DNA of 64,000 nt from Anaerolineaceae bacterium. Lineage in GTDB: Bacteria > Chloroflexota > Anaerolineae > Aggregatilineales > Phototrophicaceae. Shown here piece after piece: positions 1 to 64,000 of this stretch. The DNA is taken from the NCBI GenBank assembly GCA_002699585.1, contig PABP01000034.1:96562-160561 (forward strand), written 5' to 3'. The position numbers and the translations under genes were made by a program. Numbering within the stretch: position 1 is the first letter of the stretch; every line of letters starts with the position of its first letter. Below the pieces are notes generated by a model. It ran no database searches, was not told the origin of the DNA, and saw only the letters and a list, made by a program, of their open reading frames with translations.

Positions 1-260
1 GCCAGCGTGTTTTCTGACTCGAACACAGCGAATTCATACAGATATTGATCGACATAGTCAGTTGGTAGCAGCACCAGCATCAAAATCCACAGGTCATCAT
101 AAGCTGGATCATCAACCCCGCTCATCAAGCTGAGATTACCTGCTTCGTCAATGTTGTAACGGGCGAGTTCGTTGAGGTCGTTGTCACCTTCCTGGGCGAT
201 GACGACACTACCCATCAGTAAGAACGTCAAAACTGTCAAGAACAATAGAATCTTGCGCAC
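1..260 (-). CDS. Secreted protein of unknown function, N-terminal part only
   Basis: The reading frame is open from a GTG at 260-258 to the window edge, giving 86 codons. The first 21 residues (RKILLFLTVLTFLLMGSVVIAQ after the start, hydrophobic core then A-Q) form a Sec signal peptide like those of other exported proteins in this window. The mature part begins EGDNDLNELARYNIDEAG and is acidic. A weak purine-rich AAAGG lies 7-11 nt upstream of the GTG. I do not recognise the family and the C-terminal part is outside the window. It is divergent from the SIS gene, with a shared 180-nt AT-rich spacer that must hold both promoters. Confidence 0.6.
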   Translation of the reverse strand, partial: MRKILLFLTVLTFLLMGSVVIAQEGDNDLNELARYNIDEAGNLSLMSGVDDPAYDDLWILMLVLLPTDYVDQYLYEFAVFESENTL

Positions 261-440
261 TGGAAACACCTTTTCCCCAATAGGGTGGATAAAAATAATG
301 AAGTTATGCCAAAAACAGAGAAAGAACGGCGACGGAATATGCCAACGGTAACCTGATTATATCCTAAGTTCGTGTTAAAATTACTTTCATTAAATTGAAA
401 ATTTATTTTGCTTCAGGCAAATATGTTAAAGGAGATTCCA

Positions 441-1238
441 TTGACTGAGCCACTCGCAGCCGCCAACACTTTTTTTGATGCCGCCAACGCTATCGTCGAG
501 CGCATTCGGACCACGCAAATGGACGCTATGTTGCAAGCAGCCGACCAATGCGCACGAACTATCGGCAATGACGGGCTGGTGCATCTCTTTGGAACAGGCC
601 ACAGCCGCATCCCGGTTGAGGAAATGTTCCCCCGGCATGGCAGCTTCCCCGGTTTCCACCCGATTGTGGAGCTGTCACTGACGCATCATACACAGGTCGT
701 GGGGGCCAATGGCCAGCGTCAGGCGATGTACATCGAGCGTATGGAGGGCCTCGGCCAGATGATCCTGCGCAATTTCGTGTTCCATGCGCATGACTGCATG
801 ATGGTCTTTTCCGTTAGTGGCGTGAATGCGGCTGTCATCGACGTGGCCCTGGGCGCCAAAGAACGCAATCTGCCGCTGATCGCCCTGGTTTCAATGGATC
901 ACAGTCTGGCATCGACGCCCAAGCACAGTTCCGGCAAGCGCTTGTCAGACATCGCTGACATCACGATTGACCTGTGTGTGCCCAAAGGCGATGCCCTGGT
1001 CGAGATTGATGGCCTGGAAACGCCTGTTGGCCCTGGCTCGACGATTGCCTACGGCTACATCATTAACGCCATGAAGAGCATGATCGCTGCCCAGTTGACC
1101 AACCTGGGCATGCCGCCGCTGGTGCTGACCAGCAGCGTACTGATCGGCAGTGAAAAATCGGCGGAACTATTCGACAAGACCTATGACGACTATCGTCGCC
1201 GGGTTGCCCAGACGTTTATTGAGGATGATCCCAAATGA
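441..1238 (+). CDS. SIS domain sugar isomerase-family protein
   Basis: A 265-residue cytoplasmic protein with a single SIS (phosphosugar-binding) fold. The segment VHLFGTGHSRIPVEEMF carries the glycine-rich phosphosugar loop, and MMVFSVSGVNAAVIDVAL is the second phosphate-binding Ser loop (usually SxSG). It resembles the family annotated as sugar isomerase domain or UPF0309 proteins, linked to aminosugar phosphates. I place the start at TTG 441 because AAAGGAG (428-434) lies 6 nt upstream; an in-frame ATG at 423 and TTG at 408 have no ribosome-binding site. Its stop overlaps the start of the next gene by 4 nt (ATGA), so the two are translationally coupled. The exact substrate cannot be told from sequence. 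Confidence 0.85.
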   Translation: MTEPLAAANTFFDAANAIVERIRTTQMDAMLQAADQCARTIGNDGLVHLFGTGHSRIPVEEMFPRHGSFPGFHPIVELSLTHHTQVVGANGQRQAMYIERMEGLGQMILRNFVFHAHDCMMVFSVSGVNAAVIDVALGAKERNLPLIALVSMDHSLASTPKHSSGKRLSDIADITIDLCVPKGDALVEIDGLETPVGPGSTIAYGYIINAMKSMIAAQLTNLGMPPLVLTSSVLIGSEKSAELFDKTYDDYRRRVAQTFIEDDPK

Positions 1239-2002
1239 AACGGTTAGAGAATCGAATCGCTATCGTGACAGGTGCAGCAGGGGGTATCGGTCAGGCTGTG
1301 GCGCGGCGCTTTGCCGAAGAAGGTGCAACCGTCGTCCTGTGGGATGTTCAAGCTGAACCCCTGGCTGAACTGGCGGAAGAACTGGACGCGGCCCATGCAC
1401 ATATCGTCGATGTCACAGATGCTGAAGCGGTACAGGCAACGGTCGAATCGATCAAATCTGATTTTGGCCGCCTGGACATCGTGTTCAGTGGGGTAGGTGT
1501 CAGTGGTCGGCGCTGGGGTGATGGACCCGCACATGAATGCACCGAAGACGCTTGGAACCGCGTGCTGGACATCAACCTGAACAGTATGTTCCATGTGACC
1601 AAATATACTCTGAACGCCATGTTGACTAACCCCAACGGCGGCTCGCTGATTACGCTGGCGTCCGTGTTGGGCATGGTCGGCGGTGATGACGACTTTGCGA
1701 CCCATGCTTATGCCGCCAGCAAAGGCGGCATCATCAGCTTTACGCGGGCGGTGGCGTCTTACTATGCCAAGCACCACATTCGCGCCAACGTCATCGCGCC
1801 GGGGTTGATCCTGACGCCGATGAGCCAACGCGCCCAGGCCGATGCCCATATTCAGGAGAAGTTGCAGACGCTGCAACCACTCACCGGGGCGATGGGGCAA
1901 CCGGAAGACATCGCCGGGGCTGCTGCTTATTTGGCGTCTGATGATGCCAAGTTCGTTACGGGTACGGTGCTCACGGTCGATGGCGGCTGGACGATGCGGT
2001 AA
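1235..2002 (+). CDS. SDR family NAD(P)-dependent oxidoreductase
   Basis: A classical short-chain dehydrogenase of 255 residues. The Rossmann dinucleotide motif is TGAAGGIG at residues 12-19. The catalytic set is S143, Y159 and K163 (YAASK). DINLNSMF holds the structural Asn and DGGW is the usual C-terminal family ending. The acidic D37 after the second beta strand (LWD) favours NAD(H). It overlaps the SIS gene by 4 nt, so a shared sugar or polyol pathway is likely, but the substrate is unknown. Followed by a dispersed repeat copy. Confidence 0.9.
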   Translation: MKRLENRIAIVTGAAGGIGQAVARRFAEEGATVVLWDVQAEPLAELAEELDAAHAHIVDVTDAEAVQATVESIKSDFGRLDIVFSGVGVSGRRWGDGPAHECTEDAWNRVLDINLNSMFHVTKYTLNAMLTNPNGGSLITLASVLGMVGGDDDFATHAYAASKGGIISFTRAVASYYAKHHIRANVIAPGLILTPMSQRAQADAHIQEKLQTLQPLTGAMGQPEDIAGAAAYLASDDAKFVTGTVLTVDGGWTMR

Positions 2003-2038
2003 GGGGCTGTTAGCTATCAGCGAATAGCTGGCAGATAT

Positions 2039-2122
2039 ACCCCACCCCTGTTTCCCCTCCCCGAAGGAGAGGGGACTCTGTGGAGCGCAGATGGTCGCAG
2101 AATGCACATTGAGGATGGGGGT
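2039..2122 (+). repeat. Dispersed palindromic element, copy A (shortened)
   Basis: This starts ACCCCACCCCTGTTTCCCCT, contains the hairpin CCCCTCCCC-GAAGGA-GAGGGGA and the shared core ATGGTCGCAGAA, and ends GAGGATGGGGGT. Compared with the copy at 17707-17812 it lacks the second hairpin (about 22 bp). Same orientation as the 17707 copy. It lies between the SDR and MetE-like genes and does not touch coding sequence. Confidence 0.85.
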
Positions 2123-2219
2123 TGCTGATAGCTGAAAGCTGACTGCTCCAGGCCGTGATTAGCAGACCATTGGTAGATCAATCAAGAATTTCTAAAAATG
2201 AGTATAAGAGGACTAAGCC

Positions 2220-3245
2220 ATGTACGAAAATCTACCCATTATTCCAACCAGCGTCATCGGATCGTATGCGCAGCCGGGATGGTTGCACCTCGTTCAGAAA
2301 GCCGCTGCTGCCGGGGAATTCGGCCAGCAAGACCTCAAAGAAGCCGAAGATGATGCCGTTGATGCGGCTCTACGTGACCAGGAAGACGCCGATGTGGACA
2401 TCATCACCGATGGCGAAATGCGCCGCGTAGGCTTCTTCACCGCCGAGTTTTACCATCACATGACCGGGCTAGATACGCGCGAACAGAGCCGGAAATCTGG
2501 CGTGGGTGGCCATGACCAGCGCGAAAAATACCTGGCCTTGGAGCCGCTCGGATCGCCCAATGGCCTGGGCCTGCTGGAAGAATACCAGTACGTCAAGACG
2601 CGCACCGACCGTCCCATCAAGATGCCGATTCCGGGGCCGTTCACGCTTTCCGGGCGCATTGATGGCGGCAAGGTCTACAAAGACCGCATGGAAGTCGCCT
2701 GGGGCCTCAGCAGCCTGGTCAACGCCGAACTCAAGCGACTGGTAGCGGCTGGCGTGCAGTTCATCCAGATGGACGAACCCTCCATGTCGGTGCATTCCAG
2801 CACGCCCAAAGAATTTGTGGACCTGTTCAACAAGACGGTCGAAGGCGTCGATGCCTATATCAGCATGCACCTGTGCTTTGGTAATTACCTGGGACGTCCG
2901 GTCGCCAAGCGCACCTATAAGCCGCTGCTGCCGCACATCTTCGACATGAACCTCAAAGAATATGCCCTGGAATTCGCCAATCGTGAGTTAGCTGAACTCG
3001 ACATTTTGCGCGAGTTCCCTGAGGACAAACGCATCGCGGTCGGCCTGATCGACGTGAAGAACTACTATGTGGAAACGCCGGAAGATGTCGCCGAACGGCT
3101 GCGGGCGGTGCTCGATGTATTGCCGCCGGAGCGCGTCACTGTGACGCCGGACTGCGGCTTTAGCCAGACGGCCCGTTGGGCTGCCAAGCGTAAATTGCAG
3201 TCGATGGTCGCCGGGACGAAAATCGTGCGCGCAGAAATTTCCTGA
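2220..3245 (+). CDS. MetE C-terminal-like (cobalamin-independent) methyltransferase
   Basis: A 341-residue TIM-barrel protein of the UROD/MetE superfamily. The MetE-type zinc ligands are visible: H217 and C219 in MHLCFGN, an acidic ligand near E248-E251, and C312 in TPDCGF. The N-terminal PTSVIGSYAQP segment matches the family start. At about 340 residues it corresponds only to the catalytic half of full MetE (about 750), so it is likely one of the short homologues that use a methyl donor other than polyglutamylated methyl-folate, or act in catabolism. ATG 2220 follows AAGAGGA, 9 nt upstream. It could act with the neighbouring oxidoreductase and isomerase, but that is inference. Confidence 0.85.
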   Translation: MYENLPIIPTSVIGSYAQPGWLHLVQKAAAAGEFGQQDLKEAEDDAVDAALRDQEDADVDIITDGEMRRVGFFTAEFYHHMTGLDTREQSRKSGVGGHDQREKYLALEPLGSPNGLGLLEEYQYVKTRTDRPIKMPIPGPFTLSGRIDGGKVYKDRMEVAWGLSSLVNAELKRLVAAGVQFIQMDEPSMSVHSSTPKEFVDLFNKTVEGVDAYISMHLCFGNYLGRPVAKRTYKPLLPHIFDMNLKEYALEFANRELAELDILREFPEDKRIAVGLIDVKNYYVETPEDVAERLRAVLDVLPPERVTVTPDCGFSQTARWAAKRKLQSMVAGTKIVRAEIS

Positions 3246-3401
3246 GATGGCGAGTTGCGAGGGCATCTGCTAATTGGTCCGATCCAGTTTGTGGATGCCC
3301 TTATGCTTTCTGGTAGACTGTGTATCTCACAGGTAAGTTAATGACATAGATTATTGAGTATCCTCGCTATGGGGATAATGGCATCATATACAAGGAAGCA
3401 T

Positions 3402-5264
3402 ATGGATACTTATTGGTCCTCACCTCAGGGCACTTACGAAACCCGTCGTCAAGCGTATCTCGAATATTGTGCAGCCCAAGCGCCCGGTGAACGCACGGGC
3501 TTTTTTAGTCAGATTGCCCGCCTGGAACTGGGCATCGATGTCGATGAAAAGCCCATCCGCGAGGCCATCGACTTCGTATATACCAACCAGGATTGCAATG
3601 ACTTCACAATGGGCGGTTTCTTGCGCATCCTGTACAAATTCCACGATAGCCCGCACATCAGCCGTGAATTGATCGCTGAGATCGAAAAGACGCTGCTATG
3701 GTTCAAATACTGGTGGGATGAACCGGGCCTCAAAGGCCGCTGCTTCTGGACGGAAAATCACCAGATTATCTTCCACAGCGACGAACTGCTGGCCGCACAG
3801 CTCTACCCGGAAGCGACTTTTCAGGATGGCAACACGGGCCAATATCACATGGAGCATGCGCTGCACTACATCCGGCGCTGGCTGACCTTCCGCGTGCGTT
3901 TTGGCTTCAGCGAGTGGCTGTCCAACTGCTACTTTGAAGAGGATTTGCTGGGGCTGGTCAACCTGTATGACTTCGCTCAGCAGGAAGATGTGCGTGAGCA
4001 GGCGGGCGGCCTGATTGATATGCTCATGTACGAAATGGCTATGCACACGTATCGCGGTGTAATGGGTTGTTCGCATGGGCGCACCTACGCCTGGTTGATT
4101 AAGGGCGGGCGTCGGGAACACGCCACCAATACGGCCAAGCTGATGTTCGGCATGGGCGTGTACAACAGCCCGAATATCCTGGGTACGATTTGCTTGGCGA
4201 CCAGCGACTACCGCTGCCCACCAGCGATTGCCGCCATTGCTGCCGACCTGGACCAGCCACGCCTGATTAAAGAGCGTCACAGCCTGAACATCGCTGATGC
4301 CCACAAATACGGCCTATCCTATGACAGCCTGGATGATGGCCACCTGTACTGGAGCATTCAGGATTATGTGCATCCGACCATTATCGGCCTCAACGAACGC
4401 CTGATCCGCACCTATGACGTGCTGATTCACGAGGATTACCAATCGCTGTATTCGCGCCTGTATCAGTGGCAGGTTGATGAATTTGGCGAAATCGTGGATC
4501 CTCAAATGGAATGCCACGCCATGACCGAGGTCCATATCCAGACCTACCGTACTCCCAATTACATGCTATCCGCAGCGCAGGATTACCGGCACGGTAATCC
4601 GGGTTATCAGCAGCATCCCTGGCAGGCGACCCTGGGCATTGATGCGGTCGTCTTCACCAACCATCCCGGCTCCGATGACGAAATCGCCCGTCCGAACTTC
4701 TGGGCTGGCAACTGCATCCTGCCGCGTGTGGCCCAGCACAAAAACGTGCTGGTAAGCATCCATCATGTGCCGGAAAATGACCCATTCCCTTATAGCCATG
4801 CCTACTTCCCGCGCGATGCCTTCGACGAGGTGGTCGAGCGCGGCAACTGGGTATTTGGTCGCCTGGGTGAGGCCTACATCGCCATGTATTCGCAGCATAA
4901 AGTCACCTGGCATGAAGATCGCTACAATGACGCGCATCCGATTATCGAAGCCCGTGCGGAGTCGCCGGATAATGTGTGGATCGTAGAAATGGGTGATGCC
5001 GCCCAATGGGGCAATTTTGAGAATTTTGTCGCCATTGTTGAAGATGCCTGGATTCAGGTGGACCCGCTGGCAGTTTCCTACGAGTCGCCCAGTGTCGGCG
5101 AAGTCTCGTTCTCTTGGCGTGGTAAATTCTTCGTGGGCGAAGATACGGTTGAGCTGCACAACTATCCGCGCTTTGACAATCCGTATTGCAAAGCCGATTT
5201 TGACGCCCGCGAGTATGTTATCCAGTATCAGGATATGTCACATACCATCGCATTTGATATTTAG
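3402..5264 (+). CDS. Large protein of unknown function, Trp/Tyr/His-rich
   Basis: I do not recognise this protein of about 620 residues. It is unusually rich in aromatic residues and histidine. Motifs such as WTENHQIIFHSDELLA and FGFSEWLSNCY recall alpha/alpha-toroid glycan-active proteins, which often have clustered Trp and a His/Glu-lined cleft, but I cannot name a family. The second half (from about 400) looks beta-rich, with SHAYFPRDAFDEVV and FVGEDTVELHNYPRF. There is no signal peptide or membrane segment from the chosen start. ATG 3402 follows AAGGAAG closely; in-frame alternatives are ATG 3378 and TTG 3354. It sits among carbohydrate- and phosphoester-type genes, which makes a glycan-related role plausible. 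Confidence 0.75.
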   Translation: MDTYWSSPQGTYETRRQAYLEYCAAQAPGERTGFFSQIARLELGIDVDEKPIREAIDFVYTNQDCNDFTMGGFLRILYKFHDSPHISRELIAEIEKTLLWFKYWWDEPGLKGRCFWTENHQIIFHSDELLAAQLYPEATFQDGNTGQYHMEHALHYIRRWLTFRVRFGFSEWLSNCYFEEDLLGLVNLYDFAQQEDVREQAGGLIDMLMYEMAMHTYRGVMGCSHGRTYAWLIKGGRREHATNTAKLMFGMGVYNSPNILGTICLATSDYRCPPAIAAIAADLDQPRLIKERHSLNIADAHKYGLSYDSLDDGHLYWSIQDYVHPTIIGLNERLIRTYDVLIHEDYQSLYSRLYQWQVDEFGEIVDPQMECHAMTEVHIQTYRTPNYMLSAAQDYRHGNPGYQQHPWQATLGIDAVVFTNHPGSDDEIARPNFWAGNCILPRVAQHKNVLVSIHHVPENDPFPYSHAYFPRDAFDEVVERGNWVFGRLGEAYIAMYSQHKVTWHEDRYNDAHPIIEARAESPDNVWIVEMGDAAQWGNFENFVAIVEDAWIQVDPLAVSYESPSVGEVSFSWRGKFFVGEDTVELHNYPRFDNPYCKADFDAREYVIQYQDMSHTIAFDI

Positions 5265-5304
5265 TGTCTGTCCGTAAAGTAGCCAGGATGTATTTTTCTG
5301 TCAG

Positions 5305-5412
5305 ACCCCTATCCTCATTCCTTTCCCCGTGAGGGGCAAGGATGCCTTTCTGCAACCATTCTGGCCTGTAAAAGTCCCCTCACCTCATGGGGAGGGGATT
5401 TAGGGGTGGGGT
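5305..5412 (-). repeat. Dispersed palindromic element, copy B
   Basis: A full-length copy, reverse-oriented relative to 17707-17812. It runs from ACCCCTATCCTC to GATTTAGGGGTGGGGT. Both internal hairpins are present: TTTCCCCGTGAGGGGCAAGG and TCCCCTCACCTCATGGGGAGGGGA. In this copy and copy D the loop reads CACCTCATG rather than TCCTTCGG, so two subtypes exist. It fills most of the 214-nt gap between the unknown gene and the DUF1349 gene. Confidence 0.9.
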
Positions 5413-5478
5413 CTGGTGAGGAAGATGCCCTGATTTGTCGGATAGATATTTAGGAACCTATGCCAAGGAGTCCATACC

Positions 5479-6084
5479 ATGACGTTTAACTTATCGCCCA
5501 TCCCCGGCGAACTTCACTGGAAAAATGACCCTGTCGATTGGCAAGTTGGCGACGATGGCAGTTTGCATATCACAGCAGGGCCGCAGTGTGACTGGTTCAA
5601 TAATCCGACGGGCCACGATGCGCCCAAGAGCAATGCCCCCGTAGCACTCTTTGCGCCGCCTGAGGGCGACTTCATGTTGAGTGCCAAAGTCACCGTCGAT
5701 TTTGCATCCGACTTTGACGCAGGCGTGCTGTTTGTCTATCTGCGTGATGATCTGTGGGCCAAGCTGTGTTTTGAGTATTCGCCGCAAGCAGAGCCAATGG
5801 TGGTGTCCGTCGTGACGCGCGGCCTATCCGATGACTGTAATTCGGTGGTAATCGATGGCAACAGCGTGCATTATCGTATCGCACGCATGGGGCAAGCCCT
5901 GGCCATGCATTACTCGCTGGATGGTGCTGACTGGCATTTCGTACGGCACTTTTCACTGGGGAGCCTGGATAACCTACAAGTGGGTTTCCTGGCGCAGGCC
6001 CCGACAGGCCAGGGCTGTAAAGTCGCCTTTTCAGACATCGCTTATCAGGCTAAGACGCTGTCGAATTTGCGCGACGGAACTTAG
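5479..6084 (+). CDS. DUF1349 domain protein (concanavalin-like fold)
   Basis: A 201-residue protein covering one whole DUF1349 (COG3506) jelly-roll. Diagnostic segments are GELHWKNDP at the start, SLHITAGPQCDWF, DAGVLFVYLRDDLWAKLCFEYSP in the core, VVTRGLSDDCNS, and HYRIARMGQALAMHYSLDG near the end. The fold is shared with lectin and laminarinase-like domains, so sugar binding is the usual guess, but no catalytic residues are established. No signal peptide, so it is cytoplasmic. AAGGAG lies 10 nt before ATG 5479. Confidence 0.85.
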   Translation: MTFNLSPIPGELHWKNDPVDWQVGDDGSLHITAGPQCDWFNNPTGHDAPKSNAPVALFAPPEGDFMLSAKVTVDFASDFDAGVLFVYLRDDLWAKLCFEYSPQAEPMVVSVVTRGLSDDCNSVVIDGNSVHYRIARMGQALAMHYSLDGADWHFVRHFSLGSLDNLQVGFLAQAPTGQGCKVAFSDIAYQAKTLSNLRDGT

Positions 6085-6154
6085 GCTGTGCCCATACAAA
6101 TTTAAGGATTAGCGGTTAGGCTCAAACTATATGATTTGAGAGAGGACCGCAAGT

Positions 6155-6655
6155 ATGGTGAAACGAGCAAAACGTATCGAACCTGGGCCGGGGCAGGAAT
6201 CTGTATGGGACTATCCGCGCCCACCGCGCATGGAGCTATCCGACGAGCGGGTGCGTGTCGTTTTCAATGGCGTGACCATCGCCGATAGCAAAAACGCGTT
6301 CCGTGTCCTGGAAACCAGCCATCCGCCTACATATTACATCCCGCCAGAAGATGTGCAGATGCAGTTCTTTTCGCCGACCAACCGCATGACCTTCTGTGAG
6401 TACAAAGGGGCGGCCAGCTATTACACGCTCAACGTCGATGGCCGCATTGAGGAAAATGTCGCCTGGGCCTACAAAAACCCGACGCCTGGGTTCCGAGAAA
6501 TCGACGGCTATATTGCCCTGTATCCAGGCCGCATGGATGCCTGCTATGTCGATGATGAACTTGTGCAGGCCCAGGAGGGCGATTTCTACGGCGGCTGGAT
6601 TACCTCGAAGATCGTCGGTCCCTTCAAAGGCGCCCCAGGGACGCTCGGCTGGTAA
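6155..6655 (+). CDS. DUF427 domain protein
   Basis: A 166-residue protein with one DUF427 domain (residues about 34-135). Family hallmarks seen are VVFNGVTIADSKNAFRVLE, PPTYYIPPEDV, CEYKGAASYYTLNVDG, NVAWAYKNPTPGF and DGYIALYPGRMDACYVDDE. The N-terminal 30 residues (basic then Pro-rich) and the C-terminal GDFYGGWITSKIVGPFKG tail match the longer members of the family. Function is not established. A second, shorter DUF427 gene at 10585 is disrupted. The start follows AGAGAGGA, 11 nt upstream. Confidence 0.9.
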   Translation: MVKRAKRIEPGPGQESVWDYPRPPRMELSDERVRVVFNGVTIADSKNAFRVLETSHPPTYYIPPEDVQMQFFSPTNRMTFCEYKGAASYYTLNVDGRIEENVAWAYKNPTPGFREIDGYIALYPGRMDACYVDDELVQAQEGDFYGGWITSKIVGPFKGAPGTLGW

Positions 6656-6766
6656 CGTAGAAAAGGACCAACCACTATTAACGATCAGCTAAGACCCATA
6701 GCCGTAGCAGGGCAGGTTGGTTATAAATGGGGCCAACTTATATCCATGCAAATCTGGTGAATTTAC

Positions 6767-7582
6767 ATGTCAGAAACGTTACGAGATATGCCCGTCATTT
6801 TCTTCATGATGGATGGGGTGCGCCCGGATGCCATTGACGCTGCTGATACGCCCACGCTGGATGGCATGCGTCAGCGTGGGGCCTATACCGCTATGGCTCA
6901 GTCGGTGATGCCTTCGATCACGCTGCCGTGCCACATGTCCATCTTTAAGAGTGTGCCGCCCTCACGGCATGGCATCCTCCAGAACGAATACATGCCGCTG
7001 GCGCGCCCGGTCATGGGCCTGATTGAACACCTGCACAACAATGGCATCGATAGCGCCATGTACTACAATTGGGACTATCTGCGCGATGTGGTGCAGCCCG
7101 GTCATCTGTATCGCAATTTTTATAGCAACACGTCGCTGGACCCGGAAGGCGATGTTCCGACGGTAGAGGCAGCTTGCGAGGGCATCAGCAAAAACGATGC
7201 TAAGTTCTCGTTTGTCTACTTGGGTACGACCGACACTATGGGCCATGCCGCTGGCTGGATGTCCGATATGTACCTGCGCCAAATCGAGAAAATCGACGGT
7301 CTGATCGCCCAGGTGCTGCATGCCGCCCCGGCCAACAGCCGCGTTTTGATCCACAGCGACCACGGTGGCCATGAGCGTACTCACGGAACGGACATGCCGG
7401 AAGACATGAACATTCCCTGGATGCTGGCCGGACCGGGCATCAAAGAAGGGCACGCTATTGGGCGTGATGTCTCCCTGCTGGATACGGCCCCGACAATAGC
7501 CAGCCTGTTTGGCTTGGAACCGCATCAGCAGTGGGAGGGCAGCCCGGTTACGGAAGCCTATGTTGATGGTGGTATGGCATAA
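6767..7582 (+). CDS. Alkaline phosphatase-superfamily phosphodiesterase
   Basis: A 271-residue type I phosphodiesterase/nucleotide pyrophosphatase-like enzyme. The two-metal site is readable: the first Asp in MMDGVRPD (residue 16 region), the nucleophile Thr in SVMPSITLPCHMS, Asp and His in TDTMGHAAGW, Asp-His in HSDHGGHERTHG, and the late His region TDMPEDMNIPWMLAGPG. Proteins of this type hydrolyse phosphodiester, phosphonate or pyrophosphate bonds; the substrate cannot be predicted. It has no signal peptide, which is unusual for a phosphatase of this superfamily but common in the short cytoplasmic branch. It ends just before a bidirectional terminator. Confidence 0.88.
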   Translation: MSETLRDMPVIFFMMDGVRPDAIDAADTPTLDGMRQRGAYTAMAQSVMPSITLPCHMSIFKSVPPSRHGILQNEYMPLARPVMGLIEHLHNNGIDSAMYYNWDYLRDVVQPGHLYRNFYSNTSLDPEGDVPTVEAACEGISKNDAKFSFVYLGTTDTMGHAAGWMSDMYLRQIEKIDGLIAQVLHAAPANSRVLIHSDHGGHERTHGTDMPEDMNIPWMLAGPGIKEGHAIGRDVSLLDTAPTIASLFGLEPHQQWEGSPVTEAYVDGGMA

Positions 7583-7602
7583 ACTGGCGGGTGCATCACA
7601 TA

Positions 7603-7639
7603 AAAAAAGAGGCTGCCCAATAAGAGGAGCCTCTTTTTT
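7603..7639. terminator. Bidirectional rho-independent terminator
   Basis: AAAAAAGAGGCT (7603-7614) pairs perfectly with AGCCTCTTTTTT (7628-7639) across a 13-nt loop. With T-runs at the ends of both strands, it can end both the plus-strand phosphodiesterase gene and the convergent minus-strand secreted repeat gene. Confidence 0.9.
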
Positions 7640-7663
7640 GTTACATGCTAAGTGTTGAAATTA

Positions 7664-8731
7664 TTATGGTGCGACAACCCACCACACATCACCGCGACCC
7701 TGGCCGTTGGTATCGCCAGGTGCTTCGTCACCCGCGAAGTAGTACAGCGGCATGCCATTGTAGGTGATATGTGCCGGACCCTCTTCGTTGGCAATTGTGT
7801 CCCATTCGCCCATGATGTCTGAGCTGGCTACCAGACGGTCGCCAGGGTAGAGCGTGAACGCGGGCCAGTTTTCCAGGCAGCTTTCATCACAATTGCTGAC
7901 GCCCATCTCGTCATTGGTGAACATATAGAGCGTCATGCCGTTGGCAGCCACCAGGAATTCACCCAGCTCGTCGTTGCTGCTGATGACAGCGACTTCCGGT
8001 GCGACGGTAAACCATACATCACCCACGCCTTCGCCAGTCGTATCGCCACGCGCCATGTCGCTGGCCCAGTAATATAGCGGCCAACCATTGTAAGTAACTT
8101 GCAGCGAACCGTCGGCGCGTTCGGTGGTGCCCAGTTCACCCGGCAGGCGCGGATCGCCAACCAGATCGTCGGCACTTTCGACAGTCAGTGGCGGCCAGTT
8201 CACAGCACATTGATCGGTGCAGTTGCTGACGCCCATCTCGTCATTGGCGAAGGTGTAAAGCGTCATGCCCGTATCGCCAACCAGGATGTGACCCAGTTCG
8301 TCATCGCGCAGCACATAGACATCGGCTGGCGCGACGACCCACCACACATTGCCAACGGCCTGACCATTGGCGTCGCCCGCTTCAAAGTCATTGATGAAAT
8401 AATACAGCGGTAGACCGTTGTAGGTTACTTGCAACATCTCGCTGTCCGTGCGTTCAACCGTGCCGAACTCGCCAGGGATGCTCTCATCGTAAGTGATGTC
8501 ATCGGCGCTTTCTACCATAAGCGGTGGCCAGTTTACGGCACACTGTTCATAGCAGACCGTCTCACCGAGTGGATCGCGGGTGAAGATGTACAGGGTCATG
8601 TCACCTTCACCAATCATGAACTCACCGAGATCGTCATCACTACCCAGTGTAATGAGCGTATCCTGGGCGAATGCGGAACTGGCGACCAGGGCCAGCACAA
8701 CAAAAAGCAGTACAAACTTGATTTTAGACAT
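7664..8731 (-). CDS. Secreted protein with three COG4315 (lipoprotein_15) repeats
   Basis: A 355-residue exported protein. Residues 1-22 are a Sec signal peptide ending SAFAQ. The rest is three tandem modules of about 105 residues (roughly 28-135, 136-242 and 243-355). Each has the pattern 'ELG..L.G..GMTLY.FTND..G.S.C...C..NWPP' then 'TYNG.PLYY...D...GDT.G.G.GDVW..VAP'. The C-x3-C pair in each module is conserved and may bind metal or form a disulfide. Function of the family is unknown. The first module has ETVCYEQCAVNWPP, the others SNCTDQC and SNCDESC. Paralogue of the next gene. Confidence 0.9.
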   Translation of the reverse strand: MSKIKFVLLFVVLALVASSAFAQDTLITLGSDDDLGEFMIGEGDMTLYIFTRDPLGETVCYEQCAVNWPPLMVESADDITYDESIPGEFGTVERTDSEMLQVTYNGLPLYYFINDFEAGDANGQAVGNVWWVVAPADVYVLRDDELGHILVGDTGMTLYTFANDEMGVSNCTDQCAVNWPPLTVESADDLVGDPRLPGELGTTERADGSLQVTYNGWPLYYWASDMARGDTTGEGVGDVWFTVAPEVAVISSNDELGEFLVAANGMTLYMFTNDEMGVSNCDESCLENWPAFTLYPGDRLVASSDIMGEWDTIANEEGPAHITYNGMPLYYFAGDEAPGDTNGQGRGDVWWVVAP

Positions 8732-8856
8732 AGTCCTCTTACCCCTTGAGATTATTCTTTTGAAGCCAACGCTTCACATCAGTAACGCGGTAAGATGTCG
8801 TTTTGGATTTATGCCCGTTCTGTTTTTATTATTTTTTTATAAGTTTGCCGCTGAAA

Positions 8857-8885
8857 ATAAAAAATCCCCGCCAATTGACGGGGAT
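8857..8885 (-). terminator. Rho-independent terminator of the four-repeat secreted gene
   Basis: On the minus strand ATCCCCG-loop-CGGGGAT is followed by TTTTTATTTT, about 20 nt beyond the stop of the gene at 8904-10241. The hairpin loop is 8 nt. Confidence 0.8.
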
Positions 8886-8903
8886 CTACTGTGGGGATGC
8901 CAA

Positions 8904-10241
8904 TTAGTTCGCTGGTGCAATTACACTGGGGACATTATCACAGGTGCCATCGACTTGCACGATGTCTGAGCGCACCCAGACTTCGCCTTCAAGCTGCCAC
9001 CAGAGGTAACTATCGCCGCCTTGAGACTGGCCGATGACATAGCGCGTGGAGCCGCCAGAGAAAATATCGACCTGGGCATAGTTGGTGCCAGGGCCACCAC
9101 GTAGATTGACGTTGTTCGATGGCGTCACCGTACATACGAACAGGGGGCCGCTGCCTGCGCCCAGGGGCACGATGTACCAGACCTCATTCCGATTGTGGCC
9201 GTTGGTCGCACCGGGCACGCCGTCGCCGATGAAGCCATACAGCGGCGCGCCATCATAAGTCACCTGGGTACTGCCATCCGGGCGCGTGAAGTAGCTGATG
9301 TCACCGGGAATGGCCTCGCTATCGACAGTCGCCACATCAGATGGCGCAGCGATTGTTAGCGGCGGCCAATTCTGGGCACACTGATCGACACAGGTGGTTT
9401 CAAATTCGGGATCGTTGGCGAAGGTATACAGCGTCAGGCCATCGCTGCTGACCAGAATCTCACCGAAGTTGGGGTTCTGTCCTGCCTTCAGCACGGGTGG
9501 TTTGACCACTGACCAGACGCCGTTGACACCTTCACCATTGGCCTGGCCGGGTTCACTATCGCCAGCGAACGTATACAACGGCATGCCATTATAGGTGACT
9601 TGCAGCGTACCTGTATCGGTGCGCGTGAGAGTGCCCAGGCTATCCTGCTGAACAGCGCCCAACCCGGCGACCAATTCATCTTCACGGCTGATCGATAGGG
9701 CAGGCCAGTTTTGCAGGCAGTTGCCGCTGCAATTGCTGACGCCCTCGCCGTCATTGGCGAAGGTATACAGGGTGTATCCCTGGCTGTTGACCAGCACGCC
9801 GCCCAATCCCTCGACCGCACCCAGGCTGACGATCTGCGGGCGAGCCACGTACCATACACTGCCGACGCCTTCGCCATTGACCTGGCCTGTGTTTGTGTCG
9901 CCCGCGAAAGTGTACAGTGGCTGGCGATTGTAAGTCACTTGCAATGAGCCGTTATCCGCGCGGGCGAACGTACCCAACTCACCCGCTAGCTTAGTAACCC
10001 CACTGACGGCATCGGCACTGGGCACAATGACGGGCGGCCAGTTCTGGGCGCAGCTATCGGCACAATTGCTGCTGTTGGCGCTATCTTGTGTAAAAACGTA
10101 AAGTGTATTGCCGTCGTCATCTGTTAGATACGTACCAACTGCTTCGTTAAAGCTGATGCCAATCGTAACTGGAGCCTGGGCCTGTACGGCTAATGACAGC
10201 ATCAGCCCCAGGATGACCGCCATGAAGGCTTTCCGTAGCAT
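8904..10241 (-). CDS. Secreted protein with four COG4315 repeats and a C-terminal SH3-like domain
   Basis: A 445-residue exported protein. Signal peptide residues 1-22 end AVQAQ. Four COG4315 modules follow (about 24-125, 126-230, 231-335 and a partial last one to 350), each with 'TLYTFA.D...SNC...C.QNWP' and 'QVTYNG.PLY.F.GD...GQ.NGEGV..VW'. Residues about 360-445 form a bacterial SH3-like domain (CTVTPSNNVNLRGGPGTNY, then WWQLEGEVWVRSDIVQ), which usually binds cell wall. So the repeats are likely displayed at the envelope. It differs from the downstream paralogue by one extra module and by this anchor. ATG 10241 follows an AAGGAGAAAAAG ribosome-binding site. Confidence 0.9.
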   Translation of the reverse strand: MLRKAFMAVILGLMLSLAVQAQAPVTIGISFNEAVGTYLTDDDGNTLYVFTQDSANSSNCADSCAQNWPPVIVPSADAVSGVTKLAGELGTFARADNGSLQVTYNRQPLYTFAGDTNTGQVNGEGVGSVWYVARPQIVSLGAVEGLGGVLVNSQGYTLYTFANDGEGVSNCSGNCLQNWPALSISREDELVAGLGAVQQDSLGTLTRTDTGTLQVTYNGMPLYTFAGDSEPGQANGEGVNGVWSVVKPPVLKAGQNPNFGEILVSSDGLTLYTFANDPEFETTCVDQCAQNWPPLTIAAPSDVATVDSEAIPGDISYFTRPDGSTQVTYDGAPLYGFIGDGVPGATNGHNRNEVWYIVPLGAGSGPLFVCTVTPSNNVNLRGGPGTNYAQVDIFSGGSTRYVIGQSQGGDSYLWWQLEGEVWVRSDIVQVDGTCDNVPSVIAPAN

Positions 10242-10316
10242 CTTTTTCTCCTTGTGAATTGTAAAACACTATCTATTTGAGAACACTATCGTGATAGATT
10301 CTGACTGCTCAATTGA

Positions 10317-10421
10317 ACCCCATCCTCGGTCCTTCCCCCGAAGGAGGAAGGATGTCTTTTCCCGATACTATGCAAATCATCAGGTCCCCTCTCCTTCGGG
10401 GAGGGGATTTAGGGGTGGGGT
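10317..10421 (-). repeat. Dispersed palindromic element, copy C
   Basis: A full-length copy, reverse-oriented relative to 17707. It runs from ACCCCATCCTCGGTCCTT to GATTTAGGGGTGGGGT. Hairpins are CCTTCCCCCGAAGGAGGAAGG and CCCCTCTCCTTCGGGGAGGGG. The middle differs from other copies (CTTTTCCCGATACTATGCAA). It occupies the centre of the 343-nt gene-free stretch 10242-10584, in which nothing else is apparent. Confidence 0.9.
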
Positions 10422-10584
10422 TTCATGTTATGAAGCAATCCGATTTTTCGTGTCACTCCGTACAGCTTATCACGGCTTCTGAAGGCGTGCTGCAATGGAA
10501 TTGGTAAGATTTTGGTCAGGTTTGCATCTTAAGCTATGCATGCATGTGATACCCCAAATGTATAGAATGAATAAGGATTGACTT

Positions 10585-10869
10585 ATGGCTAAGGCAGTCT
10601 GGAATGGTGTTGTGCTTGCTGAAAGCGACGACACGATCCTGGTCGAGGGTAACCATTACTTCCCGTTGGCAGATGTAAACCTCGACTATTTTTCCGAAAC
10701 AGATTTCCACACAACCTGCCCGTGGAAGGGCGAGGCCAGCTACTACAGCGTCACCGTGGATGACTAGACCAACGAGAATGCCGCCTGGTTTTACCCACAG
10801 CCCAAAAACGCTGCCAAGCACGTCGAAGGGCGAGTGGCATTCTGGCGCGGGGTACAGGTCACGCGCTAA
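10585..10869 (+). pseudogene. DUF427 gene broken by an in-frame TAG
   Basis: The first 60 codons give a good DUF427 start (MAKAVWNGVVLAESDD, VEGNHYFPLADV, CPWKGEASYYSVTVDD). A TAG at 10765-10767 follows, and the same frame continues with TNENAAWFYPQPK and then VEGRVAFWRGVQVTR before TAA at 10867-10869. Together these make a normal-length DUF427 protein of 94 residues. The stop replaces the Lys of the usual DGKTNENAAWYYP motif, a one-base AAG-to-TAG change. No other damage is seen, so the mutation is recent, or a sequencing error, or the codon is suppressed. AAGGA lies 8 nt before ATG 10585. Confidence 0.85.
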
Positions 10870-11048
10870 ACGCAGGCATTCTAAAGTGTACAAGGGTGCT
10901 TTTATTGCCAAATCATTCGGAACGCATGAGAAATCCATGAAACTTGTGTTCTAGTAATGGCAAAAAGAGCATACTTATAATAGGGTGGGATAGGGAAACT
11001 CGTCCCCAATCATTTTACTTTTTACGCACGGTTCCATAGGGAGCAAGC

Positions 11049-12599
11049 ATGTTTAATAATATCGCTCACTTATTCGGACGCAGCGGCGTCGCTCGTTTGA
11101 AGATGACCAGCAACGTCGTTCTTGTCGCGCTTTTAGCACTCGTACTGTCCGTCAGTGTTTATGCCCAGGATGAAAATGTCCTGGTCATTGGTACAGAAGC
11201 CCCCGTTAATCTCGATCCCGCCATTGGTAGTAACGATCAAGAAGCCCTTTTTAACCGCACAGTGTATGATTTCCTGGTCGATGTCACCGTCGATTCTGAC
11301 ATTGCCCCGGCACTTGCTGAGTCCTGGGAAATCAGTGACGATGGCCTGACCTATACCTTCACTCTGCGTGAGGGCGTCACCTTCCACGATGGCAGCAGCT
11401 TTGGCCCGGAAGATGTCGTATTCACCTTTGATCGCCTGAAGGAACTGGAATCTTCGGTCCTCAGCCGTTTGGGTGAGTTCACCGTCGAAGCTGGCGAAGG
11501 CAATACGGTTGTCTTCACGTTGACCCAGCCCAATGCTGACTTCCTGTATGCGGTCGGCGCGCGCTTCACGGCTATCCTCAGCTCGGATGACATGGCCTTT
11601 GATACCGGCGTGGATGCCAACGGCACCGGCGCTTTCAGCGTGTCGGAATACGTCCCTGGCGAGCGCACAACCTTTGCCGCCAATGAAGCTTACTGGGGTG
11701 GGGCACCGTCCCTGGCTGGCGTGGAACATGTCTACATCGAAGACAAGAACGCCCAGGTTGATGCCTTACTAAGCGGCGATGTCGATTTCATCTTCAAGTT
11801 GTCGCTGGACCAGATCGCTCGTATCGAAGGCGAAGACGGTTTTACCGTTCTGGAAGTCGCCACCAACCAGCATCCGGTCATCCGCCTGCATGCCAATGAA
11901 GGTGCGATTGGCGAAGATGTCCGCGTGCGTCAGGCCTTCAAGCTGGCGACCAACCGCGAAGAAATCAACGACATCCTGTATGGTGGTCGCGCGGTCATCG
12001 GCAATAACGACCCCATTGGCCCGCTGTATGGCCAGTTCTACAACGATATGCTGGAAAAACCCGCTTACGATCCTGAAGCCGCCTGTGCCCTGATCCAGGA
12101 AGCGACGGGTGAGGAACGCCTGACATCGACGCTGCGCCTGCCGGATGCTTTCGGTGGCGATTATGCGCTGATGGCTGCCGCCCTGCAACAACAGTGGGCA
12201 GAAGGCTGCATCGACGTGGACATCGAAGTGTTCCCGGAAGGCGTTTACTACAGTGATGGCACCTGGCTCGACACTGAACTGGGTATTACGGGTTGGGGCA
12301 GCCGCCCGATTGCCCAGGCAATTCTTGTCGAAGCCTATGTTCCGGGCGCGGCTTATAACGAATCCAACTGGGAAGATGAAGAAGTGGGTGCTTTGGTCGC
12401 GGAAGCGGGTGTCACCACCGACCCGGAAGCCCGTACCCAGCTTTACCATCAGATCAGCGAAATCTTCGCTGAACGCGGCCCGATCATCGTGCCGTTCTTC
12501 GCTCCGGTACTCGGTGCTGTCAGCAATGACGTTCAGGGCCTTGAAATGAACCCATTCCCCGGCCTGACGGACGTCCGCAACGTTTCGCTCGGTCAATAA
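11049..12599 (+). CDS. ABC transporter substrate-binding protein, family 5 (oligopeptide type)
   Basis: A 516-residue extracytoplasmic binding protein. Residues 1-40 form a long signal peptide (hydrophobic core VVLVALLALVLSVSVYAQ), with no lipobox Cys. The SBP_bac_5 features are clear: LDPAIGSNDQEALFNRTVYDFLV, the hallmark APALAESWEISDDGLTYTFTLREGVTFHDG, VRQAFKLATNREEI, and DILYGGRAVIGNNDPIGP. The ligand is probably a peptide, opine or glycoside; it cannot be read from sequence. It begins the operon SBP, DppC-like, fused ATPase, DppB-like. TATAAT at 10976-10981 may be its -10 box, though no good -35 is visible. Confidence 0.93.
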   Translation: MFNNIAHLFGRSGVARLKMTSNVVLVALLALVLSVSVYAQDENVLVIGTEAPVNLDPAIGSNDQEALFNRTVYDFLVDVTVDSDIAPALAESWEISDDGLTYTFTLREGVTFHDGSSFGPEDVVFTFDRLKELESSVLSRLGEFTVEAGEGNTVVFTLTQPNADFLYAVGARFTAILSSDDMAFDTGVDANGTGAFSVSEYVPGERTTFAANEAYWGGAPSLAGVEHVYIEDKNAQVDALLSGDVDFIFKLSLDQIARIEGEDGFTVLEVATNQHPVIRLHANEGAIGEDVRVRQAFKLATNREEINDILYGGRAVIGNNDPIGPLYGQFYNDMLEKPAYDPEAACALIQEATGEERLTSTLRLPDAFGGDYALMAAALQQQWAEGCIDVDIEVFPEGVYYSDGTWLDTELGITGWGSRPIAQAILVEAYVPGAAYNESNWEDEEVGALVAEAGVTTDPEARTQLYHQISEIFAERGPIIVPFFAPVLGAVSNDVQGLEMNPFPGLTDVRNVSLGQ

Positions 12600-12608
12600 G
12601 ACCCTGCG

Positions 12609-13520
12609 ATGACCCAGACTCAACCACAGACGGATGTGACGCCCAAGCGGGTGTCACGTCCGTTTTACAAACGTGCGCTGGCTTCCGCTGGCGATTTTTT
12701 GCGTCAACTGGCACGTCGACCCTTGTCATTCATCGGTCTGATGCTGGTGATTGGCTTCATCCTGATGGCCATCTTCGCGCCAATCATCGCCCCCTTTGCT
12801 TTCGACCAGATTTCCACTGGACCACGCAGCAGTCCACCTAGCATCGACAACCTGTTTGGAACAGACCGCCTGGGACGTGATGTCTTCAGCCGCGTGGTGT
12901 GGGGATCGCGTGAAATTATTGTGATTCCGGGCATTGCTACCGCGATTGCTGTGTTTTTCGGTGCTGGATTGGGCATGATGACGGGCTTTTATGGTGGTTG
13001 GATCGATGAAGTGATTTCGCGGGCATTCGACAGCCTGCTGGCGATCCCGGCCATGGTCTTGGCGCTGGTCATGCTGGCGACGATAGGGCCCTCAGCAGTG
13101 GGCATCGTGATTGTGATTGTGTTGCTCTATACGCCGATCATCACGCGCGTCGTCCGCAGTGCGACCCTCAACGTGCGCAGCCTGGGTTATGTAGAAGCTG
13201 CTCGTCTGCGCGGCGAGAGCACCTTCTATATTGTCACCCGCGAGATTTTGCCCGGTGTGCTGCCGGCACTGGTTGTAGAAGCCGCCTTGCGCTTCTCTTA
13301 TGCCATCTTCCTGACGGCCTCTTTGGGCTTTTTGGGGTTAGGTGTGCAGCCACCCTCACCGGATTGGGGCCGTATGGTCAGTGAGGCGCGTAACAATTAC
13401 ACACGTACCCCCTGGGAAATGGTCTATCCGGCGGCGGCGATTGCCGTGCTGGTGGTCGGTGTCAATTTGATGGCCGATGGCCTGCGCCGAATTTTCCGCT
13501 ATGAAGGGCAGGAACGATGA
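12609..13520 (+). CDS. ABC transporter permease, DppC/OppC type
   Basis: A 303-residue inner-membrane permease with about six transmembrane segments. Residues 29-60 match the OppC N-terminal domain (RRPLSFIGLMLVIGFILMAIFAPIIAP), followed by the family motif LFGTDRLGRDVFSRVVWGSR. The EAA coupling loop for the ATPase is EAARLRGESTFYIVTREILPGVLP. The C-terminal LGFLGLGVQPPSPDWGRMV is characteristic. It starts 9 nt after the binding-protein gene and overlaps the ATPase gene by 4 nt. Confidence 0.94.
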   Translation: MTQTQPQTDVTPKRVSRPFYKRALASAGDFLRQLARRPLSFIGLMLVIGFILMAIFAPIIAPFAFDQISTGPRSSPPSIDNLFGTDRLGRDVFSRVVWGSREIIVIPGIATAIAVFFGAGLGMMTGFYGGWIDEVISRAFDSLLAIPAMVLALVMLATIGPSAVGIVIVIVLLYTPIITRVVRSATLNVRSLGYVEAARLRGESTFYIVTREILPGVLPALVVEAALRFSYAIFLTASLGFLGLGVQPPSPDWGRMVSEARNNYTRTPWEMVYPAAAIAVLVVGVNLMADGLRRIFRYEGQER

Positions 13521-15613
13521 CGACAGCCCCCAAAGACAATACGCAACAAGCGGTGATCCAGGCCAAGGATTTGCGCGTCGAGTATCGCATCAATCGTGAA
13601 TGGCTGACAGCGGTCAACGGCGTCAATCTGGCGATTTATCCGCTGGAGATTCATGGGTTGGTGGGCGAGAGTGGCAGCGGCAAGAGCACGCTGGCCCTGT
13701 CCATGATGAATTATATGGCCGATAACGCGCGGATTGGGTCCGGGCAGGTTTTGCTGGATGGCCAGGACATCGCGCCGCTATCCTCGCAGCAGATGCGGGC
13801 CATCTGGGGCAAGAAGATGAGTCTCGTTCCCCAGGATGCACTGGCGTCGCTCAATCCCTCGTATACCATCCGCGAGCAAATTGCCGAGGTCACGCAGCAG
13901 CACATGGGTATGGCCAAAGATGAGGCCTACGCTTACGCCGTGGAGATGCTCGCTCGCGTCAAAATCGCTGACCCGGAAGCCGTTGCCCGCAGTTACCCGC
14001 ATGAACTCAGTGGCGGGATGCAGCAGCGCGTCATGATTGCGATGGCGCTCAGCACGGAACCGCGCTTTTTGGTGCTTGACGAGCCGACCACCGCCCTGGA
14101 TGTGACGACCCAGGCCGTTATCCTCGATTTGTTCCGCGAGCTGATACTGAATAACCAGGCGGCGGCGTTGTACGTGTCGCACGATTTAGGCACGGTCGCC
14201 CAATTGTGTGACCGCGTGACGGTGCTCTATGGTGGCGAAATCATGGAGAGTGCTTCGGTCACGGAGCTGTATGCACAGCCATTGCACCCGTACACGGTCG
14301 GCTTGCTCAACAGCTTGCCGCGCCATCATGACGGGACCAACACGCGCCTATCGACCATCAAAGGGGTCGCGCCATCATTGCAGCAGCGCAGCAAGGTCTG
14401 CGTGTTTGCTGACCGCTGTCCGGTGGCCATCGACATCTGCCGCGCGGAAAAACCGCCCTTAGAAACCACGCCAGATGGGCGCACCGTGCGCTGCTTCCGC
14501 TGGCAGGAGATCGCCAATAACGAGTTGGATCTCTCGCCGCCAGAGGAGCGCGTCACTGAGACGAGTGACGAGGCGGATCGAGAACTGCTGCAAGCCAACA
14601 GCCTGAGCAAAGCCTTCGGCAACAGTGATTTGCTGGATCGACTCTTAGGCCGTGCCAAAGAGCCTTTACAGGCCGTCGATGATGTGTCGTTTTCGATGAA
14701 AACCCATTCCACGCTGGGGCTGGTAGGCGAGAGTGGCAGCGGCAAGACGACCCTGGCCCGCAGTATCGTCGCCCTGATTAAGGCGGACAGCGGCCAGATT
14801 GAGTTGTACGACGAACCCATCGCGCTAGATTTAGAAAAGCGGCCTCAGGACGTGCTCAGCGAGTTGCAGATGGTGTTCCAGAACCCCAACGACGCGCTCA
14901 ATCCGTACCATAGTATCGGCCAGACGCTCAAGCGCACCATCAACAAGCTGACCAGCAAAAACATGACCGATGAACAGGTCGCGGCGCGTGTCGAGGATTT
15001 ATTGCAAGCCGTGCGCCTGCCTGCCGATTACGCCGGACGCTATCCCTCGGAATTGAGTGGTGGCGAAAAGCAGCGCGTGGCGATTGCCCGTGCCTTTGCG
15101 GCCAATCCCTCGTTGGTTGTCGCCGATGAGCCGACGAGTTCGCTAGATGTCTCAGTGCAGGCGGTCATCCTCAATTTGCTGAAAGATCTACGCGCCCGTG
15201 AAGGGGCCTCGTATCTGCTGATCTCGCACGATCTGGATGTGATTGCTTATCTGGCTGATGAAATCGCGGTCATGTACCTGGGCGAAATTGTGGAAATCGG
15301 CCCAACGGAAGCGGTCTACAACCTGCCTTCGCACCCCTATACGGAAGCGCTCATCAGCGCGATTCCAGAGCCGGACCCGACCAGTGGCAAGCAGCGTATT
15401 CTGCTGGAGGGCGATGTTCCCAGCGCGCGTGATCTGCCGCAGGGTTGCCGTTTCCATACGCGCTGCCCGCGCAAAATCGGTGCCATCTGCGAGAACGAAG
15501 CGCCGCCACTGCGCGATGCCAGCGATGGCCACGTCATCCGCTGCCACATCCCGATTGATGAACTGGTCGCGCTGCAAAGTCAGCCGCCTGTTGCAGCAGG
15601 GGAGGGCAAATAA
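13517..15613 (+). CDS. Fused DppD-DppF type ABC ATPase
   Basis: A 698-residue protein carrying two complete oligopeptide-type ATPase domains. Domain 1 (about 10-275) has Walker A GESGSGKST, signature LSGGMQQR and Walker B FLVLDEPTTALD. Domain 2 (about 355-605) has GESGSGKTT, LSGGEKQR and VVADEPTSSLD. Each is followed by the oligopeptide C-terminal extension with conserved cysteines (RCPVAIDIC...RCF and RCPRKIGAIC...RCH); in DppD-type proteins such cysteines can hold an iron-sulfur cluster. Normally these are two genes; the fusion fixes the heterodimer in one chain. It overlaps the upstream permease by 4 nt (ATGA). Confidence 0.94.
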   Translation: MTTAPKDNTQQAVIQAKDLRVEYRINREWLTAVNGVNLAIYPLEIHGLVGESGSGKSTLALSMMNYMADNARIGSGQVLLDGQDIAPLSSQQMRAIWGKKMSLVPQDALASLNPSYTIREQIAEVTQQHMGMAKDEAYAYAVEMLARVKIADPEAVARSYPHELSGGMQQRVMIAMALSTEPRFLVLDEPTTALDVTTQAVILDLFRELILNNQAAALYVSHDLGTVAQLCDRVTVLYGGEIMESASVTELYAQPLHPYTVGLLNSLPRHHDGTNTRLSTIKGVAPSLQQRSKVCVFADRCPVAIDICRAEKPPLETTPDGRTVRCFRWQEIANNELDLSPPEERVTETSDEADRELLQANSLSKAFGNSDLLDRLLGRAKEPLQAVDDVSFSMKTHSTLGLVGESGSGKTTLARSIVALIKADSGQIELYDEPIALDLEKRPQDVLSELQMVFQNPNDALNPYHSIGQTLKRTINKLTSKNMTDEQVAARVEDLLQAVRLPADYAGRYPSELSGGEKQRVAIARAFAANPSLVVADEPTSSLDVSVQAVILNLLKDLRAREGASYLLISHDLDVIAYLADEIAVMYLGEIVEIGPTEAVYNLPSHPYTEALISAIPEPDPTSGKQRILLEGDVPSARDLPQGCRFHTRCPRKIGAICENEAPPLRDASDGHVIRCHIPIDELVALQSQPPVAAGEGK

Positions 15614-15631
15614 TGAATTTCTGTTCATTAG

Positions 15632-15739
15632 ACCCCTATCCTCGGTCCTTCCCCCATGAGGTGGAAGGATACCTTTCTGCGTCCGTTGCGGCCTGCAAAA
15701 GTCCCCTCACCTCATGGGGAGGGGATTTAGGGGAGGGGT
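15632..15739 (-). repeat. Dispersed palindromic element, copy D, inside the ABC operon
   Basis: A full-length copy of the CACCTCATG subtype, reverse-oriented relative to 17707. It runs from ACCCCTATCCTC to GATTTAGGGGAGGGGT, starting 18 nt after the fused-ATPase stop. Together with the short tandem repeat after it, it separates the last permease gene from the rest of the transporter operon by 247 nt. Confidence 0.9.
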
Positions 15740-15796
15740 TTTGCTCACCAGTTCTCCATCCTCATGCTTTTAGCGGTCAATTTACCTCGGTAAAAG

Positions 15797-15844
15797 ACTC
15801 AGCACTCAGCACGCAAACCTCAGCACTATTTCACTCAGCACTCA
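15797..15844 (+). repeat. Imperfect CTCAGCACT short tandem repeat
   Basis: Four units related to ACTCAGCACT (ACTCAGCACT, CAGCACGCAAACC, TCAGCACTATTTC, ACTCAGCACTCAC) lie just before the DppB-like gene. Probably slipped-strand sequence associated with the adjacent dispersed element. No coding capacity. Confidence 0.6.
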
Positions 15845-15860
15845 CGACTGGAAGTCGCCC

Positions 15861-16766
15861 ATGATTCGTTTCTTCATCCGGCGCATTATTTTGCTGTTCG
15901 TCACCCTGTTCGTGACCTCGGCCATTGTGTTTGGCCTGACCCAGCTATTGCCAGGAGACATCGCGCTCTTAATCAAAGGGCGTGATGCCAGCCAGGTGGT
16001 CATCGATGACTTCCGCGAGACGCACGGCCTGAATGCTCCCGTACTGGTGCAGTACACGAATTGGCTGGGTGGCTTTGCCACGGGCGATTGGGGAAAGTCC
16101 TACCTCGATAGCAGCGATGTGCGCACGACCGTCCTGCGCCGCCTGGGGAATTCCTTGCAGCTAGCCGGTTTGACGCTCCTGCTGGCCGTGCCGATTTCGA
16201 TTGTGCTCGGTGTGGTGGCGGCGGTCGCCCAGGATACGTGGGTCGATGGCGTTATTTCGATATTTTCGCTGGCGGTCGTGGGCCTGCCGGAATTCGTGAC
16301 CGGGCTGCTGTTTTTGTCGATTTTCGCGCCCGGTGCCGGATGGCCGGACTGGTTCCGTGACTTTTTCCTGCCCGCGCTGACGGCGACCCTGGTCCTGCTG
16401 GGGTACATCGCCCGTATGACGCGCGCCGGGGTCATCGAAGAACTGCGCAAGCCCTACGTGCGTACCGCCCGCCTGAAAGGTCTTTCCACGCGCGAAGTGC
16501 TGTTCAAGCATGTTTTACGCAATGCCTTGCTGCCGACCATCACCGTGATCGCCATCAGCGTCGGCTGGCTGATTGGCGGCCTGGTGGTCATCGAAAATGT
16601 GTTTAATTACTTTGGTGTGGGCCTGCTGCTGGTCGAGGCTGTCGAGCGCAAGAATATGCCCATCATCATGGCCGCGACCATGATTATCGTGTTCTTCTTC
16701 GCAGTCTCCAACATGCTCGCCGATTTGTTGTATGCTATGCTCAACCCGCGCATTCGGTTGGGGTAA
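15861..16766 (+). CDS. ABC transporter permease, DppB/OppB type
   Basis: A 301-residue inner-membrane permease with six predicted transmembrane segments. N-terminal IRFFIRRIILLFVTLFVTSAIVFGL and LLPGDIALLI are typical of OppB. The segment FRETHGLNAPVLVQYTNWLGGFATGDWGKSY is the family periplasmic motif. The coupling loop is ELRKPYVRTARLKGLSTREVLFKHVLRNALLP. It completes the transporter with the DppC-like and fused ATPase genes, although the usual order is B before C and here it comes last, after a repeat insertion. Its own ribosome-binding site is poor (GGAAGTCGCCC before ATG). Confidence 0.93.
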   Translation: MIRFFIRRIILLFVTLFVTSAIVFGLTQLLPGDIALLIKGRDASQVVIDDFRETHGLNAPVLVQYTNWLGGFATGDWGKSYLDSSDVRTTVLRRLGNSLQLAGLTLLLAVPISIVLGVVAAVAQDTWVDGVISIFSLAVVGLPEFVTGLLFLSIFAPGAGWPDWFRDFFLPALTATLVLLGYIARMTRAGVIEELRKPYVRTARLKGLSTREVLFKHVLRNALLPTITVIAISVGWLIGGLVVIENVFNYFGVGLLLVEAVERKNMPIIMAATMIIVFFFAVSNMLADLLYAMLNPRIRLG

Positions 16767-16778
16767 AGGGTAACCAAG

Positions 16779-17696
16779 ATGGCGCCAAAAAGGCCAAGTG
16801 TTTTCATAAGTTATGCACACCATGATGGATTGGATTTTACACGCCGATTGGCTTATTCGCTCAGTATGTATATGGATGTTTTCTGGGATCGCAATTTAGG
16901 TGCAGGTGAGTATCCAGAACAGCTTAAGAACGAGATATTGAACAGGGACTTTTTCTTGCTGGTAATGACTCCTAGTTCAATCGTAAGCAAATGGTGCATG
17001 GAGATAGAGCTTGGCTACGCGCAAGAAGCACAGAAGACGATAGTTCCTGTGAGACCCTTTAATGATAGAGAAACAGATCAGCATAAACTTTATGATAAGA
17101 ATACTTACGCAGCATTTTACGATGATTTCGATGTCGGTTTTCGTCGAGTTACTGCGATGATGCTCGGCACTCCTTTGTCATCTTGGGAATACCTGTCTAC
17201 AGTCAAGGAGGATTCTTTATTGCGAGAAACTCTGCGTAAGGAACAGCTTCCTACGGTTATTGCAACGCAATTATCCGAGTGGGTGATAATTGATGTGCTC
17301 TGGGATTATGTGCAAGAATCTATCCGCTTAAGTAATCCTCCTGTTTCAGTCGGTAATCCGCGAACAATTCGAGGAATATTAGGTCAGTGTTCTCGATTGA
17401 AGCCAGAATTCGCTCAGATTAACAATTCTGCCGCATGGGCAAGGGTGGAAGCGGTAGAGAAAATTTGTAATGAGCAAATCAAAAATGTCGAAGACGTCGT
17501 GAAAGCGGGTGGAAATATTGGATTTTATGTGGATTCGATCTGTGAAAACGTCAAAACAACCTTGCGGAAAGAGTATTCGTCAAGTCTGAAGGCAGGCGGT
17601 GTAAGTAAGGTAAACGCTTATTTTGACTTTAATATCGCTGAGAAAATCCGTGAATTAATCCTCGTACATTCCCGCAGATCGCGGTATTTATACTAG
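16779..17696 (+). CDS. TIR domain protein
   Basis: A 305-residue protein. Residues 5-140 are a TIR domain: box 1 SVFISYAHHDG, the BB-loop region RNLGAGEYPEQLKNEIL, FFLLVMTPSSIVSKW, and WCMEIELGYAQEAQKTIVPVRPF. The Glu in CMEIELG occupies the place of the catalytic Glu of NAD-cleaving TIR domains. The remaining 165 residues are alpha-helical and unrecognised. The gene is clearly richer in A/T than the transporter upstream and ClpP downstream, pointing to horizontal gain. It starts 12 nt after the permease stop and is bordered downstream by a dispersed repeat. A role in antiphage defence is possible, but no partner gene is adjacent. Confidence 0.85.
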   Translation: MAPKRPSVFISYAHHDGLDFTRRLAYSLSMYMDVFWDRNLGAGEYPEQLKNEILNRDFFLLVMTPSSIVSKWCMEIELGYAQEAQKTIVPVRPFNDRETDQHKLYDKNTYAAFYDDFDVGFRRVTAMMLGTPLSSWEYLSTVKEDSLLRETLRKEQLPTVIATQLSEWVIIDVLWDYVQESIRLSNPPVSVGNPRTIRGILGQCSRLKPEFAQINNSAAWARVEAVEKICNEQIKNVEDVVKAGGNIGFYVDSICENVKTTLRKEYSSSLKAGGVSKVNAYFDFNIAEKIRELILVHSRRSRYLY

Positions 17697-17706
17697 GCCA
17701 TGCTCA

Positions 17707-17812
17707 ACCCCACCCCTAAATCCCCTCCCCGAAGGAGAGGGGACTTTTGTAGGCCAAGATGGTCGCAGAAAGGCATCCTTCCTCCTTCGGGGGAAGGACC
17801 GAGGATGGGGGT
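17707..17812 (+). repeat. Dispersed palindromic element, copy E (reference copy)
   Basis: A full 106-bp copy. Outer arms ACCCCACCCCTAAAT and GAGGATGGGGGT are partly complementary. The inner hairpins are CCCCTCCCC-GAAGGA-GAGGGGA and CATCCTTCC-TCCTTC-GGGGGAAGGA. The middle is TTTTGTAGGCCAAGATGGTCGCAGAAAGG with no palindrome. It lies 10 nt after the TIR gene stop and could also act as its terminator. Confidence 0.9.
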
Positions 17813-17926
17813 CCGGCCAGAAGCGCTTCAATTTCAATATTCCCAGTCACCTTTTGGCGATGAACTGGCTCCTTTATGTGAACGCTGTCCATAGTCGTTG
17901 GCTATCAGCCGGGTAAAGGAACCCCT

Positions 17927-18532
17927 ATGTCACTGTTTAATGTCGTCCCGATGGTTGTTGAGCGCTCGTCCCAAGGTGGGGAACGCGCCTATGATATTTA
18001 TTCGCTGCTGCTGAAAGAGCGCGTGGTCATGCTGGGCACGGAAGTGAATGCGCAGTCGGCCAATTTAATTGTCGCCCAACTGCTGTTCCTGGCGCGGGAA
18101 GACCCGGATCGTAATGTGCAGATGTACATCCAGAGTCCGGGTGGCAGCGTCTATGCTGGGATGGCTATTTATGACACCATGCAATCGGTCCCAACACCCA
18201 TCTCCACGACCGCCGTCGGCATGACAGCCAGCTTCGGCACGGTGGTCCTCACCGCCGGGGAAAAGGGCCAGCGCTATACCTTGCCCCATGCCACAATTCA
18301 CATTCATCAGCCGCATGGGGGCGCCCAGGGCCAGACGACCGATATGGAAATCCAGGTGAAGGAGTACCAGCGTATGAAGGAAATTCTGACGGACATTTTT
18401 GTCGAGCAGACCGGCCAGCCGCGCGATGTCATCCTGCGCGATAATGACCGTGATCGCTATTTCGACGCCCAGGGTGCGGTCGATTACGGCCTGGTCGATG
18501 AGATTGTCGCCACCCCGCCCAAAGCCAATTAG
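17927..18532 (+). CDS. clpP: ATP-dependent Clp protease proteolytic subunit (ClpP family)
   Basis: A 201-residue serine peptidase of family S14. The catalytic triad is S102 ([11 protein letters not shown]), H127 (HIHQPHGG) and D176 (DRDRYFD). The N-terminal [20 protein letters not shown] loop that contacts the unfoldase is intact, and [16 protein letters not shown] forms the oxyanion strand. Differences from canonical ClpP are GMTASFG in place of GMAASMG and IHIHQPHGG in place of IMIHQPLGG, so this may be a second, specialised ClpP. No ClpX or ClpA gene is nearby. Confidence 0.93.
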
Positions 18533-18587
18533 CCTTTGTCGCCGATGTCTGCTACGATAATTTCACTAGCCTACAGGAGCCGTTCCC

Positions 18588-19187
18588 ATGCCTGATATGA
18601 CCGCCGAAAAAACGCGCCCGACCTATGCCGACCTCGTCGAGCAGGCTCAGTCGGCGGATGCCGAAACGCGCGAACGCATTTTTGGCCAACTGGTGGCCCA
18701 ATTCACGATTGCCGCCCAATCCTGGGCCTACCAAACCCTGGACGATCTCCATGCCGCCCAGGACGCCGCCCAGGATGCCTTCATCACCGCTTATGAAAAT
18801 CTCGACAGCCTGCGCGATGCTGAGGCGTTTCCATCCTGGCTGCGCCGCATTGTCATGACGCACTGCCATCGCCAGCAGCGGGGTAGCCTGCAAACCGTCG
18901 CCCTGGAGGAAGACAGCCTGCCCATTGGCAGCGATCTCCTGACAGTGGTGGAAAAACGGCTGCTGCACGATCACCTGCGCGAATCAGTCGATGATCTGCC
19001 GGACCATGAGCGCATCGTCACCGAGATGTTTTATCTGGAAGGCTATTCGCAGCAGGAGGTCGCCGACGCGCTCGGTCTGCCCCTGACGACCGTCAAGAAG
19101 CGGCTGCAACGCGCCCGTGAACATCTGCGCGAGGTCATGGCTCCGGTCAGTCGCCTGAATAGTTTTTTGCTTATGCGCGTGGCCTAG
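18588..19187 (+). CDS. ECF-type sigma-70 family RNA polymerase sigma factor
   Basis: A 199-residue sigma factor with region 2 at about 45-95 (DDLHAAQDAAQDAFITAYENL, then FPSWLRRIVMTHCHRQQR) and region 4 at about 138-190 (LPDHERIVTEMFYLEGYSQQEVADALGLPLTTVKKRLQRAREHL). No anti-sigma gene is adjacent, and there is a short C-terminal tail SRLNSFLLMRVA. CAGGAG lies 9 nt before ATG 18588. The 3-prime end of the gene is duplicated 0.7 kb downstream at 19822-19899, so a tandem paralogue once existed. Confidence 0.9.
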   Translation: MPDMTAEKTRPTYADLVEQAQSADAETRERIFGQLVAQFTIAAQSWAYQTLDDLHAAQDAAQDAFITAYENLDSLRDAEAFPSWLRRIVMTHCHRQQRGSLQTVALEEDSLPIGSDLLTVVEKRLLHDHLRESVDDLPDHERIVTEMFYLEGYSQQEVADALGLPLTTVKKRLQRAREHLREVMAPVSRLNSFLLMRVA

Positions 19188-19288
19188 CCTTATTCAACAG
19201 TGGAAGAAGGCTACCGGATCGGTGAAGGTAGATCACCATAGGCTGCGGTAGAAATAAGAATAGTAGCGTTTCTTTTCCAGCATTGGCG

Positions 19289-19780
19289 TTATTTTAAAGC
19301 GTCAAATCTTCCTCTCCAACTATCTACAAATTCTGATAGAAAGTCGAGAAAACTATCTGCAATCTTTTCAATCTTACAATCCTCTTCTCTCATCTCTTCC
19401 ATATACATATACGTGGGTGGATTATCGCCTTCATCGGTTCTTATGAAAAAGAATACGTAACCTTGATGCATGTAAAAGACTATTGAATTGTCGAGTGCAG
19501 TATCTATAACATTTTTCTCTTTTAATATCTCTTTTGCCTCCGTATTCATGTCAAAGGCTAACATCGCTTGTGCTCCAGCATCACTGCCTGCGAAAATTCC
19601 GCCGCTTGAAGTTCCCATAACTTCAAGGTAAGCGAGAAAAGCTTTTGGCATGTAATCGATCTTTTGTTTTTCTTTGATCTTTTTGATAGTTTGTTCTGAA
19701 CAACCTGCAATAAGCTTTGCTGCGTTAGGGTCAGAATCTATAATTAGCTGTTTTAGTTCTTCGACTTTTCTTTTAAACAA
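19289..19780 (-). CDS. SMI1/KNR4 family protein
   Basis: A 163-residue protein in the SUKH/SMI1-KNR4 fold: KLIAGCSEQTIKKIKEKQ..DYMPKAFLAYLEVMGTSSGG matches the family start (usually LP..Y..FL...NGG), and SIVFYMHQGYVFFFIRTDEGDNPPTYMYMEE matches the central strand pair. Such proteins are often immunity proteins against contact-dependent or polymorphic toxins; no toxin gene is next to it. The start is TTG 19780 behind AAGAGGAT, 9 nt upstream. The gene is strongly AT-rich compared with both flanks and is inserted opposite to the sigma gene, between its end and a diverged copy of that end, suggesting import. Confidence 0.75.
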   Translation of the reverse strand: MFKRKVEELKQLIIDSDPNAAKLIAGCSEQTIKKIKEKQKIDYMPKAFLAYLEVMGTSSGGIFAGSDAGAQAMLAFDMNTEAKEILKEKNVIDTALDNSIVFYMHQGYVFFFIRTDEGDNPPTYMYMEEMREEDCKIEKIADSFLDFLSEFVDSWRGRFDALK

Positions 19781-19821
19781 TTTAGTTGATCCTCTTAGAT
19801 AATTAGCCCACTGTTGTGCAC

Positions 19822-19899
19822 TTGCTGCACCATCACCTGCGCGAGGTCATGGCTCCGGTCAGCCGCCTGAACAGTTTTTTGCTTATGCGTGTGGCGTGA
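19822..19899 (+). pseudogene. Remnant of a second sigma-factor gene (3-prime end, internally deleted)
   Basis: 19837-19899 encodes LREVMAPVSRLNSFLLMRVA and a stop, the same 20 residues as the end of the sigma gene (19125-19187). The sense-codon differences are all synonymous third-position changes (AGT/AGC, AAT/AAC, CGC/CGT, GCC/GCG), and the stop differs (TAG/TGA). The 15 nt before it, with the junction CTGCGCGA, match sigma positions 18960-18981 instead (TGCTGCAC.ATCACCTGCGCGA), so about 150 bp between two CTGCGCGA repeats have been deleted. It ends 1 nt before the convergent epimerase stop. Confidence 0.8.
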
Positions 19900-19900
19900 T

Positions 19901-20851
19901 CTAAGCAGTTGTTTGCTGGTAGGCCGCGACCGTCTGTTGCAGGCCCTCGCTGAAGCTGGTACGCGGCGCAAAGTCGAGCAGTTCGCGGGCTTTGTTGATG
20001 TTGGCCCCAGAATGCACGATGTCACCGACGCGGGCGGGCTTATGGATGGGCTGCATATCCGTACCCAGAATGGCGTTCAACTCCTCGACCAGCGTCAGCA
20101 GCGAAATACTGGTTCCAGTTGCCAGGTTGATGACCTCGCCGACCGCATCTGGTGCATGGGCCGCTAGCCAGTTCCCCTGAACCACGTTGTTCACATGGAT
20201 GAAATCGCGCGTTTGTTCACCATCGCCGAAGATAATCGGCGCTTGGCCCTCCAGCATGCGGGTGATGAACTTGGGAATCACGGCGGCGTATTCCGAATTG
20301 GGGTCCTGACGTGGGCCGAAGACGTTGAAGTAACGCAAGCATACCGTTTCCAGGCCATAGCTCTCATGGAACGCCTGACAGTAAATTTCCCCGGCGAGCT
20401 TGGCCGCACCATAGGGCGATAGGGGAGCCGGGAGCATGGTTTCGGTCTGGTTGGTAGGCTGACGATCGCCATAGGCGGCTGACGAGGCCGCATAAACTAC
20501 GCGCCGTACCTCTGCATCAACGGCGGCTTTGAGTACGCTGACTGTTCCCGTGACGCAGTGGGCATTGGCTTCTAACGGGTCGGCAATGCTACGCGGGACC
20601 GAGGGCAAGGCAGCCTGATGAAAAACGGCATCTGCGCCTTTGAAGACGTCCGTGATGGCGGTAGTATCCAATATGCTCAGTTCATGAATGGTCAGATCGC
20701 CATCAGGCGAACGCAGGTAGTCCAGGTTGGAGGATTTGCCCGTCAGCAGGTTATCGACCACGCGGACACTATGCCCCTGGGTCAAGAGGTTGGCGGCAAT
20801 ATGTGACCCGATGAACCCGGCCCCGCCTGTAACAATATATGTTTCGCTCAT
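19901..20851 (-). CDS. NAD-dependent epimerase/dehydratase (UDP-glucose 4-epimerase type)
   Basis: A 316-residue extended SDR. Residues 3-15 (TYIVTGGAGFIGS) are the NAD-binding motif and VVDNLLTGK follows. The catalytic set is SSAAYGD and YGAAK (YxxxK). RYFNVFGPRQDP and FGDGEQTRDFIHVNN are typical of the UDP-glucose/GlcNAc 4-epimerase and NAD-dependent epimerase group. It likely makes nucleotide sugars for envelope polysaccharides. I place the start at ATG 20851; TTG 20869 would add MGIRAF with no homology. Convergent with the sigma remnant. Confidence 0.92.
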   Translation of the reverse strand: MSETYIVTGGAGFIGSHIAANLLTQGHSVRVVDNLLTGKSSNLDYLRSPDGDLTIHELSILDTTAITDVFKGADAVFHQAALPSVPRSIADPLEANAHCVTGTVSVLKAAVDAEVRRVVYAASSAAYGDRQPTNQTETMLPAPLSPYGAAKLAGEIYCQAFHESYGLETVCLRYFNVFGPRQDPNSEYAAVIPKFITRMLEGQAPIIFGDGEQTRDFIHVNNVVQGNWLAAHAPDAVGEVINLATGTSISLLTLVEELNAILGTDMQPIHKPARVGDIVHSGANINKARELLDFAPRTSFSEGLQQTVAAYQQTTA

Positions 20852-21121
20852 GAATGCTCTGATCCCCAATAAGTGAATATGTGTGACGCATCATAACATG
20901 TACCTATGCTAATGCTATCGGTATCAGGGGAATTGGTCAATTGAGGTGTGGGGCGAAAATAAAAACGCTGCCTGTCATTGTCGAACGCCGCACAACCACA
21001 GGCAACCGTAGGAGGATGCAAATTCATCTATTTTGGAAATCGGCAACCTAACACAAGAATCGTGCTACAGATGCCTTAGGAACGTCCTTACGCAGGTCAA
21101 CCCTAGGCGCGACCGATAGGC

Positions 21122-21316
21122 CTAGACGCGGTAGGTGCTGCGATACCCGTGGAAATAAGGACTGTAAACCGCGCCATATTCATCCATAGGCTGGTAAGAA
21201 ACAGCTTTCGGTTTTTCCTCGATTTCGTGGGGGCTGTCCATGTCGACAGTGTGCTTTTTGCGAGCAGCATCAAGGACGGAATCAACGGTCTTTTTGTTAT
21301 CTTTGCGTGTAAACAT
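21122..21316 (-). CDS. Small hypothetical protein (64 residues)
   Basis: A short frame starting at ATG 21316 behind GGATG (7-nt spacing). The product is charged and soluble: basic start MFTRKDNKK, then DAARKKHTVDMDSPHEIEEKPK, ending in a Tyr/Ser/Arg-rich tail YFHGYRSTYRV. Codon use is plausible and it stands alone in a 630-nt interval between the epimerase and a histidine kinase, so it may be real. I recognise no family. Confidence 0.4.
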   Translation of the reverse strand: MFTRKDNKKTVDSVLDAARKKHTVDMDSPHEIEEKPKAVSYQPMDEYGAVYSPYFHGYRSTYRV

Positions 21317-21483
21317 AATCTAACATCCATAAATAAGTACAACATATTATTGTCTATACTGTACGCGATGATTTGACCGCTGGCAACGATTCTAAAAAAA
21401 TCAAATGCTGCACATAAATTCCCAGTATCAGGTCAAAAAACATTAGTAGGGGAGCCTAAAGTATTTTAAAAAATCAAAGGGGT

Positions 21484-23688
21484 TTATAAGGGACCACTTG
21501 CGCTGTGGTCTAATTGGTTGACCGAATAGGGGATCGTTACGATAAATGTCGTTCCTTTATTCTGTATAGAGCTGAATTCTATGTTGCCATCGTGATGCCT
21601 CACGGCACGCTCAACAATAGACAACCCCAGGCCCGTGCCGCGTTTGTTGCCAACATTCGCACCCCGGATAAAAGGGTCGAAAATATGGCTCTGATCGGCT
21701 TCTGGGATGCCGATGCCCGTATCGGACACAGTCAGTTGCCACTGGTCCTCCTGATAATCCAGGGTTACGCGGACGACCTTGCTTTCGCTGCTGTACTTGA
21801 TGGCGTTCTCCACAAGATTGATAAATATATGCTGCATCTGAGTGATATCACAGCGGACATTTTGGACCTTGCCTGTAATATCAAAAGTGATGTCGTAACC
21901 TGTGCCGATACTGGCAAGCAGGTCTTCGTAGGCGCTCCTAAAGACAGCACTGAGATCGATGTGGCTGCGATCTTTCTGCTTATGTGGGGTTTCGTCCAGG
22001 GTTAGCGAGAGCAGGTCATTCAGCATTTCTGTCATACGGGTGACGTTGGAGTCAATCTGGTTGAAGTTACGCGCGCGCTGCTGGTCATTCATGCGTTCGT
22101 AGTAGCGCTCTAAACCATCTTTTGCGGAAAGAATCGTCGCCAGCGGCGTACGGAATTCATGCGATACGACCGCAATGAACTGCGACTTCAACTGGTTGAG
22201 TTCCATCTCATGCGCCAATGCGTCGCGCAAGCCTTCTTCCATCTTCTTCAAGTCACTGATGTCACGTATCGTGAACACAATACCACTGACATGGTCGCGG
22301 CTGTTGCGGACGGCGGCCAGGGTTGTATCGATATAAGTCGGATTGGTATCGCGGTTGATGGTCGTCGCGATGAGGCGCTCCGACTGCGATACACCACTTG
22401 CAACGCGCACCAGGGCAGCGGCACAATCATTGGACTGCTGCGGGTCAATGTCTATCAACTCAACGATAGATAGGTTCTCATCAGTGCGGGTTAGCGGTCC
22501 AAATATCTTTTCGAAAGCCGTATTCGTCCGAATAATATGCCCATCTTGTGTGGTGAAGGCTACGCCATCGCTACTGTAATTGAGAATGGTCTCGACCTGT
22601 TCTTTCGCCTCTCGCAGTTCAAGCGTGCGTTCTGCCAATAGCTGCTCTTGATCGGTAGCAAAGGTACGGATTTCTTCATAGAGACGTGCATTTTCGATGG
22701 CGACTGCCGCGCGTTGGGCAAAAGCTTCAAGAACGCGCACGTCGTTGGGGCTAAAAGAGTGCGTTTGCGTACTCTGTAAGTCGAGCACGCCAATAATGTT
22801 GTTATTCGTGCGCAGTGGGATGACCAGCTCGGATTTGGCTTCCGGTACATTGGCGACGTAGCGCGTATCCTGGCTGACATCCGGGGCGTAGGTTGTGATG
22901 CCGCTGCGAATCGCAGAGGGGACCAACCCCGGCCCATCCAGATAAAGCGGCTCGGCGGTGCTTAAGCCTTCAATACCGGCGCGGGGTAAGCGCTCTAACT
23001 GCGGTGAATACAGATCGACCAGGATGACGCCACAATCCACATGTGCGAACTCTTTGACGACGGCTTCAGCAATTTGACCACCCAACATGCGGACGTTATC
23101 GGTTGTGAGCAAAACAGAAGTTGCATTGTAGAGAGCTTCAAGTTCGCTGGTGGTTTGTTCTTGCTGACGATAAATCGTTGCCAGATGAACGGCCAGACTG
23201 GTCTGAGCAACGAGGGGCTGTATCCGTCGAACGTCCTGGTCACTGAATTGATTGGGCGTCATGCCCTGTAGGAAGATGAATCCGAAAAATGCATCCTGAG
23301 TGAACATGGGGATCGCAATATGCGACCGGATCCATTGCGTCCGGTCATCGATAATCCAGTCAGGATCATTGTGTGTATCGGCTGTCAGGACGGGTTGGTG
23401 CGTCGTATAGGCTTGCTTGAGCGCGACATACTCGTCGACATTGAAAATGTCATTCGCCTGCAAATAGGAGAGGTCGTTGGGATAATAACTGCGGAAGTTG
23501 CGGACTTTGTCACCATCTAGCAGGGAGATGGTAATGACATCTGAAACAACAACTTCACTGATACAAGATAACAGATAGTCCAGTACGGCATCGATATCTG
23601 GCATCCGCTGCATGACTTCGATAGGCATGCGTTGTACCAGTGCGTTGATATCTTGAGATAACCCTTGCGGTTCTTCCACTTGATTCAT
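21484..23688 (-). CDS. GAF-GAF-PAS sensor histidine kinase
   Basis: A 734-residue soluble sensor kinase with no membrane segment. GAF 1 spans about 25-175, GAF 2 about 190-345, then a coiled linker. A PAS domain follows at about 362-480 (ILNYSSDGVAFTTQDGHIIRTNTAFEKIFG). HisKA has phospho-acceptor H510 (VSHEFRTPLATIL). The HATPase has N-box LVENAIKYS, G1 SDTGIGIP and G2 RGTGLGLSIV. It is first in a run of kinases and response regulators on this strand, so it may pass phosphate to the receiver domains of its neighbours. ATG 23688 is used; ligands of the GAF domains cannot be read. Confidence 0.92.
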   Translation of the reverse strand: MNQVEEPQGLSQDINALVQRMPIEVMQRMPDIDAVLDYLLSCISEVVVSDVITISLLDGDKVRNFRSYYPNDLSYLQANDIFNVDEYVALKQAYTTHQPVLTADTHNDPDWIIDDRTQWIRSHIAIPMFTQDAFFGFIFLQGMTPNQFSDQDVRRIQPLVAQTSLAVHLATIYRQQEQTTSELEALYNATSVLLTTDNVRMLGGQIAEAVVKEFAHVDCGVILVDLYSPQLERLPRAGIEGLSTAEPLYLDGPGLVPSAIRSGITTYAPDVSQDTRYVANVPEAKSELVIPLRTNNNIIGVLDLQSTQTHSFSPNDVRVLEAFAQRAAVAIENARLYEEIRTFATDQEQLLAERTLELREAKEQVETILNYSSDGVAFTTQDGHIIRTNTAFEKIFGPLTRTDENLSIVELIDIDPQQSNDCAAALVRVASGVSQSERLIATTINRDTNPTYIDTTLAAVRNSRDHVSGIVFTIRDISDLKKMEEGLRDALAHEMELNQLKSQFIAVVSHEFRTPLATILSAKDGLERYYERMNDQQRARNFNQIDSNVTRMTEMLNDLLSLTLDETPHKQKDRSHIDLSAVFRSAYEDLLASIGTGYDITFDITGKVQNVRCDITQMQHIFINLVENAIKYSSESKVVRVTLDYQEDQWQLTVSDTGIGIPEADQSHIFDPFIRGANVGNKRGTGLGLSIVERAVRHHDGNIEFSSIQNKGTTFIVTIPYSVNQLDHSASGPL

Positions 23689-23924
23689 GCGTCATTGTCA
23701 ACCGATTGTCAAGAAATGTCTATTAGGCAGCAATATATCCCCAAAACCACCTACATTATCTTAACGCATATTATCCTCGATGAGTATCGAGATTTGTAAC
23801 CAGTCTCCTTAACCAGTCTCCCTAATCTGTTGTCTTAACTTATCCCATCGTATTTCGGTCGGTTACTTGCTTATAGTGATCGCCGGGCTTTGTGCTGCCA
23901 CTTTTACCACAGCTCGGCCATACT

Positions 23925-25058
23925 CTAAACACTAATCGACACTGTTGTGCCTTTACCGGGCGTACTGTTGATGTGTAATGCGCCATCAAACATCTTGGCC
24001 AGATGCTGCACGATGGCCAACCCCAGGCCAATGCCTTGTTGTTCGTAGATATTGCGATTGAACTGAATGTAGGCACCTATCTGTTGGATTTCGCTTTCGC
24101 TCATGCCCGTGCCGTAATCTGTGACCGAAACCTCGTAGCGTCCCCTGGTATCAAAACCGGATGTGATCTTAATCGGCGTGCCTTGCTTGGAAAAAGCACA
24201 GGCGTTGCGCAATAGTTCATGCAGCATTTTGGTGAGCACAGGCTCCGGTAGGGGGCTATCCTCTTCCATCATATTGAAGACCAGATCTTGCTTACGCCCA
24301 TAGTCGGCAGCAAGGTTTTTACATTCCGCCTGTATATCCACAGCCCAACCATACTGGCTGTTGCGTAGATGGGCAGCGACAGTCTCGATATCGACATCTA
24401 TCGTGCTGAGTTCAGTAAACAGCAGGTAGTTCTCTACCATGCGATGTAATTTCTTACCCGCATTTAGGATGTGGCTCGCCCGTGAGGCTTCCTCAGTGTT
24501 GCCCTTTTTCCCGGCATCTTGCAGCATAATTTCGCTGTAGCCCAGGATGGTTGTCAAAGGTGTACGGAACTCATGGGGCAAGGAACGCGTCACCAGATCA
24601 TGGATCTGTTGAACGCGCTGCTGTTGGGACTCCGCAACGGCCTTCACTTTTTGCATTTGCGTTTCGATGGCTTGCAGCATCTCGTCATAGGAAAATGGCT
24701 TGGTGATGTAGTCATCAGCGCCTAATTCCATACCCGCGCGCATATCACTGCGTTCCGCTTTGGCTGTCATGAAGATGAACGGAATCAGCCGTGTGCTGGC
24801 GTGCGAACGAATCGCCTTGAGCACCTGATAGCCATTGATGTGCGGCATCATAATGTCGCACAGGATCACATCGGGTTCTTTGCTGAGTGCAGCAGCGATC
24901 CCGTGGGCGCCATCTGGTGCGGTAATGACCTCGAAATTTTCCATGCTCAGGACATCAGTCATGTCCAAGCGCAGGTCCTTTTCATCCTCGATTATGAGGA
25001 CGCGAGTGGGCTTTTCCTTGTCGAAATTCGTTTCTACATCCTGTGTGGCTGAGATCAT
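23925..25058 (-). CDS. Response regulator-histidine kinase fusion (REC first)
   Basis: A 377-residue protein with an N-terminal receiver (residues 18-135; phospho-acceptor D68 in VILCDIMMP, Lys in ITKPFS) fused to a HisKA (H162 in LPHEFRTPLTTIL) and HATPase domain (ELLRNACAFS, TDYGTGMS, QGIGLGLAIV). A longer frame to 25253 exists, but MISATQ at 25058 is the sensible start; the extra N-terminus is Arg/Trp-rich and unlike any receiver, and AGGTAA precedes 25058. The 'receiver then kinase' order is the reverse of the usual hybrid kinase, so its kinase output is probably set by an upstream kinase. No DNA-binding domain. Confidence 0.9.
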   Translation of the reverse strand: MISATQDVETNFDKEKPTRVLIIEDEKDLRLDMTDVLSMENFEVITAPDGAHGIAAALSKEPDVILCDIMMPHINGYQVLKAIRSHASTRLIPFIFMTAKAERSDMRAGMELGADDYITKPFSYDEMLQAIETQMQKVKAVAESQQQRVQQIHDLVTRSLPHEFRTPLTTILGYSEIMLQDAGKKGNTEEASRASHILNAGKKLHRMVENYLLFTELSTIDVDIETVAAHLRNSQYGWAVDIQAECKNLAADYGRKQDLVFNMMEEDSPLPEPVLTKMLHELLRNACAFSKQGTPIKITSGFDTRGRYEVSVTDYGTGMSESEIQQIGAYIQFNRNIYEQQGIGLGLAIVQHLAKMFDGALHINSTPGKGTTVSISV

Positions 25059-25158
25059 TGAAATTACCTGCCAGTCTATGCTTCTTAAGGATTTTGTTAT
25101 TTCGATTTCTAATTGCTTACGATCAAAATACGGGTTATTGGCTAGCTTATGCAGACTG

Positions 25159-26817
25159 CTATAACGCGCTCGATTTAGTGAAACGACACGTGACGGTCGT
25201 GCCTTCACCCAGGGTGCTCTCCAAAGCCACGTCACCGCCCAGCAAGCGCACATCCTCTTTCAGAATGGCCAGGCCCAACCCATTGCCTGGGAGGGGCAGG
25301 GCATTACTCGAGCGATAGAAACTCTCGAATACGCGATCAATATCTTCCTGCGGGATGCCGACGCCGTTGTCGGCCACTTGTACGATCACTTCAGACTGTG
25401 TTGTTTGTAGGATGACCCGAACCTGGCCGTCGTCCTCGCTGAACTTAAACGCATTCGCGATCAATTGGCGCAAGATGCGCCGCAAGACTTCTTCGTCTGC
25501 CCAAATTGTCGCATCGTCATCGGTCGTCGCCTGGTAGAGGATGTCGACTCGCCCGTGGTCTATCTGATATTTGCGCAAGAAGCGCGTTAACCATTTGTTG
25601 ACGTCAATCGGCATCGGGTTGAATAGCGTCTGATGACTCTCTAGGTCGCTCAAAACCAATACATTGTCGAGCAACACGGTCATTCGTTCGATTTGCTGCT
25701 TGATGCGCTCCAGGCGTTGAACACGATGATCGTGGTTCATCTTGTCGTGGTAATCGACGAAGGACTCCGCAGCGGCCTGGATGATCGCCAGGGGGGTGCG
25801 GAATTGGTGCGACGCCATCGAAACAAATTGGGAACGCAGATGATTCACTTCTTGTTCGTGGGCCAACTGCGTGCGCAACTGATTTTCGATCTTTACGCGT
25901 TCAGTCACGTCTTGCATGGTACATACGAAGCCAACATGGGCTTTCAGTTCGACAATAGCCGCTATGGTAATGTCGACGTTTTGCTGTTCTTCTGTATTCA
26001 GTTGCACCATGACCTGACTTTGGCTACCTGAATCGTGCGCATCCTGCATGGCCTCGCGCAGCACATCCATATCCTGGTCGTGCACAATCTCCCAGAAGGG
26101 CTGCCCGATATAATCGTTGATGTCGCATTGCATCAGACGCGAGAAGGGCGCATTGTATTGTTGAATAATGCCGTCTTCGTTCAGGAATAAGATGACATTC
26201 GAGCTGTTTTCCAAAGCTAGACGAAAACGATTGTTGCTGCTCATCAGCTCGGCCTGGGTGCCCTTGTCAAATGTGGCCACCTGTTGCCAGTTGAGTTGCT
26301 CTAGCAGCGTATGCAAAATCCCCATCGTACCCTGGACGGCGAAATGGTCTAAAAGATGGGTGGGTTCATCCCCCAGATCATGTTGGAATTCACCTTCATT
26401 AGCTGAAGTTGCCACCGACAACCCGCCAAAGTCATGACTGCCATCAGCCAGGGGTATTACCCAAAGGTGCTCCCAATCTTCATTTAAGAGCGTATCCGTG
26501 AGCACATAGGAGTCGTCTATCTGTCCGCGATAGATATGCCCGATTTCAAGCGGATTGCGTACCCAATTTAAGGGCGTGGAGTGTGTAACCAAGGATACTT
26601 CATGATGGGTGCCCCTGGCAATAATCGACCCATCACCGGCACCAATGGCCGCCAGATTTACAAAACCAACGGCGGAGTCGCAGGTACTACAATGCTCCAA
26701 CATCAGCCTGATGGTTGCCAGTAGCACCTCAGAAATGTTGGTGCCATAAAGGATCTCAGGGTGAAGCGAGAGTTGCTCCCTATTTGAATGTATTTGTCTA
26801 GCAGTGCGTGGATTCAA
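25159..26817 (-). CDS. PAS sensor histidine kinase
   Basis: A 552-residue soluble kinase. The N-terminal 170 residues look like a degenerate GAF domain (EVLLATIRLMLEHCSTCDSAVGFVNLAAIG). A PAS domain follows at 195-305 (LENSSNVILFLNEDGIIQQYNAPFSRLM). HisKA has H337 in ASHQFRTPLAIIQ; the ATPase core has NAFKFSEDD, ADNGVGIP and NGLGLAIL. It lies 100 nt upstream of the REC-kinase gene on the same strand and may form its phosphodonor. Two kinases and a receiver in tandem suggest a phosphorelay. Confidence 0.92.
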   Translation of the reverse strand: MNPRTARQIHSNREQLSLHPEILYGTNISEVLLATIRLMLEHCSTCDSAVGFVNLAAIGAGDGSIIARGTHHEVSLVTHSTPLNWVRNPLEIGHIYRGQIDDSYVLTDTLLNEDWEHLWVIPLADGSHDFGGLSVATSANEGEFQHDLGDEPTHLLDHFAVQGTMGILHTLLEQLNWQQVATFDKGTQAELMSSNNRFRLALENSSNVILFLNEDGIIQQYNAPFSRLMQCDINDYIGQPFWEIVHDQDMDVLREAMQDAHDSGSQSQVMVQLNTEEQQNVDITIAAIVELKAHVGFVCTMQDVTERVKIENQLRTQLAHEQEVNHLRSQFVSMASHQFRTPLAIIQAAAESFVDYHDKMNHDHRVQRLERIKQQIERMTVLLDNVLVLSDLESHQTLFNPMPIDVNKWLTRFLRKYQIDHGRVDILYQATTDDDATIWADEEVLRRILRQLIANAFKFSEDDGQVRVILQTTQSEVIVQVADNGVGIPQEDIDRVFESFYRSSNALPLPGNGLGLAILKEDVRLLGGDVALESTLGEGTTVTCRFTKSSAL

Positions 26818-27054
26818 AATAGTCCCTGATGACTAATAAACGGCGATTACAGTTTGCAAAGGGCACGGATTGACGATGTCAACGAGTGCCGAGTGCATCG
26901 TAATAAAGTGCAATCTTACTCTAAATTACTCTCTGTTATGTGTCCCCACTATTCGTGCTAATACGGATTTCAGGTGTCATTCAGTCGTCTAAGCCGATGC
27001 ATGCGTAATAACACGTAGTTCACTTATCGATGTGCCGAGACACATGAACGCAGC

Positions 27055-28839
27055 CTAAGTTTCAGCGGAAATCAACCCCAGGTTAACCGCGTAGCGCATG
27101 AGTGATGCTTGGCCGCGAATGCCCAGCTTCCGCATCATATTGCTGCGGTGTGTTTCCACAGTACGCGGGCTGATGACCAACTTCTCGGCAATTTTAGTAT
27201 TTTGCAGGCCTTCCAACACCATAAACAGAATCTCGCGCTCGCGCCGCGTCAGCGATTGATAGGCTTCATCCTGCGTTTCTGGACGACTAGGCAGCTCTTT
27301 GCGATCGGGCTGGACGTTCTGGTCAACGACCTGTACGCCTTGTTCGATACGCTCCAAAGCTGCCAGCAAGACTTTGCTACCGGATTGCTTGAGAATGTAG
27401 CCGTCGGCCCCGTTAATCATACACGAATGGGCATAGGCCGACTGCGGATAGTTCGACAGGACAATCAGGCGCATATCTGGCTGCAACTGGGACAGCTCAC
27501 TCAAAATCGGGCCTGTGTTGGATTCTGACAGGGTATAGCTCATGATGAGCAGGTCGGCATGAATATCCTGGATCAGGTTCCGCAGGCCGCGTAGCGTCTG
27601 GACTTCGGCCCGGACGGTATAGTTGCCTTCGGTCGTCAGGATGGTCCGCAAGCCCTGGCGCACGAGGTCATTCTCTTCCGCGATGATAACGGTACGCTGG
27701 GCCTCGCCGGCCACTGCGGGCGATTCAGCCGCGACTGAAATGGTGCCAAAAACCTGGGCGGCGGGCAACGTGGTTACGGGTTGGGCAGTCGCAGTCGTCA
27801 CCTGATAGGGTAGGTTGACCGAAACAGATGTGCCTTCAGTGGGCGTTGACTGCAAAAGCGCGTAGCCGCCGACCGCCGTCGCACGTTCCCGCATGGTGAA
27901 CAGGCCGTGCGTGTTGGGGTCATTCAATGCCTGGTTCAGATCAAAGCCTTTGCCTTCATCGATGACTTCAATCAGCAGGGAATTATCTTCGGTCCACATG
28001 TCGGCTTCGATGCTGGCGACCTGGGCATACTTGGCTGCGTTCAACAATGCTTCCTGTAGGATGCGGAAAGCCGCCAGTTCGATGTCATGCTGTATGTGCC
28101 CACTGATGTCACGATGCCTGAAGTTGACCTGAACATCATATTGATTGCTGATTTGCTGGCATAACCAGGTGACTGCCTGGATCAGGCCCACATGCTTGAG
28201 CATGACCGGGCGCAGCTCATGGATGAAGCCCTGCACTCGTTGGGTCAGATTATCGATAATCTGTATGGACTGGTCATACACGGGCTTCTGGTCGATGATC
28301 CGCTGCGACTCTTGCGTGCTCATAATCATCTTCAAGCCGGACAACACGCTCAAGACCTCGTCTTGCAGGTAAACGGCGGTGTTGTCCCGCTCGACTTCCT
28401 GGTAATCGATCAGACGTTGAGACAGCACGCGCAGTTGTTGCATCTGGCGCTTGGCTTCCTTATTACGCCGTGCCTGGATTGCAGTTAACAGATCCTCTTT
28501 TGTGAAGGGTTTGGTCATATAGTCATCAGCACCCAGGCTCATGCCGCGCCGCTGGTTGGCGTGGTCGGCAAATGCCGTCAGGAAGATGAAAGGAATTGTT
28601 GCTGTTGAAGAGTCTTTTTGCAGCGCCTCCAAGACTTGATAGCCATCCATATCTGGCATGCCCACATCACAGATGATCATATCCGGCGATTCTTGGCGCG
28701 CTTTGGCAATGCCTTCTGTACCATTGGCGGCCTCGATGGCATTAAAATCCTCAAATGTTAGGATGTCGAGCAACTCTTCTCGGAGTTCTGCTTCATCATC
28801 TATGACAAGGATTGTGATGGGTTGCGGGTCCGTGTCCAT
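27055..28839 (-). CDS. REC - NarX-like kinase - pseudo-receiver - LuxR HTH fusion with missing phospho-sites
   Basis: A 594-residue fusion. Residues 8-125 are a normal receiver (D58 in MIICDVGMP, K110 in MTKPF). Residues 145-215 correspond to a HisKA_3 dimerisation helix pair, but the phospho-acceptor His of the ERxxxA..LHD motif is Gln159 (ERDNTAVYLQDEVL). A HATPase follows (ILQEALLNAAKYA, DEGKGFD, HGLFTMRERA). Residues 383-495 form a second receiver-like fold whose Asp position is Ser434 (LLIMSYTL). Residues 529-590 are a LuxR/NarL-type HTH (LTRREREILFMVLEGLQNTKIAEKLVISPRTVETH). It may bind DNA under control of the first receiver only. Confident in domains; the role is inferred. Confidence 0.9.
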   Translation of the reverse strand: MDTDPQPITILVIDDEAELREELLDILTFEDFNAIEAANGTEGIAKARQESPDMIICDVGMPDMDGYQVLEALQKDSSTATIPFIFLTAFADHANQRRGMSLGADDYMTKPFTKEDLLTAIQARRNKEAKRQMQQLRVLSQRLIDYQEVERDNTAVYLQDEVLSVLSGLKMIMSTQESQRIIDQKPVYDQSIQIIDNLTQRVQGFIHELRPVMLKHVGLIQAVTWLCQQISNQYDVQVNFRHRDISGHIQHDIELAAFRILQEALLNAAKYAQVASIEADMWTEDNSLLIEVIDEGKGFDLNQALNDPNTHGLFTMRERATAVGGYALLQSTPTEGTSVSVNLPYQVTTATAQPVTTLPAAQVFGTISVAAESPAVAGEAQRTVIIAEENDLVRQGLRTILTTEGNYTVRAEVQTLRGLRNLIQDIHADLLIMSYTLSESNTGPILSELSQLQPDMRLIVLSNYPQSAYAHSCMINGADGYILKQSGSKVLLAALERIEQGVQVVDQNVQPDRKELPSRPETQDEAYQSLTRREREILFMVLEGLQNTKIAEKLVISPRTVETHRSNMMRKLGIRGQASLMRYAVNLGLISAET

Positions 28840-29320
28840 GATTACCTCTATGAAAGATTTAGTTACTTCCGCTAGCTATAAGCCACAACAGCTTGGTTAA
28901 AGTTCTTATCTACAAGTATGATATGTATTCATTATATGAGCCAATGGACGCGAATAGGCAGAAGATTTTGGATTCTATGTTTGATCGGCTGCAAAATTAA
29001 TTTATCTACGCATGTTTATTAAATGGTATTACGTATTGATACATTCCATAAGAGACTCTTTTTAACATATAGAGATGTGTTCACCAGATATATACGTGCT
29101 AATACGGAGTTTTTCTAGAAAGAATATTTATCATAATAATAAAGGGACATAAGTAACCTTATGGTGTCTTTACGGAGTTACTATCAAAGATCAGCATCAA
29201 TCTTAAGTGTTTTTTCTAAGAGAGCTATTGTATGCTCCCGTATATGATAATCAGCGCCTCGTTATGCAGCGCGCATTGTACGTAGATTATCATTTAGAGA
29301 GTCAATAAGGACTGCAGGTT
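28840..29320. other. AT-rich intergenic region between divergent signalling genes
   Basis: A 481-nt gene-free stretch that must carry the promoters of the minus-strand fusion regulator and the plus-strand REC-kinase. It contains ATACGTGCTAATACGGA (29092-29107), which shares 14 consecutive bases with 26954-26967 in the gap upstream of the PAS kinase gene. No open frame of note. Confidence 0.5.
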
Positions 29321-30484
29321 ATGTATCGTGTACTGCTAATCGAAGATGAAGCTCAACTGTTGGAAAATTTAGCAGAGAATCTTTCGTTTGAAGGGTTTGA
29401 AGTCTATACAGCCGGAGATGGTTGGGCGGGGGTACAGGCTGCAGTCGAACAGATACCCGACATAATTGTATGTGATCTCATGATGCCGGAGCTGGATGGG
29501 CATGGGGTCTTGCTGGAACTGCGCTCGCGGCCTACGACCAGCCATATTCCGTTTATCTTCCTGACCGCGCGTGCGGGCATTGAAGATATGCGTAAGGGCA
29601 TGAACCTGGGTGCGGACGACTACCTGGCGAAGCCGTGCTCTCATGATACTCTGGTCAACACCATCAACGCTCGCATGGCCAAATACGTGGAATCTGCGGG
29701 GCGTTACGAGCGCACTATGGAAATCCTGGAAACAGCGCTGGCACAGCAGCACGAAGCCTCGCAGCTTAAGACCCGGTTGCTGTCGATGGTATCGCATGAT
29801 TTGCGTATTGGTCTGACGTCGATTCTGTCGTCGGAGCAGCTCATCAAGAACTACGACCATAAGATGGATATCGAACGCCGCACGAATTACCTGCTGCGTA
29901 TCGAACGCAATGTGCATCAGATGCTGACCATGCTGGATGATCTGTTGATGGTTGGCGAACAAGAGGCGGGTGGTGTGGTACTTAAGATTGACGTAATCGA
30001 TCTTTACATCCTCAGCCGCGATATGAGCAGTGACCTGGCTAGCATGTACGGCGATTCACACAACATCGAACTCAATGCACAGACGGGTGTCGATTATCTG
30101 ATTGAAGCCGATGAGCGTTATGTCACCCGTATTTTGATGAACTTGCTGAGCAATGCCTTCAAGTACTCCGATGAGGGGACCACCATTCGCATGGAGCTGA
30201 TTGCTCACGAAGATAGTGTCAAGATTGTCATTAGCGATCAAGGGATTGGCATCCCGACTAGCGACCTGGACGCACTCTTCGACATTTATAAGCGCGCTGG
30301 GAATGTAGGTGGTGTGCGCGGCAAAGGTGTTGGTTTGGCTGTCGTCAAGCAGGCAGTCGATATGCACAATGGCAACATCGAGGTAGAGAGCGTTGAAGAA
30401 GAGGGCACGACGTTCATTATTACGCTGCCACGCAAGCATAGCGTCTCTGAAAAAGAAGAGACCAAGCCAGTGACGGCTCAATAA
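29321..30484 (+). CDS. Response regulator-histidine kinase fusion
   Basis: A 387-residue protein with receiver (1-120; D52 in IIVCDLMMP, K104 in LAKPCS) then HisKA (H159 in VSHDLRIGLTSIL) and HATPase (LLSNAFKYSD, SDQGIGIP, GKGVGLAVVKQ). The usual Pro after the HisKA His-Asp-Leu-Arg is replaced by Ile-Gly. Same architecture as the gene at 23925-25058 but divergently transcribed, so the two are distant paralogues. TAAGGAC lies about 9 nt before ATG. It has no output domain and probably feeds a phosphorelay. Confidence 0.9.
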   Translation: MYRVLLIEDEAQLLENLAENLSFEGFEVYTAGDGWAGVQAAVEQIPDIIVCDLMMPELDGHGVLLELRSRPTTSHIPFIFLTARAGIEDMRKGMNLGADDYLAKPCSHDTLVNTINARMAKYVESAGRYERTMEILETALAQQHEASQLKTRLLSMVSHDLRIGLTSILSSEQLIKNYDHKMDIERRTNYLLRIERNVHQMLTMLDDLLMVGEQEAGGVVLKIDVIDLYILSRDMSSDLASMYGDSHNIELNAQTGVDYLIEADERYVTRILMNLLSNAFKYSDEGTTIRMELIAHEDSVKIVISDQGIGIPTSDLDALFDIYKRAGNVGGVRGKGVGLAVVKQAVDMHNGNIEVESVEEEGTTFIITLPRKHSVSEKEETKPVTAQ

Positions 30485-30521
30485 CGCGCCAGATGGCTGC
30501 TGCTAAAAAATGAGTGGATAG

Positions 30522-30551
30522 AAGGGGTTTGGTTGTCACCAAGCCCCTTTT
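30522..30551. terminator. Bidirectional terminator
   Basis: AAGGGGTTTGGT pairs with ACCAAGCCCCTT across a short TGTC loop, with T-rich flanks on both strands. It separates the plus-strand REC-kinase gene from the convergent ribokinase gene. Confidence 0.85.
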
Positions 30552-30561
30552 GAGTTGATTA

Positions 30562-31470
30562 TTACAAGGCGGCATCGACATCTGCGCGATAGGGCATCGA
30601 CGCGGACGCCCCGATTTTTTGCACACTGAGGGAAGCGGCGGTATTGGCGAAGTGGACTGCCTGCGCCAGCGGCATTTGTTCTGATAGCGCGGTTGCCAGC
30701 GCCCCCGTGAAGCAATCACCCGCACCTGTTGTATCAATCGCCTTGACCTTGCGCCCCGGAACATGCACCCGTTCCTCGCCATCGAGATAAACCACGCCCG
30801 CGCCGCCCAACGTCACCACAATAATCTGATCATCTCGGACTCGCATTTCGCGCATGGGGCCTTCCAGCGCTTCCGGCGTGATGTCGTCTACAGGCATCCC
30901 ACTGAAAATGGCCAGTTCGGTTTCATTGACGATCAGCACATCGACCAGCTCTTGCAGCCCCGCGATAAATGGTTTGGCCGGGGCCGGGTTGATGACAGTC
31001 GTCGCTCCGGCAGCTTTGGCCCGCTCGAACAGCGCCTTGGTCGCTTCCTGGGGCACCTCAAAGGGGGCGACGACGACATCATCGGAAGCAATGGGGACAT
31101 CGGCCACATCTTCCGGCACGACTTCCATATTGGCCGCGCTAATGACGATGATCGCATTTTCCGAGTTGTCATCTACGGCGATGATAGCGATGCCGGTTGG
31201 CGCTTCCGGGTCGATTTTCAAATAGGTCAGGTCGAGGTTTTCTTTCGATAAGAAGGCCTTCACATCGCGCCCGAAGCCATCGTCACCGATGCGCCCGATC
31301 ATCAGCACGCCATCGCGCAGTCGGCTGGCGGCCACAGCCTGATTATCGCCTTTGCCGCCGGGGATGTAATGCAGCTCATGGCCAAAAAGGGTCTCACCCG
31401 GTTGGGGTAGGGTCGGCGTCCTGGCGATAATATCCATGCTGATGCTGGCCAGTACAATGATCTTGCCCAT
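30562..31470 (-). CDS. rbsK: Ribokinase-family carbohydrate kinase
   Basis: A 302-residue PfkB-family kinase. Sugar-binding PGGKGDNQAVAASRLRDG (usually GGKGANQA) lies at 37-54. The ATP-site signature is DTTGAGDCFTGALA with catalytic Asp D252. The N-terminal LASISMDIIARTPTLPQPGETLFG matches ribokinase and related sugar kinases, which phosphorylate ribose or a nucleoside at the primary hydroxyl. Ala43-to-Asp in the sugar loop is a deviation from ribokinase and may alter specificity. ATG 31470 is close to a 42-bp repeat upstream. Confidence 0.9.
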   Translation of the reverse strand: MGKIIVLASISMDIIARTPTLPQPGETLFGHELHYIPGGKGDNQAVAASRLRDGVLMIGRIGDDGFGRDVKAFLSKENLDLTYLKIDPEAPTGIAIIAVDDNSENAIIVISAANMEVVPEDVADVPIASDDVVVAPFEVPQEATKALFERAKAAGATTVINPAPAKPFIAGLQELVDVLIVNETELAIFSGMPVDDITPEALEGPMREMRVRDDQIIVVTLGGAGVVYLDGEERVHVPGRKVKAIDTTGAGDCFTGALATALSEQMPLAQAVHFANTAASLSVQKIGASASMPYRADVDAAL

Positions 31471-31489
31471 GTGTCACTCGCTTTCCGTA

Positions 31490-31531
31490 AGAATCATGGC
31501 CATACCATAGCCAACCTCGTTCAAACGGGCA
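31490..31531 (-). repeat. Upstream direct repeat, copy 1
   Basis: About 42 bp (plus strand AGAATCATGGCCATACCATA...CAAACGGGCA), nearly identical to 32346-32387, with about four mismatches. Same orientation, 20 nt before the ribokinase start. Confidence 0.8.
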
Positions 31532-31591
31532 AGCAGTTAGGTATGTATATGTTGAAGATGGGCACGCTTCAACTTGTCGGTCGCTCGATGC

Positions 31592-32242
31592 TTACGCTGT
31601 TTTCGCCCGTGCAGATTTCTCCGCCAGGGATTTCACGCGGCGCATCATGCGATCTTCCATGATGCAACTGAGATGGCTTGCGACGATATTTGCGATTTTC
31701 CCATTCAGCGTCTTTGCAGCACCGCGCCCACGAATGACAAGGCGCGTTGTTTGTTCATCAACCGGATGCAGGAAAAATCCCCAGGTTGCGTCATAATAGT
31801 TTGCGGATTTAGGATCAGCGTATGCCAATGTTTTCTGATCTGGCATTCGCAAAACAAGTGCTTCATCGGGTTCAACCAGCGCTACTTTGTAGACGGGGCC
31901 ATTTTTGCCAAACTTGATCTGATCGCCAACGTCTACATGCTGGAGTTCGGGCACAATGTGGTCCAAAGTGTGGATATCGAGGCCGAAGAGGTTTTCCAAC
32001 CAATCGTAAGAGTAGAAACCACCGCGCCCCTGGCCGATTTGGATCAGCCATTGCCAGATGCGCGCGGCTGGCGCATGGATTGTGATGGCTCGTGTGCTCT
32101 GTTCTTGCGCTTTGGTGATGAGGTCATCACCGGGCAGCTTGCTTTTGACTTCAGCATCTGTCGCGCCCCAGGTATAGAACCATCGCCGCGCGAAAAAAAT
32201 GTAGATGATAGCGGCAATAACAATAAAGGTCGTCGTAAACAT
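31592..32242 (-). CDS. SRPBCC-fold protein with N-terminal membrane anchor
   Basis: A 216-residue protein. Residues 1-20 form a transmembrane anchor (FTTTFIVIAAIIYIFFARRW). The rest is an SRPBCC (START/polyketide cyclase-like) domain: RAITIHAPAARIWQWLIQIGQGRGGFYSYDWLENL is typical of a group of uncharacterised proteins in Actinobacteria and Chloroflexota. Lipid or hydrophobic ligand binding is the likely general function. Preceded by the 42-bp upstream repeat shared with the ribokinase gene. Confidence 0.85.
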   Translation of the reverse strand: MFTTTFIVIAAIIYIFFARRWFYTWGATDAEVKSKLPGDDLITKAQEQSTRAITIHAPAARIWQWLIQIGQGRGGFYSYDWLENLFGLDIHTLDHIVPELQHVDVGDQIKFGKNGPVYKVALVEPDEALVLRMPDQKTLAYADPKSANYYDATWGFFLHPVDEQTTRLVIRGRGAAKTLNGKIANIVASHLSCIMEDRMMRRVKSLAEKSARAKTA

Positions 32243-32345
32243 GAGCTTACTCCTATCTGGCCGTGCTCAAAATGAGCCATGCCTACCCCTATTGTGAACC
32301 TATTGCTGTTACGGAGTAAAGTTACAAACGACCTAACTTGCCGAC

Positions 32346-32387
32346 AGAATCATAGCCATACCATAGTCAACCTCATTCAAACGGGCA
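32346..32387 (-). repeat. Upstream direct repeat, copy 2
   Basis: Reads AGAATCATAGCCATACCATAGTC...CAAACGGGCA on the plus strand and lies 104 nt upstream of the SRPBCC start. Near-identical to the 31490-31531 copy upstream of the ribokinase gene and in the same orientation. May be a duplicated promoter or operator. Confidence 0.8.
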
Positions 32388-32476
32388 CGGTGGAGTTTTA
32401 CATTTACATGTATGATTAAACTATTCTTGCCAAGAGGATTTACGCCTCAAAGACCAAAAGATTTGAGCGAGGGATA

Positions 32477-33796
32477 ATGGACTTAACAGTAAGTCTAATG
32501 GATTTAGCCAATAAAATTGCTGTCGAATGTCAGAAGCTAAAGCAAATTGGTATAGAAAAGGAAGATGTTCCCTATATCAAGTACTATGTAGATTTTGAAT
32601 ATGATGGTGGTACGTTTAAGAGCTTCACTGTTGATGTTGAAGAGATGACGAAAAAGGAATTTGATCCATTTAAGATACTTGAGCTACATAAACGAATTGT
32701 GATACAAGTCGCGCCTAATGAATTTCACCGTTCCGTGAATCTCCTAGCGACATTTGACGATATAGACCAATCTGAAGCAGGTATGATTATTCACAAGATA
32801 ATTGATCGTATTGCGGAAAAGCTACTTGAAAGTAGTGAATATGCTGATGACGATCTACAAGGATATATATCTGCAATATGTTCCAGTCTTGAAAGGAATC
32901 TAGATTGGAAAGTTTACATGTGGATAAATGGCATATGGACAAGTAAAAAATCTCTGAAGATTCTGGATGGAGCAGTACTCAGGCAGCCACTCCCCTCTGA
33001 TTTTGAAAAGGAAATACGAAAGTCATTTGCTCTATCACCAATAATGGATCGTGGTTATGAACAAGGAGTCAACTCGATATTGGAGTTGGACATAACCGAG
33101 TCAACGGAACAACAAGTTTCAGCAGAGATAATAAATTTCAGAAACCTACTGATCCTTTTTCGCGTAGGTCATCTCAACTTTATACAACATACAAAAATTC
33201 CTAGTCGCATAATTGGTTCATCGTTTGGTACCACTGCTACGCGAGCTTATACACATTATCCGCCTCCAGATTACGAATTCAGAACGGAGGACATCAAAAT
33301 ATTTACCCAATATGCAACTGCTATCAGACCGTATTTGGATAAGTTGACAACCCAAAATAATTTCATAGGCATAGCTTACCAACGATATCACGATGCTTTT
33401 CGCCAACGTTTGAATGAAGGCCGGGTTGCATTCGCTATAAATTGCCTTGAAGCTTTATATCTTCACAAAGAAACTGGAGAACTCAGTCATCGACTTTGCC
33501 AACGAACGGCTGCGATCCTTAAGACCAAGTCTGGATACTCAGGTCTGCAAATATATCAGTATGTGAAAGATGCATATAAGATCAGAAGCAAATTTGTGCA
33601 CGGTGACACGGCAAAGAAATGTAGCAGGCAATTGACAGATCTTGTTATGAACTTCGCAAGGCAATCCTTGCTGGTTTTTCTACAATTGGGTGATAGAAGT
33701 AAGAAAGGATTTCTTACATTGATAGATGATTCACTTCTTGATGAAGCCAAACATCAAGAGCTACTAAATATGATTCAACCAATGGTGATTACTTAG
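32477..33796 (+). CDS. Large HEPN-like (ApeA-type) protein
   Basis: A 439-residue AT-rich protein. The C-terminal quarter has an ApeA-type HEPN pattern: helices around AINCLEALYL, then KDAYKIRSKFVHGD containing the R-x4-H motif (RSKFVH) that forms the RNase centre of many HEPN proteins. The N-terminal 300 residues are unrecognised, soluble and alpha/beta (YYVDFEYDGGTFKSFTVDVEE). Codon use is clearly more A/T-rich than the neighbouring genes, consistent with horizontal gain. HEPN proteins of this sort often act as RNA-cleaving effectors in abortive infection. Identification rests on the R-x4-H motif, so it is moderate. Confidence 0.7.
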   Translation: MDLTVSLMDLANKIAVECQKLKQIGIEKEDVPYIKYYVDFEYDGGTFKSFTVDVEEMTKKEFDPFKILELHKRIVIQVAPNEFHRSVNLLATFDDIDQSEAGMIIHKIIDRIAEKLLESSEYADDDLQGYISAICSSLERNLDWKVYMWINGIWTSKKSLKILDGAVLRQPLPSDFEKEIRKSFALSPIMDRGYEQGVNSILELDITESTEQQVSAEIINFRNLLILFRVGHLNFIQHTKIPSRIIGSSFGTTATRAYTHYPPPDYEFRTEDIKIFTQYATAIRPYLDKLTTQNNFIGIAYQRYHDAFRQRLNEGRVAFAINCLEALYLHKETGELSHRLCQRTAAILKTKSGYSGLQIYQYVKDAYKIRSKFVHGDTAKKCSRQLTDLVMNFARQSLLVFLQLGDRSKKGFLTLIDDSLLDEAKHQELLNMIQPMVIT

Positions 33797-33810
33797 TTAC
33801 TTTCAGGATT

Positions 33811-33832
33811 GTGTATACACATGGTGTATAAT
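33811..33832 (+). promoter_or_regulatory. Palindrome and -10 box before the GT-C gene
   Basis: GTGTATACAC (33811-33820) is a perfect 10-bp palindrome, and TATAAT at 33827-33832 is a perfect -10 box. No good -35 box is seen at the right distance, so this may be a regulated promoter. The GTG start of the next gene lies about 30 nt downstream. Confidence 0.45.
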
Positions 33833-33863
33833 GCCGCTTTCGGTCCACCTGATTGATTGAACT

Positions 33864-36251
33864 GTGCAAGCCCAACCCGCAACCGTCACCCCCTGGAACC
33901 GCATCGACTGGCATATCGCTATTGCGCTGGCTGTCGCCCTGTTCAGCGTCTACATGATTAGCTACAGTGCCAACATCGAAAGCGGCGATTCGCTGCAATA
34001 TATGGATGTCGTCAGCAGTCTGGCGCGTTTTGGCGACCTGCGCCGCGACGAATCCTTCTATCACGGGCAGCAGTTGCAGTTCAGCGCCGATGACCAGTAC
34101 CCGCTCACAAACCTCAACATTTCCGGCGAACTCAGCGTGCATCTGGCGGTGCCGCTCTATCATCTGGGCGATGCCCTCGGCCTGGGACTGGTGCATACAG
34201 TCTGGCTGTTCAACCCCATCCTGACCACGCTGACGGCTATGTTCATGTATGGCATCGCCCGCAGCCTGGGCTATGGCCGCTGGACGTCCGCGCTGACGAT
34301 GCTGGCTTTCGGTCTGTGTACACTCGTTTGGCCCTATACCAAGTCTTTTTTCCGCGACCCGCCTGTGATGCTCGGTTTCGCCATCGCCCTGTGGGGATTC
34401 GTCCGCTGGCAGGGAGATCGACGCCGACGTTATGCGCTAGTGGGTTTGATTGGCGTGCTGCTGGCGATTGGGGCCAAGCTCAGTTCGGGATTTGCCGTGC
34501 CCGGTTTGCTGGTCCTGGCGCTGCCGATGCCTGCCATCGTGCGCCGGGTGAATGTGCAGCGTGTCCTGCTCGGTCTGCTGATTGCCGTTTTCGCGCTGTT
34601 GACTGTACTGGTCTATAACGAAGGGCTGTTTAATGCTGTCGCGGCCCTATTGCCATACAACACGACCTATACGCGCATCGCCCTGCATAGCTACTTGTAC
34701 AGCCTGGGCGGCAGCATCTGGGGAACGTCGCCCATATTGGCCCTGGGCCTGCTGGGTATCGGCTATGGCTATCGTCAGCGCCAGATGCAGACGGTCTGGG
34801 GCATTCTACTGATCGTGCTCGGCTATGCAGTCGGCTATGCGCTGTTCAGTGGCCAACACTGGTTCGGGGGCTTATCCTGGCCGCCGCGCTTCCTGCTGCC
34901 GACCGTGCCCTTCCTCATTTTGCTGATTTTGCCCGCGCTGAAGTGGGCAGGGCAGGTGCGCCGTTACTGGCCGCTGACCCTGCTGGTGATCGCCCTGGCG
35001 CTGTACAGCCTGTGGATCCAATGGTGGGGCGTGGTGCTCCCCTGGAACCACTACCCGAATATTTTGCCGGACTTCGCGCCGCCGCTCAGTGACTGGCTAC
35101 CCGGACTGAATGATCCGCAGTATTTCCGCTGGACCCTGCTGCGTGGCAGTCTTGGCCCCCTGGGCTATGACTTCGCCTGGTACCGCAGCGGCATGGATGT
35201 CTGGGCCTTTGCCTTCGGTGGTTTGGCTGTTGTGGCCGCCCTGTGGGCGATGTCCGCTGAGCGCCTGCCGCGTCGTCTTCGACAGGTCGGCTTGCCCATG
35301 TTGGTGGCTGTTCTGGTAACTTTCACCATCGTCGGGCTTTCCGCGCTGCGCTACCAGGACCCACTTTTCCGGGCCAAAAATGTGTCGCTGCGGCAGGCGA
35401 TGGCTGTCATTGAGCGTGAAAGCCGCCCCGGTGAGATGGTTTTCACGACCGATAACCTGTACGAGATGTTCATCCTCAACGAGAACCGCTCCGATAACGC
35501 CCGCTACATTATTCTGCCGCTGCAACCGGGTGAAAGTCCCAGTCCGCAGCAACCCGCCGAACGCATCTCGACCGACCCGGTTGATTTGCTGTACGAGGAT
35601 ACGCTGTTGGCGCTCAATTATGCGCTGGAGCACACCGATCGTGTATGGCTGCTGGCCAGCAATGGTCCGGCGACTGCCTGGGCGCGGCGTCCGATTGAGC
35701 AGTATCTGGCGCAGTATGGCTATATCGTGCGCGATGTCGATTTACAGACCGAGAACCCCACCGTGCGCCTGCTGGAGATCGACACGACCGCACCGCCATC
35801 ACCGCGTGCATTTATTTCGCCGGAACAGGCAACAGAAATCGTGTTTGGCGAGGACATCGCACTGTTAGGCTACGCCCTGCCCAAGGGCACTGATTATTCA
35901 GCAGGGCAGGTTGTGCCCATTTCGCTGCAATGGCAACCATTTGACATTATCACGACAAATTTTACGGTTGTGCTGTTCCTGGCCGCGGAAGATGGTTTCG
36001 TCGTGACCCAATCACAGGATCGCTGGCCGCAAGCGGGTTTCATTCCGACGAGTGCCTGGGAGGTGGATGTCCCCGTATGGGACCATCATGCCATTCAGCT
36101 CCCGACCGAGGTGCAAGCAGGTAACTATTATATCTGGTTGGCCCTGTATGATAGCAGTTCCGGTGAGGTGGTGCGATTGCCCGTCACAAGCGGACCATCG
36201 GCACAAGAGGGCAGTGCCGCCGATCTGGCGCAGATCACCATCAGCCCTTAA
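33864..36251 (+). CDS. GT-C type membrane glycosyltransferase-like protein
   Basis: A 795-residue polytopic protein. About 11 transmembrane segments span residues 18-500, beginning DWHIAIALAVALFSVYMISYS. The first periplasmic loop has the acidic IESGDSLQYMDVVSSL, similar to the catalytic Asp site of GT39/ArnT-type enzymes. Residues about 500-795 are a soluble domain, with RQAMAVIERESRPGEMVFTTDNL then a beta-rich segment. It likely transfers a lipid-linked sugar on the outer face. Start GTG 33864, after a poor ribosome-binding site. Ends at a terminator hairpin. Confidence 0.75.
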   Translation: MQAQPATVTPWNRIDWHIAIALAVALFSVYMISYSANIESGDSLQYMDVVSSLARFGDLRRDESFYHGQQLQFSADDQYPLTNLNISGELSVHLAVPLYHLGDALGLGLVHTVWLFNPILTTLTAMFMYGIARSLGYGRWTSALTMLAFGLCTLVWPYTKSFFRDPPVMLGFAIALWGFVRWQGDRRRRYALVGLIGVLLAIGAKLSSGFAVPGLLVLALPMPAIVRRVNVQRVLLGLLIAVFALLTVLVYNEGLFNAVAALLPYNTTYTRIALHSYLYSLGGSIWGTSPILALGLLGIGYGYRQRQMQTVWGILLIVLGYAVGYALFSGQHWFGGLSWPPRFLLPTVPFLILLILPALKWAGQVRRYWPLTLLVIALALYSLWIQWWGVVLPWNHYPNILPDFAPPLSDWLPGLNDPQYFRWTLLRGSLGPLGYDFAWYRSGMDVWAFAFGGLAVVAALWAMSAERLPRRLRQVGLPMLVAVLVTFTIVGLSALRYQDPLFRAKNVSLRQAMAVIERESRPGEMVFTTDNLYEMFILNENRSDNARYIILPLQPGESPSPQQPAERISTDPVDLLYEDTLLALNYALEHTDRVWLLASNGPATAWARRPIEQYLAQYGYIVRDVDLQTENPTVRLLEIDTTAPPSPRAFISPEQATEIVFGEDIALLGYALPKGTDYSAGQVVPISLQWQPFDIITTNFTVVLFLAAEDGFVVTQSQDRWPQAGFIPTSAWEVDVPVWDHHAIQLPTEVQAGNYYIWLALYDSSSGEVVRLPVTSGPSAQEGSAADLAQITISP

Positions 36252-36254
36252 AGA

Positions 36255-36281
36255 AAATCCCGACCATCATGGTCGGGATTT
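36255..36281. terminator. Bidirectional terminator hairpin
   Basis: AAATCCCGACCA and TGGTCGGGATTT pair perfectly across a short TCA loop. It lies 3 nt after the GT-C gene stop and 24 nt beyond the stop of the last gene in the secreted array, so it can serve both convergent units. Confidence 0.85.
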
Positions 36282-36305
36282 CGGAAAACAACTATCTGTG
36301 ATCAA

Positions 36306-36824
36306 CTATCCGTGGAAGACGAGGTTATCGAGATACCAGCCAGAAGGCTGATAAGGCTCTCCAAGGCGAATAACGATGGACTTGATTGCTGGTCCACTAT
36401 AGGTGAAGTATCCGTTCATCATAAACTCAGATACTGGAGTAACACCGAATACGATTGTTTCCCGTAACCCGCTTTGCCCTGGACCGTACACTTCAACGAT
36501 AAAGACATCATCCCAGGGCTGATAATCCGACCAGACAACGTAATCGAGTTCGACCGCGACACCGAATTCTATGACGGTTGTTGGTTTATCAAAAGTTAGC
36601 GTCAAGGTGCCGGTACTAGCGAGTGCATTTCCATCGACATGGGGGCCACATAGGTTCAGTGGGCCACTGCACCAGGGTTCATAGATAGATCCATTGTCGA
36701 ACGACACGCCAACAACAGGTTCATCAAAAGTTACAGTCGTCAGTGGCTTTTTGGCAACAGCAGGCTGGACTCCCAGGGACAATGCAAGCAACAAAACGAG
36801 CAAAAACGAAAACTTGATTTTCAT
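36306..36824 (-). CDS. Secreted array protein 4 of 4
   Basis: A 172-residue exported protein. Residues 1-24 (MKIKFSFLLVLLLALSLGVQ...VAK) are a signal peptide almost identical to the next two genes upstream. The mature part starts KKPLTTVTFDEP and shares [27 protein letters not shown] and the ending IDNLVFHG (here LDNLVFHG) with its paralogues. A single beta-sandwich is likely, without a sorting motif. AAGGAGG sits 8 nt upstream of the ATG. Last gene of the array. Function unknown. Confidence 0.85.
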   Translation of the reverse strand: MKIKFSFLLVLLLALSLGVQPAVAKKPLTTVTFDEPVVGVSFDNGSIYEPWCSGPLNLCGPHVDGNALASTGTLTLTFDKPTTVIEFGVAVELDYVVWSDYQPWDDVFIVEVYGPGQSGLRETIVFGVTPVSEFMMNGYFTYSGPAIKSIVIRLGEPYQPSGWYLDNLVFHG

Positions 36825-36886
36825 GATTTGGCCTCCTTAAAGGCTCTAATAACCAAGACAGCGACAGAAGGCGTGTTCAAGATCAC

Positions 36887-37414
36887 TTAGTCATGGAACA
36901 CCACATTGTCGATCCACCAACCGGTGAACCAAAGGTCGGGATCAATGTGGAATACGATCTTATCGACCGCGGGCCCCTGATAGACGAGGTGTCCTTCGCT
37001 CCAATATGAAACGGCCGGGACCGTCGGGACATAGATGGTTTCTCTCAGGCCGCTGTTTCCTGGCCCATACAGATCAACAATAATCGCATCACTAAGTGGG
37101 TAGTCTTCTGTGAGAGCGACCCCAAACTCAACCACTGTCGTTGGTTTATCGAAAGTGACTGTCAGGATGCCGTCGCTTTCGCCACATAGGACGGCACCTT
37201 CTGTATAAGTGCCGCCTTCAATGCCAGTGCATACTGTGAATAAGGAGCCTTCCGCATATTCAAACGTGATTCCATCGGCCACCCAGGTATCGCGGTTGAT
37301 CTTAGTCACTTCATCAAAAGTAATCGTGGTTAGTGGCTTTTTGGCAACAGCAGGCTGAATTCCGACAACAAGCATCAGCAACAAAACGAGCAAAAACGAA
37401 AACTTGGTCTTCAT
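36887..37414 (-). CDS. Secreted array protein 3 of 4
   Basis: A 175-residue paralogue. The signal peptide and the DNA from the upstream AAGGAGG to TTTGATGA are almost the same as in the gene at 37480. Mature segments are TWVADGITFEYAEGSLF, FDKPTTVVEFGVAL, VDLYGPGNSGLRETI, VYQGPAVDKIVFHI and the end WWIDNVVFHD. Cys pair CTGIEGG and CGESDG may form a disulfide. Confidence 0.85.
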   Translation of the reverse strand: MKTKFSFLLVLLLMLVVGIQPAVAKKPLTTITFDEVTKINRDTWVADGITFEYAEGSLFTVCTGIEGGTYTEGAVLCGESDGILTVTFDKPTTVVEFGVALTEDYPLSDAIIVDLYGPGNSGLRETIYVPTVPAVSYWSEGHLVYQGPAVDKIVFHIDPDLWFTGWWIDNVVFHD

Positions 37415-37479
37415 GATTTGGCCTCCTTAAAGGCTTAAATAACGTAAGCCAACAACAGCGGACGGGCCAAACAGCGACA

Positions 37480-38013
37480 TTAGCCGTGAAAAACGATATT
37501 GTCGATCATAAAGCCATAGTCCCACTCACTTTCAGTAAAACGAATGACGACTCTCTCAATTGCAGCACCATGATAGGTAAATAGCGTTTCGCTCGCCGCG
37601 TATTTTGGTGCTGTGGATAGAGTCACACTATCCCGCAACGAGCCATTCCCTGGCTTGTATAGATCAATGATGACGGTGTGGGCCAGCATATCATTCGTTG
37701 CGATGGCCACTCCAAATTCGAGAACCGATGTTGGCTTGTCGAACGTAATCATCATTTCGCCCTTAGGGTAACCCCACAGGCACTTATCTTGAATGTAGTC
37801 AAGTCCCGGCGCACTACCATCACCAAAGATAGCGAAACCAGTCACGCCCAGGTATTCAATTGTGGCGCCTTTTATATATTCACTTCCCATGATGACGTGC
37901 TCTGGCAATTCATCAAAAGTAATCGTAGTCAGTGGCTTTTTGGCAACAGCTGGCTGAATTCCAACAACAAGCATCAGCAACAAAACGAGCAAAAACGAAA
38001 ACTTGGTCTTCAT
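37480..38013 (-). CDS. Secreted array protein 2 of 4
   Basis: A 177-residue paralogue with the same signal peptide. The mature chain has FDELPEHVIMGSEYIKGATIEYLGV, FDKPTSVLEFGVAI, IDLYKPGNGSLRDSV, TYHGAAIERVVIRF and the ending MIDNIVFHG. Overall mature similarity to neighbours is low, while the first 35 codons are almost invariant. ATG 38013 follows AAGGAGG. Confidence 0.85.
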   Translation of the reverse strand: MKTKFSFLLVLLLMLVVGIQPAVAKKPLTTITFDELPEHVIMGSEYIKGATIEYLGVTGFAIFGDGSAPGLDYIQDKCLWGYPKGEMMITFDKPTSVLEFGVAIATNDMLAHTVIIDLYKPGNGSLRDSVTLSTAPKYAASETLFTYHGAAIERVVIRFTESEWDYGFMIDNIVFHG

Positions 38014-38074
38014 GAATTGGCCTCCTTAAAGGCTCAAAGAACATAAGCCAACGACAGGTTGCTGGTCAGCTTAT

Positions 38075-38629
38075 CTAGTTGTGGAACACCAGGTTATCGA
38101 TGACAAAATCAGCCCGTAAGAGGGCGTCACTAAAGCGAATGACGACTTGCTCAACGGCGGGACCATGATAGCTGAATTGTGTATTACGCCAGTTGTAGAT
38201 TGGCTCTGCTAGGGAGAGCACTCGGGTCTCCCGCAAGCCGGACTGACCCGGCCCGTATAGATCAACGAAAATCGGTTCATCTGGCCAATAGCGTGAAATC
38301 GCAAAACCGAATTTGACAACGGTTGTCGGGCTGTCAAAGGTAATGGTTACGCCCCATGGCACGGCTTCTCCCCAGATTGCCTTATCATTGGCATAGAGGA
38401 GTCCATCTGAGCCAAGATTGTGGTCATTAATATCAGCGACGATGGCTCCGTATGCTCCCCATAGTGGACTGTATATGGTAGCGCCCGAAACCTGTAATGT
38501 ATCAACGACCTGATAGTCAGGAATATCTTCAAAAGTAATGGTGGTCAGTGGCTTTTTAGCGGTGGCTGGCTGCAGCCCCAGAGTCAATGCAAACAAGAGT
38601 ACGAGGATAATACTAAAGCGATCTTTCAT
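38075..38629 (-). CDS. Secreted array protein 1 of 4 (most divergent)
   Basis: A 184-residue first member of the array. The signal peptide differs ([25 protein letters not shown]) but is followed by the same [57 protein letters not shown] and VIDNLVFHN align with the rest. The upstream ribosome-binding region differs (GGGGGCATACC before ATG), so this may be the oldest copy. The promoter for the whole array must lie upstream of 38629. Confidence 0.85.
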
Positions 38630-38941
38630 GGTATGCCCCCATCATAAGCTGAGGAACAAGGATGAAGGCATGCGTTGTAACTTGGACCGACGAGCGGGCG
38701 TCGTGATGGTAGGGGAGGAAGATCTGTGCTCAATGCGAGAGAATGTTTCGTGATATGTTACATTTCACGCATGTCTCCTAATATTATCTTATAATGTCAT
38801 ACTTTCGGTTGGGAAGTGATTTTTGTCATATCCAATGCCACGGGCATTTGCCGTACGAACTGGCTAAAATAAAGCGTAACTTGCGACGAAGGCCTGCAAA
38901 ATACGTAAAGAATGTGTAGATTCAGCAATGCAGGGGGAGCG
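38630..38941. other. Divergent promoter region between array and DinB gene
   Basis: 312 nt without a convincing gene. It holds the promoters for the minus-strand secreted array and the plus-strand DinB-like gene; AAAATACGTAAAG-type AT-rich stretches occur near 38899. Nothing else is recognised. Confidence 0.4.
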
Positions 38942-39436
38942 ATGGGTATTCGGGAGCAGTTGCGCGAGGAGATCGAAGCAACCCGGCTGGCGTTCCATGC
39001 GTTGGCGGATGAATTGCGCCCGGAAGACTGGCATAAGCCGACGCCGAACCCCAACTGGGACGTCAGCATTATGATGTTCCATATGACCGTTGCAACTAAC
39101 TACCTTCCGGCGGATGTCGCCATGATCCGCCGCCTGAATATCGTAATTTACCCGCCCGCGTTTATTTTCAACCCCTTTACCGAGTTCGTCACGCGCAATG
39201 GGTCACGTCGCTACACGCTGGATACCATCGCCCAGGCCTACGACAAAGCCAACACGCAAACCCTCAAAGCACTCGATAGCGTCAATGACAACGAATGGCA
39301 CAAGAGCGCCATTTTCCCGGGTTACGATCCCATGCTCAGTGGCCGCGTGACTATCAAGGGCCTGTTCCACTATGTCAGCCGCCATTTTGAGCTACACGCC
39401 GCAGAAATCCGCCAGAGTGTGGCCGAGAGCGATTAA
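38942..39436 (+). CDS. DinB/YfiT-like metal-binding four-helix protein
   Basis: A 164-residue protein of the DinB superfamily: an N-terminal helix IREQLREEIEATRLAFHALADELRPEDW, the metal-ligand helix MMFHMTVATNY, and C-terminal RHFELHAAEIRQ with two His, giving the usual three-His site. Such proteins bind divalent metal and often act as thiol transferases or are of unknown role. Start ATG 38942 is preferred because GGGGAG lies 2-7 nt before it; ATG 38912 would add a poor N-terminus. Its stop overlaps by 4 nt the stop of the convergent membrane gene. Confidence 0.8.
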   Translation: MGIREQLREEIEATRLAFHALADELRPEDWHKPTPNPNWDVSIMMFHMTVATNYLPADVAMIRRLNIVIYPPAFIFNPFTEFVTRNGSRRYTLDTIAQAYDKANTQTLKALDSVNDNEWHKSAIFPGYDPMLSGRVTIKGLFHYVSRHFELHAAEIRQSVAESD

Positions 39437-40164
39437 TATGACTGGGCGCGGCGCTGCTGGGCCGGGTGCTGACCTTCTTCCAGAGTGTTGCGCGCATCTT
39501 CAACCAGACGCTCAATATCTGGCTGATCGTCTGCATCACGGTTGTTTTGCTTTAGCTGGCCATCATCACGGCGCAGCGTAAAAGCCAAAAGCAGGGCAAC
39601 CAGGCCCGTCACCAGGGGGAATGTGTCGGTGACAATCGGCGATTGCAGTCCCCAAAATGTATTGATCTGGAAGAACTGTGTTGCGATAGCGTACAGTATA
39701 TACAATCCGATGCTGGCCAATGTGCCACCGAACCATATCCAGGCGCGCTTAACCTGGTCGCGCAAAATGACCCAGTGAGCCAGGGCGGGTAAAATTAACA
39801 TCGGCAAGTTGCGAATCAGTAGTTGAACGGGCACAGTCGCGGGTGCCACCCAATCCATTGTGGGCATGGCGAAACTCATTAGCATGCCGATGACCATTGC
39901 GGCGACTGTTGCGGGCACCCAGTACTTTAGTGGTCGCTGGAAAAGCCGCCGCAGTAAATAAGCCTGTCCCCAGGCTTGTATCAGCCACATGGGGATTGAG
40001 AGCAGCATCGACAAAAACAGCAAAGGAAAGGCCCATGCTGTCGCCGAGATGAGCGTTTCAAAGATAAGAGGTGAAACGACGGAGATGCCAACGGCCAGGG
40101 CCAGCCATAATGCTAAAAAACGTCCCCAACTCAGCGGGCTGATATATTTTTTCTTTTTGGCCAT
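39433..40164 (-). CDS. Membrane protein, paralogue 3 of the RRAQSY trio
   Basis: A 243-residue protein with about six transmembrane segments; first MAKKKKYISPLSWGRFLALWLALAVGISVV, and a conserved central segment QAYLLRRLFQRPLKYWVPATV. The cytoplasmic tail is acidic (NNRDADDQPDIERLVEDARN) and ends QQRRAQSY, a motif also found at the ends of the two upstream paralogues. Function unknown; not similar to a transporter family I know. Confidence 0.8.
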   Translation of the reverse strand: MAKKKKYISPLSWGRFLALWLALAVGISVVSPLIFETLISATAWAFPLLFLSMLLSIPMWLIQAWGQAYLLRRLFQRPLKYWVPATVAAMVIGMLMSFAMPTMDWVAPATVPVQLLIRNLPMLILPALAHWVILRDQVKRAWIWFGGTLASIGLYILYAIATQFFQINTFWGLQSPIVTDTFPLVTGLVALLLAFTLRRDDGQLKQNNRDADDQPDIERLVEDARNTLEEGQHPAQQRRAQSY

Positions 40165-40177
40165 CCGTGTATCTCTC

Positions 40178-40921
40178 CTAGTAACTTTGTGCGCGGCGCT
40201 GGACCAATGGCACTTCGTCAGCGTGTGGATCGCTGGCGTCGTCCACCAGCCGACTGTAATCGGTATCCTCGTCTTGATTGATGGCGAAAGAATTATTGTC
40301 TCGTCTTGCGAGTTTCGCTATACGGACCGCGGCAAATCCCATGATAGCAGCGTGAACAATCGTATAGATGAACCATAGAGGTAACGGCGGGTCGCTCAGC
40401 CCCATAGTCGCGTTTATGAGGAGATTGAAGCCAACAAAGGGCACAATACTCACTATCCCAGCGGCCAACCACAACCACGCATATTTAATGCGGCGACGTA
40501 ACACCAGCCATTGACCAAACGCTGGGATCATTAACGATGGTAGTGCGAGAAAAGTCAGAAAAAAGACAAATTGGAACGGTTCTCTAAACTGTGCCAGGAA
40601 CTCTGATGGTATGAAAAACGGGAAATAGCTTAAGAGCGTGGTTATTAACATGGCGCCTACGGTTACAGGCACCCAGAACCGCAGTGGGCGTTGGAATAGG
40701 CGCTGCAACAAGTGAGCTTGGCCAATAGCAGAAAATGTCTGTACAAAGATCGTTATGATGAGCGCTTATAGTATATGGATGCTTTCGCTGGCAGGGGAGG
40801 TAGATAACAGGTTAAGCGATATAGTGCTCCGAGTGAAATAGATCACTGCTGCAAGCATGATCCACAGCAGCATGAATCGTGTCGCACTCAGTGGCCTGAT
40901 TTTGTTCTTGCGTTTGCCCAT
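40178..40921 (-). pseudogene. Membrane protein, paralogue 2, interrupted by TAA
   Basis: The frame from ATG 40921 gives MGKRKNKIRPLSATRFMLLW, close to the neighbours, but codon 52 is TAA (40768-40766). The same frame then continues FSAIGQAHLLQRLFQRPLRFWVPV to the normal end VPLVQRRAQSY. No other lesion is visible. Either a nonsense mutation or a recent sequence error; a restart at TTG near 40711 would yield only the C-terminal two-thirds. Confidence 0.8.
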
Positions 40922-40933
40922 AATGATCTGCTC

Positions 40934-41662
40934 CTAGTAACTTTGTGCGCGGCGTTGGGACAGGGGGGCTTCGTCGGCTTGCGAATCCTTAGCTTCGTCC
41001 ATCAGCCTGGATATATCAGCATCTTCGTCGCTGCTGCTGTCGGCTAGCGTATACTCATCGCGCCGTGCTAAGAAAACCATCAGCAGCATGACCAGGCCCG
41101 TCACAACACTGGCTGCGATGTTAAACGTCACCCAGGCCGGGTACAGCATATCGAGGTTGGTACGTGCCTGCTGGAAACCCGTATACACGCTGAAAATCCC
41201 GGAAACCCCAATCGAAGCAGCGATCCACAACCAGGCATGGCGCAGGTAACGTCGTAACAAGGCCCATTGCGCGATGGCTGGCACGACGAAAATGGGTGCA
41301 TTCAGCAGCAGCGTATTGATGAACCATGTGAAAAGGATGGTTTGGTCATACGATATGGACACTGGCAGTATGAAATCTAGTAGTGCGCCGAGTAGGGTGC
41401 CGACGACGGTCAGAGGCACCCAGTATTTGAGCTTGCGTTGGAGAAAATGTTGCAACAGCCTGACTTGCCCCCAGGCGAGCATGGCATTCAGCGGGATGGA
41501 TGACACCAGATAGAGTAGGCGCGTCGTCGTAATATCTAGCGCAGGCGTCACGGTCCGGTAGACCTCATTGCCCACAATCGCCATGCCCACATTCAGCATT
41601 AGCCACAGGAGGAAAAAGAGCGGCCAACGCATCCGCCGGATTTTCTGTTTGGTTTTACTCAT
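40934..41662 (-). CDS. Membrane protein, paralogue 1 of the RRAQSY trio
   Basis: A 242-residue intact paralogue with about six transmembrane segments; N-terminal MSKTKQKIRRMRWPLFFLLWLMLNVGMAIV, central GQVRLLQHFLQRKLKYWVPLTVVG, and an acidic tail SSDEDADISRLMDEAKDS ending SQRRAQSY. It is followed in tandem by two more members, one broken. The conserved C-terminal hexapeptide in every copy suggests a binding or processing signal. Confidence 0.8.
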   Translation of the reverse strand: MSKTKQKIRRMRWPLFFLLWLMLNVGMAIVGNEVYRTVTPALDITTTRLLYLVSSIPLNAMLAWGQVRLLQHFLQRKLKYWVPLTVVGTLLGALLDFILPVSISYDQTILFTWFINTLLLNAPIFVVPAIAQWALLRRYLRHAWLWIAASIGVSGIFSVYTGFQQARTNLDMLYPAWVTFNIAASVVTGLVMLLMVFLARRDEYTLADSSSDEDADISRLMDEAKDSQADEAPLSQRRAQSY

Positions 41663-41750
41663 GGTATCGCCCTCGTCGCATTCTCACCTATACTAATGGT
41701 TATTATAACCGGGTTTGTCAACGTTTCTGGGCGACGGCCAGCCTACGGAA

Positions 41751-42485
41751 TCAGGACTTACCGTTTTGCTTCAGGCGGACATAGATGCCTTTGGACTGTT
41801 TGCGAGTTTCAAAATAAGGGGTCGCTTCCACAAGTTGGGAGAGCAGCTTATGGCCGTAGGTACGCGGGTCAAAGCCAGGGTCTAGCTGGCGCAGTGAACT
41901 GCCTAAACCTCCCAGGTGCGCCCAACCATCTTCCTGCACGACCGAATCAAAGGCGGTGAGGAAAAGCTGCTTCAAGGATCGTTGCTTGCCATCGCCCGTT
42001 TTTGATTTGCTCTTAGACTTGCTGGGTGGCGTTTCTTCGTCTTCAGTGACAGGTGGCAGGTTCTCTGTATAGACGAAAATGTCACATGCATTGACGAAGG
42101 AGCGCGGCGTCAATTTACGGCCAATCCCCATAACAAATAAGTTTTTCTCGCGGATGCGGGTGGCGAGCCGAGTGTAGTCACTATCACTAGAAACGATGCA
42201 AATGCCATCGACACCCGCTGTATAGATGATGTCCATTGCATCGATAATGAGGGCGCTGTCGGTTGAATTCTTGCCCGTCGTATAGCTGAATTGCTGCTCC
42301 GGCTTGAGCGCATATGTATGCAGGATTTCCTTCCAGCCTTTGAGCTGGGTCGTCGTCCAATCGCCATACACACGGCGAATCGTCATGATGCCGTAGCGAC
42401 TCACCTCAGCCAGGACCTGCGGCAGTAGTTTAGCCTCAGCGTTATCACCGTCAATCATCAATGCCAGCCGTCGATTTGCAGCCAT
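41751..42485 (-). CDS. NYN domain ribonuclease-like protein with OST-HTH (LOTUS) domain
   Basis: A 244-residue soluble protein. Residues 7-135 are a NYN/LabA-type PIN-like nuclease: ALMIDGDNA (first Asp), TTGKNSTDSALIIDAMDIIY and ICIVSSDSDYTRLA carry the acidic active-site residues. A basic SKSKSKSKTGDGK linker leads to residues 170-240, an OST-HTH/LOTUS domain (LKQLFLTAFDSVVQEDGWAHLGGLGSSL). The combination binds and may cleave RNA. ATG 42485 follows AAAGAGAGGA. Confidence 0.88.
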   Translation of the reverse strand: MAANRRLALMIDGDNAEAKLLPQVLAEVSRYGIMTIRRVYGDWTTTQLKGWKEILHTYALKPEQQFSYTTGKNSTDSALIIDAMDIIYTAGVDGICIVSSDSDYTRLATRIREKNLFVMGIGRKLTPRSFVNACDIFVYTENLPPVTEDEETPPSKSKSKSKTGDGKQRSLKQLFLTAFDSVVQEDGWAHLGGLGSSLRQLDPGFDPRTYGHKLLSQLVEATPYFETRKQSKGIYVRLKQNGKS

Positions 42486-42585
42486 AAAATAATCCTCTCT
42501 TTAGGAAATACGTTAATAACGCTCATCAGCCGCGTGATGAACATCGCATTCTTGATTATGGGGGCATATGGTGCTTAATGATAGC

Positions 42586-43860
42586 TTAGGTGGCGATAGG
42601 CAAACTAAACCAGAATGTGGTGCCATTGGCGTTGCTTTCGACACCTATCTCACCGTGTAATTTTTCGATGAGTAGCTTGACCGTTGTTAATCCGATGCCG
42701 GTACCCGATCTTTGCCGATCTTCGTCATGGAGGCGTGTAAACGGCTCAAAAATTTGGACACGTTTCTCTTCAGGAATGGCAGGGCCGTTATTGGTGATTG
42801 AGAACCGCAGAGATCGGTCGGGAGTCTCAGCACTGATGCTGATTAGCGGTGGCGTGCCACCATATTTGCAGGCATTGCTGATGAGATTTGTCCAGATATG
42901 CTCAATCCAGGAGTATTGGCCTTGGGCTAAGGGCAGATTGTCCAGGCTTGGGTCGAGCTGGATGTTGGCGGCGAACAATTGAATGATCGGTTGCATAGAG
43001 GTGATAGCGTTCAATATCACTGCCTTGACATCGATTGTGTCGTAAATGGTGTATATATCACTCCTGACGCTGGCCAGAAGCAGGATACTCGTTATCCAAT
43101 CGCTCATACCCATGCTTGCGGAACTGATGTATGTTGCCTTCTGGATAATTTGATCTTTGCTCATTTTATCGATGTAATTACGCAGAAAATCTGCCGAGCT
43201 AATAATCGTTGCAATCGGTTGCTTCAGGTCGTGCGCCATGGCATTTATGGCTGCTTCCGTGTCGTTTAATTTGCGTTCTAGCTCGTCGATCAAGCGTCTT
43301 AGATCTTGGTTTTCACTATGTACATATATGTTCTCAAGCACTGGTGCAAGAATCCAGCCTGTAAATTCAATGACGGCTCGGTACTCGTTTGAGAACTTTT
43401 GTTGCTCGCGCCACATGACTGTTAGAACAGCAATTGGCTTACCGTATCGCTGAATCAATATATGGTATAGAGAAGCGACTCCCTGTTTTTGATAAAAGTC
43501 ACGTGATGCATCCGTAAATACCCCAAACTCGGCAATATCCTCAACAAACATCGGTGGCCCACCGCTCATTATCCAAATCTTGGCCAGAGATTCATCATCG
43601 ATATTAACGGTAAATGGCCAAGGACCATTTTCATTATTTTGATTATGCCAAAATGCTTGGGGTTCCAACTTTGGTAATGCGCCAACATCTATAACGCAGC
43701 GGCGAAGATCTATGCAAAGGCAATCATGGTTGAGTGGGAATTCGGACAATCCCTCAAGTACTGCTTCGACAGTTTCAGCTTTGATAATATGCCGAAGCAA
43801 GGAGAATACCATCGACGAGAAGGGGGGATAATCAAAGATCGATGCGTATTCAGTTCCCAT
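42586..43860 (-). CDS. Sensor histidine kinase with N-terminal GAF-like domain
   Basis: A 424-residue soluble kinase. Residues 15-180 resemble a GAF domain (VFSLLRHIIKAETVEAVLEGL). A coiled linker follows to 205. HisKA has H210 (MAHDLKQPIATII), an H-D-L-K variant. HATPase motifs are LISNACKYG, ITNNGPAIP and GTGIGLTTVKLL. No adjacent regulator is in the same operon; the Crp/Fnr gene is divergent. Confidence 0.88.
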   Translation of the reverse strand: MGTEYASIFDYPPFSSMVFSLLRHIIKAETVEAVLEGLSEFPLNHDCLCIDLRRCVIDVGALPKLEPQAFWHNQNNENGPWPFTVNIDDESLAKIWIMSGGPPMFVEDIAEFGVFTDASRDFYQKQGVASLYHILIQRYGKPIAVLTVMWREQQKFSNEYRAVIEFTGWILAPVLENIYVHSENQDLRRLIDELERKLNDTEAAINAMAHDLKQPIATIISSADFLRNYIDKMSKDQIIQKATYISSASMGMSDWITSILLLASVRSDIYTIYDTIDVKAVILNAITSMQPIIQLFAANIQLDPSLDNLPLAQGQYSWIEHIWTNLISNACKYGGTPPLISISAETPDRSLRFSITNNGPAIPEEKRVQIFEPFTRLHDEDRQRSGTGIGLTTVKLLIEKLHGEIGVESNANGTTFWFSLPIAT

Positions 43861-44134
43861 ACAAGAACACTAAGTTCCTACTCTATAGTTAATATTTTAT
43901 CCGAAGATCACTATGTATGCTACTGTCGACAAGAATATGGGGTAGGCTGTTTTCCGGCTTGCGAACGTAAACTAGGCGTTTGATCCTTATCAACAAGGTA
44001 CTCATCTCACAATCTTCATTTAAGCACAATATGGCTGTCTTTCCTAATTGGACCCATCCGTACCCAAAAACGCCCTTATACTAATAACAACCAACTAGTT
44101 CCCTTTATTTGAAAGAATACTTGGAGAATGTCCA

Positions 44135-44806
44135 ATGATTACTGCCCCGGATTTTACGAAGCTCCGTAATTACATGATGTTCCGTGAACTTGACGAAAAC
44201 TCGCTGAGCGAATTGGCAAAACACTGCCAGTACCTCGAACTGCAAGCGGGGAAGACGCTCTTTGAACAAAACGAGGCCAGTGATGCCCTCTATATGCTGG
44301 AAGATGGCCAGATACACGTCGTTCGCCAATATCCTGATGGCGAACAGGTCATCCTTGCCACAGAAGGCCCTTACTATGTTATCGGGGACCTGTCGATGTT
44401 GACAGGCAGCCCCCGCACGGGCACGGTCGTCGCTGTGTCTGACTGCACGCTCATCCGCCTGAGCCGCGAAGCCTTTGATGATGTTTGCAGCCGCGTCCCC
44501 GGTATTTCTGCCAGCCTTGTCACTTATGTGGCCAAGCGGCTGTATCGACTAAACCTGCAAGTACGCGAGCACGCCATTGGCAATGTCGCGGCGCGTGTCG
44601 CGAGCCTGCTGATGTTATTGTCCGGTAGGGAATCAGACACGAAGAACACCTCAATTCGCATCAACCGCATGGCACGGGCCGCCGCCACCGATGCCGACAA
44701 AGTCGAGCGCATCCTACATGAGTGGGACGAGGCGGGTTACATCAGCTACGATGGCCGCCAGGTGACCCTCAACGATATCGACAAGATACGCGACCTGGCA
44801 GGGTAG
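44135..44806 (+). CDS. Crp/Fnr family transcriptional regulator
   Basis: A 223-residue regulator with an N-terminal cyclic-nucleotide-binding fold (FRELDENSLSELAKHCQYLELQAGKTLFEQNEASDALYMLEDGQIHVVRQ), a central dimer helix (YVAKRLYRLNLQV), and a C-terminal winged HTH at about 170-223 (RMARAAATDADKVERILHEWDEAGYISYDGRQVTL). No FNR-type cysteine cluster, so ligand is unclear. It precedes the archaellum cluster in the same direction, 477 nt away behind a terminator, and could control it. Confidence 0.88.
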   Translation: MITAPDFTKLRNYMMFRELDENSLSELAKHCQYLELQAGKTLFEQNEASDALYMLEDGQIHVVRQYPDGEQVILATEGPYYVIGDLSMLTGSPRTGTVVAVSDCTLIRLSREAFDDVCSRVPGISASLVTYVAKRLYRLNLQVREHAIGNVAARVASLLMLLSGRESDTKNTSIRINRMARAAATDADKVERILHEWDEAGYISYDGRQVTLNDIDKIRDLAG

Positions 44807-44842
44807 TTACTTCTCCGGCTAGCACAACCACCACATATCATC

Positions 44843-44880
44843 AAACGAGCTGGGGACGCTAGATATTCCCGGCTCGTTTT
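44843..44880 (+). terminator. Terminator after the Crp/Fnr gene
   Basis: AAACGAGC pairs with GCTCGTTT, extended by TGGGGA against TCCCG with a small internal mismatch, ending TTTT. It isolates the archaellum cluster from read-through. Confidence 0.8.
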
Positions 44881-45283
44881 GCCTGTGGCTATACTTAAGT
44901 ACTGCCGCTTACTTTTGCTTATCCCCCTCTCTGGAAATAAATTGTCAAATCGGATCAAGAGAGAAAGCCTTATTGCCACATTTTGTTGTAGAGAATAAAG
45001 CCCTCAACACAAGTATTATTAAACTCGCTTGTCTCAATGGAAGTTAGTATTCGATACAACTAAATTAAGTAATATAATATTAATATCGTGTCATATAGTC
45101 TTTAAGGGTCATAAAAGATCAACATTACTAAAAATAACCGCAGTTTCTACGTGTAAATACGTAATTATAAAGATACATTAAATCAGTGGTACTACGTATT
45201 CTTGCGTTAATGACTCGACATTATATTTAGGATGTATTGGTTGAACAAGCGATTCACAACTCAAAATCAATGGAGACAAAACA
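44881..45283. other. AT-rich leader region of the archaellum cluster
   Basis: 403 nt with no gene. It is markedly AT-rich, with several TACGTA-type motifs (45155 and 45191 region), and must contain the promoter of arlB and any regulator sites. I could not assign -35/-10 boxes with confidence. GGAGAC lies 7 nt before ATG 45284. Confidence 0.5.
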
Positions 45284-45865
45284 ATGTTTAATCGTATCAA
45301 CAAACTGACCCGCAACGAATCTGGTCAGACCGCCCTCGAAGCAGCCATCATCCTGATCGCATTCATCGTCGTCGCTACTGTCTTCGCATTTTCGATGCTT
45401 TCCGCTGGTACCGAATCCACAGAACGTGGTAATGAAGCCATCTACGCCGGTCTCGAAGGCGTACAGTCCTCACTAGCCATTCGCGGCGACGTCATCGCTA
45501 AAGAAGACGGCACGACAGCCGGCCAGGTTGGCGAAGTTATCTTCACACTGGCGATTGTTTCCGGTGGCGATCCTATCGATATGACCGACACCAGTGGTGA
45601 GAATGTCATGATCATCGGCTACCGCGACGGTGAACAGTTCTTGAATGAAGTTGACTGGGAATCCAACTGGATTGGCACCAATGATGGTGACACCATGCTG
45701 GAAGATGGCGAATTGGTCGAAATCACTGTTAGCCTCGCTAGCTTGACGACCCCGTTGAAGGGCAACACCGAATTCACTTTGGAAGCTAAGCCACCCACGG
45801 GTGCCGTCCTGAACATCACCCGCTCAACAGCCGCCTCCATCGAAGCTGTGATGGACCTGCGCTAG
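45284..45865 (+). CDS. arlB: Archaellin (archaeal-type filament subunit)
   Basis: A 193-residue filament protein. The class III signal is short: MFNRINKLTRNESG with cleavage after G14, followed by QTALEAAIILIAFIVVATVFAF with Glu at +5, the pattern of archaeal archaellins rather than of bacterial type IVa or Flp pilins. The segment TESTERGNEAIYAGLEGVQSSLAIRGDVIA is the archaellin region after the helix. The C-terminal 110 residues are beta-rich and exposed (VGEVIFTLAIVSGG, ELVEITVSLASL, AKPPTGAVLNITRSTA). Only one archaellin gene is present. It should be processed by the A24 peptidase at 52632 and assembled by ArlH, ArlI and ArlJ encoded downstream. Confidence 0.92.
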   Translation: MFNRINKLTRNESGQTALEAAIILIAFIVVATVFAFSMLSAGTESTERGNEAIYAGLEGVQSSLAIRGDVIAKEDGTTAGQVGEVIFTLAIVSGGDPIDMTDTSGENVMIIGYRDGEQFLNEVDWESNWIGTNDGDTMLEDGELVEITVSLASLTTPLKGNTEFTLEAKPPTGAVLNITRSTAASIEAVMDLR

Positions 45866-45896
45866 ACACGATAGTCTCGATACACATGATTCTCTA

Positions 45897-45938
45897 TAAG
45901 GAAGTGGGTCGAAAGCAAGACAGTCGGCCCACTCCTTA
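45897..45938 (+). terminator. Stem-loop after the archaellin gene (attenuator candidate)
   Basis: TAAGG-A-AGTGGGTCG pairs with CGGCCCACTCCTTA, a 14-bp stem with one bulged A, 13-nt loop. There is no T-run after it, so it is more likely an mRNA-stabilising or attenuating hairpin that lets the filament subunit be made in excess over the machinery genes. Confidence 0.7.
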
Positions 45939-46173
45939 CGAATAAATTAGAACGAACATCGTAGCTCACAAAAATAATTTCCTTAAAAACACGCCAAACA
46001 AATTTTATTACAAGCCTTTTAAAAAGTGACAATTGGCAGGCACGGTTCATAAATGTCACGATCCAATGCAAATTCGCGCATGATCTTCCATAACGAACAC
46101 GCCTGACCACTGTAACCAATCAAACGCATACGCAGTCACAGGGAAACACGCGTAAGGTCGAATGGAGTAGCGA

Positions 46174-46845
46174 ATGAATCTCGAACGTCGGGTAAAAGAC
46201 CTCGAACAAGAGGTTGCTATCCTCAAAGGACAAATACAAGAAACACTTCTTGAGATTCATGACAAGCTGCTGACTAATCAGTATGCCGACCTGCGGTCTG
46301 CGGACAACCGTCCGGCACAGCTCCCCATGATCCAACCCCCGGCAGCCCAGACACAAAAGTTTGACCAGGGTGCCCGCAAACACGAGAATGCCCCCAACTC
46401 CAAAGTTGTCACACTCAAGGACTTTGTCGAGAACGCAACCCTGCCCGATGCCGACGATGATGACGACCTGGATAGCGATTTTGACTCCCCAGAAGATTGG
46501 GACCAGATCGAAAAGAGCGAGGAATGGGCACTGCGTGTTGCTAAGCGCGTCGGCTTCCAGGGCACACGCGAGTTGATCCAGAACATGATGGCCGATGGTC
46601 AGATCACGGAAGCCAACGGTCACGCTTTGCTCAAGTACCTCAAGTTATATGCGCGCCGCGTGGCGGACCAACGTCGAGCCAAGCACGATGGTCATGAGCT
46701 AGAACAAGACGGACATCGTACGCAAAAAAAAAGCACAGCGCAGGATGATGGCGACGAAGAAGACGAAAACGTCAGCCGCAATTTGATCTTGCGCCTGATT
46801 GCGGGTGTCGGCAATGCTGGCATGCGCTCCAAAAAGCGAGCATAA
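46174..46845 (+). CDS. ArlD/E-like archaellum protein with coiled-coil N-terminus
   Basis: A 223-residue protein. Residues 1-35 form a coiled coil (NLERRVKDLEQEVAILKGQIQETLLEIHDKL). A low-complexity acidic stretch (DADDDDDLDSDFDSPEDWD) follows. Residues 117-165 match the ArlD/E core: EEWALRVAKRVGFQGTRELIQNMMADGQITEANGHALLKYLKLYARRV (archaeal form roughly W..L.E.VG..G....L..Y...GWI....L..L). The basic tail is unlike the family. In archaea, ArlC/D/E form the cytosolic ring that takes the chemotaxis input; here one gene stands in that place. 308 nt after arlB, 3 nt before the next gene. Confidence 0.75.
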   Translation: MNLERRVKDLEQEVAILKGQIQETLLEIHDKLLTNQYADLRSADNRPAQLPMIQPPAAQTQKFDQGARKHENAPNSKVVTLKDFVENATLPDADDDDDLDSDFDSPEDWDQIEKSEEWALRVAKRVGFQGTRELIQNMMADGQITEANGHALLKYLKLYARRVADQRRAKHDGHELEQDGHRTQKKSTAQDDGDEEDENVSRNLILRLIAGVGNAGMRSKKRA

Positions 46846-46848
46846 CGC

Positions 46849-47361
46849 ATGGATAAAATCATTTCTACAGCTCTCCTCACTGTTGTTAGCATGATCCTGG
46901 TCGTGGTCATGTTCAACGCAGCGTATCCTGCTGTGCAGGAGGGTAGCCAGTCCATCTCATCCATATCCCAACGTGCAGAAACAGAAATGCGCTCGGACAT
47001 CACCTTGATCCACAGCGCGGCAGAACTTGACCAATCCGGTTGGTGGCAAGATACCAACGGCAATGGTCGTTTTGATGTTTTTACCTGGGTGAAGAACACA
47101 GGCATTACCCGCCTCAATAACATTGACGGGATGGACATCTTCTTTGGTCCAGAGAGCAACTTTACCCGCATCCCGCACGAGAGCAACGCGGGCGGTAGCC
47201 TTCCTTATTGGACCTACGCCGTTGAGGATGGCGGCGAGTGGGTGCCGACTTCCACATTACGCATTACCGTGCAATACGGCGCGCCGCTGTCATCAGGGCG
47301 CTATTTCATTCGTGTCGTCACGCCCAATGGCGAGTACGTCGACGAAGTCATCAGTTTTTAA
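46849..47361 (+). CDS. ArlF/G-like archaellum stator pseudopilin (probably ArlG)
   Basis: A 170-residue membrane-anchored protein. An N-terminal hydrophobic helix (STALLTVVSMILVVVMFNAAYP) is followed by an extracytoplasmic beta domain: TEMRSDITLIHSAAELD ... FTWVKNTGITRLNNIDGMDIFFG matches the ArlG pattern (R.D..I......YVKNTG...L....DVFI). In archaea ArlF and ArlG hold the motor against the S-layer. Which of this gene and the next is F or G is unclear. Starts 3 nt after the ArlD/E-like stop. Confidence 0.8.
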   Translation: MDKIISTALLTVVSMILVVVMFNAAYPAVQEGSQSISSISQRAETEMRSDITLIHSAAELDQSGWWQDTNGNGRFDVFTWVKNTGITRLNNIDGMDIFFGPESNFTRIPHESNAGGSLPYWTYAVEDGGEWVPTSTLRITVQYGAPLSSGRYFIRVVTPNGEYVDEVISF

Positions 47362-47409
47362 GTTGCGCTTTTTGGTATAGCGCTTAGGTCATTAGCGAGA
47401 AACGGAACG

Positions 47410-48225
47410 ATGGAAAACGTCTTTAGCGGCATTATCGTCTTCTTCCTGATTATGCTTTCCTTGCTGACGCTGTTCGGCGCCGGGTTAGAGTCTCAGATTG
47501 AAGTCGTGGAAGCATGGCAGGCCATGCAGGATCGGGCGATGCAGCGTATCGACGCCGACATGGATGCCGCTGACCTCACTTTCACCGAGACGGGCGCGCG
47601 TCTGGTCCTGGCTTACAACGGCCAGTCCCCGCTGCATCGCTTTGACAATTGGGACGTCATCGTCAACTACTACGACAATGACAGCACCCCGGAATATCAC
47701 ATTGCGTATCTACCATATGGCTCTGGTGGCTGGCAGGTAGGCAATATCTACCTCGATTATGGGCTTGCCGAGGACGAAGTTTTTGAGCCGGACATGCTGA
47801 ATGCTGGCGAGACAATCGCGCTTGATTTGACGCTTACGGAATCGGTCGGTTATGGGCAGTCCATCCAGGTGACCGTCATGAATGAACATGGCGGCATGGC
47901 CCAGACGATGGCGCGGCGTAACGTGCCACCCAGTCAGACAACGCTGACCGATGTGTATGTCAACAGTGGTGAGGCCGTCACGATTGATAGCAGTATGCTG
48001 CTATTCGATGATCCTGACCACAGCCCGACAAAAGTCATCTATACCATCACCAGCGGCCCGACTGAGGGCACACTCAGTTACCCGACGCAGTTCACTCAGG
48101 CGGCCATCAACAACAATGGTCTAGTCTATACGCACGGCGGCGGCGCGGCTGATAGCTTTACATTCACCGTCAGCGACGGGGTCGACACGGTCGGACCCTT
48201 CACGCTGAATATTATCGTCAACTAA
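47410..48225 (+). CDS. ArlF/G-like protein with C-terminal cadherin-like domain
   Basis: A 271-residue protein. The N-terminal helix VFSGIIVFFLIMLSLLTLFGAGL is followed by a heptad region QIEVVEAWQAMQDRAMQRIDADM and a beta fold with LVLAYNGQSPLHRFDNWDVIVNYYD (ArlF/G pattern). Residues about 178-271 form an added CSPG/cadherin-like domain (TLTDVYVNSGEAVTIDSSMLLFDDPDHSP ... YTITSGPTEGTL ... DSFTFTVSDG). Archaeal ArlF and ArlG end after the first domain, at about 150 residues. The extra domain probably anchors to the bacterial envelope. Confidence 0.8.
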   Translation: MENVFSGIIVFFLIMLSLLTLFGAGLESQIEVVEAWQAMQDRAMQRIDADMDAADLTFTETGARLVLAYNGQSPLHRFDNWDVIVNYYDNDSTPEYHIAYLPYGSGGWQVGNIYLDYGLAEDEVFEPDMLNAGETIALDLTLTESVGYGQSIQVTVMNEHGGMAQTMARRNVPPSQTTLTDVYVNSGEAVTIDSSMLLFDDPDHSPTKVIYTITSGPTEGTLSYPTQFTQAAINNNGLVYTHGGGAADSFTFTVSDGVDTVGPFTLNIIVN

Positions 48226-48249
48226 AAGGCTCACGGAGCGCAAACGATC

Positions 48250-48981
48250 ATGGCAGAGGCTGGCGTCAAGACAGACGAGCAAGAAAAACAAGAAGAGACT
48301 GTCAATAAAAACGTCATCTCCAGTGGCAACACGGAGCTAGATAGCCGCATTGGTGGCGGTTTGCCCCTGGGTTCCCTGGCTCTGATCGAAGGCGCATCGG
48401 GTACTGGCAAATCGGTGCTGTCCCAGCAGATCGCCTATGGTGCTTTGCAGCAGGGTCTGCGTGTGGTCATGTTTACCAGCGAGAATACCGTGCGCAGCAT
48501 GGTCAAGCAGATGGATACCATCGACATGAGTGTGCTGGATTTCCTCTTGATTCGCCGTTTGCGTGTTTACCCGGTGGAGTTCTCGCAGGGTGGTCAGGAT
48601 TCCTCAAAGTACTTGCTCAACGCGCTCAATGCCGAGGAAAACGCTGATCTCTTCATTCTTGATTCACTCTCTGTCGTGGCTGGCAGCATCACGTCTAGCG
48701 CGATCCTGCAATTCTTTGAAGAAGCCAAGCAGCTTTGTGACCAGGGCAAGACCATCATGGTGACATTGCATCCGCAGGCCCCAGCCCTTATGGAACAACT
48801 GCGCTCATTGTGTGATGCCAACCTGGTCCTTGAAACGGAGCGCGACGGTCAGAAGCTGGTCAAAATGTTGACAGTAGCCAAGATACGTGGCGCATCCTCC
48901 GTGACGGGCGCCATCGTTGGTTTTGATGTCGAACCGGGTTGGGGCATGCGCGTGATCCCCATCAGCAAAGCACGAGGATAA
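48250..48981 (+). CDS. arlH: ArlH, KaiC-like archaellum ATPase regulator
   Basis: A 243-residue RecA-fold protein. Walker A is GASGTGKS (48-55), and ADLFILDSLSVVAGS holds Walker B. The N-terminal VISSGNTELDSRIGGGLPLGSLALIEG is typical of ArlH and KaiC. ArlH is not found in bacterial type IV pilus or Tad systems, so it is the diagnostic gene for an archaellum. It binds ArlI and gates its activity according to nucleotide state. 24 nt after the preceding gene and 5 nt before arlI. Confidence 0.92.
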   Translation: MAEAGVKTDEQEKQEETVNKNVISSGNTELDSRIGGGLPLGSLALIEGASGTGKSVLSQQIAYGALQQGLRVVMFTSENTVRSMVKQMDTIDMSVLDFLLIRRLRVYPVEFSQGGQDSSKYLLNALNAEENADLFILDSLSVVAGSITSSAILQFFEEAKQLCDQGKTIMVTLHPQAPALMEQLRSLCDANLVLETERDGQKLVKMLTVAKIRGASSVTGAIVGFDVEPGWGMRVIPISKARG

Positions 48982-48986
48982 GAACG

Positions 48987-50675
48987 ATGGCTCACTCCGT
49001 ACTTCCATTTTTAGCAGACGAAACCGCACCTAGTCGCAATGCCGCGCTCGCGCGCAGCATGTCGCCTGAACTGCGTCAGGCCTGTGAAGACTCCGACTTT
49101 TTGAGCGACTATGTGATGTCGCTGCCTTTGTCGGAAATTGGCATGCCTGAATATTATGCAGATCCACCGCGCAGCCTGGGTGGCATGGAAACGCCCAACC
49201 TCATCTACCCGACGCAAGAAGGGTTGTTCACCCATATTTACCCGGACCCCAATGGTGCGCGGCATCATTACATCTGTGTGGAACCCATCGTCGGCATCGA
49301 CATCAACAAGCTGCTGGCGCGTATTGAAGAACGCCTGACGGTCTATGCTGAGCAAATTGGCCGCATTGAAGACAAAGATGAAAAACGCGAGTTGATTCTC
49401 AACCTCATTGATCGCTTTTGCACGACAAGACCCGCATCGCCGGACGAACGTCGCAGCAATCAGATTCGCGTCACCGAGCGTGAGCTGCGCGCGGTCCGCT
49501 ACCAGATTCTGCGCGACAAGATCGGCCTGGGTGTGTTGCAACCACTGCTGCTGGACCCCTTCATTGAAGACATCAGTTGTAGTGGGGTGGGGCATATCTT
49601 CATCGAGCACAAGATCTTCGGCAGCGTGCAATCGTCCATCGTGTTTAAGACGCACGAAGAAGTCGATGATTTTGCCGTGTCCCTGGGTGAGTGGATCAAA
49701 AGCCCGGTGACAGTCCGCAGCCCATTGGTCGATGCCGTGCTGCCGGATGGCTCCCGTATCAACATTGTCTATGGCCGGGAAATTTCTAAGCGTGGTAGCA
49801 ACTTCACCATTCGTCGTTTTGGTGGCAAGCCGCTGAGCATCTTAGAGCTGATCTCCTTCGGTAGCTGCAACTACATGATCGCCTCGTATCTGTCGTTCAT
49901 GCTGGAAGAGCACCTGAACATGTTCGTAGTCGGTGCGACAGCATCCGGTAAAACCACGCTGTTAAATGCGCTCAATACATTCATCAAGCCCGATGCCAAA
50001 ATCGTGACCATCGAAGACACGCCGGAAGTGGTCGTGCCGCACCACAACTGGGTTCAAGAAACCACCCGTCAGGGGTCCGGCGATAACAAAGGTAGCGATG
50101 TCGGCATGTTCGAGCTACTTAAAGCGGCCTTGCGTCAACGCCCCGACCGCATCATCGTCGGTGAGATTCGTAGTGTGGAAGCTGTCGTCGCCTTCCAGGC
50201 CATGCAGACCGGTCACGGCGTCATCTCGACTTTCCATGCCGCTTCCGTAGAGAAGCTGATTCAGCGTCTAACGGGTGATCCGATCAACATCCCCAAGACC
50301 TACATCGACAACCTGAACCTGGCCGTGATTCAGTCGGCGGTACGCCTGACCAACGGCAAGAGCGCGCGTCGCATTCTCAGCGTCAACGAAATCATCGGCT
50401 ATGACCCGACCAGCAACAGCTTCTCCTTCTTAGAAGCCTTCCGTTGGAACCCGGAAACGGACGTTTTCGAGTTCCCCGGCTATATGAACAGCTACCTGTT
50501 GGAAAATGTGATCGCAGTCAAGCGGGGCATCCCGCCGCGTAAACGCCGTCAGATCTACGATGAGGTCAAGCAGCGCGCGCGCATCTTCGAAAAGCTACAC
50601 AAAGAAAAGGGAGTGACGGACTTCTATGACTTCTTCAAAGTCCTCGCAGAAGCGCGCAAACAAGGTCTCTTTTAA
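48987..50675 (+). CDS. arlI: ArlI archaellum assembly and rotation ATPase
   Basis: A 562-residue secretion ATPase of the GspE/VirB11 superfamily. The Walker A motif is GATASGKTT (316-324), the Asp box TIEDTPEVVVPHHNW, Walker B RPDRIIVGEIRSVEA, and the His box TGHGVISTFHAASVEKLIQRLTG. The N-terminal region (80-200: YICVEPIVG, LLLDPFIEDISCSGVGHIFIEHKI) is archaeal-type. ArlI powers both filament growth and rotation. Start ATG 48987 is chosen behind GAGGATAA; upstream in-frame codons are inside arlH. Ends 50 nt inside the next gene. Confidence 0.93.
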   Translation: MAHSVLPFLADETAPSRNAALARSMSPELRQACEDSDFLSDYVMSLPLSEIGMPEYYADPPRSLGGMETPNLIYPTQEGLFTHIYPDPNGARHHYICVEPIVGIDINKLLARIEERLTVYAEQIGRIEDKDEKRELILNLIDRFCTTRPASPDERRSNQIRVTERELRAVRYQILRDKIGLGVLQPLLLDPFIEDISCSGVGHIFIEHKIFGSVQSSIVFKTHEEVDDFAVSLGEWIKSPVTVRSPLVDAVLPDGSRINIVYGREISKRGSNFTIRRFGGKPLSILELISFGSCNYMIASYLSFMLEEHLNMFVVGATASGKTTLLNALNTFIKPDAKIVTIEDTPEVVVPHHNWVQETTRQGSGDNKGSDVGMFELLKAALRQRPDRIIVGEIRSVEAVVAFQAMQTGHGVISTFHAASVEKLIQRLTGDPINIPKTYIDNLNLAVIQSAVRLTNGKSARRILSVNEIIGYDPTSNSFSFLEAFRWNPETDVFEFPGYMNSYLLENVIAVKRGIPPRKRRQIYDEVKQRARIFEKLHKEKGVTDFYDFFKVLAEARKQGLF

Positions 50676-52119
50676 GATCGTTTCGGAGTTCGACCTCTTT
50701 TATCACCTGACCTATATGTCAGCGATGTCGTCCGCCGGAATCTCGCGCAGTAAAACATTTGAACTGGCTGCAGAAGCGCGTACGGAAGCGGCTGTGTATT
50801 TCGTCGCCATCAACCAGTTGGTGAACGAACTGCGCTTTGACTACCCGGAAGCCTGCCGCCGCGTGGGTACGGCGGCTAAATCCAAGAATATGCGTAGTTT
50901 CTTGCTGCGCATGTCCGATGCGCTGCGCTCCGGTGAGCCACTTTCGGAGTTCTTGACGCGCGAAGCTAGCGTGATGAGCACCGCCTATGAGAACAACTAC
51001 GAGCGTAAGATCGAAACGCTCAAGCAATGGTCGAATGCTTTCTCGTCAGTTGTGATTTCGGTCGCGCTGATCATTATCATTCAGATTATTTCAGCGATGA
51101 TCTACAGCATGGACCTGGGTGCGATGACCGGCATGGTCATTGCTGGCATCATGCTGAGTAGTTTCGCCGCATGGATCATCTGGCGGTCGGCCCCAGCGGA
51201 GTCGATGGTTATCAAGCTCGGCAAGGGTAGGGGGTCCAAGAAGCAGCAGCGGACGGAGCGCTTGTTCCGGCTGGTGATGCCCTTATGCGCGATGGTCATT
51301 GCTGTGCTCTCGGTGATGGGTGTCGAGGTTGGCGTCCAATTGCTGATTATCTCCTTCATGCTGGTCCCGGTAGGGCTGGCGGGCTTCCGTGCGGATAACC
51401 TGCGCGTCGCCCAGGACGATGACTTCAGCCAATTCCTGCGCTCAACGGGTAGCATGGCCGCATCCAGTGGCACGACCGTCAATGAAGCCCTGCTGCGGCT
51501 CGACCTGAGTTCCTTCCCATCATTAGAAGACGACATTGAACGCCTCAACAAGCGCCTCAAAGCGCGCATCGACCCCATGCTGTGCTGGCGTCAGTTCGGC
51601 CTGGATACGGGCAGCAAGCTCATCTCCGAAGTGGTGGAAATCTTCTATGGCGGGGTCTTGATCGGTGGCGCGCCGGAAGTCGTCGGCTATACCTGCTCGC
51701 TGTTCGTTGCCAAAGTGACCCAACTGCGCGCCAAGCGTCGCCTGGTGACGGGCACATTTTCCGCGCTGACGACCATCATGCAGGCCATTGTTGCTGGTTT
51801 GATGGTCTTCGTCATGGCGATTGTCAATAACTTCGCCATCATGGTCAAAGACATTATGCCGTCGGGCGATGCTGCTGCGGAAGCCCAGCAGTCGGTCAAT
51901 ATGGGCATGGCTCAGTTCACGGATGCACAACTGGCGCAACTCGCCGCCATGACGTCACTCATGGTGGTGGTGATGGCATTCGTTGGCGCGGCAGCAATCA
52001 TCCTCAGCGACGGTGGCTATAAGCTCAAGGCCACATTCTACGTCGCACTGATGATGTTTATTTCTAGCATTTGTATGCTGGTGGTGCCGCCAATGGTGGC
52101 TGGCATGCTGACGAATTGA
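50626..52119 (+). CDS. arlJ: ArlJ archaellum platform membrane protein
   Basis: A 497-residue polytopic protein with two T2SSF-type modules. The first is at about 25-140 (DLFYHLTYMSAMSSAGISRSKTFELAAEA) and the second at about 265-385 (DFSQFLRSTGSMAASSGTTVNEALLRLD), separated and followed by transmembrane segments (VISVALIIIIQIISAMIY, LLIISFMLVPVGLAGF, the last GGYKLKATFYVALMMFISSICMLVV). The length and two-module layout fit ArlJ. It overlaps the end of arlI by 50 nt, which is long but the frame needs it for the first residues; GGGAG lies 11 nt upstream. Confidence 0.92.
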   Translation: MTSSKSSQKRANKVSFKIVSEFDLFYHLTYMSAMSSAGISRSKTFELAAEARTEAAVYFVAINQLVNELRFDYPEACRRVGTAAKSKNMRSFLLRMSDALRSGEPLSEFLTREASVMSTAYENNYERKIETLKQWSNAFSSVVISVALIIIIQIISAMIYSMDLGAMTGMVIAGIMLSSFAAWIIWRSAPAESMVIKLGKGRGSKKQQRTERLFRLVMPLCAMVIAVLSVMGVEVGVQLLIISFMLVPVGLAGFRADNLRVAQDDDFSQFLRSTGSMAASSGTTVNEALLRLDLSSFPSLEDDIERLNKRLKARIDPMLCWRQFGLDTGSKLISEVVEIFYGGVLIGGAPEVVGYTCSLFVAKVTQLRAKRRLVTGTFSALTTIMQAIVAGLMVFVMAIVNNFAIMVKDIMPSGDAAAEAQQSVNMGMAQFTDAQLAQLAAMTSLMVVVMAFVGAAAIILSDGGYKLKATFYVALMMFISSICMLVVPPMVAGMLTN

Positions 52120-52133
52120 GCTGAGGAGTCATC

Positions 52134-52628
52134 ATGAGCGTTATTGAACTCATTTTTGAAAATAAAGTCGTACTCATCAGCCTGCTTGCTGTCATCGTGC
52201 CCCAGCTTGTGGCGCTCTTGCTGGTCCTGGGCATGGGCATCACGCGCCTGTTCAAATATCTGGCGGAGCAAAAGCAGCAGCAGCGTGAACATGTGCGAGA
52301 GATGGACCTGCTGGGCGAACAGCGCAGCGAAGTCGATATGTCCGGCCTGGATGAGGTCGAGCTTGATGACGAGGACGCCATAGGCGAGCCAGAAGAAGAG
52401 GAAGAACTAGAGGACGACCCGCGCGCCGCTGATGACAATGAGCCGGAGGGCTTTGACCTCAATTCCGAGAGTGATATGCAATCCTTGCTAGCTGATGTCT
52501 TCGTCGATGACACGATGGACCAGAAAGCCGAAATGCTGCTGGGTGAAATCGAACCAATGGGCGTGGATATGCTGCTCGAATTTGCCGAGGCCATCAACCA
52601 GCGCTTACCAGAAGCGGTAGGAGAGTAG
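52134..52628 (+). CDS. Acidic single-span membrane protein in the archaellum cluster
   Basis: A 164-residue protein. One transmembrane segment (about 13-37: VLISLLAVIVPQLVALLLVLGMGI) is followed by a basic stretch (KYLAEQKQQQREHVRE) and a very acidic, disordered part (DEVELDDEDAIGEPEEEEELEDDP), ending in a helix ADVFVDDTMDQKAEMLLGEIEPMGVDMLLEFAEAINQRL. I recognise no family and know of no equivalent in archaeal arl operons. It lies between arlJ and the prepilin peptidase, with 14 and 3 nt spacing, so it is likely co-expressed. Candidate bacterial-specific archaellum component. Confidence 0.75.
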   Translation: MSVIELIFENKVVLISLLAVIVPQLVALLLVLGMGITRLFKYLAEQKQQQREHVREMDLLGEQRSEVDMSGLDEVELDDEDAIGEPEEEEELEDDPRAADDNEPEGFDLNSESDMQSLLADVFVDDTMDQKAEMLLGEIEPMGVDMLLEFAEAINQRLPEAVGE

Positions 52629-52631
52629 GGC

Positions 52632-53267
52632 ATGTCGATTGAATTTGTTTTGTATGCCATCATTGCGGCTGTTGCGGCCTACTTCTCATCGGAAATTGGC
52701 GATTTTCTGGTAGGGCTTGCTGGCCATGAACGCCAGTCAGCGCCGATGGCAACGAAACAACGCTTGCTGTTCTCAGGCATGACGTTGGCCATCGGGCTGG
52801 CGATTGCCGCGACCATCACCGCCCGTGAACAAGCGCTGCTGTGGTTTGCACTGCTCGTCTACTTCATGCTAATCGCCGTGATTGACCTGCGCTATCGTCT
52901 GGTCCTCAATTTGATGACCTATCCCGGCTTGTTAGTGGCTGTCGCCCTCAATCTGGCCCTGTTCGATGGCCAGTGGCGCTCGATCATCATTGGCGGCATT
53001 TTCGCCTTTGGCATCTTCTTTGGCGCCGCCTGGTTTAGCGGTGGCGTCGGTGGTGGCGATATCAAACTGGCCTCGGTGATTGGCCTCTTGTTTGGTTTCC
53101 CGCTGGTGACGCCCGCGCTGCTGATCGGTGGGGGCGCTGGGGCCATTTATGCCGTAGCTTTAATGCGCCAGCCCGCAGAAGTACAAAAGGGAAAAGCCTT
53201 TGCCTATGCGCCTTTCCTGTGTTTCGGGGTACTCGTAACGTTTTTGTACGTGATAATAGGGGGGTAA
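52632..53267 (+). CDS. A24 prepilin/prearchaellin peptidase (ArlK/PibD type)
   Basis: A 211-residue polytopic aspartic peptidase. The two catalytic Asp lie in AVIDLRYRLV (cytosolic face) and GGGDIKLAS (GxGD motif). There is no N-terminal methyltransferase domain and no zinc cysteines, as in archaeal FlaK/PibD-like enzymes. It should cut the class III signal of the archaellin and the pseudopilin-like ArlF/G proteins. Encoded 3 nt after the acidic protein. Confidence 0.9.
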   Translation: MSIEFVLYAIIAAVAAYFSSEIGDFLVGLAGHERQSAPMATKQRLLFSGMTLAIGLAIAATITAREQALLWFALLVYFMLIAVIDLRYRLVLNLMTYPGLLVAVALNLALFDGQWRSIIIGGIFAFGIFFGAAWFSGGVGGGDIKLASVIGLLFGFPLVTPALLIGGGAGAIYAVALMRQPAEVQKGKAFAYAPFLCFGVLVTFLYVIIGG

Positions 53268-53271
53268 ACAG

Positions 53272-53883
53272 ATGGCGGCTGTTGCCCAGGATATGATGAC
53301 ACAACCACAGGTCGAAGAAACCAAAGAAACGACTGAAAAACCGACTCGCAAGCGTGGCTTGCCGATTGCGCGGATTATTCAGTTTCTCATTATCAGCAGT
53401 CTGGCGATGTCCTTCATCCCACTCAGCCTGATTATTCAAATTTTCGGTGAGGAAGAAGCGGTGCTCCAGGAAACGCTGACTGTGCTGGAAAGCCAGTTAA
53501 CGGCTGAGCCGGACGTTGACCCGGAAGAAGAGGCCCTGCGGACGACCAACCTGCAATTGATGTCGCAGATTAGTTCCTTGCAGCAGTTGACGGATTCCCT
53601 GGGTAGCCACAATCGGCTCTGGCCAGACATCATGCGCCTGCTGCTGGACTACGACGCCAATTATCTGGAAATTACCAGCCTGGTACAGGAAAACAACATG
53701 CTGCGGCTGGAAGGCAATGCCAACGCACAAGAAACCATTCTCAATTATGTCTCGCGGGTGCAAGATGCGCCCTTTGTCGTCGATGTCCAGATCGGCAACA
53801 TCGCGCTCGACCAGGAAGCCGAGACAGAGCGCAATCTGACTTTTGCGGTTAGCGTCCGCCTGGAGGATATGGGCGATGATTAA
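53272..53883 (+). CDS. PilN-like membrane protein in the archaellum cluster
   Basis: A 203-residue bitopic protein. The N-terminus is cytoplasmic and charged (PQVEETKETTEKPTRKRG), with a transmembrane segment at about 36-60 (IIQFLIISSLAMSFIPLSLIIQIFG). A coiled-coil follows (LQETLTVLESQL, then NLQLMSQISSLQQLTDSLGS). A C-terminal ferredoxin-like fold (NYLEITSLVQENNMLRLEGNANAQETILNYVSRVQ ... FVVDVQIGNIA) is typical of PilN. Type IV pili use PilN with PilO as alignment proteins; archaella do not. 4 nt after the peptidase gene. Confidence 0.75.
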   Translation: MAAVAQDMMTQPQVEETKETTEKPTRKRGLPIARIIQFLIISSLAMSFIPLSLIIQIFGEEEAVLQETLTVLESQLTAEPDVDPEEEALRTTNLQLMSQISSLQQLTDSLGSHNRLWPDIMRLLLDYDANYLEITSLVQENNMLRLEGNANAQETILNYVSRVQDAPFVVDVQIGNIALDQEAETERNLTFAVSVRLEDMGDD

Positions 53884-54964
53884 TGACTACGAGGAACAGA
53901 GCCAATTCGCGGAAATCATCCCGGTTGTATTACGGCTGCTGCCGCTGCTTCTGATTATCGGTTTGTTGGGCGCGACAGGGATTTTTGCGACCACAAAAAT
54001 CCTGCCTGCATGGCAGTCCTATGATTTGGTGCAGCAAAATGTGACCCTGGCTGAAGATCAGCTTGCCACGCGCGAAGCTGAGGCGGGTAATTCCGATATG
54101 ATTACAATCCTGACAGCCCGTAATGAGAGCGTGCTGGAAGACACCAAAGCCAAAGCGGTCGACCTGCTGACAGAATCGCAAGTTTCGGAAATCATTGGCC
54201 ATTTGTTCCAGTACGCCGATGAAAGCGGCACCACCGTTGATGTACTCTCGACAGAAGATCTCGTAGACGCTGCCGATACCAGTTATCGCATTCACCGTGT
54301 GCAGGCCCAGGTTCGCGGCTCCACATCGCGCTTGATGAATTACGTGCTGCGCCTGCGGGAGTCACTGTTGCCTAGCGTCGAGATTTCCAATGTGTATATC
54401 GAACCGCGTGATGACTACTCGCAGCTCTACATGGATATTCAACTGTATACGTCGCCATTTGCTGATGGCAGCGCACTGGATAATCTGCCGAGCTATGAGG
54501 TTCCGGCACCCTTCGATCCGACTGTGCCCCAAGCCTTGCTCGACCCGACACCGACGCCCATGCGACCAACGGCTGTCCCGGCTGCTGTGGAAACCCAGCA
54601 GGCCATTATTGAAGCTGATGATTGCCCCGGCGCGCCGCCTACCTTGTATGAAGTCGGTGATGTAGTGATCGTTTCCTTTATCGACAAGGGCGCACTCAAT
54701 GTGCTATCAGAGCCGCGTACAAGCGGGAATCAGCCCACGTCGATGACATTGGCCTATGATGGCGAAGTCCTGCGCCTGCAAGAGGGGCCGATCTGTGGCC
54801 AGTGGGAAGGGCAGGCGGTACGTTATTGGCGCGTGCAGCGTAATGGTATCGGCGGCTGGGTAGGGGAGGCCACGCTGACAGATCGCTGGCTGTGCCCAAC
54901 CGATAACGCGCACTGCACCAGCACGGAATATCTGGTGCCGACGGCGACGCCAGCCGCTTCATGA
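53876..54964 (+). CDS. PilO-like protein with C-terminal SH3-like domain
   Basis: A 362-residue protein that overlaps the PilN-like gene by 8 nt. ATG 53876 follows GGAGG at 8-9 nt. One transmembrane segment (about 14-37) leads to a PilO-like extracytoplasmic fold (LVQQNVTLAEDQLATREAE, then SEIIGHLFQYADESGTTVDVLST ... RSTSRLMNYVLRLRESLLPSVEISNVYIEPR). Residues about 230-362 carry a linker rich in Pro and Thr and an SH3-like domain (GDVVIVSFIDKGALNVLSEPRTS ... WRVQRNGIGGWVGEATLT) with a possible disulfide (CPGAPP, CGQWEG). The SH3 domain may bind peptidoglycan and anchor a PilN/PilO frame to the wall. Confidence 0.75.
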   Translation: MINDYEEQSQFAEIIPVVLRLLPLLLIIGLLGATGIFATTKILPAWQSYDLVQQNVTLAEDQLATREAEAGNSDMITILTARNESVLEDTKAKAVDLLTESQVSEIIGHLFQYADESGTTVDVLSTEDLVDAADTSYRIHRVQAQVRGSTSRLMNYVLRLRESLLPSVEISNVYIEPRDDYSQLYMDIQLYTSPFADGSALDNLPSYEVPAPFDPTVPQALLDPTPTPMRPTAVPAAVETQQAIIEADDCPGAPPTLYEVGDVVIVSFIDKGALNVLSEPRTSGNQPTSMTLAYDGEVLRLQEGPICGQWEGQAVRYWRVQRNGIGGWVGEATLTDRWLCPTDNAHCTSTEYLVPTATPAAS

Positions 54965-54988
54965 TCTAGCCGTATTCGCGCCCGTTCA

Positions 54989-55040
54989 AGCCTGTACAGT
55001 CATCTTATTTGATGGCGCTGTACAGGCTTTTTATTTTTTT
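54989..55040 (+). terminator. Strong rho-independent terminator ending the archaellum cluster
   Basis: AGCCTGTACAG (54989-54999) pairs with CTGTACAGGCT (55018-55028), followed by TTTTATTTTTTT. A second, weaker arm of ATCTTATTTGAT lies in the loop. It ends the plus-strand transcript 25 nt after the PilO-like stop and 5 nt before the convergent MFS gene. Confidence 0.9.
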
Positions 55041-55044
55041 GGGG

Positions 55045-56394
55045 TCAGGCGGTTTGCATTTTGGGGAGTGTGATAGTCGCCGGAACCACCAGGATCAACA
55101 GGATGATGCCGCCTAGTAAGAAGGGGGCTGTCGAGCCAAGCCACTGAAAGAGGGCCCCACCTAGAACCGGCGTGATGGCATTGGCCCCGCTGACGAAGGC
55201 CGCGCTGACGCCTAAGATCATACCGACCTGACTCGCTGCGACCAGTTTTGTGATCGAGCTGTTGATGCTCGGCACCAGCACCCCGGCACCCATAGTCGTC
55301 GGTATGGAGGCAATTAAAATCCAGGCGATGCCCGCCCAGCCCACCTGGTTTCCATCGGGGATTGTCACCGAAATAGTATGCAGGCTATTCTGATTGACCA
55401 ATTCTTCCATCAACGCATCCCTGGAATAGCCCGGTACAGCGACCGCAGGTGTGATCGACGAGAGAATCAAGCCAGCGCCCAACAAGGTCAGGCCAGCGAT
55501 AATCAGCTTACGATCCCCAAATCTCCGGCTAAGAGGACCAATCGCGCGTCCCTGTACAATCACCAGCAAAACGCCGATAAAGACGAAGATCATGGCATTC
55601 CCCGCCGCATTCAGCCCCAATCGGTTGAGGGTGAAGAGCGCAAACAGGTTCTCGTACCCATAGAATACGATCTGCTGGGCGAAGATCAACAGCAGCAGGA
55701 TGCCCACATACGGCGTCCTGAAGGCTTCCGCGACGTTAGCGAAGAAGTTTTTGGTCTTGGCTTCCGCTTGCTTTTTCTTGCGGATGTCCTCGGTCAGCGT
55801 TTCCTTAAACCACAACTGCGTCAGGATGATCGACAGCAGCGAGAACCCGGCGGCGATAAAAGCCGGAACCTGATAGTTATTGTTGGTCAGGCTGAGGGTG
55901 ATGCCCGCAATGGCGGGGCCAATGGTAAAACCCAGGCCGAAGGCTGCACCCAGTAAACCCAATCCCTGGGTGCGAGTTTTTTCTGTCGTGCTATCTGTGA
56001 TGGCCGCTTGCGCCACAACCAGATTCGCACCAGAGATGCCATCAATCAGCCGTGAAATGAACAGCCAGGGTAGGGTACTTGCCAGCCCAAGGATCACAAA
56101 CCCAATGAACGTACCGGTCTGACTGATTAACAGAATGGGCTTGCGTCCGAAGCGATCCGATAGGCCGCCCAAAAAAGGGCCACCAATGAGCTGCATAAGC
56201 GGATAAGTAGCGGCCAACAGGCCAATTACGAGCGGGTCAGCCCCCATAGCTACCGTATACAACGGCAGCAGGGGGATGATGATGGTCAGGCCAAGGAGGT
56301 CGACCAGGACAATAATGAAGATCGGCAACACTTTCTTGAAGTCGAGCTTCTCTTCGGCTGGCTTTTCAGCGCCAGTCATGGGTAGTTCCGTCAT
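55045..56394 (-). CDS. MFS transporter, drug:proton antiporter-like
   Basis: A 449-residue protein with 12 predicted transmembrane segments. Motif A is in loop 2-3 (GGLSDRFGRKPILLISQ), with D at the start of loop 1 (LVDLLGLTIIIPLLPLY). The signature GAAFGLGFTIGPAIAG is typical of the TetA/Bcr-like group. Between segments 9 and 10 lies a short loop EELVNQNSLHTISVTIPDGN, longer than usual. It probably exports a drug or metabolite. Downstream of a PadR gene on the same strand, and PadR proteins often control such exporters. Confidence 0.9.
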   Translation of the reverse strand: MTELPMTGAEKPAEEKLDFKKVLPIFIIVLVDLLGLTIIIPLLPLYTVAMGADPLVIGLLAATYPLMQLIGGPFLGGLSDRFGRKPILLISQTGTFIGFVILGLASTLPWLFISRLIDGISGANLVVAQAAITDSTTEKTRTQGLGLLGAAFGLGFTIGPAIAGITLSLTNNNYQVPAFIAAGFSLLSIILTQLWFKETLTEDIRKKKQAEAKTKNFFANVAEAFRTPYVGILLLLIFAQQIVFYGYENLFALFTLNRLGLNAAGNAMIFVFIGVLLVIVQGRAIGPLSRRFGDRKLIIAGLTLLGAGLILSSITPAVAVPGYSRDALMEELVNQNSLHTISVTIPDGNQVGWAGIAWILIASIPTTMGAGVLVPSINSSITKLVAASQVGMILGVSAAFVSGANAITPVLGGALFQWLGSTAPFLLGGIILLILVVPATITLPKMQTA

Positions 56395-56425
56395 GACTAT
56401 GTCCTTCGACGATGTGTGTTGTGTC

Positions 56426-56848
56426 TTAGATGCCCATCAAGCGCCACTGAATGCCGGACGGTAGCACTACAATGCCGACCACGATCAGCAATAGCACGCC
56501 AACAATCAGCAGGAAACCGCGCTGGTAACGGGTCTTATCCGCCAGATCTCTTTTACGCCAAGCCATGTGCATATGGGCCACACCTAGCGCGACAGTCTGT
56601 ATCACCAAGTGCTCCCAGTAGTGCCGCACACCGAACCCGGTCGCGCTGCCCAGGATCACCAGCAAAACGATGCCCACAATCCACTGTAGCCCCACCAACG
56701 AGCTAAAAATGGTCAATAAGGTCTGGCCGAATTTCGTCCAGGGCTTGGCCATGAACCAACCGCGTGCAAAGTAGATCATCCCCACCAGGGCGACGATCAG
56801 CACCAGCCAGCGATTCCAGGAATGAATCAAGCGAAATAGTGTTTCCAT
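56426..56848 (-). CDS. Small four-helix membrane protein
   Basis: A 140-residue protein with four transmembrane segments (SWNRWLVLIVALVGMIYFARGW, TLLTIFSSLVGLQWIVGIVLLVILG, HYWEHLVIQTVALGVAHMHMAW, GFLLIVGVLLLIVVGIVVLP). His residues in segments 1, 3 and 4 (HSWNR, HYWEHL, HMHMAW) recall cytochrome b561-like proteins, but I do not recognise the family. Located between the PadR and MFS genes on the same strand; 6 nt after padR-like stop, so probably co-transcribed. Confidence 0.7.
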   Translation of the reverse strand: METLFRLIHSWNRWLVLIVALVGMIYFARGWFMAKPWTKFGQTLLTIFSSLVGLQWIVGIVLLVILGSATGFGVRHYWEHLVIQTVALGVAHMHMAWRKRDLADKTRYQRGFLLIVGVLLLIVVGIVVLPSGIQWRLMGI

Positions 56849-56854
56849 AGGTAT

Positions 56855-57382
56855 TTACTCCAGTTCCTTCAATTGTTTTATGACGTGTGTAAGCCATGTC
56901 GATTCTGCATTCAGGTGGATTTCCTGATGGTCCAAAATTAAGCGCAGCCCGCCCTGGCTGTGGCCACCTACATGGCCCTGTCTGAGCAGGTCAAGCTGTT
57001 TTTGGATAGCTGCTTTGCGCTGCGTCAGCAGGTCGGCGGCTTCTTGCGGCGGAATCGCCTCTATAAAAGCCAGCCCGATCCCATCCGGCAAGCGCATCCT
57101 TGTATGCTGGGCCAGGTTCTCCCGTAAAATTTGCTGGAAGATGGCTTCGCCGTCCTCCGTAATTTGATAGACTGTCCGGGGTGGTCGGTTGCCTTCCTGT
57201 TCTTCGCGTGTTGTTACCCAGCCTTTATCCGCCATCCTTTTGAGCAGGTTATAGGCAGTCGCCTGCTTAAGGTCGCTGCAATATTCCAGGTCACGGCTGA
57301 TCCATTCCTGAATCTGGTAGCCATGCATGCTCTGGCGGCGCAAAAGTCCTAGTAACAGCAGTTCACGATCCATGAGATCCAA
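56855..57382 (-). CDS. PadR family transcriptional regulator
   Basis: A 175-residue regulator. The N-terminal winged HTH (residues 1-80) has the PadR pattern LLLLGLLRRQSMHGYQIQEWI, KQATAYNLLKRMADKGWVTTREEQEGNRPPRTVYQITEDG. The C-terminal helical dimerisation part is DLLTQRKAAIQKQLDLLRQ. It is likely to repress its own operon with the small membrane protein and the MFS exporter. A palindrome 12 nt upstream of its ATG is the probable operator. Confidence 0.9.
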   Translation of the reverse strand: MDLMDRELLLLGLLRRQSMHGYQIQEWISRDLEYCSDLKQATAYNLLKRMADKGWVTTREEQEGNRPPRTVYQITEDGEAIFQQILRENLAQHTRMRLPDGIGLAFIEAIPPQEAADLLTQRKAAIQKQLDLLRQGHVGGHSQGGLRLILDHQEIHLNAESTWLTHVIKQLKELE

Positions 57383-57393
57383 CTCAACTCTAA

Positions 57394-57411
57394 ATATTCA
57401 AAATTGAATAT
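57394..57411. promoter_or_regulatory. Palindromic operator upstream of the PadR gene
   Basis: ATATTCAA-AA-TTGAATAT, two perfect 8-bp arms with a 2-nt spacer, 11 nt from the padR-like start. Matches the ATGT/ATAT-type dyads bound by PadR-like repressors. Overlap with a promoter would give autorepression. Confidence 0.7.
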
Positions 57412-57762
57412 ATCACGATAAAATAGGTCGTCAAGCCGTTATCACTGGCGTATCAACCAGATCTAATCGCGCACTCATTTGCGAAATCACTGTCCGTAAT
57501 GAGTCACTACTGTCTTTATCAGAAAAATGCATCGCGATACGAAACGTGCGGATCACTAAAGTGGTGTTGTGTTCACAAATGACTGGGGTGTTGAGGCACG
57601 TATGCGCGGGCAATTATTTATTGATGCGATTCTAGATTGGGTAACGCGGCAGGGTAGGTGGTATGCAAGTTGCCGATGATTGCCTGCCAATGTTGGTTAT
57701 ATTGCGCTCTATTGCGTATACTTAGGCCCAATCGAAATTATAGACATTTGGACATTAATGTT
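57412..57762. other. Intergenic region between PadR and lipase genes
   Basis: 351 nt without a convincing gene. A minus-strand frame at 57431-57613 has a Ser/Asp-rich tail (MHFSDKDSSDSLRTVISQMSARLDLVD) but no ribosome-binding site. It probably contains the lipase promoter; nothing else was recognised. Confidence 0.4.
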
Positions 57763-58518
57763 ATGGTGTCTTATTATAATTGGGCGGCACTTCTCGAAGG
57801 TGAATTGCCAGAAGGCTATCAGATAATCTACGAAGACCTCTCCACACATTTAAGATGGTCCGCTGTCGTTGATGATATCTATAATCCCAAGCACTATTTT
57901 TTGCTTTTCCCTGGTACGGATGACGCAGAGGACATCCGAGCGGACTTGTCAATCTGGAAGCGGCGCTATCGGTTTGCCGTCCCCTATGAGGAGCACCCCA
58001 ACTCAGTCAACTGGTCCGATCAACGTGTTCATAGTGGCTTCTACAACGCCTATCTCAATATTTGTAAAGGCCTTGGTACGCTTCTAGCGAGCATTGAGAA
58101 GACCGATAGGACGCAATTGTCACTCATTGGCCATAGCTTGGGCGGTGCTATTGCATACTTCGCAGCCCTCGACGTACATTACAATCGAATGTGGACACGC
58201 GATCAGATACGCGTCATGACGTTGGGCGCGCCCCGTATTGGCAACTTTGCATTTGTATGCGCTTATCGTGGGCGTCTGGGTACTCAGACGATTCGCTTGG
58301 TTAATTCTGAAGATATTGTGGCCCGCATGCCAATAAGGTTGCTGGGGTATGTCGACATTGTTCCAGAGACATTCATCGGCAAGCCCAGGGGATATTTTTA
58401 TTTGTTGCCGTGGAAGAACGATTTCAGAGATCATATCATTCGTTCCTATCTTCGCGTTCTGCAGAGGCAAGAAGCTGTTAGAGATCCATCTACCCCATCA
58501 GTACGCGATTTGGTTTAG
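57763..58518 (+). CDS. Lipase family (class 3) alpha/beta hydrolase
   Basis: A 251-residue hydrolase of the lipase 3 family. Motifs: SAVVDDIYNPKHYFLLFPGTDDAEDIRADL (oxyanion region), the nucleophile elbow GHSLGG with S125, D184 in NSEDIVARMP and H224 in FRDHII as a probable triad. APRIGN is the family strand after the nucleophile. It lacks a signal peptide from this start; a longer frame to 57658 has a Cys/Trp-rich, non-matching N-terminus. ATG 57763 lacks a clear ribosome-binding site. Acts on lipids or esters, presumably intracellular. Confidence 0.8.
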   Translation: MVSYYNWAALLEGELPEGYQIIYEDLSTHLRWSAVVDDIYNPKHYFLLFPGTDDAEDIRADLSIWKRRYRFAVPYEEHPNSVNWSDQRVHSGFYNAYLNICKGLGTLLASIEKTDRTQLSLIGHSLGGAIAYFAALDVHYNRMWTRDQIRVMTLGAPRIGNFAFVCAYRGRLGTQTIRLVNSEDIVARMPIRLLGYVDIVPETFIGKPRGYFYLLPWKNDFRDHIIRSYLRVLQRQEAVRDPSTPSVRDLV

Positions 58519-58616
58519 AAGTCGAACCATGACTGGGTGCTAAATTGTGATTCTTCAGCGAAATGCATTAGTATCTATTGGAAAATATCTCTATTCATGG
58601 ATGGGTTAAACACACA

Positions 58617-59585
58617 ATGAAAACAATTCGCTGGGGCATTATTGGGGTAGGGGATGTCTGTGAAGTCAAAAGTGGCCCAGGCTTCCAAAAAGCGGAGAAT
58701 TCCGCATTGGTCGCCGTGATGCGCCGCGATGCCGCCAAAGCCCAGGACTTCGCTGAGCGCCATCAGGTGCCACGCTGGTATGACCAGGCTGAAGACTTTA
58801 TCAATGACCCGGAAGTCGATGCAGTGTATATCGCCACGCCGCCGCATGTGCACAAGCGCTATACGCTGATGGCCGCTGAAGCCGGAAAGCCCGTCTTCGT
58901 GGAAAAGCCAATGGCGATCAACTTTGAAGAATGTCAGGCGATGGTAGATGCCTGCAACAATGCGGGTGTGCCGCTGTGGGTGGCTTACTATCGCCGCTGC
59001 CTGCCCAAGTTCCGCAAGATCAAGGCACTCGTGGACAGTGGCGCGATAGGGCAGGTGCGGACAGTTTCGATCACATTGCGCGCCAATAAGACCACGGGTC
59101 CCCAGGAAACCTGGCGCGTGAATACGGATGTCTCCGGCGGTGGCCATTTTGTGGATGTCGGCGTGCATTCCCTGGATTATCTGGATTACCTGCTGGGGCC
59201 GATTGCCAAAGTCAGTGGCTATGCCCTCAACCAGGGTGGGCACTATGCCGCCGAGGATAACGTCGTTACCAGCTTCGTGTTCGAGTCTGGCGTGACAGGA
59301 ACCGGGTCATGGTGCTTCACCAGTGAGGCGGCTACTGATGATACGGTAATCACGGGGACAAAAGGCATCCTACGCTATGCGACCTTCACTGGCGATCCGA
59401 TTGTGCTGACAACCGCTTCCGGCGAGGAATCCATCCCGGTGGAGTGGCCTGCCCATGTACATCAAAACCTCATCCAGACCATCGTGGACGAGCTGAACGG
59501 TCAGGGTCAGTCGCCATCGACAGGCGAATCCGGCGCACGCACGACCTGGGTCACAGACCAGATTTTGCAGAGTACATCGTCGTAA
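58617..59585 (+). CDS. Gfo/Idh/MocA family oxidoreductase
   Basis: A 322-residue NAD(P)-dependent dehydrogenase. The Rossmann motif is IGVGDV after MKTIRWGI, and VEKPMAIN is the family EKP motif (Lys is usually catalytic). The C-terminal domain has YYRRCLPKFRKIKALVDSGAIGQVR, then GGGHFVDVGVHSLDYLDYLLGPI with the His/Asp pair. Substrates are sugars, inositols or related; none is predicted. ATG 58617 is chosen as it gives the family N-terminus; the upstream TTG frame adds nothing. Confidence 0.9.
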   Translation: MKTIRWGIIGVGDVCEVKSGPGFQKAENSALVAVMRRDAAKAQDFAERHQVPRWYDQAEDFINDPEVDAVYIATPPHVHKRYTLMAAEAGKPVFVEKPMAINFEECQAMVDACNNAGVPLWVAYYRRCLPKFRKIKALVDSGAIGQVRTVSITLRANKTTGPQETWRVNTDVSGGGHFVDVGVHSLDYLDYLLGPIAKVSGYALNQGGHYAAEDNVVTSFVFESGVTGTGSWCFTSEAATDDTVITGTKGILRYATFTGDPIVLTTASGEESIPVEWPAHVHQNLIQTIVDELNGQGQSPSTGESGARTTWVTDQILQSTSS

Positions 59586-59722
59586 GGCAACGTTGTGTGG
59601 CGCTGTTTCTCATATGCAACGGGGTAGGAGTATGGACAAGAATTTGCTTATTTCTAGGGACATGTAGGCGAATATCGGCTAGAATGGCCCTAATCTTTCC
59701 ATAGCGTCAGGGTTATTAGGCT

Positions 59723-60283
59723 ATGAAGCGCATTGTTTTAACGTTGTTGACATTGCCGTTCTTGCTGCTTTTGACAGCATGTACAGGCGATGAGACAAGC
59801 ACCAGCCAGACTATTGAAGTTGGGTCCAAAGCTCCAGACTTTACACTGGCTAACGCTGCTGGCGGGGATGTCTCGCTGGCGGACTATGCTGGCCAGCCGG
59901 TGCTGTTGTATTTCCACATGGCAGTCGGTTGACCGCCTTGCCTCCAGCAAATCGTTGATTTGCAAAGTGATCCTGAATTCCAAGCATTAGATGTCGCCTT
60001 TGTCAGTATTGCCTTCGACCCTGCCGAGCAGCAAACGAGCGCGATTGCAGAGTACGCCATCAGTGATGTGCCTATGCTCATCGATGCTGACCACAATGTA
60101 TCTGAGGCTTACGATGTGCTCAAATGGGCCGTAGGCAGCGGCGAACCGGGCCATACGTTTATCCTGGTCGATGCCAACGGTGACATCGCCTGGATACGTG
60201 ACTATGGTTCTCCAACCTTACCGGACCCGGTCATGTACGTGCCCCCGTCAGACCTCGTCACGCAGATTAGAGACAATCTGTAA
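59723..60283 (+). CDS. Thioredoxin-like (TlpA/peroxiredoxin fold) lipoprotein, probable selenoprotein
   Basis: A 186-residue protein if TGA at 59930-59932 is read as selenocysteine (residue 70). Residues 1-20 are a lipoprotein signal (LLTLPFLLLLTAC; lipobox LTAC, Cys20). The mature part starts as a redoxin domain (EVGSKAPDFTLANAAGGDVSLADYAGQPVLLYFHMAVG) and then reads U-P-P-C at the CxxC position, U70-P-P-C73. The same frame continues uninterrupted (LQQIVDLQSDPEFQALDVAFVSIAFDP ... PGHTFILVDANGDIAWIRDYG) to TAA. Both halves are needed for a redoxin fold. A hairpin follows the TGA, so recoding is more likely than a broken gene. Confidence 0.82.
59947..59963 (+). promoter_or_regulatory. Candidate bacterial SECIS hairpin
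   Basis: GCAAATC-GTT-GATTTGC forms a perfect 7-bp stem with a 3-nt loop whose first base is G. The loop begins 22 nt after the TGA, within the spacing known for bacterial SECIS elements (recalled as about 16-37 nt). It is inside the coding frame, as SECIS must be in bacteria. Confidence 0.65.
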
Positions 60284-60477
60284 TTTCAGCAGATGCCGAT
60301 TGAGCCTAAATCGGCATCTTGCTTTGCTTCTTCTATGATTACTTTCACATATGATTACTTTCACAGCTACTTTTGGACGTTCATCTGGCCAAAGCCATGT
60401 CAGGCAACCATGCCAGATAGGGTAAGTTTTGTTAAAGTCAGCCCTTATTGGAATCATCTTGTTTGATTGGAATTACG

Positions 60478-61362
60478 ATGAAGATGGGTGCGATTTTCCC
60501 ACATTTTGAGTTTGGTACAGATGCCGATGCTGTGCGTGATTTTGCGCAAACGGCTGAAGGCCTGGGATATAACCACATTGGCGCAGACGATCATGTCATT
60601 GGCCCGAACCCGGATCGTCCCGGTGGCTGGACAGGGTGGGTCACCTACGAAACGGCCTTTTACGAGCCGATGACGCTGTTTAGCTTTATGGCCGCTGTCA
60701 CCACGACCTTGTCTTTCAACACCTGGATTTTACTTTTGCCCCAGCGTCAGACGGTGCTGGTCGCTAAACAGGCGGCAACGCTCGATATTTTGAGTAAGGG
60801 CCGCTTGCGGTTGGGCCTGGGCGTGGGCTGGAATGAGATTGAATACATCGCGCTCAATGCCGATTTCCATACGCGCGGCAAACGTGTCGAAGAGCAGGTG
60901 GCGTTGCTGCGTCAGCTCTGGACGCAGGAACTTGTTGATTTTAAGAGTGAGTGGCATCACATCCCGGATGCAGGCATCAACCCGCTGCCTGTACAGCGCC
61001 CGATTCCACTGTGGTTTGGCGGGCAATCGGAGCCAGCCATCCGCCGTGCTGCCCGGATTGGCGATGGTTGGATGCCCCTGTTTACCGAGCCTGAGGAAGC
61101 CAAGCCAAGCATCGATCTCTTAGACCGCTGCCTGGATGAAGCCGGTCGCAGCCGTGCCGACTTTGGATTAGAGGCACGAATTCCCTATGGCTCAGGCGAT
61201 CCAGAGGTATGGCAGCGCCTTCTTGAGGATTGGCAGAGGGTAGGGGCGACGCATGCCGTCTTACAGACGACCAACTGCGGCTTCGACACGCCCACAGCCC
61301 ATATGGAAGCCTTGCGCCGCTTTGCAGAAGCCACTGGCCTACACGACGGTGGCATCCAATAG
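60478..61362 (+). CDS. LLM class (F420- or flavin-dependent) oxidoreductase
   Basis: A 294-residue TIM-barrel monooxygenase-fold protein. It starts MKMGAIFPHFEFGTDADAVRDFAQTAEGLGYNHIGADDH; LLLPQRQTVLVAKQAATLDILSKGRLRLGLGVGWN is the hallmark LLM segment. PLPVQRPIPLWFGGQSEPAIRRAARIGDGWMP is the typical second half. The cofactor may be F420 or FMN. ATG 60478 gives the family start; an in-frame TTG/ATG 30 nt upstream is less likely. Confidence 0.92.
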   Translation: MKMGAIFPHFEFGTDADAVRDFAQTAEGLGYNHIGADDHVIGPNPDRPGGWTGWVTYETAFYEPMTLFSFMAAVTTTLSFNTWILLLPQRQTVLVAKQAATLDILSKGRLRLGLGVGWNEIEYIALNADFHTRGKRVEEQVALLRQLWTQELVDFKSEWHHIPDAGINPLPVQRPIPLWFGGQSEPAIRRAARIGDGWMPLFTEPEEAKPSIDLLDRCLDEAGRSRADFGLEARIPYGSGDPEVWQRLLEDWQRVGATHAVLQTTNCGFDTPTAHMEALRRFAEATGLHDGGIQ

Positions 61363-61510
61363 CAAGCTGGGGCACCAGAATCACGATAATGCTGGCAAAT
61401 TCAGGTGAATTTTTGTCACAATCCTGAGTGGCTCCTTCAAAATAGTTCACCAAGTGCTAAAAATCTCCTGGCATTATTTTTAGTAACGTATAAAGAATAG
61501 GAATGATTCA

Positions 61511-62509
61511 ATGGCTTTAGAGCATAGAAGATTAGGGAAACACGGTGTTCTCGTCAGCAATTTGTGTCTAGGGACGATGAACTTCGGCTGGCATACTTCC
61601 AAAGAAGATAGCTTTGCCATCATGAACCGTGCCCTGGAATTGGGCATCAATTTTTTTGATACAGCCGATGTCTATGGCTGGGCTGATGAACATGGCCGCA
61701 CAGAAGAAATTATCGGTGACTGGTTCGCAGAGGACAAACGCCGCCGCGATGCGGTCGTCCTGGCGACCAAGGTCTTTAACCCGGTATCGCGCAATGCCAA
61801 TCTAGCTGAGGTCAATAGCGATGGCCGCAGCCTGTCCGCTTACAAAATTCGCAAGCACTGTGAGGGCAGTCTCTCGCGGCTACAGACGGACTGGATCGAC
61901 ATCTATCAGATGCACCATATCGACCGCGATTGCCCCTGGGACGAAACATGGCAGGCATTCGATAACCTGACCAAGCAGGGCAAAGTGGTCTACGTGGGTT
62001 CAAGCAACTTTGCTGGCTGGGACATCGCCACCGCTTGCCAGGAAGCCGATAAGCGCGGCATGATGGGTCTGGTGAGCGAACAGAGCATTTATCACCTCGA
62101 TAATCGCCATGTTGAACTGGAAGTCGTCCCGGCCTGCCGTCATTATGGCCTGGGGTTGATCCCCTGGAGTCCGCTCGGTGGTGGTTTGTTGGGTGGCGCA
62201 CTGGAAAAATACGAGTCGGGTCGTCGTAATAACCCCGATTTCGTCAAGCAAGTTGAGGACAATCGCGAGAAATTACAGGCTTACGAAGACCTCTGCCGTG
62301 AAATCGGCCATCCTCCGGGTGAAGTTGCACTGGCATGGCTGCTGCATAACCCGGTTGTCACCGCACCGATCATCGGCCCACGCACGATGGAACAGCTCGA
62401 AAGTGCTGTGCGTGCGACCGAAATTGACCTGTCAGAGGACGTCATGGCACGCCTGGATGAGATTTTCCCCGGCCCCGGTGGAGAAGCCCCCAAGGCCTAC
62501 GCCTGGTAA
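61511..62509 (+). CDS. Aldo/keto reductase
   Basis: A 332-residue NADPH-dependent oxidoreductase with the AKR tetrad: D50 and Y55 in FFDTADVYGW, K87 in LATKVF and H135 in IYQMHH. N-terminal EHRRLGKHGVLVSNLCLGTMNFG and the C-terminal LAWLLHNPVVTAPIIGPRTMEQL are typical of the YajO/Kv-beta branch. The loop after residue 95 (NANLAEVNSDGRSLSAYKIRKHCEGSL) matches that branch. No operon partner overlaps. Confidence 0.92.
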   Translation: MALEHRRLGKHGVLVSNLCLGTMNFGWHTSKEDSFAIMNRALELGINFFDTADVYGWADEHGRTEEIIGDWFAEDKRRRDAVVLATKVFNPVSRNANLAEVNSDGRSLSAYKIRKHCEGSLSRLQTDWIDIYQMHHIDRDCPWDETWQAFDNLTKQGKVVYVGSSNFAGWDIATACQEADKRGMMGLVSEQSIYHLDNRHVELEVVPACRHYGLGLIPWSPLGGGLLGGALEKYESGRRNNPDFVKQVEDNREKLQAYEDLCREIGHPPGEVALAWLLHNPVVTAPIIGPRTMEQLESAVRATEIDLSEDVMARLDEIFPGPGGEAPKAYAW

Positions 62510-62544
62510 ACCAGCTCGTCTTCATCAACCGAGATACACACCTG

Positions 62545-62567
62545 AAGGCCCTCTTGCGAGGGTCTTT
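62545..62567 (+). terminator. Terminator after the aldo/keto reductase gene
   Basis: AAGGCCCTC pairs with GAGGGTCTT across TTGC, including one G-T pair, then TTTTC. It lies 36 nt after the stop. Confidence 0.75.
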
Positions 62568-62690
62568 TCAATTAATACGTTGGACAACGGATTCTTGGGG
62601 TAGAATAGGGCATACTCAACGAAGGTTGTTAATGTCGAAACCATATCGACTATTATTTTACTGATTTTGATCCGAACTTTGGGGGCATTC

Positions 62691-63359
62691 ATGCTGTCTA
62701 GATTGACCATACTTGCTTTGCTGATGACATCGTTTTTTGGCATGACCATGATTACAGCCCAGGACGATACAATTGTCCTGGAGTACGAAGATGTGTTGGA
62801 AATGACGGCGGTTCGATATGATGTATCTGTCGCCTGTCTAGCTGAAGCCAACAGTATTGAAGACTTTCAATCCGAAGGCGCCCTGAATATTGACACCAGT
62901 TGCCCACCCTATGATGCTGACGAATTGGGTCAGGGTGGGGGCGGCAATAGCTCCTATACAGTCGTTGCAGGTGACAATCTGGCGAAGATCGCCGAGCGCT
63001 TCGACGCCACCGTCAAGTGCATTCAGGATACCAACTTTATTGTGAATCCCAATCTGATCTACGTTGGGCAAATACTCACCATCAGCAGCGATTGTGCAAA
63101 CATGATCAGCGTGTCGCCCCCTAGAGAGCAGTGTGCGGGTGATCGCAATCCGGGTCGTGAGGTCGAAAACGGCGTTTATACGGTCGTCGCAGGCGACATG
63201 CTCGATTTCATCGGCTGTGACTTAAATATGGAGACCTCTTGCCTGAAGACGCTCAATAATTTGGAAGATGGGCAACCCATTCTTATCGGTCAGGAGCTGA
63301 TTGTTAGCAACCAGTGTACCGGGTGGGTCGATCCTTTCCCGCCGTCTGACGAGGAATAA
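62691..63359 (+). CDS. Secreted protein with LysM domain
   Basis: A 222-residue exported protein with signal peptide residues 1-24 (SRLTILALLMTSFFGMTMITAQ). One clear LysM motif (SYTVVAGDNLAKIAERFDATVKCIQDTNFIVNPNLIYVGQILTI) lies at about 87-135. Degenerate LysM-like segments precede (EDVLEMTAVRYDVSVACLAEANSI) and follow (VYTVVAGDMLDFIGCDLNMETSCLKTLNNLEDGQPILIGQELIV). Conserved Cys pairs (CLAEAN..C, CIQDTN..C, C..CLKTL..C) suggest disulfides. It binds peptidoglycan or chitin-like glycans. ATG 62691 lies after GGGGG at 5 nt spacing. Confidence 0.88.
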   Translation: MLSRLTILALLMTSFFGMTMITAQDDTIVLEYEDVLEMTAVRYDVSVACLAEANSIEDFQSEGALNIDTSCPPYDADELGQGGGGNSSYTVVAGDNLAKIAERFDATVKCIQDTNFIVNPNLIYVGQILTISSDCANMISVSPPREQCAGDRNPGREVENGVYTVVAGDMLDFIGCDLNMETSCLKTLNNLEDGQPILIGQELIVSNQCTGWVDPFPPSDEE

Positions 63360-63382
63360 CTATTTGCGATAGCGTGTGCGTC

Positions 63383-63406
63383 AAAAACCCTCGTTTGAGG
63401 GTTTTG
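63383..63406 (+). terminator. Terminator after the LysM gene
   Basis: AAAAACCCTC pairs with GAGGGTTTT around a GTTT loop; T-run on both strands, so it can also serve the minus-strand frame that ends at 63466. Confidence 0.75.
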
Positions 63407-63465
63407 CACACATATCATGGTGTTAAGGCTATATTATTACCCGATAGTGCCAAGGTATGACGCTG

Positions 63466-63708
63466 TTAGTCAATTCTATACACCGACAGAAATGTTAAAT
63501 TATCCACAGTCGCAGTGAAAATGGGTCGTTTGTTCTCAACTATGTCATACACAGCATTCGGATTGCGGTAGTTGTTAATCATGTACTGTGCCTCTTGACA
63601 ATCTTCTGTCCAATGTATTCGCTCACGGACCTCCTTCTCTAGGATTTGAATAGTATTTTCAAAAGCACCATTAACTGTACAGACAGTAATGGAGTCACTA
63701 GGATCCAC
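63466..63708 (-). pseudogene. Remnant of an unrecognised gene
   Basis: A frame of 80 codons from GTG 63708 encodes an acidic soluble segment (DPSDSITVCTVNGAFENTIQILEKEVRERIHWTEDC ... YRNPNAVYDIVENKRPIFTATVDNL). No ribosome-binding site precedes it. The frame upstream of TAA at 63730-63732 is also open for about 34 codons (QQILITTPIVEVLGGREDFDRERGRLSVY), so one larger gene may have been cut by a stop. It sits directly beside a transposase fragment. Identity unknown. Confidence 0.4.
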
Positions 63709-63787
63709 CTCAGCAATGAATTGGAACCCTTAATAAACAGATAAACGTCCTCGTTCACGGTCAAAATCTTCACGGCCACCCAAAACC

Positions 63788-64000
63788 TCAACAATTGGTG
63801 TTGTAATGAGTATCTGCTGGCGTGAGGTTTTCAGTGCATGAGAGCATCAAGCGTGTGCCTGTTCTGGGGGCTGGCCAAGATGTCTGTGACTCATCCGATG
63901 GCCTAGAAATTGTGTGATTCTGAGACGCCTTTCGACGTTGCAGTCTCAGCCATTTGTCCAATTGTTGAGCTGATCCATCATAGCCCTGTTGTTGGATCTC
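63788..64000 (-). mobile_element. Fragment of an ISL3-like transposase, running off the window
   Basis: Reading from the window edge, the frame gives EIQQQGYDGSAQQLDKWLRLQRR, followed by SWPAPRTGTRLMLSCTENLTPADTHYN and TGA at 63788-63790. The E-I-Q-x-Q-G-Y-x-G-S motif followed by P-R..........L...E-N-L-T-P resembles the C-terminal half of ISL3-family transposases (E.R.QGY.GS, then SPR.....LL..PENLT). Length and stop suggest truncation or decay. The call rests on motif recall only. Confidence 0.45.

Follow-up and report, generated by a model that had tools for sequence, protein, structure and literature searches.

Archaella have already been described in the bacterial phylum Chloroflexota. The main text of Sivabalasarma et al. 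2025 (PMC12488501) reports 244 complete archaellum clusters in the phylum, attributes them to transfer from euryarchaea, and presents the solved filament structure and the swimming of Litorilinea aerophila. According to the same text, the class III peptidase is encoded away from the archaellum locus. It also describes a separate, incomplete transfer of archaeal-pilus type in two Anaerolineales. The main text of Joest et al. 2026 (PMC13319060) asks by what means Chloroflexota fix the stator, proposes PilN and PilO as an anchoring scaffold in L. aerophila, counts pilO plus pilN in 34 of 235 archaellated genomes with peptidoglycan genes, finds PilO-LysM near the archaellum in just three genomes, and leaves as a question how the archaellum is anchored in Chloroflexota members without PilN and PilO. 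In archaea, according to excerpts of PMC8978795 and PMC13319060, ArlF grips the S-layer, and this contact is reported to be necessary for swimming. The bacterial archaellum itself is therefore already known, and the headline of an earlier note on this DNA, a complete archaellum-type gene cluster in a bacterial genome, is not new because the Chloroflexota archaellum was published in 2025 (PMC12488501).

In the window, i.e. the whole 64,000-nucleotide stretch that was analysed, there is a run of eleven co-directional genes on the plus strand, spanning positions 45284–54964, in the order arlB, arlD/E-like, arlG, arlF, arlH, arlI, arlJ, an unnamed gene (X8), A24 peptidase, pilN-like and pilO-like. 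Only one gap within the run exceeds 50 bp, the 308 bp that lie 3′ of arlB. The window forms the end of a 160-kb contig of a 6.70-Mb host genome (42 contigs, 96% complete). On sequence grounds the archaellum identity of the run, whose host is a member of the Chloroflexota that has peptidoglycan genes, is near certain, and the archaellin, ArlD/E-like protein, ArlG, ArlF, ArlH, ArlI, ArlJ and A24 peptidase on which the earlier note had based its headline are all confirmed. The note had overlooked PilN/PilO and X8, as well as the cadherin-like domain of ArlF.

The archaellin ArlB (193 aa, 45284–45865) carries a class III signal, with cleavage likely after G14 and a Glu at +5, and scores above cut-off on both PF01917 (86.3 bits) and TIGR02537 (22.2 bits). 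Its best solved match is 9i5h, the L. aerophila archaellum (181 bits), to the mature form of which it was aligned. The arlD/E-like gene (46174–46845) encodes a predicted cytoplasmic switch component of 223 aa. It is assigned to its family by iterated profiles only, which find members in 67 of 98 loci; PF04659 matches 9 of 30 aligned members, the window protein not being among them. Both stator genes are present. Specifically, ArlG (170 aa, 46849–47361) scores 29.9 bits on NF052591 (cut-off 110) versus 18.0 bits on the ArlF model, and its gene precedes arlF (271 aa, 47410–48225), as in the arl2 order. ArlJ (50626–52119) is a membrane platform of 497 aa with seven hydrophobic segments by hydropathy, and the ArlJ/FlaJ model, at 351.6 bits over the full length, is its best family by far while staying below the cut-off of 570. 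No ArlC was identified among the window cluster components.

A second, solitary archaellin gene is located on another contig (G000:C27:135066–135563; locus L151:9025–9603, minus strand). It shares 82.8% DNA identity with arlB over the gene, with 90–100% across the opening 180 bases and a lower value beyond them, and no other arl profile match was found in the surrounding 19 kb.

ArlI and ArlJ share ancestry with the ATPase and platform of the Tad pilus (TadA and TadB/C), PilN and PilO take their names from type IV pili, and two other ATPases of the host genome are TadA-like, with 299 and 336 bits on a TadA model whose cut-off is 373. These points favour a rival reading in which a Tad or type IV pilus locus has been mistaken for an archaellum. 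Model scores argue strongly against it. ArlI (48987–50675, 562 aa from an internal ATG) scores 630.7 bits on the archaellum motor model NF058587 (cut-off 550) versus 169.4–171 bits on the TadA model, and its nearest solved chains are FlaI 4ii7 (435 bits), followed by 2oap (282 bits) and then CpaF (about 145 bits). The 4ii7 chain comes from Sulfolobus acidocaldarius. A quick tree was built from the window ArlI, the full set of 80 named ArlI loci, and 10 TadA-like rows, which score 299–358 bits on the TadA model and thus all lie below its cut-off. In this tree, ArlI groups with the archaellum ATPases and the TadA-like rows split off at 100, with the caveat that long branches meet (L002_TadA). 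The clustering of ArlI with TadA that the earlier note had named as contrary evidence was thus not seen, and its view of an archaeal-type archaellum rather than a Tad system stands. With ArlH and an archaellin also present, we reject a Tad or type IV pilus identity; the misreading is refuted for ArlI and is given next to no weight.

The comparison of ArlH with KaiC and RadA had been set beforehand as a refuting test. ArlH (243 aa, 48250–48981), a KaiC-like ATPase, scores 246.9 bits on the FlaH model NF004723 (cut-off 194) versus 67 bits for KaiC and 32 bits for RadA, and 192.3 bits on the stricter NF052589 (cut-off 215). Among solved structures, FlaH 4yds gives 109 bits, while the RecA fusion chain 3cmu has the top total of 112.4 bits with no single stretch passing. 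We do not read this total as RecA kinship, because the profile scores favour FlaH over KaiC and RadA.

A non-rotating archaeal-type pilus that retained archaellum genes would find a precedent in the incomplete archaeal-pilus-type transfer described in the main text of PMC12488501. We consider this improbable for the window, where ArlH, both stators and the ArlD/E-like gene are all present, the archaellin most resembles that of the L. aerophila filament, and the archaellum model of ArlI far outscores the bindosome ATPase model (198.7 bits).

The earlier note had also proposed gain by transfer. Published work supports this (main text of PMC12488501). The ArlI tree, whose archaeal-type rows number only ten and are grouped together at 96, agrees with it but does not by itself show the direction. 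One of the ten, L134 (contig QNDS01000161.1), is labelled Candidatus Fermentibacteria and carries an archaellum cluster, and is probably mis-binned because its ArlI forms a very short branch beside that of Methanosarcinales L133. Metagenome bins do mix, as L134 probably illustrates, so archaeal contamination of the host bin is conceivable in principle. For the window we regard it as having a negligible chance, since the contig is 160 kb long and many other assemblies titled Anaerolineae or Chloroflexi share this gene run, PilN/PilO included, with ArlI up to 73% identical. These shared runs make it likely that the host belongs to the Anaerolineae.

Across the class, the presence of the archaellum is patchy. 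ArlI exceeds the cut-off in 17 of 298 genomes of the class sample, that of the window included; a further ArlI, in G006, is truncated where its contig stops and reaches 513.5 bits. Of the other genomes in the sample, the 13 that belong to the same family have no ArlI above the cut-off, and one of seven others in the same order has one. Four loci with Dehalococcoidia or Dehalococcoidales titles (L120, L125, L141 and L096) contain a tandem pair of arlI-like ATPase genes ahead of arlJ.

The window ArlF consists of an N-terminal helix, a FlaF beta-sandwich reaching to about residue 170, and a cadherin-like domain at about residues 172–271 that matches PF16184 above cut-off. The FlaF fold is predicted from a structural model with a pLDDT of 93.5, in which the two halves are recognisable. 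The added domain is present on 14 of the 15 visible ArlF proteins of the window's ArlI clade. Furthermore, a search of the 98 loci with the domain profile matched 15 ORFs (14 distinct once a duplicate genome is removed), all of them stator genes, and found the domain in no ORF outside the ArlF gene. The ArlF of L075 and every ArlF seen outside the clade are devoid of it.

The main rival of an anchoring role for this domain is adhesion, whereby the archaellum would be of the published type, the cadherin-like domain would mediate adhesion or cell–cell contact, and PilN/PilO would provide the anchor alone. The fold-match lists for ArlF, which include adhesins, cadherins and S-layer proteins, are consistent with adhesion, as are the domain-free ArlF of L075 and of loci outside the clade and the anchoring role proposed for PilN/PilO in the main text of the 2026 paper (PMC13319060). 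Against adhesion, the domain occurs on just the one subunit whose job in archaea is to grip the envelope. We therefore regard adhesion as the less likely account, though one of appreciable weight, and favour anchoring, a step from domain architecture to function that we infer.

Oversized stator-like proteins of 328–535 aa, far above the archaeal size, are encoded in some Dehalococcoidia- or Chloroflexi-titled loci (L096:5819–7423, L105:7429–8412, L119:2903–4003, L135:5267–6367 and L111:8018–9007), and no Pfam domain accounts for their extra length. At L107:406–3174, a 923-aa protein with beta-propeller repeats (PD40, 11 stretches) occupies a stator-like slot.

The last two genes of the run encode a PilN-like protein (203 aa, 53272–53883), which scores 18.9 bits on PF05137 (cut-off 22.8) and keeps the same place in relatives, and a PilO-like protein (362 aa, 53876–54964). 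In relatives, pilN and pilO likewise lie within the same run. The window PilO is predicted by modelling to comprise a PilO core and an SH3-like tail; specifically, the model has the PilO fold, a long linker and, at the C-terminus, a barrel. Among 24 distinct PilO proteins the tail varies, with LysM on nine (Pfam), the SH3-like type of the window on four, and a lectin-like type on five (by motif); tails of still other types also occur in relatives. In the 96%-complete genome, the sole match to PilM is FtsA, encoded beside ftsZ, which we rejected as a PilM candidate; therefore PilN and PilO do not visibly belong to a complete type IVa pilus. The division and murein cluster includes murD, murC, murB and ftsZ above cut-off, with murG and ftsW just under it, and with this gene set the cell should have peptidoglycan.

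The A24 prepilin/prearchaellin peptidase of the run is arlK-like (211 aa, 52632–53267; PF01478, 55.7 bits), and we infer by analogy that it would mature the archaellin. Of 26 loci compared for its position, 21 have the peptidase gene on the strand of arlJ and no more than about 2.5 kb behind it, and in the other five it is on the opposite strand and further off. A second A24 peptidase (284 aa) is encoded elsewhere in the genome.

X8 (164 aa, 52134–52628) starts with a hydrophobic anchor, continues with an acidic linker and carries a conserved motif at its C-terminus. The window protein has no Pfam match, and no Pfam family matches X8 proteins consistently. Iterated profiles reach X8 in 55 of 98 loci. 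Among the window and 41 named loci, 40 of the 42 X8 genes start at most 200 bp from the end of arlJ or arlI, and the remaining two overlap arlJ through an upstream start. In archaea, the ORFs after arlJ resemble X8 by eye. In a held-out test, which an ORF passes if it beats all but five or fewer of 500 shuffles, a profile trained on 22 Anaerolineae-clade rows is passed by 28 of 41 other bacterial and three of eight archaeal-type ORFs; training on 55 bacterial rows again gives three of eight archaeal-type ORFs. The ORF after arlJ ranks first among the ORFs of its locus in six of the eight archaeal-type loci, L134 included. For archaea the held-out result is weak, and these comparisons are no more than suggestive of an X8 counterpart there. 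A role as chemotaxis adaptor would be a guess. Directly 3′ of X8, 11 distinct relatives have a gene for an FHA-GAF-histidine kinase (L065:13727–15412 and L062:3985–5652 by Pfam, nine more by similarity), which the window lacks.

CheA, CheB and CheW are encoded together with a response regulator in a gene cluster located on a different contig, and the 96%-complete genome has no match to CheF or to flagellin. Two genes upstream of arlB may regulate the cluster, namely one for a Crp-type regulator (44135–44806, plus strand) and, farther out, one for a histidine kinase (42586–43860, minus strand). A promoter and terminator scan yielded sites no more numerous than in shuffled sequence.

A rotary motor requires a fixed stator. 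We propose that cadherin-extended ArlF, together with PilN/PilO, likely anchors the archaellum motor in the bacterial envelope, with a probability of roughly 60%. As archaeal work suggests, ArlI with ArlJ would build the filament and then turn it, while ArlH and ArlD/E would set mode or direction. ArlG would span the space above the membrane and be capped by ArlF, whose added domain may reach and bind a partner in the wall or outer layer, comparable to the archaeal grip on the S-layer. PilN/PilO may form a collar through the peptidoglycan, with a tail fitted to the envelope of each lineage, and X8, as a guess, may act at the cytoplasmic face, where it would tether the motor or tune it. Together, the ArlF domain, the PilO tails, the in-locus peptidase and X8 suggest how an archaeal motor may have been re-anchored in a bacterial envelope. 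The fuller proposal, that the stator was re-engineered, with ArlF of one Chloroflexota lineage gaining one or two cadherin-like domains, PilO acting as a collar with a lineage-specific wall-binding tail, and X8 being a core component, is more tentative, and we put it at slightly under an even chance. If anchoring is as proposed, the motor would be held by parts absent from every archaeal locus examined. The domain-bearing stator and the lineage-variable PilO tail would provide named protein parts for the study of anchoring in Chloroflexota, and the changes in ArlF and PilO would show which parts alter when a machine crosses between domains of life. In passages of PMC12488501 and PMC13319060 we found no mention of the cadherin-like domain of ArlF, the SH3- or lectin-like PilO tails, the in-locus peptidase or X8, some of which the supplementary tables may list. 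Judged by titles, no literature linking archaellum stators with cadherin was found, nor was any found on an archaellum gene downstream of arlJ.

Compared with known systems, the window departs from the alignment complex of type IVa pili (PilM/N/O/P/Q) in having no PilM besides FtsA and in the linker and barrel of its PilO. The arl2-type archaeal archaellum of Methanotecta likewise has ArlB, D/E, G, F, H, I and J in one run, and the S. acidocaldarius archaellum matches the window proteins in FlaF fold and FlaI sequence. Both stators are encoded in seven archaeal-type loci, and there the second one measures 160–175 aa, versus 271 aa for the window ArlF, and the 10 archaeal-type loci, several of them short, have no PilN, PilO or A24 profile match, unlike the window. 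Also among the closest systems is the L. aerophila archaellum, which belongs to the same phylum and shares the arl gene set, the arlG–arlF order, a similar archaellin, nearby PilN/PilO, peptidoglycan genes and the absence of flagellin. According to the main texts of the two papers, however, its PilO bears LysM and its peptidase lies outside the locus, whereas the window has a predicted SH3-like PilO tail and a peptidase inside the run. The window ArlF also bears its cadherin-like domain; for this comparison the Caldilineaceae MAG L085 stands in for the L. aerophila genome, and in L085 ArlF is free of the domain and PilO carries a LysM-like motif.
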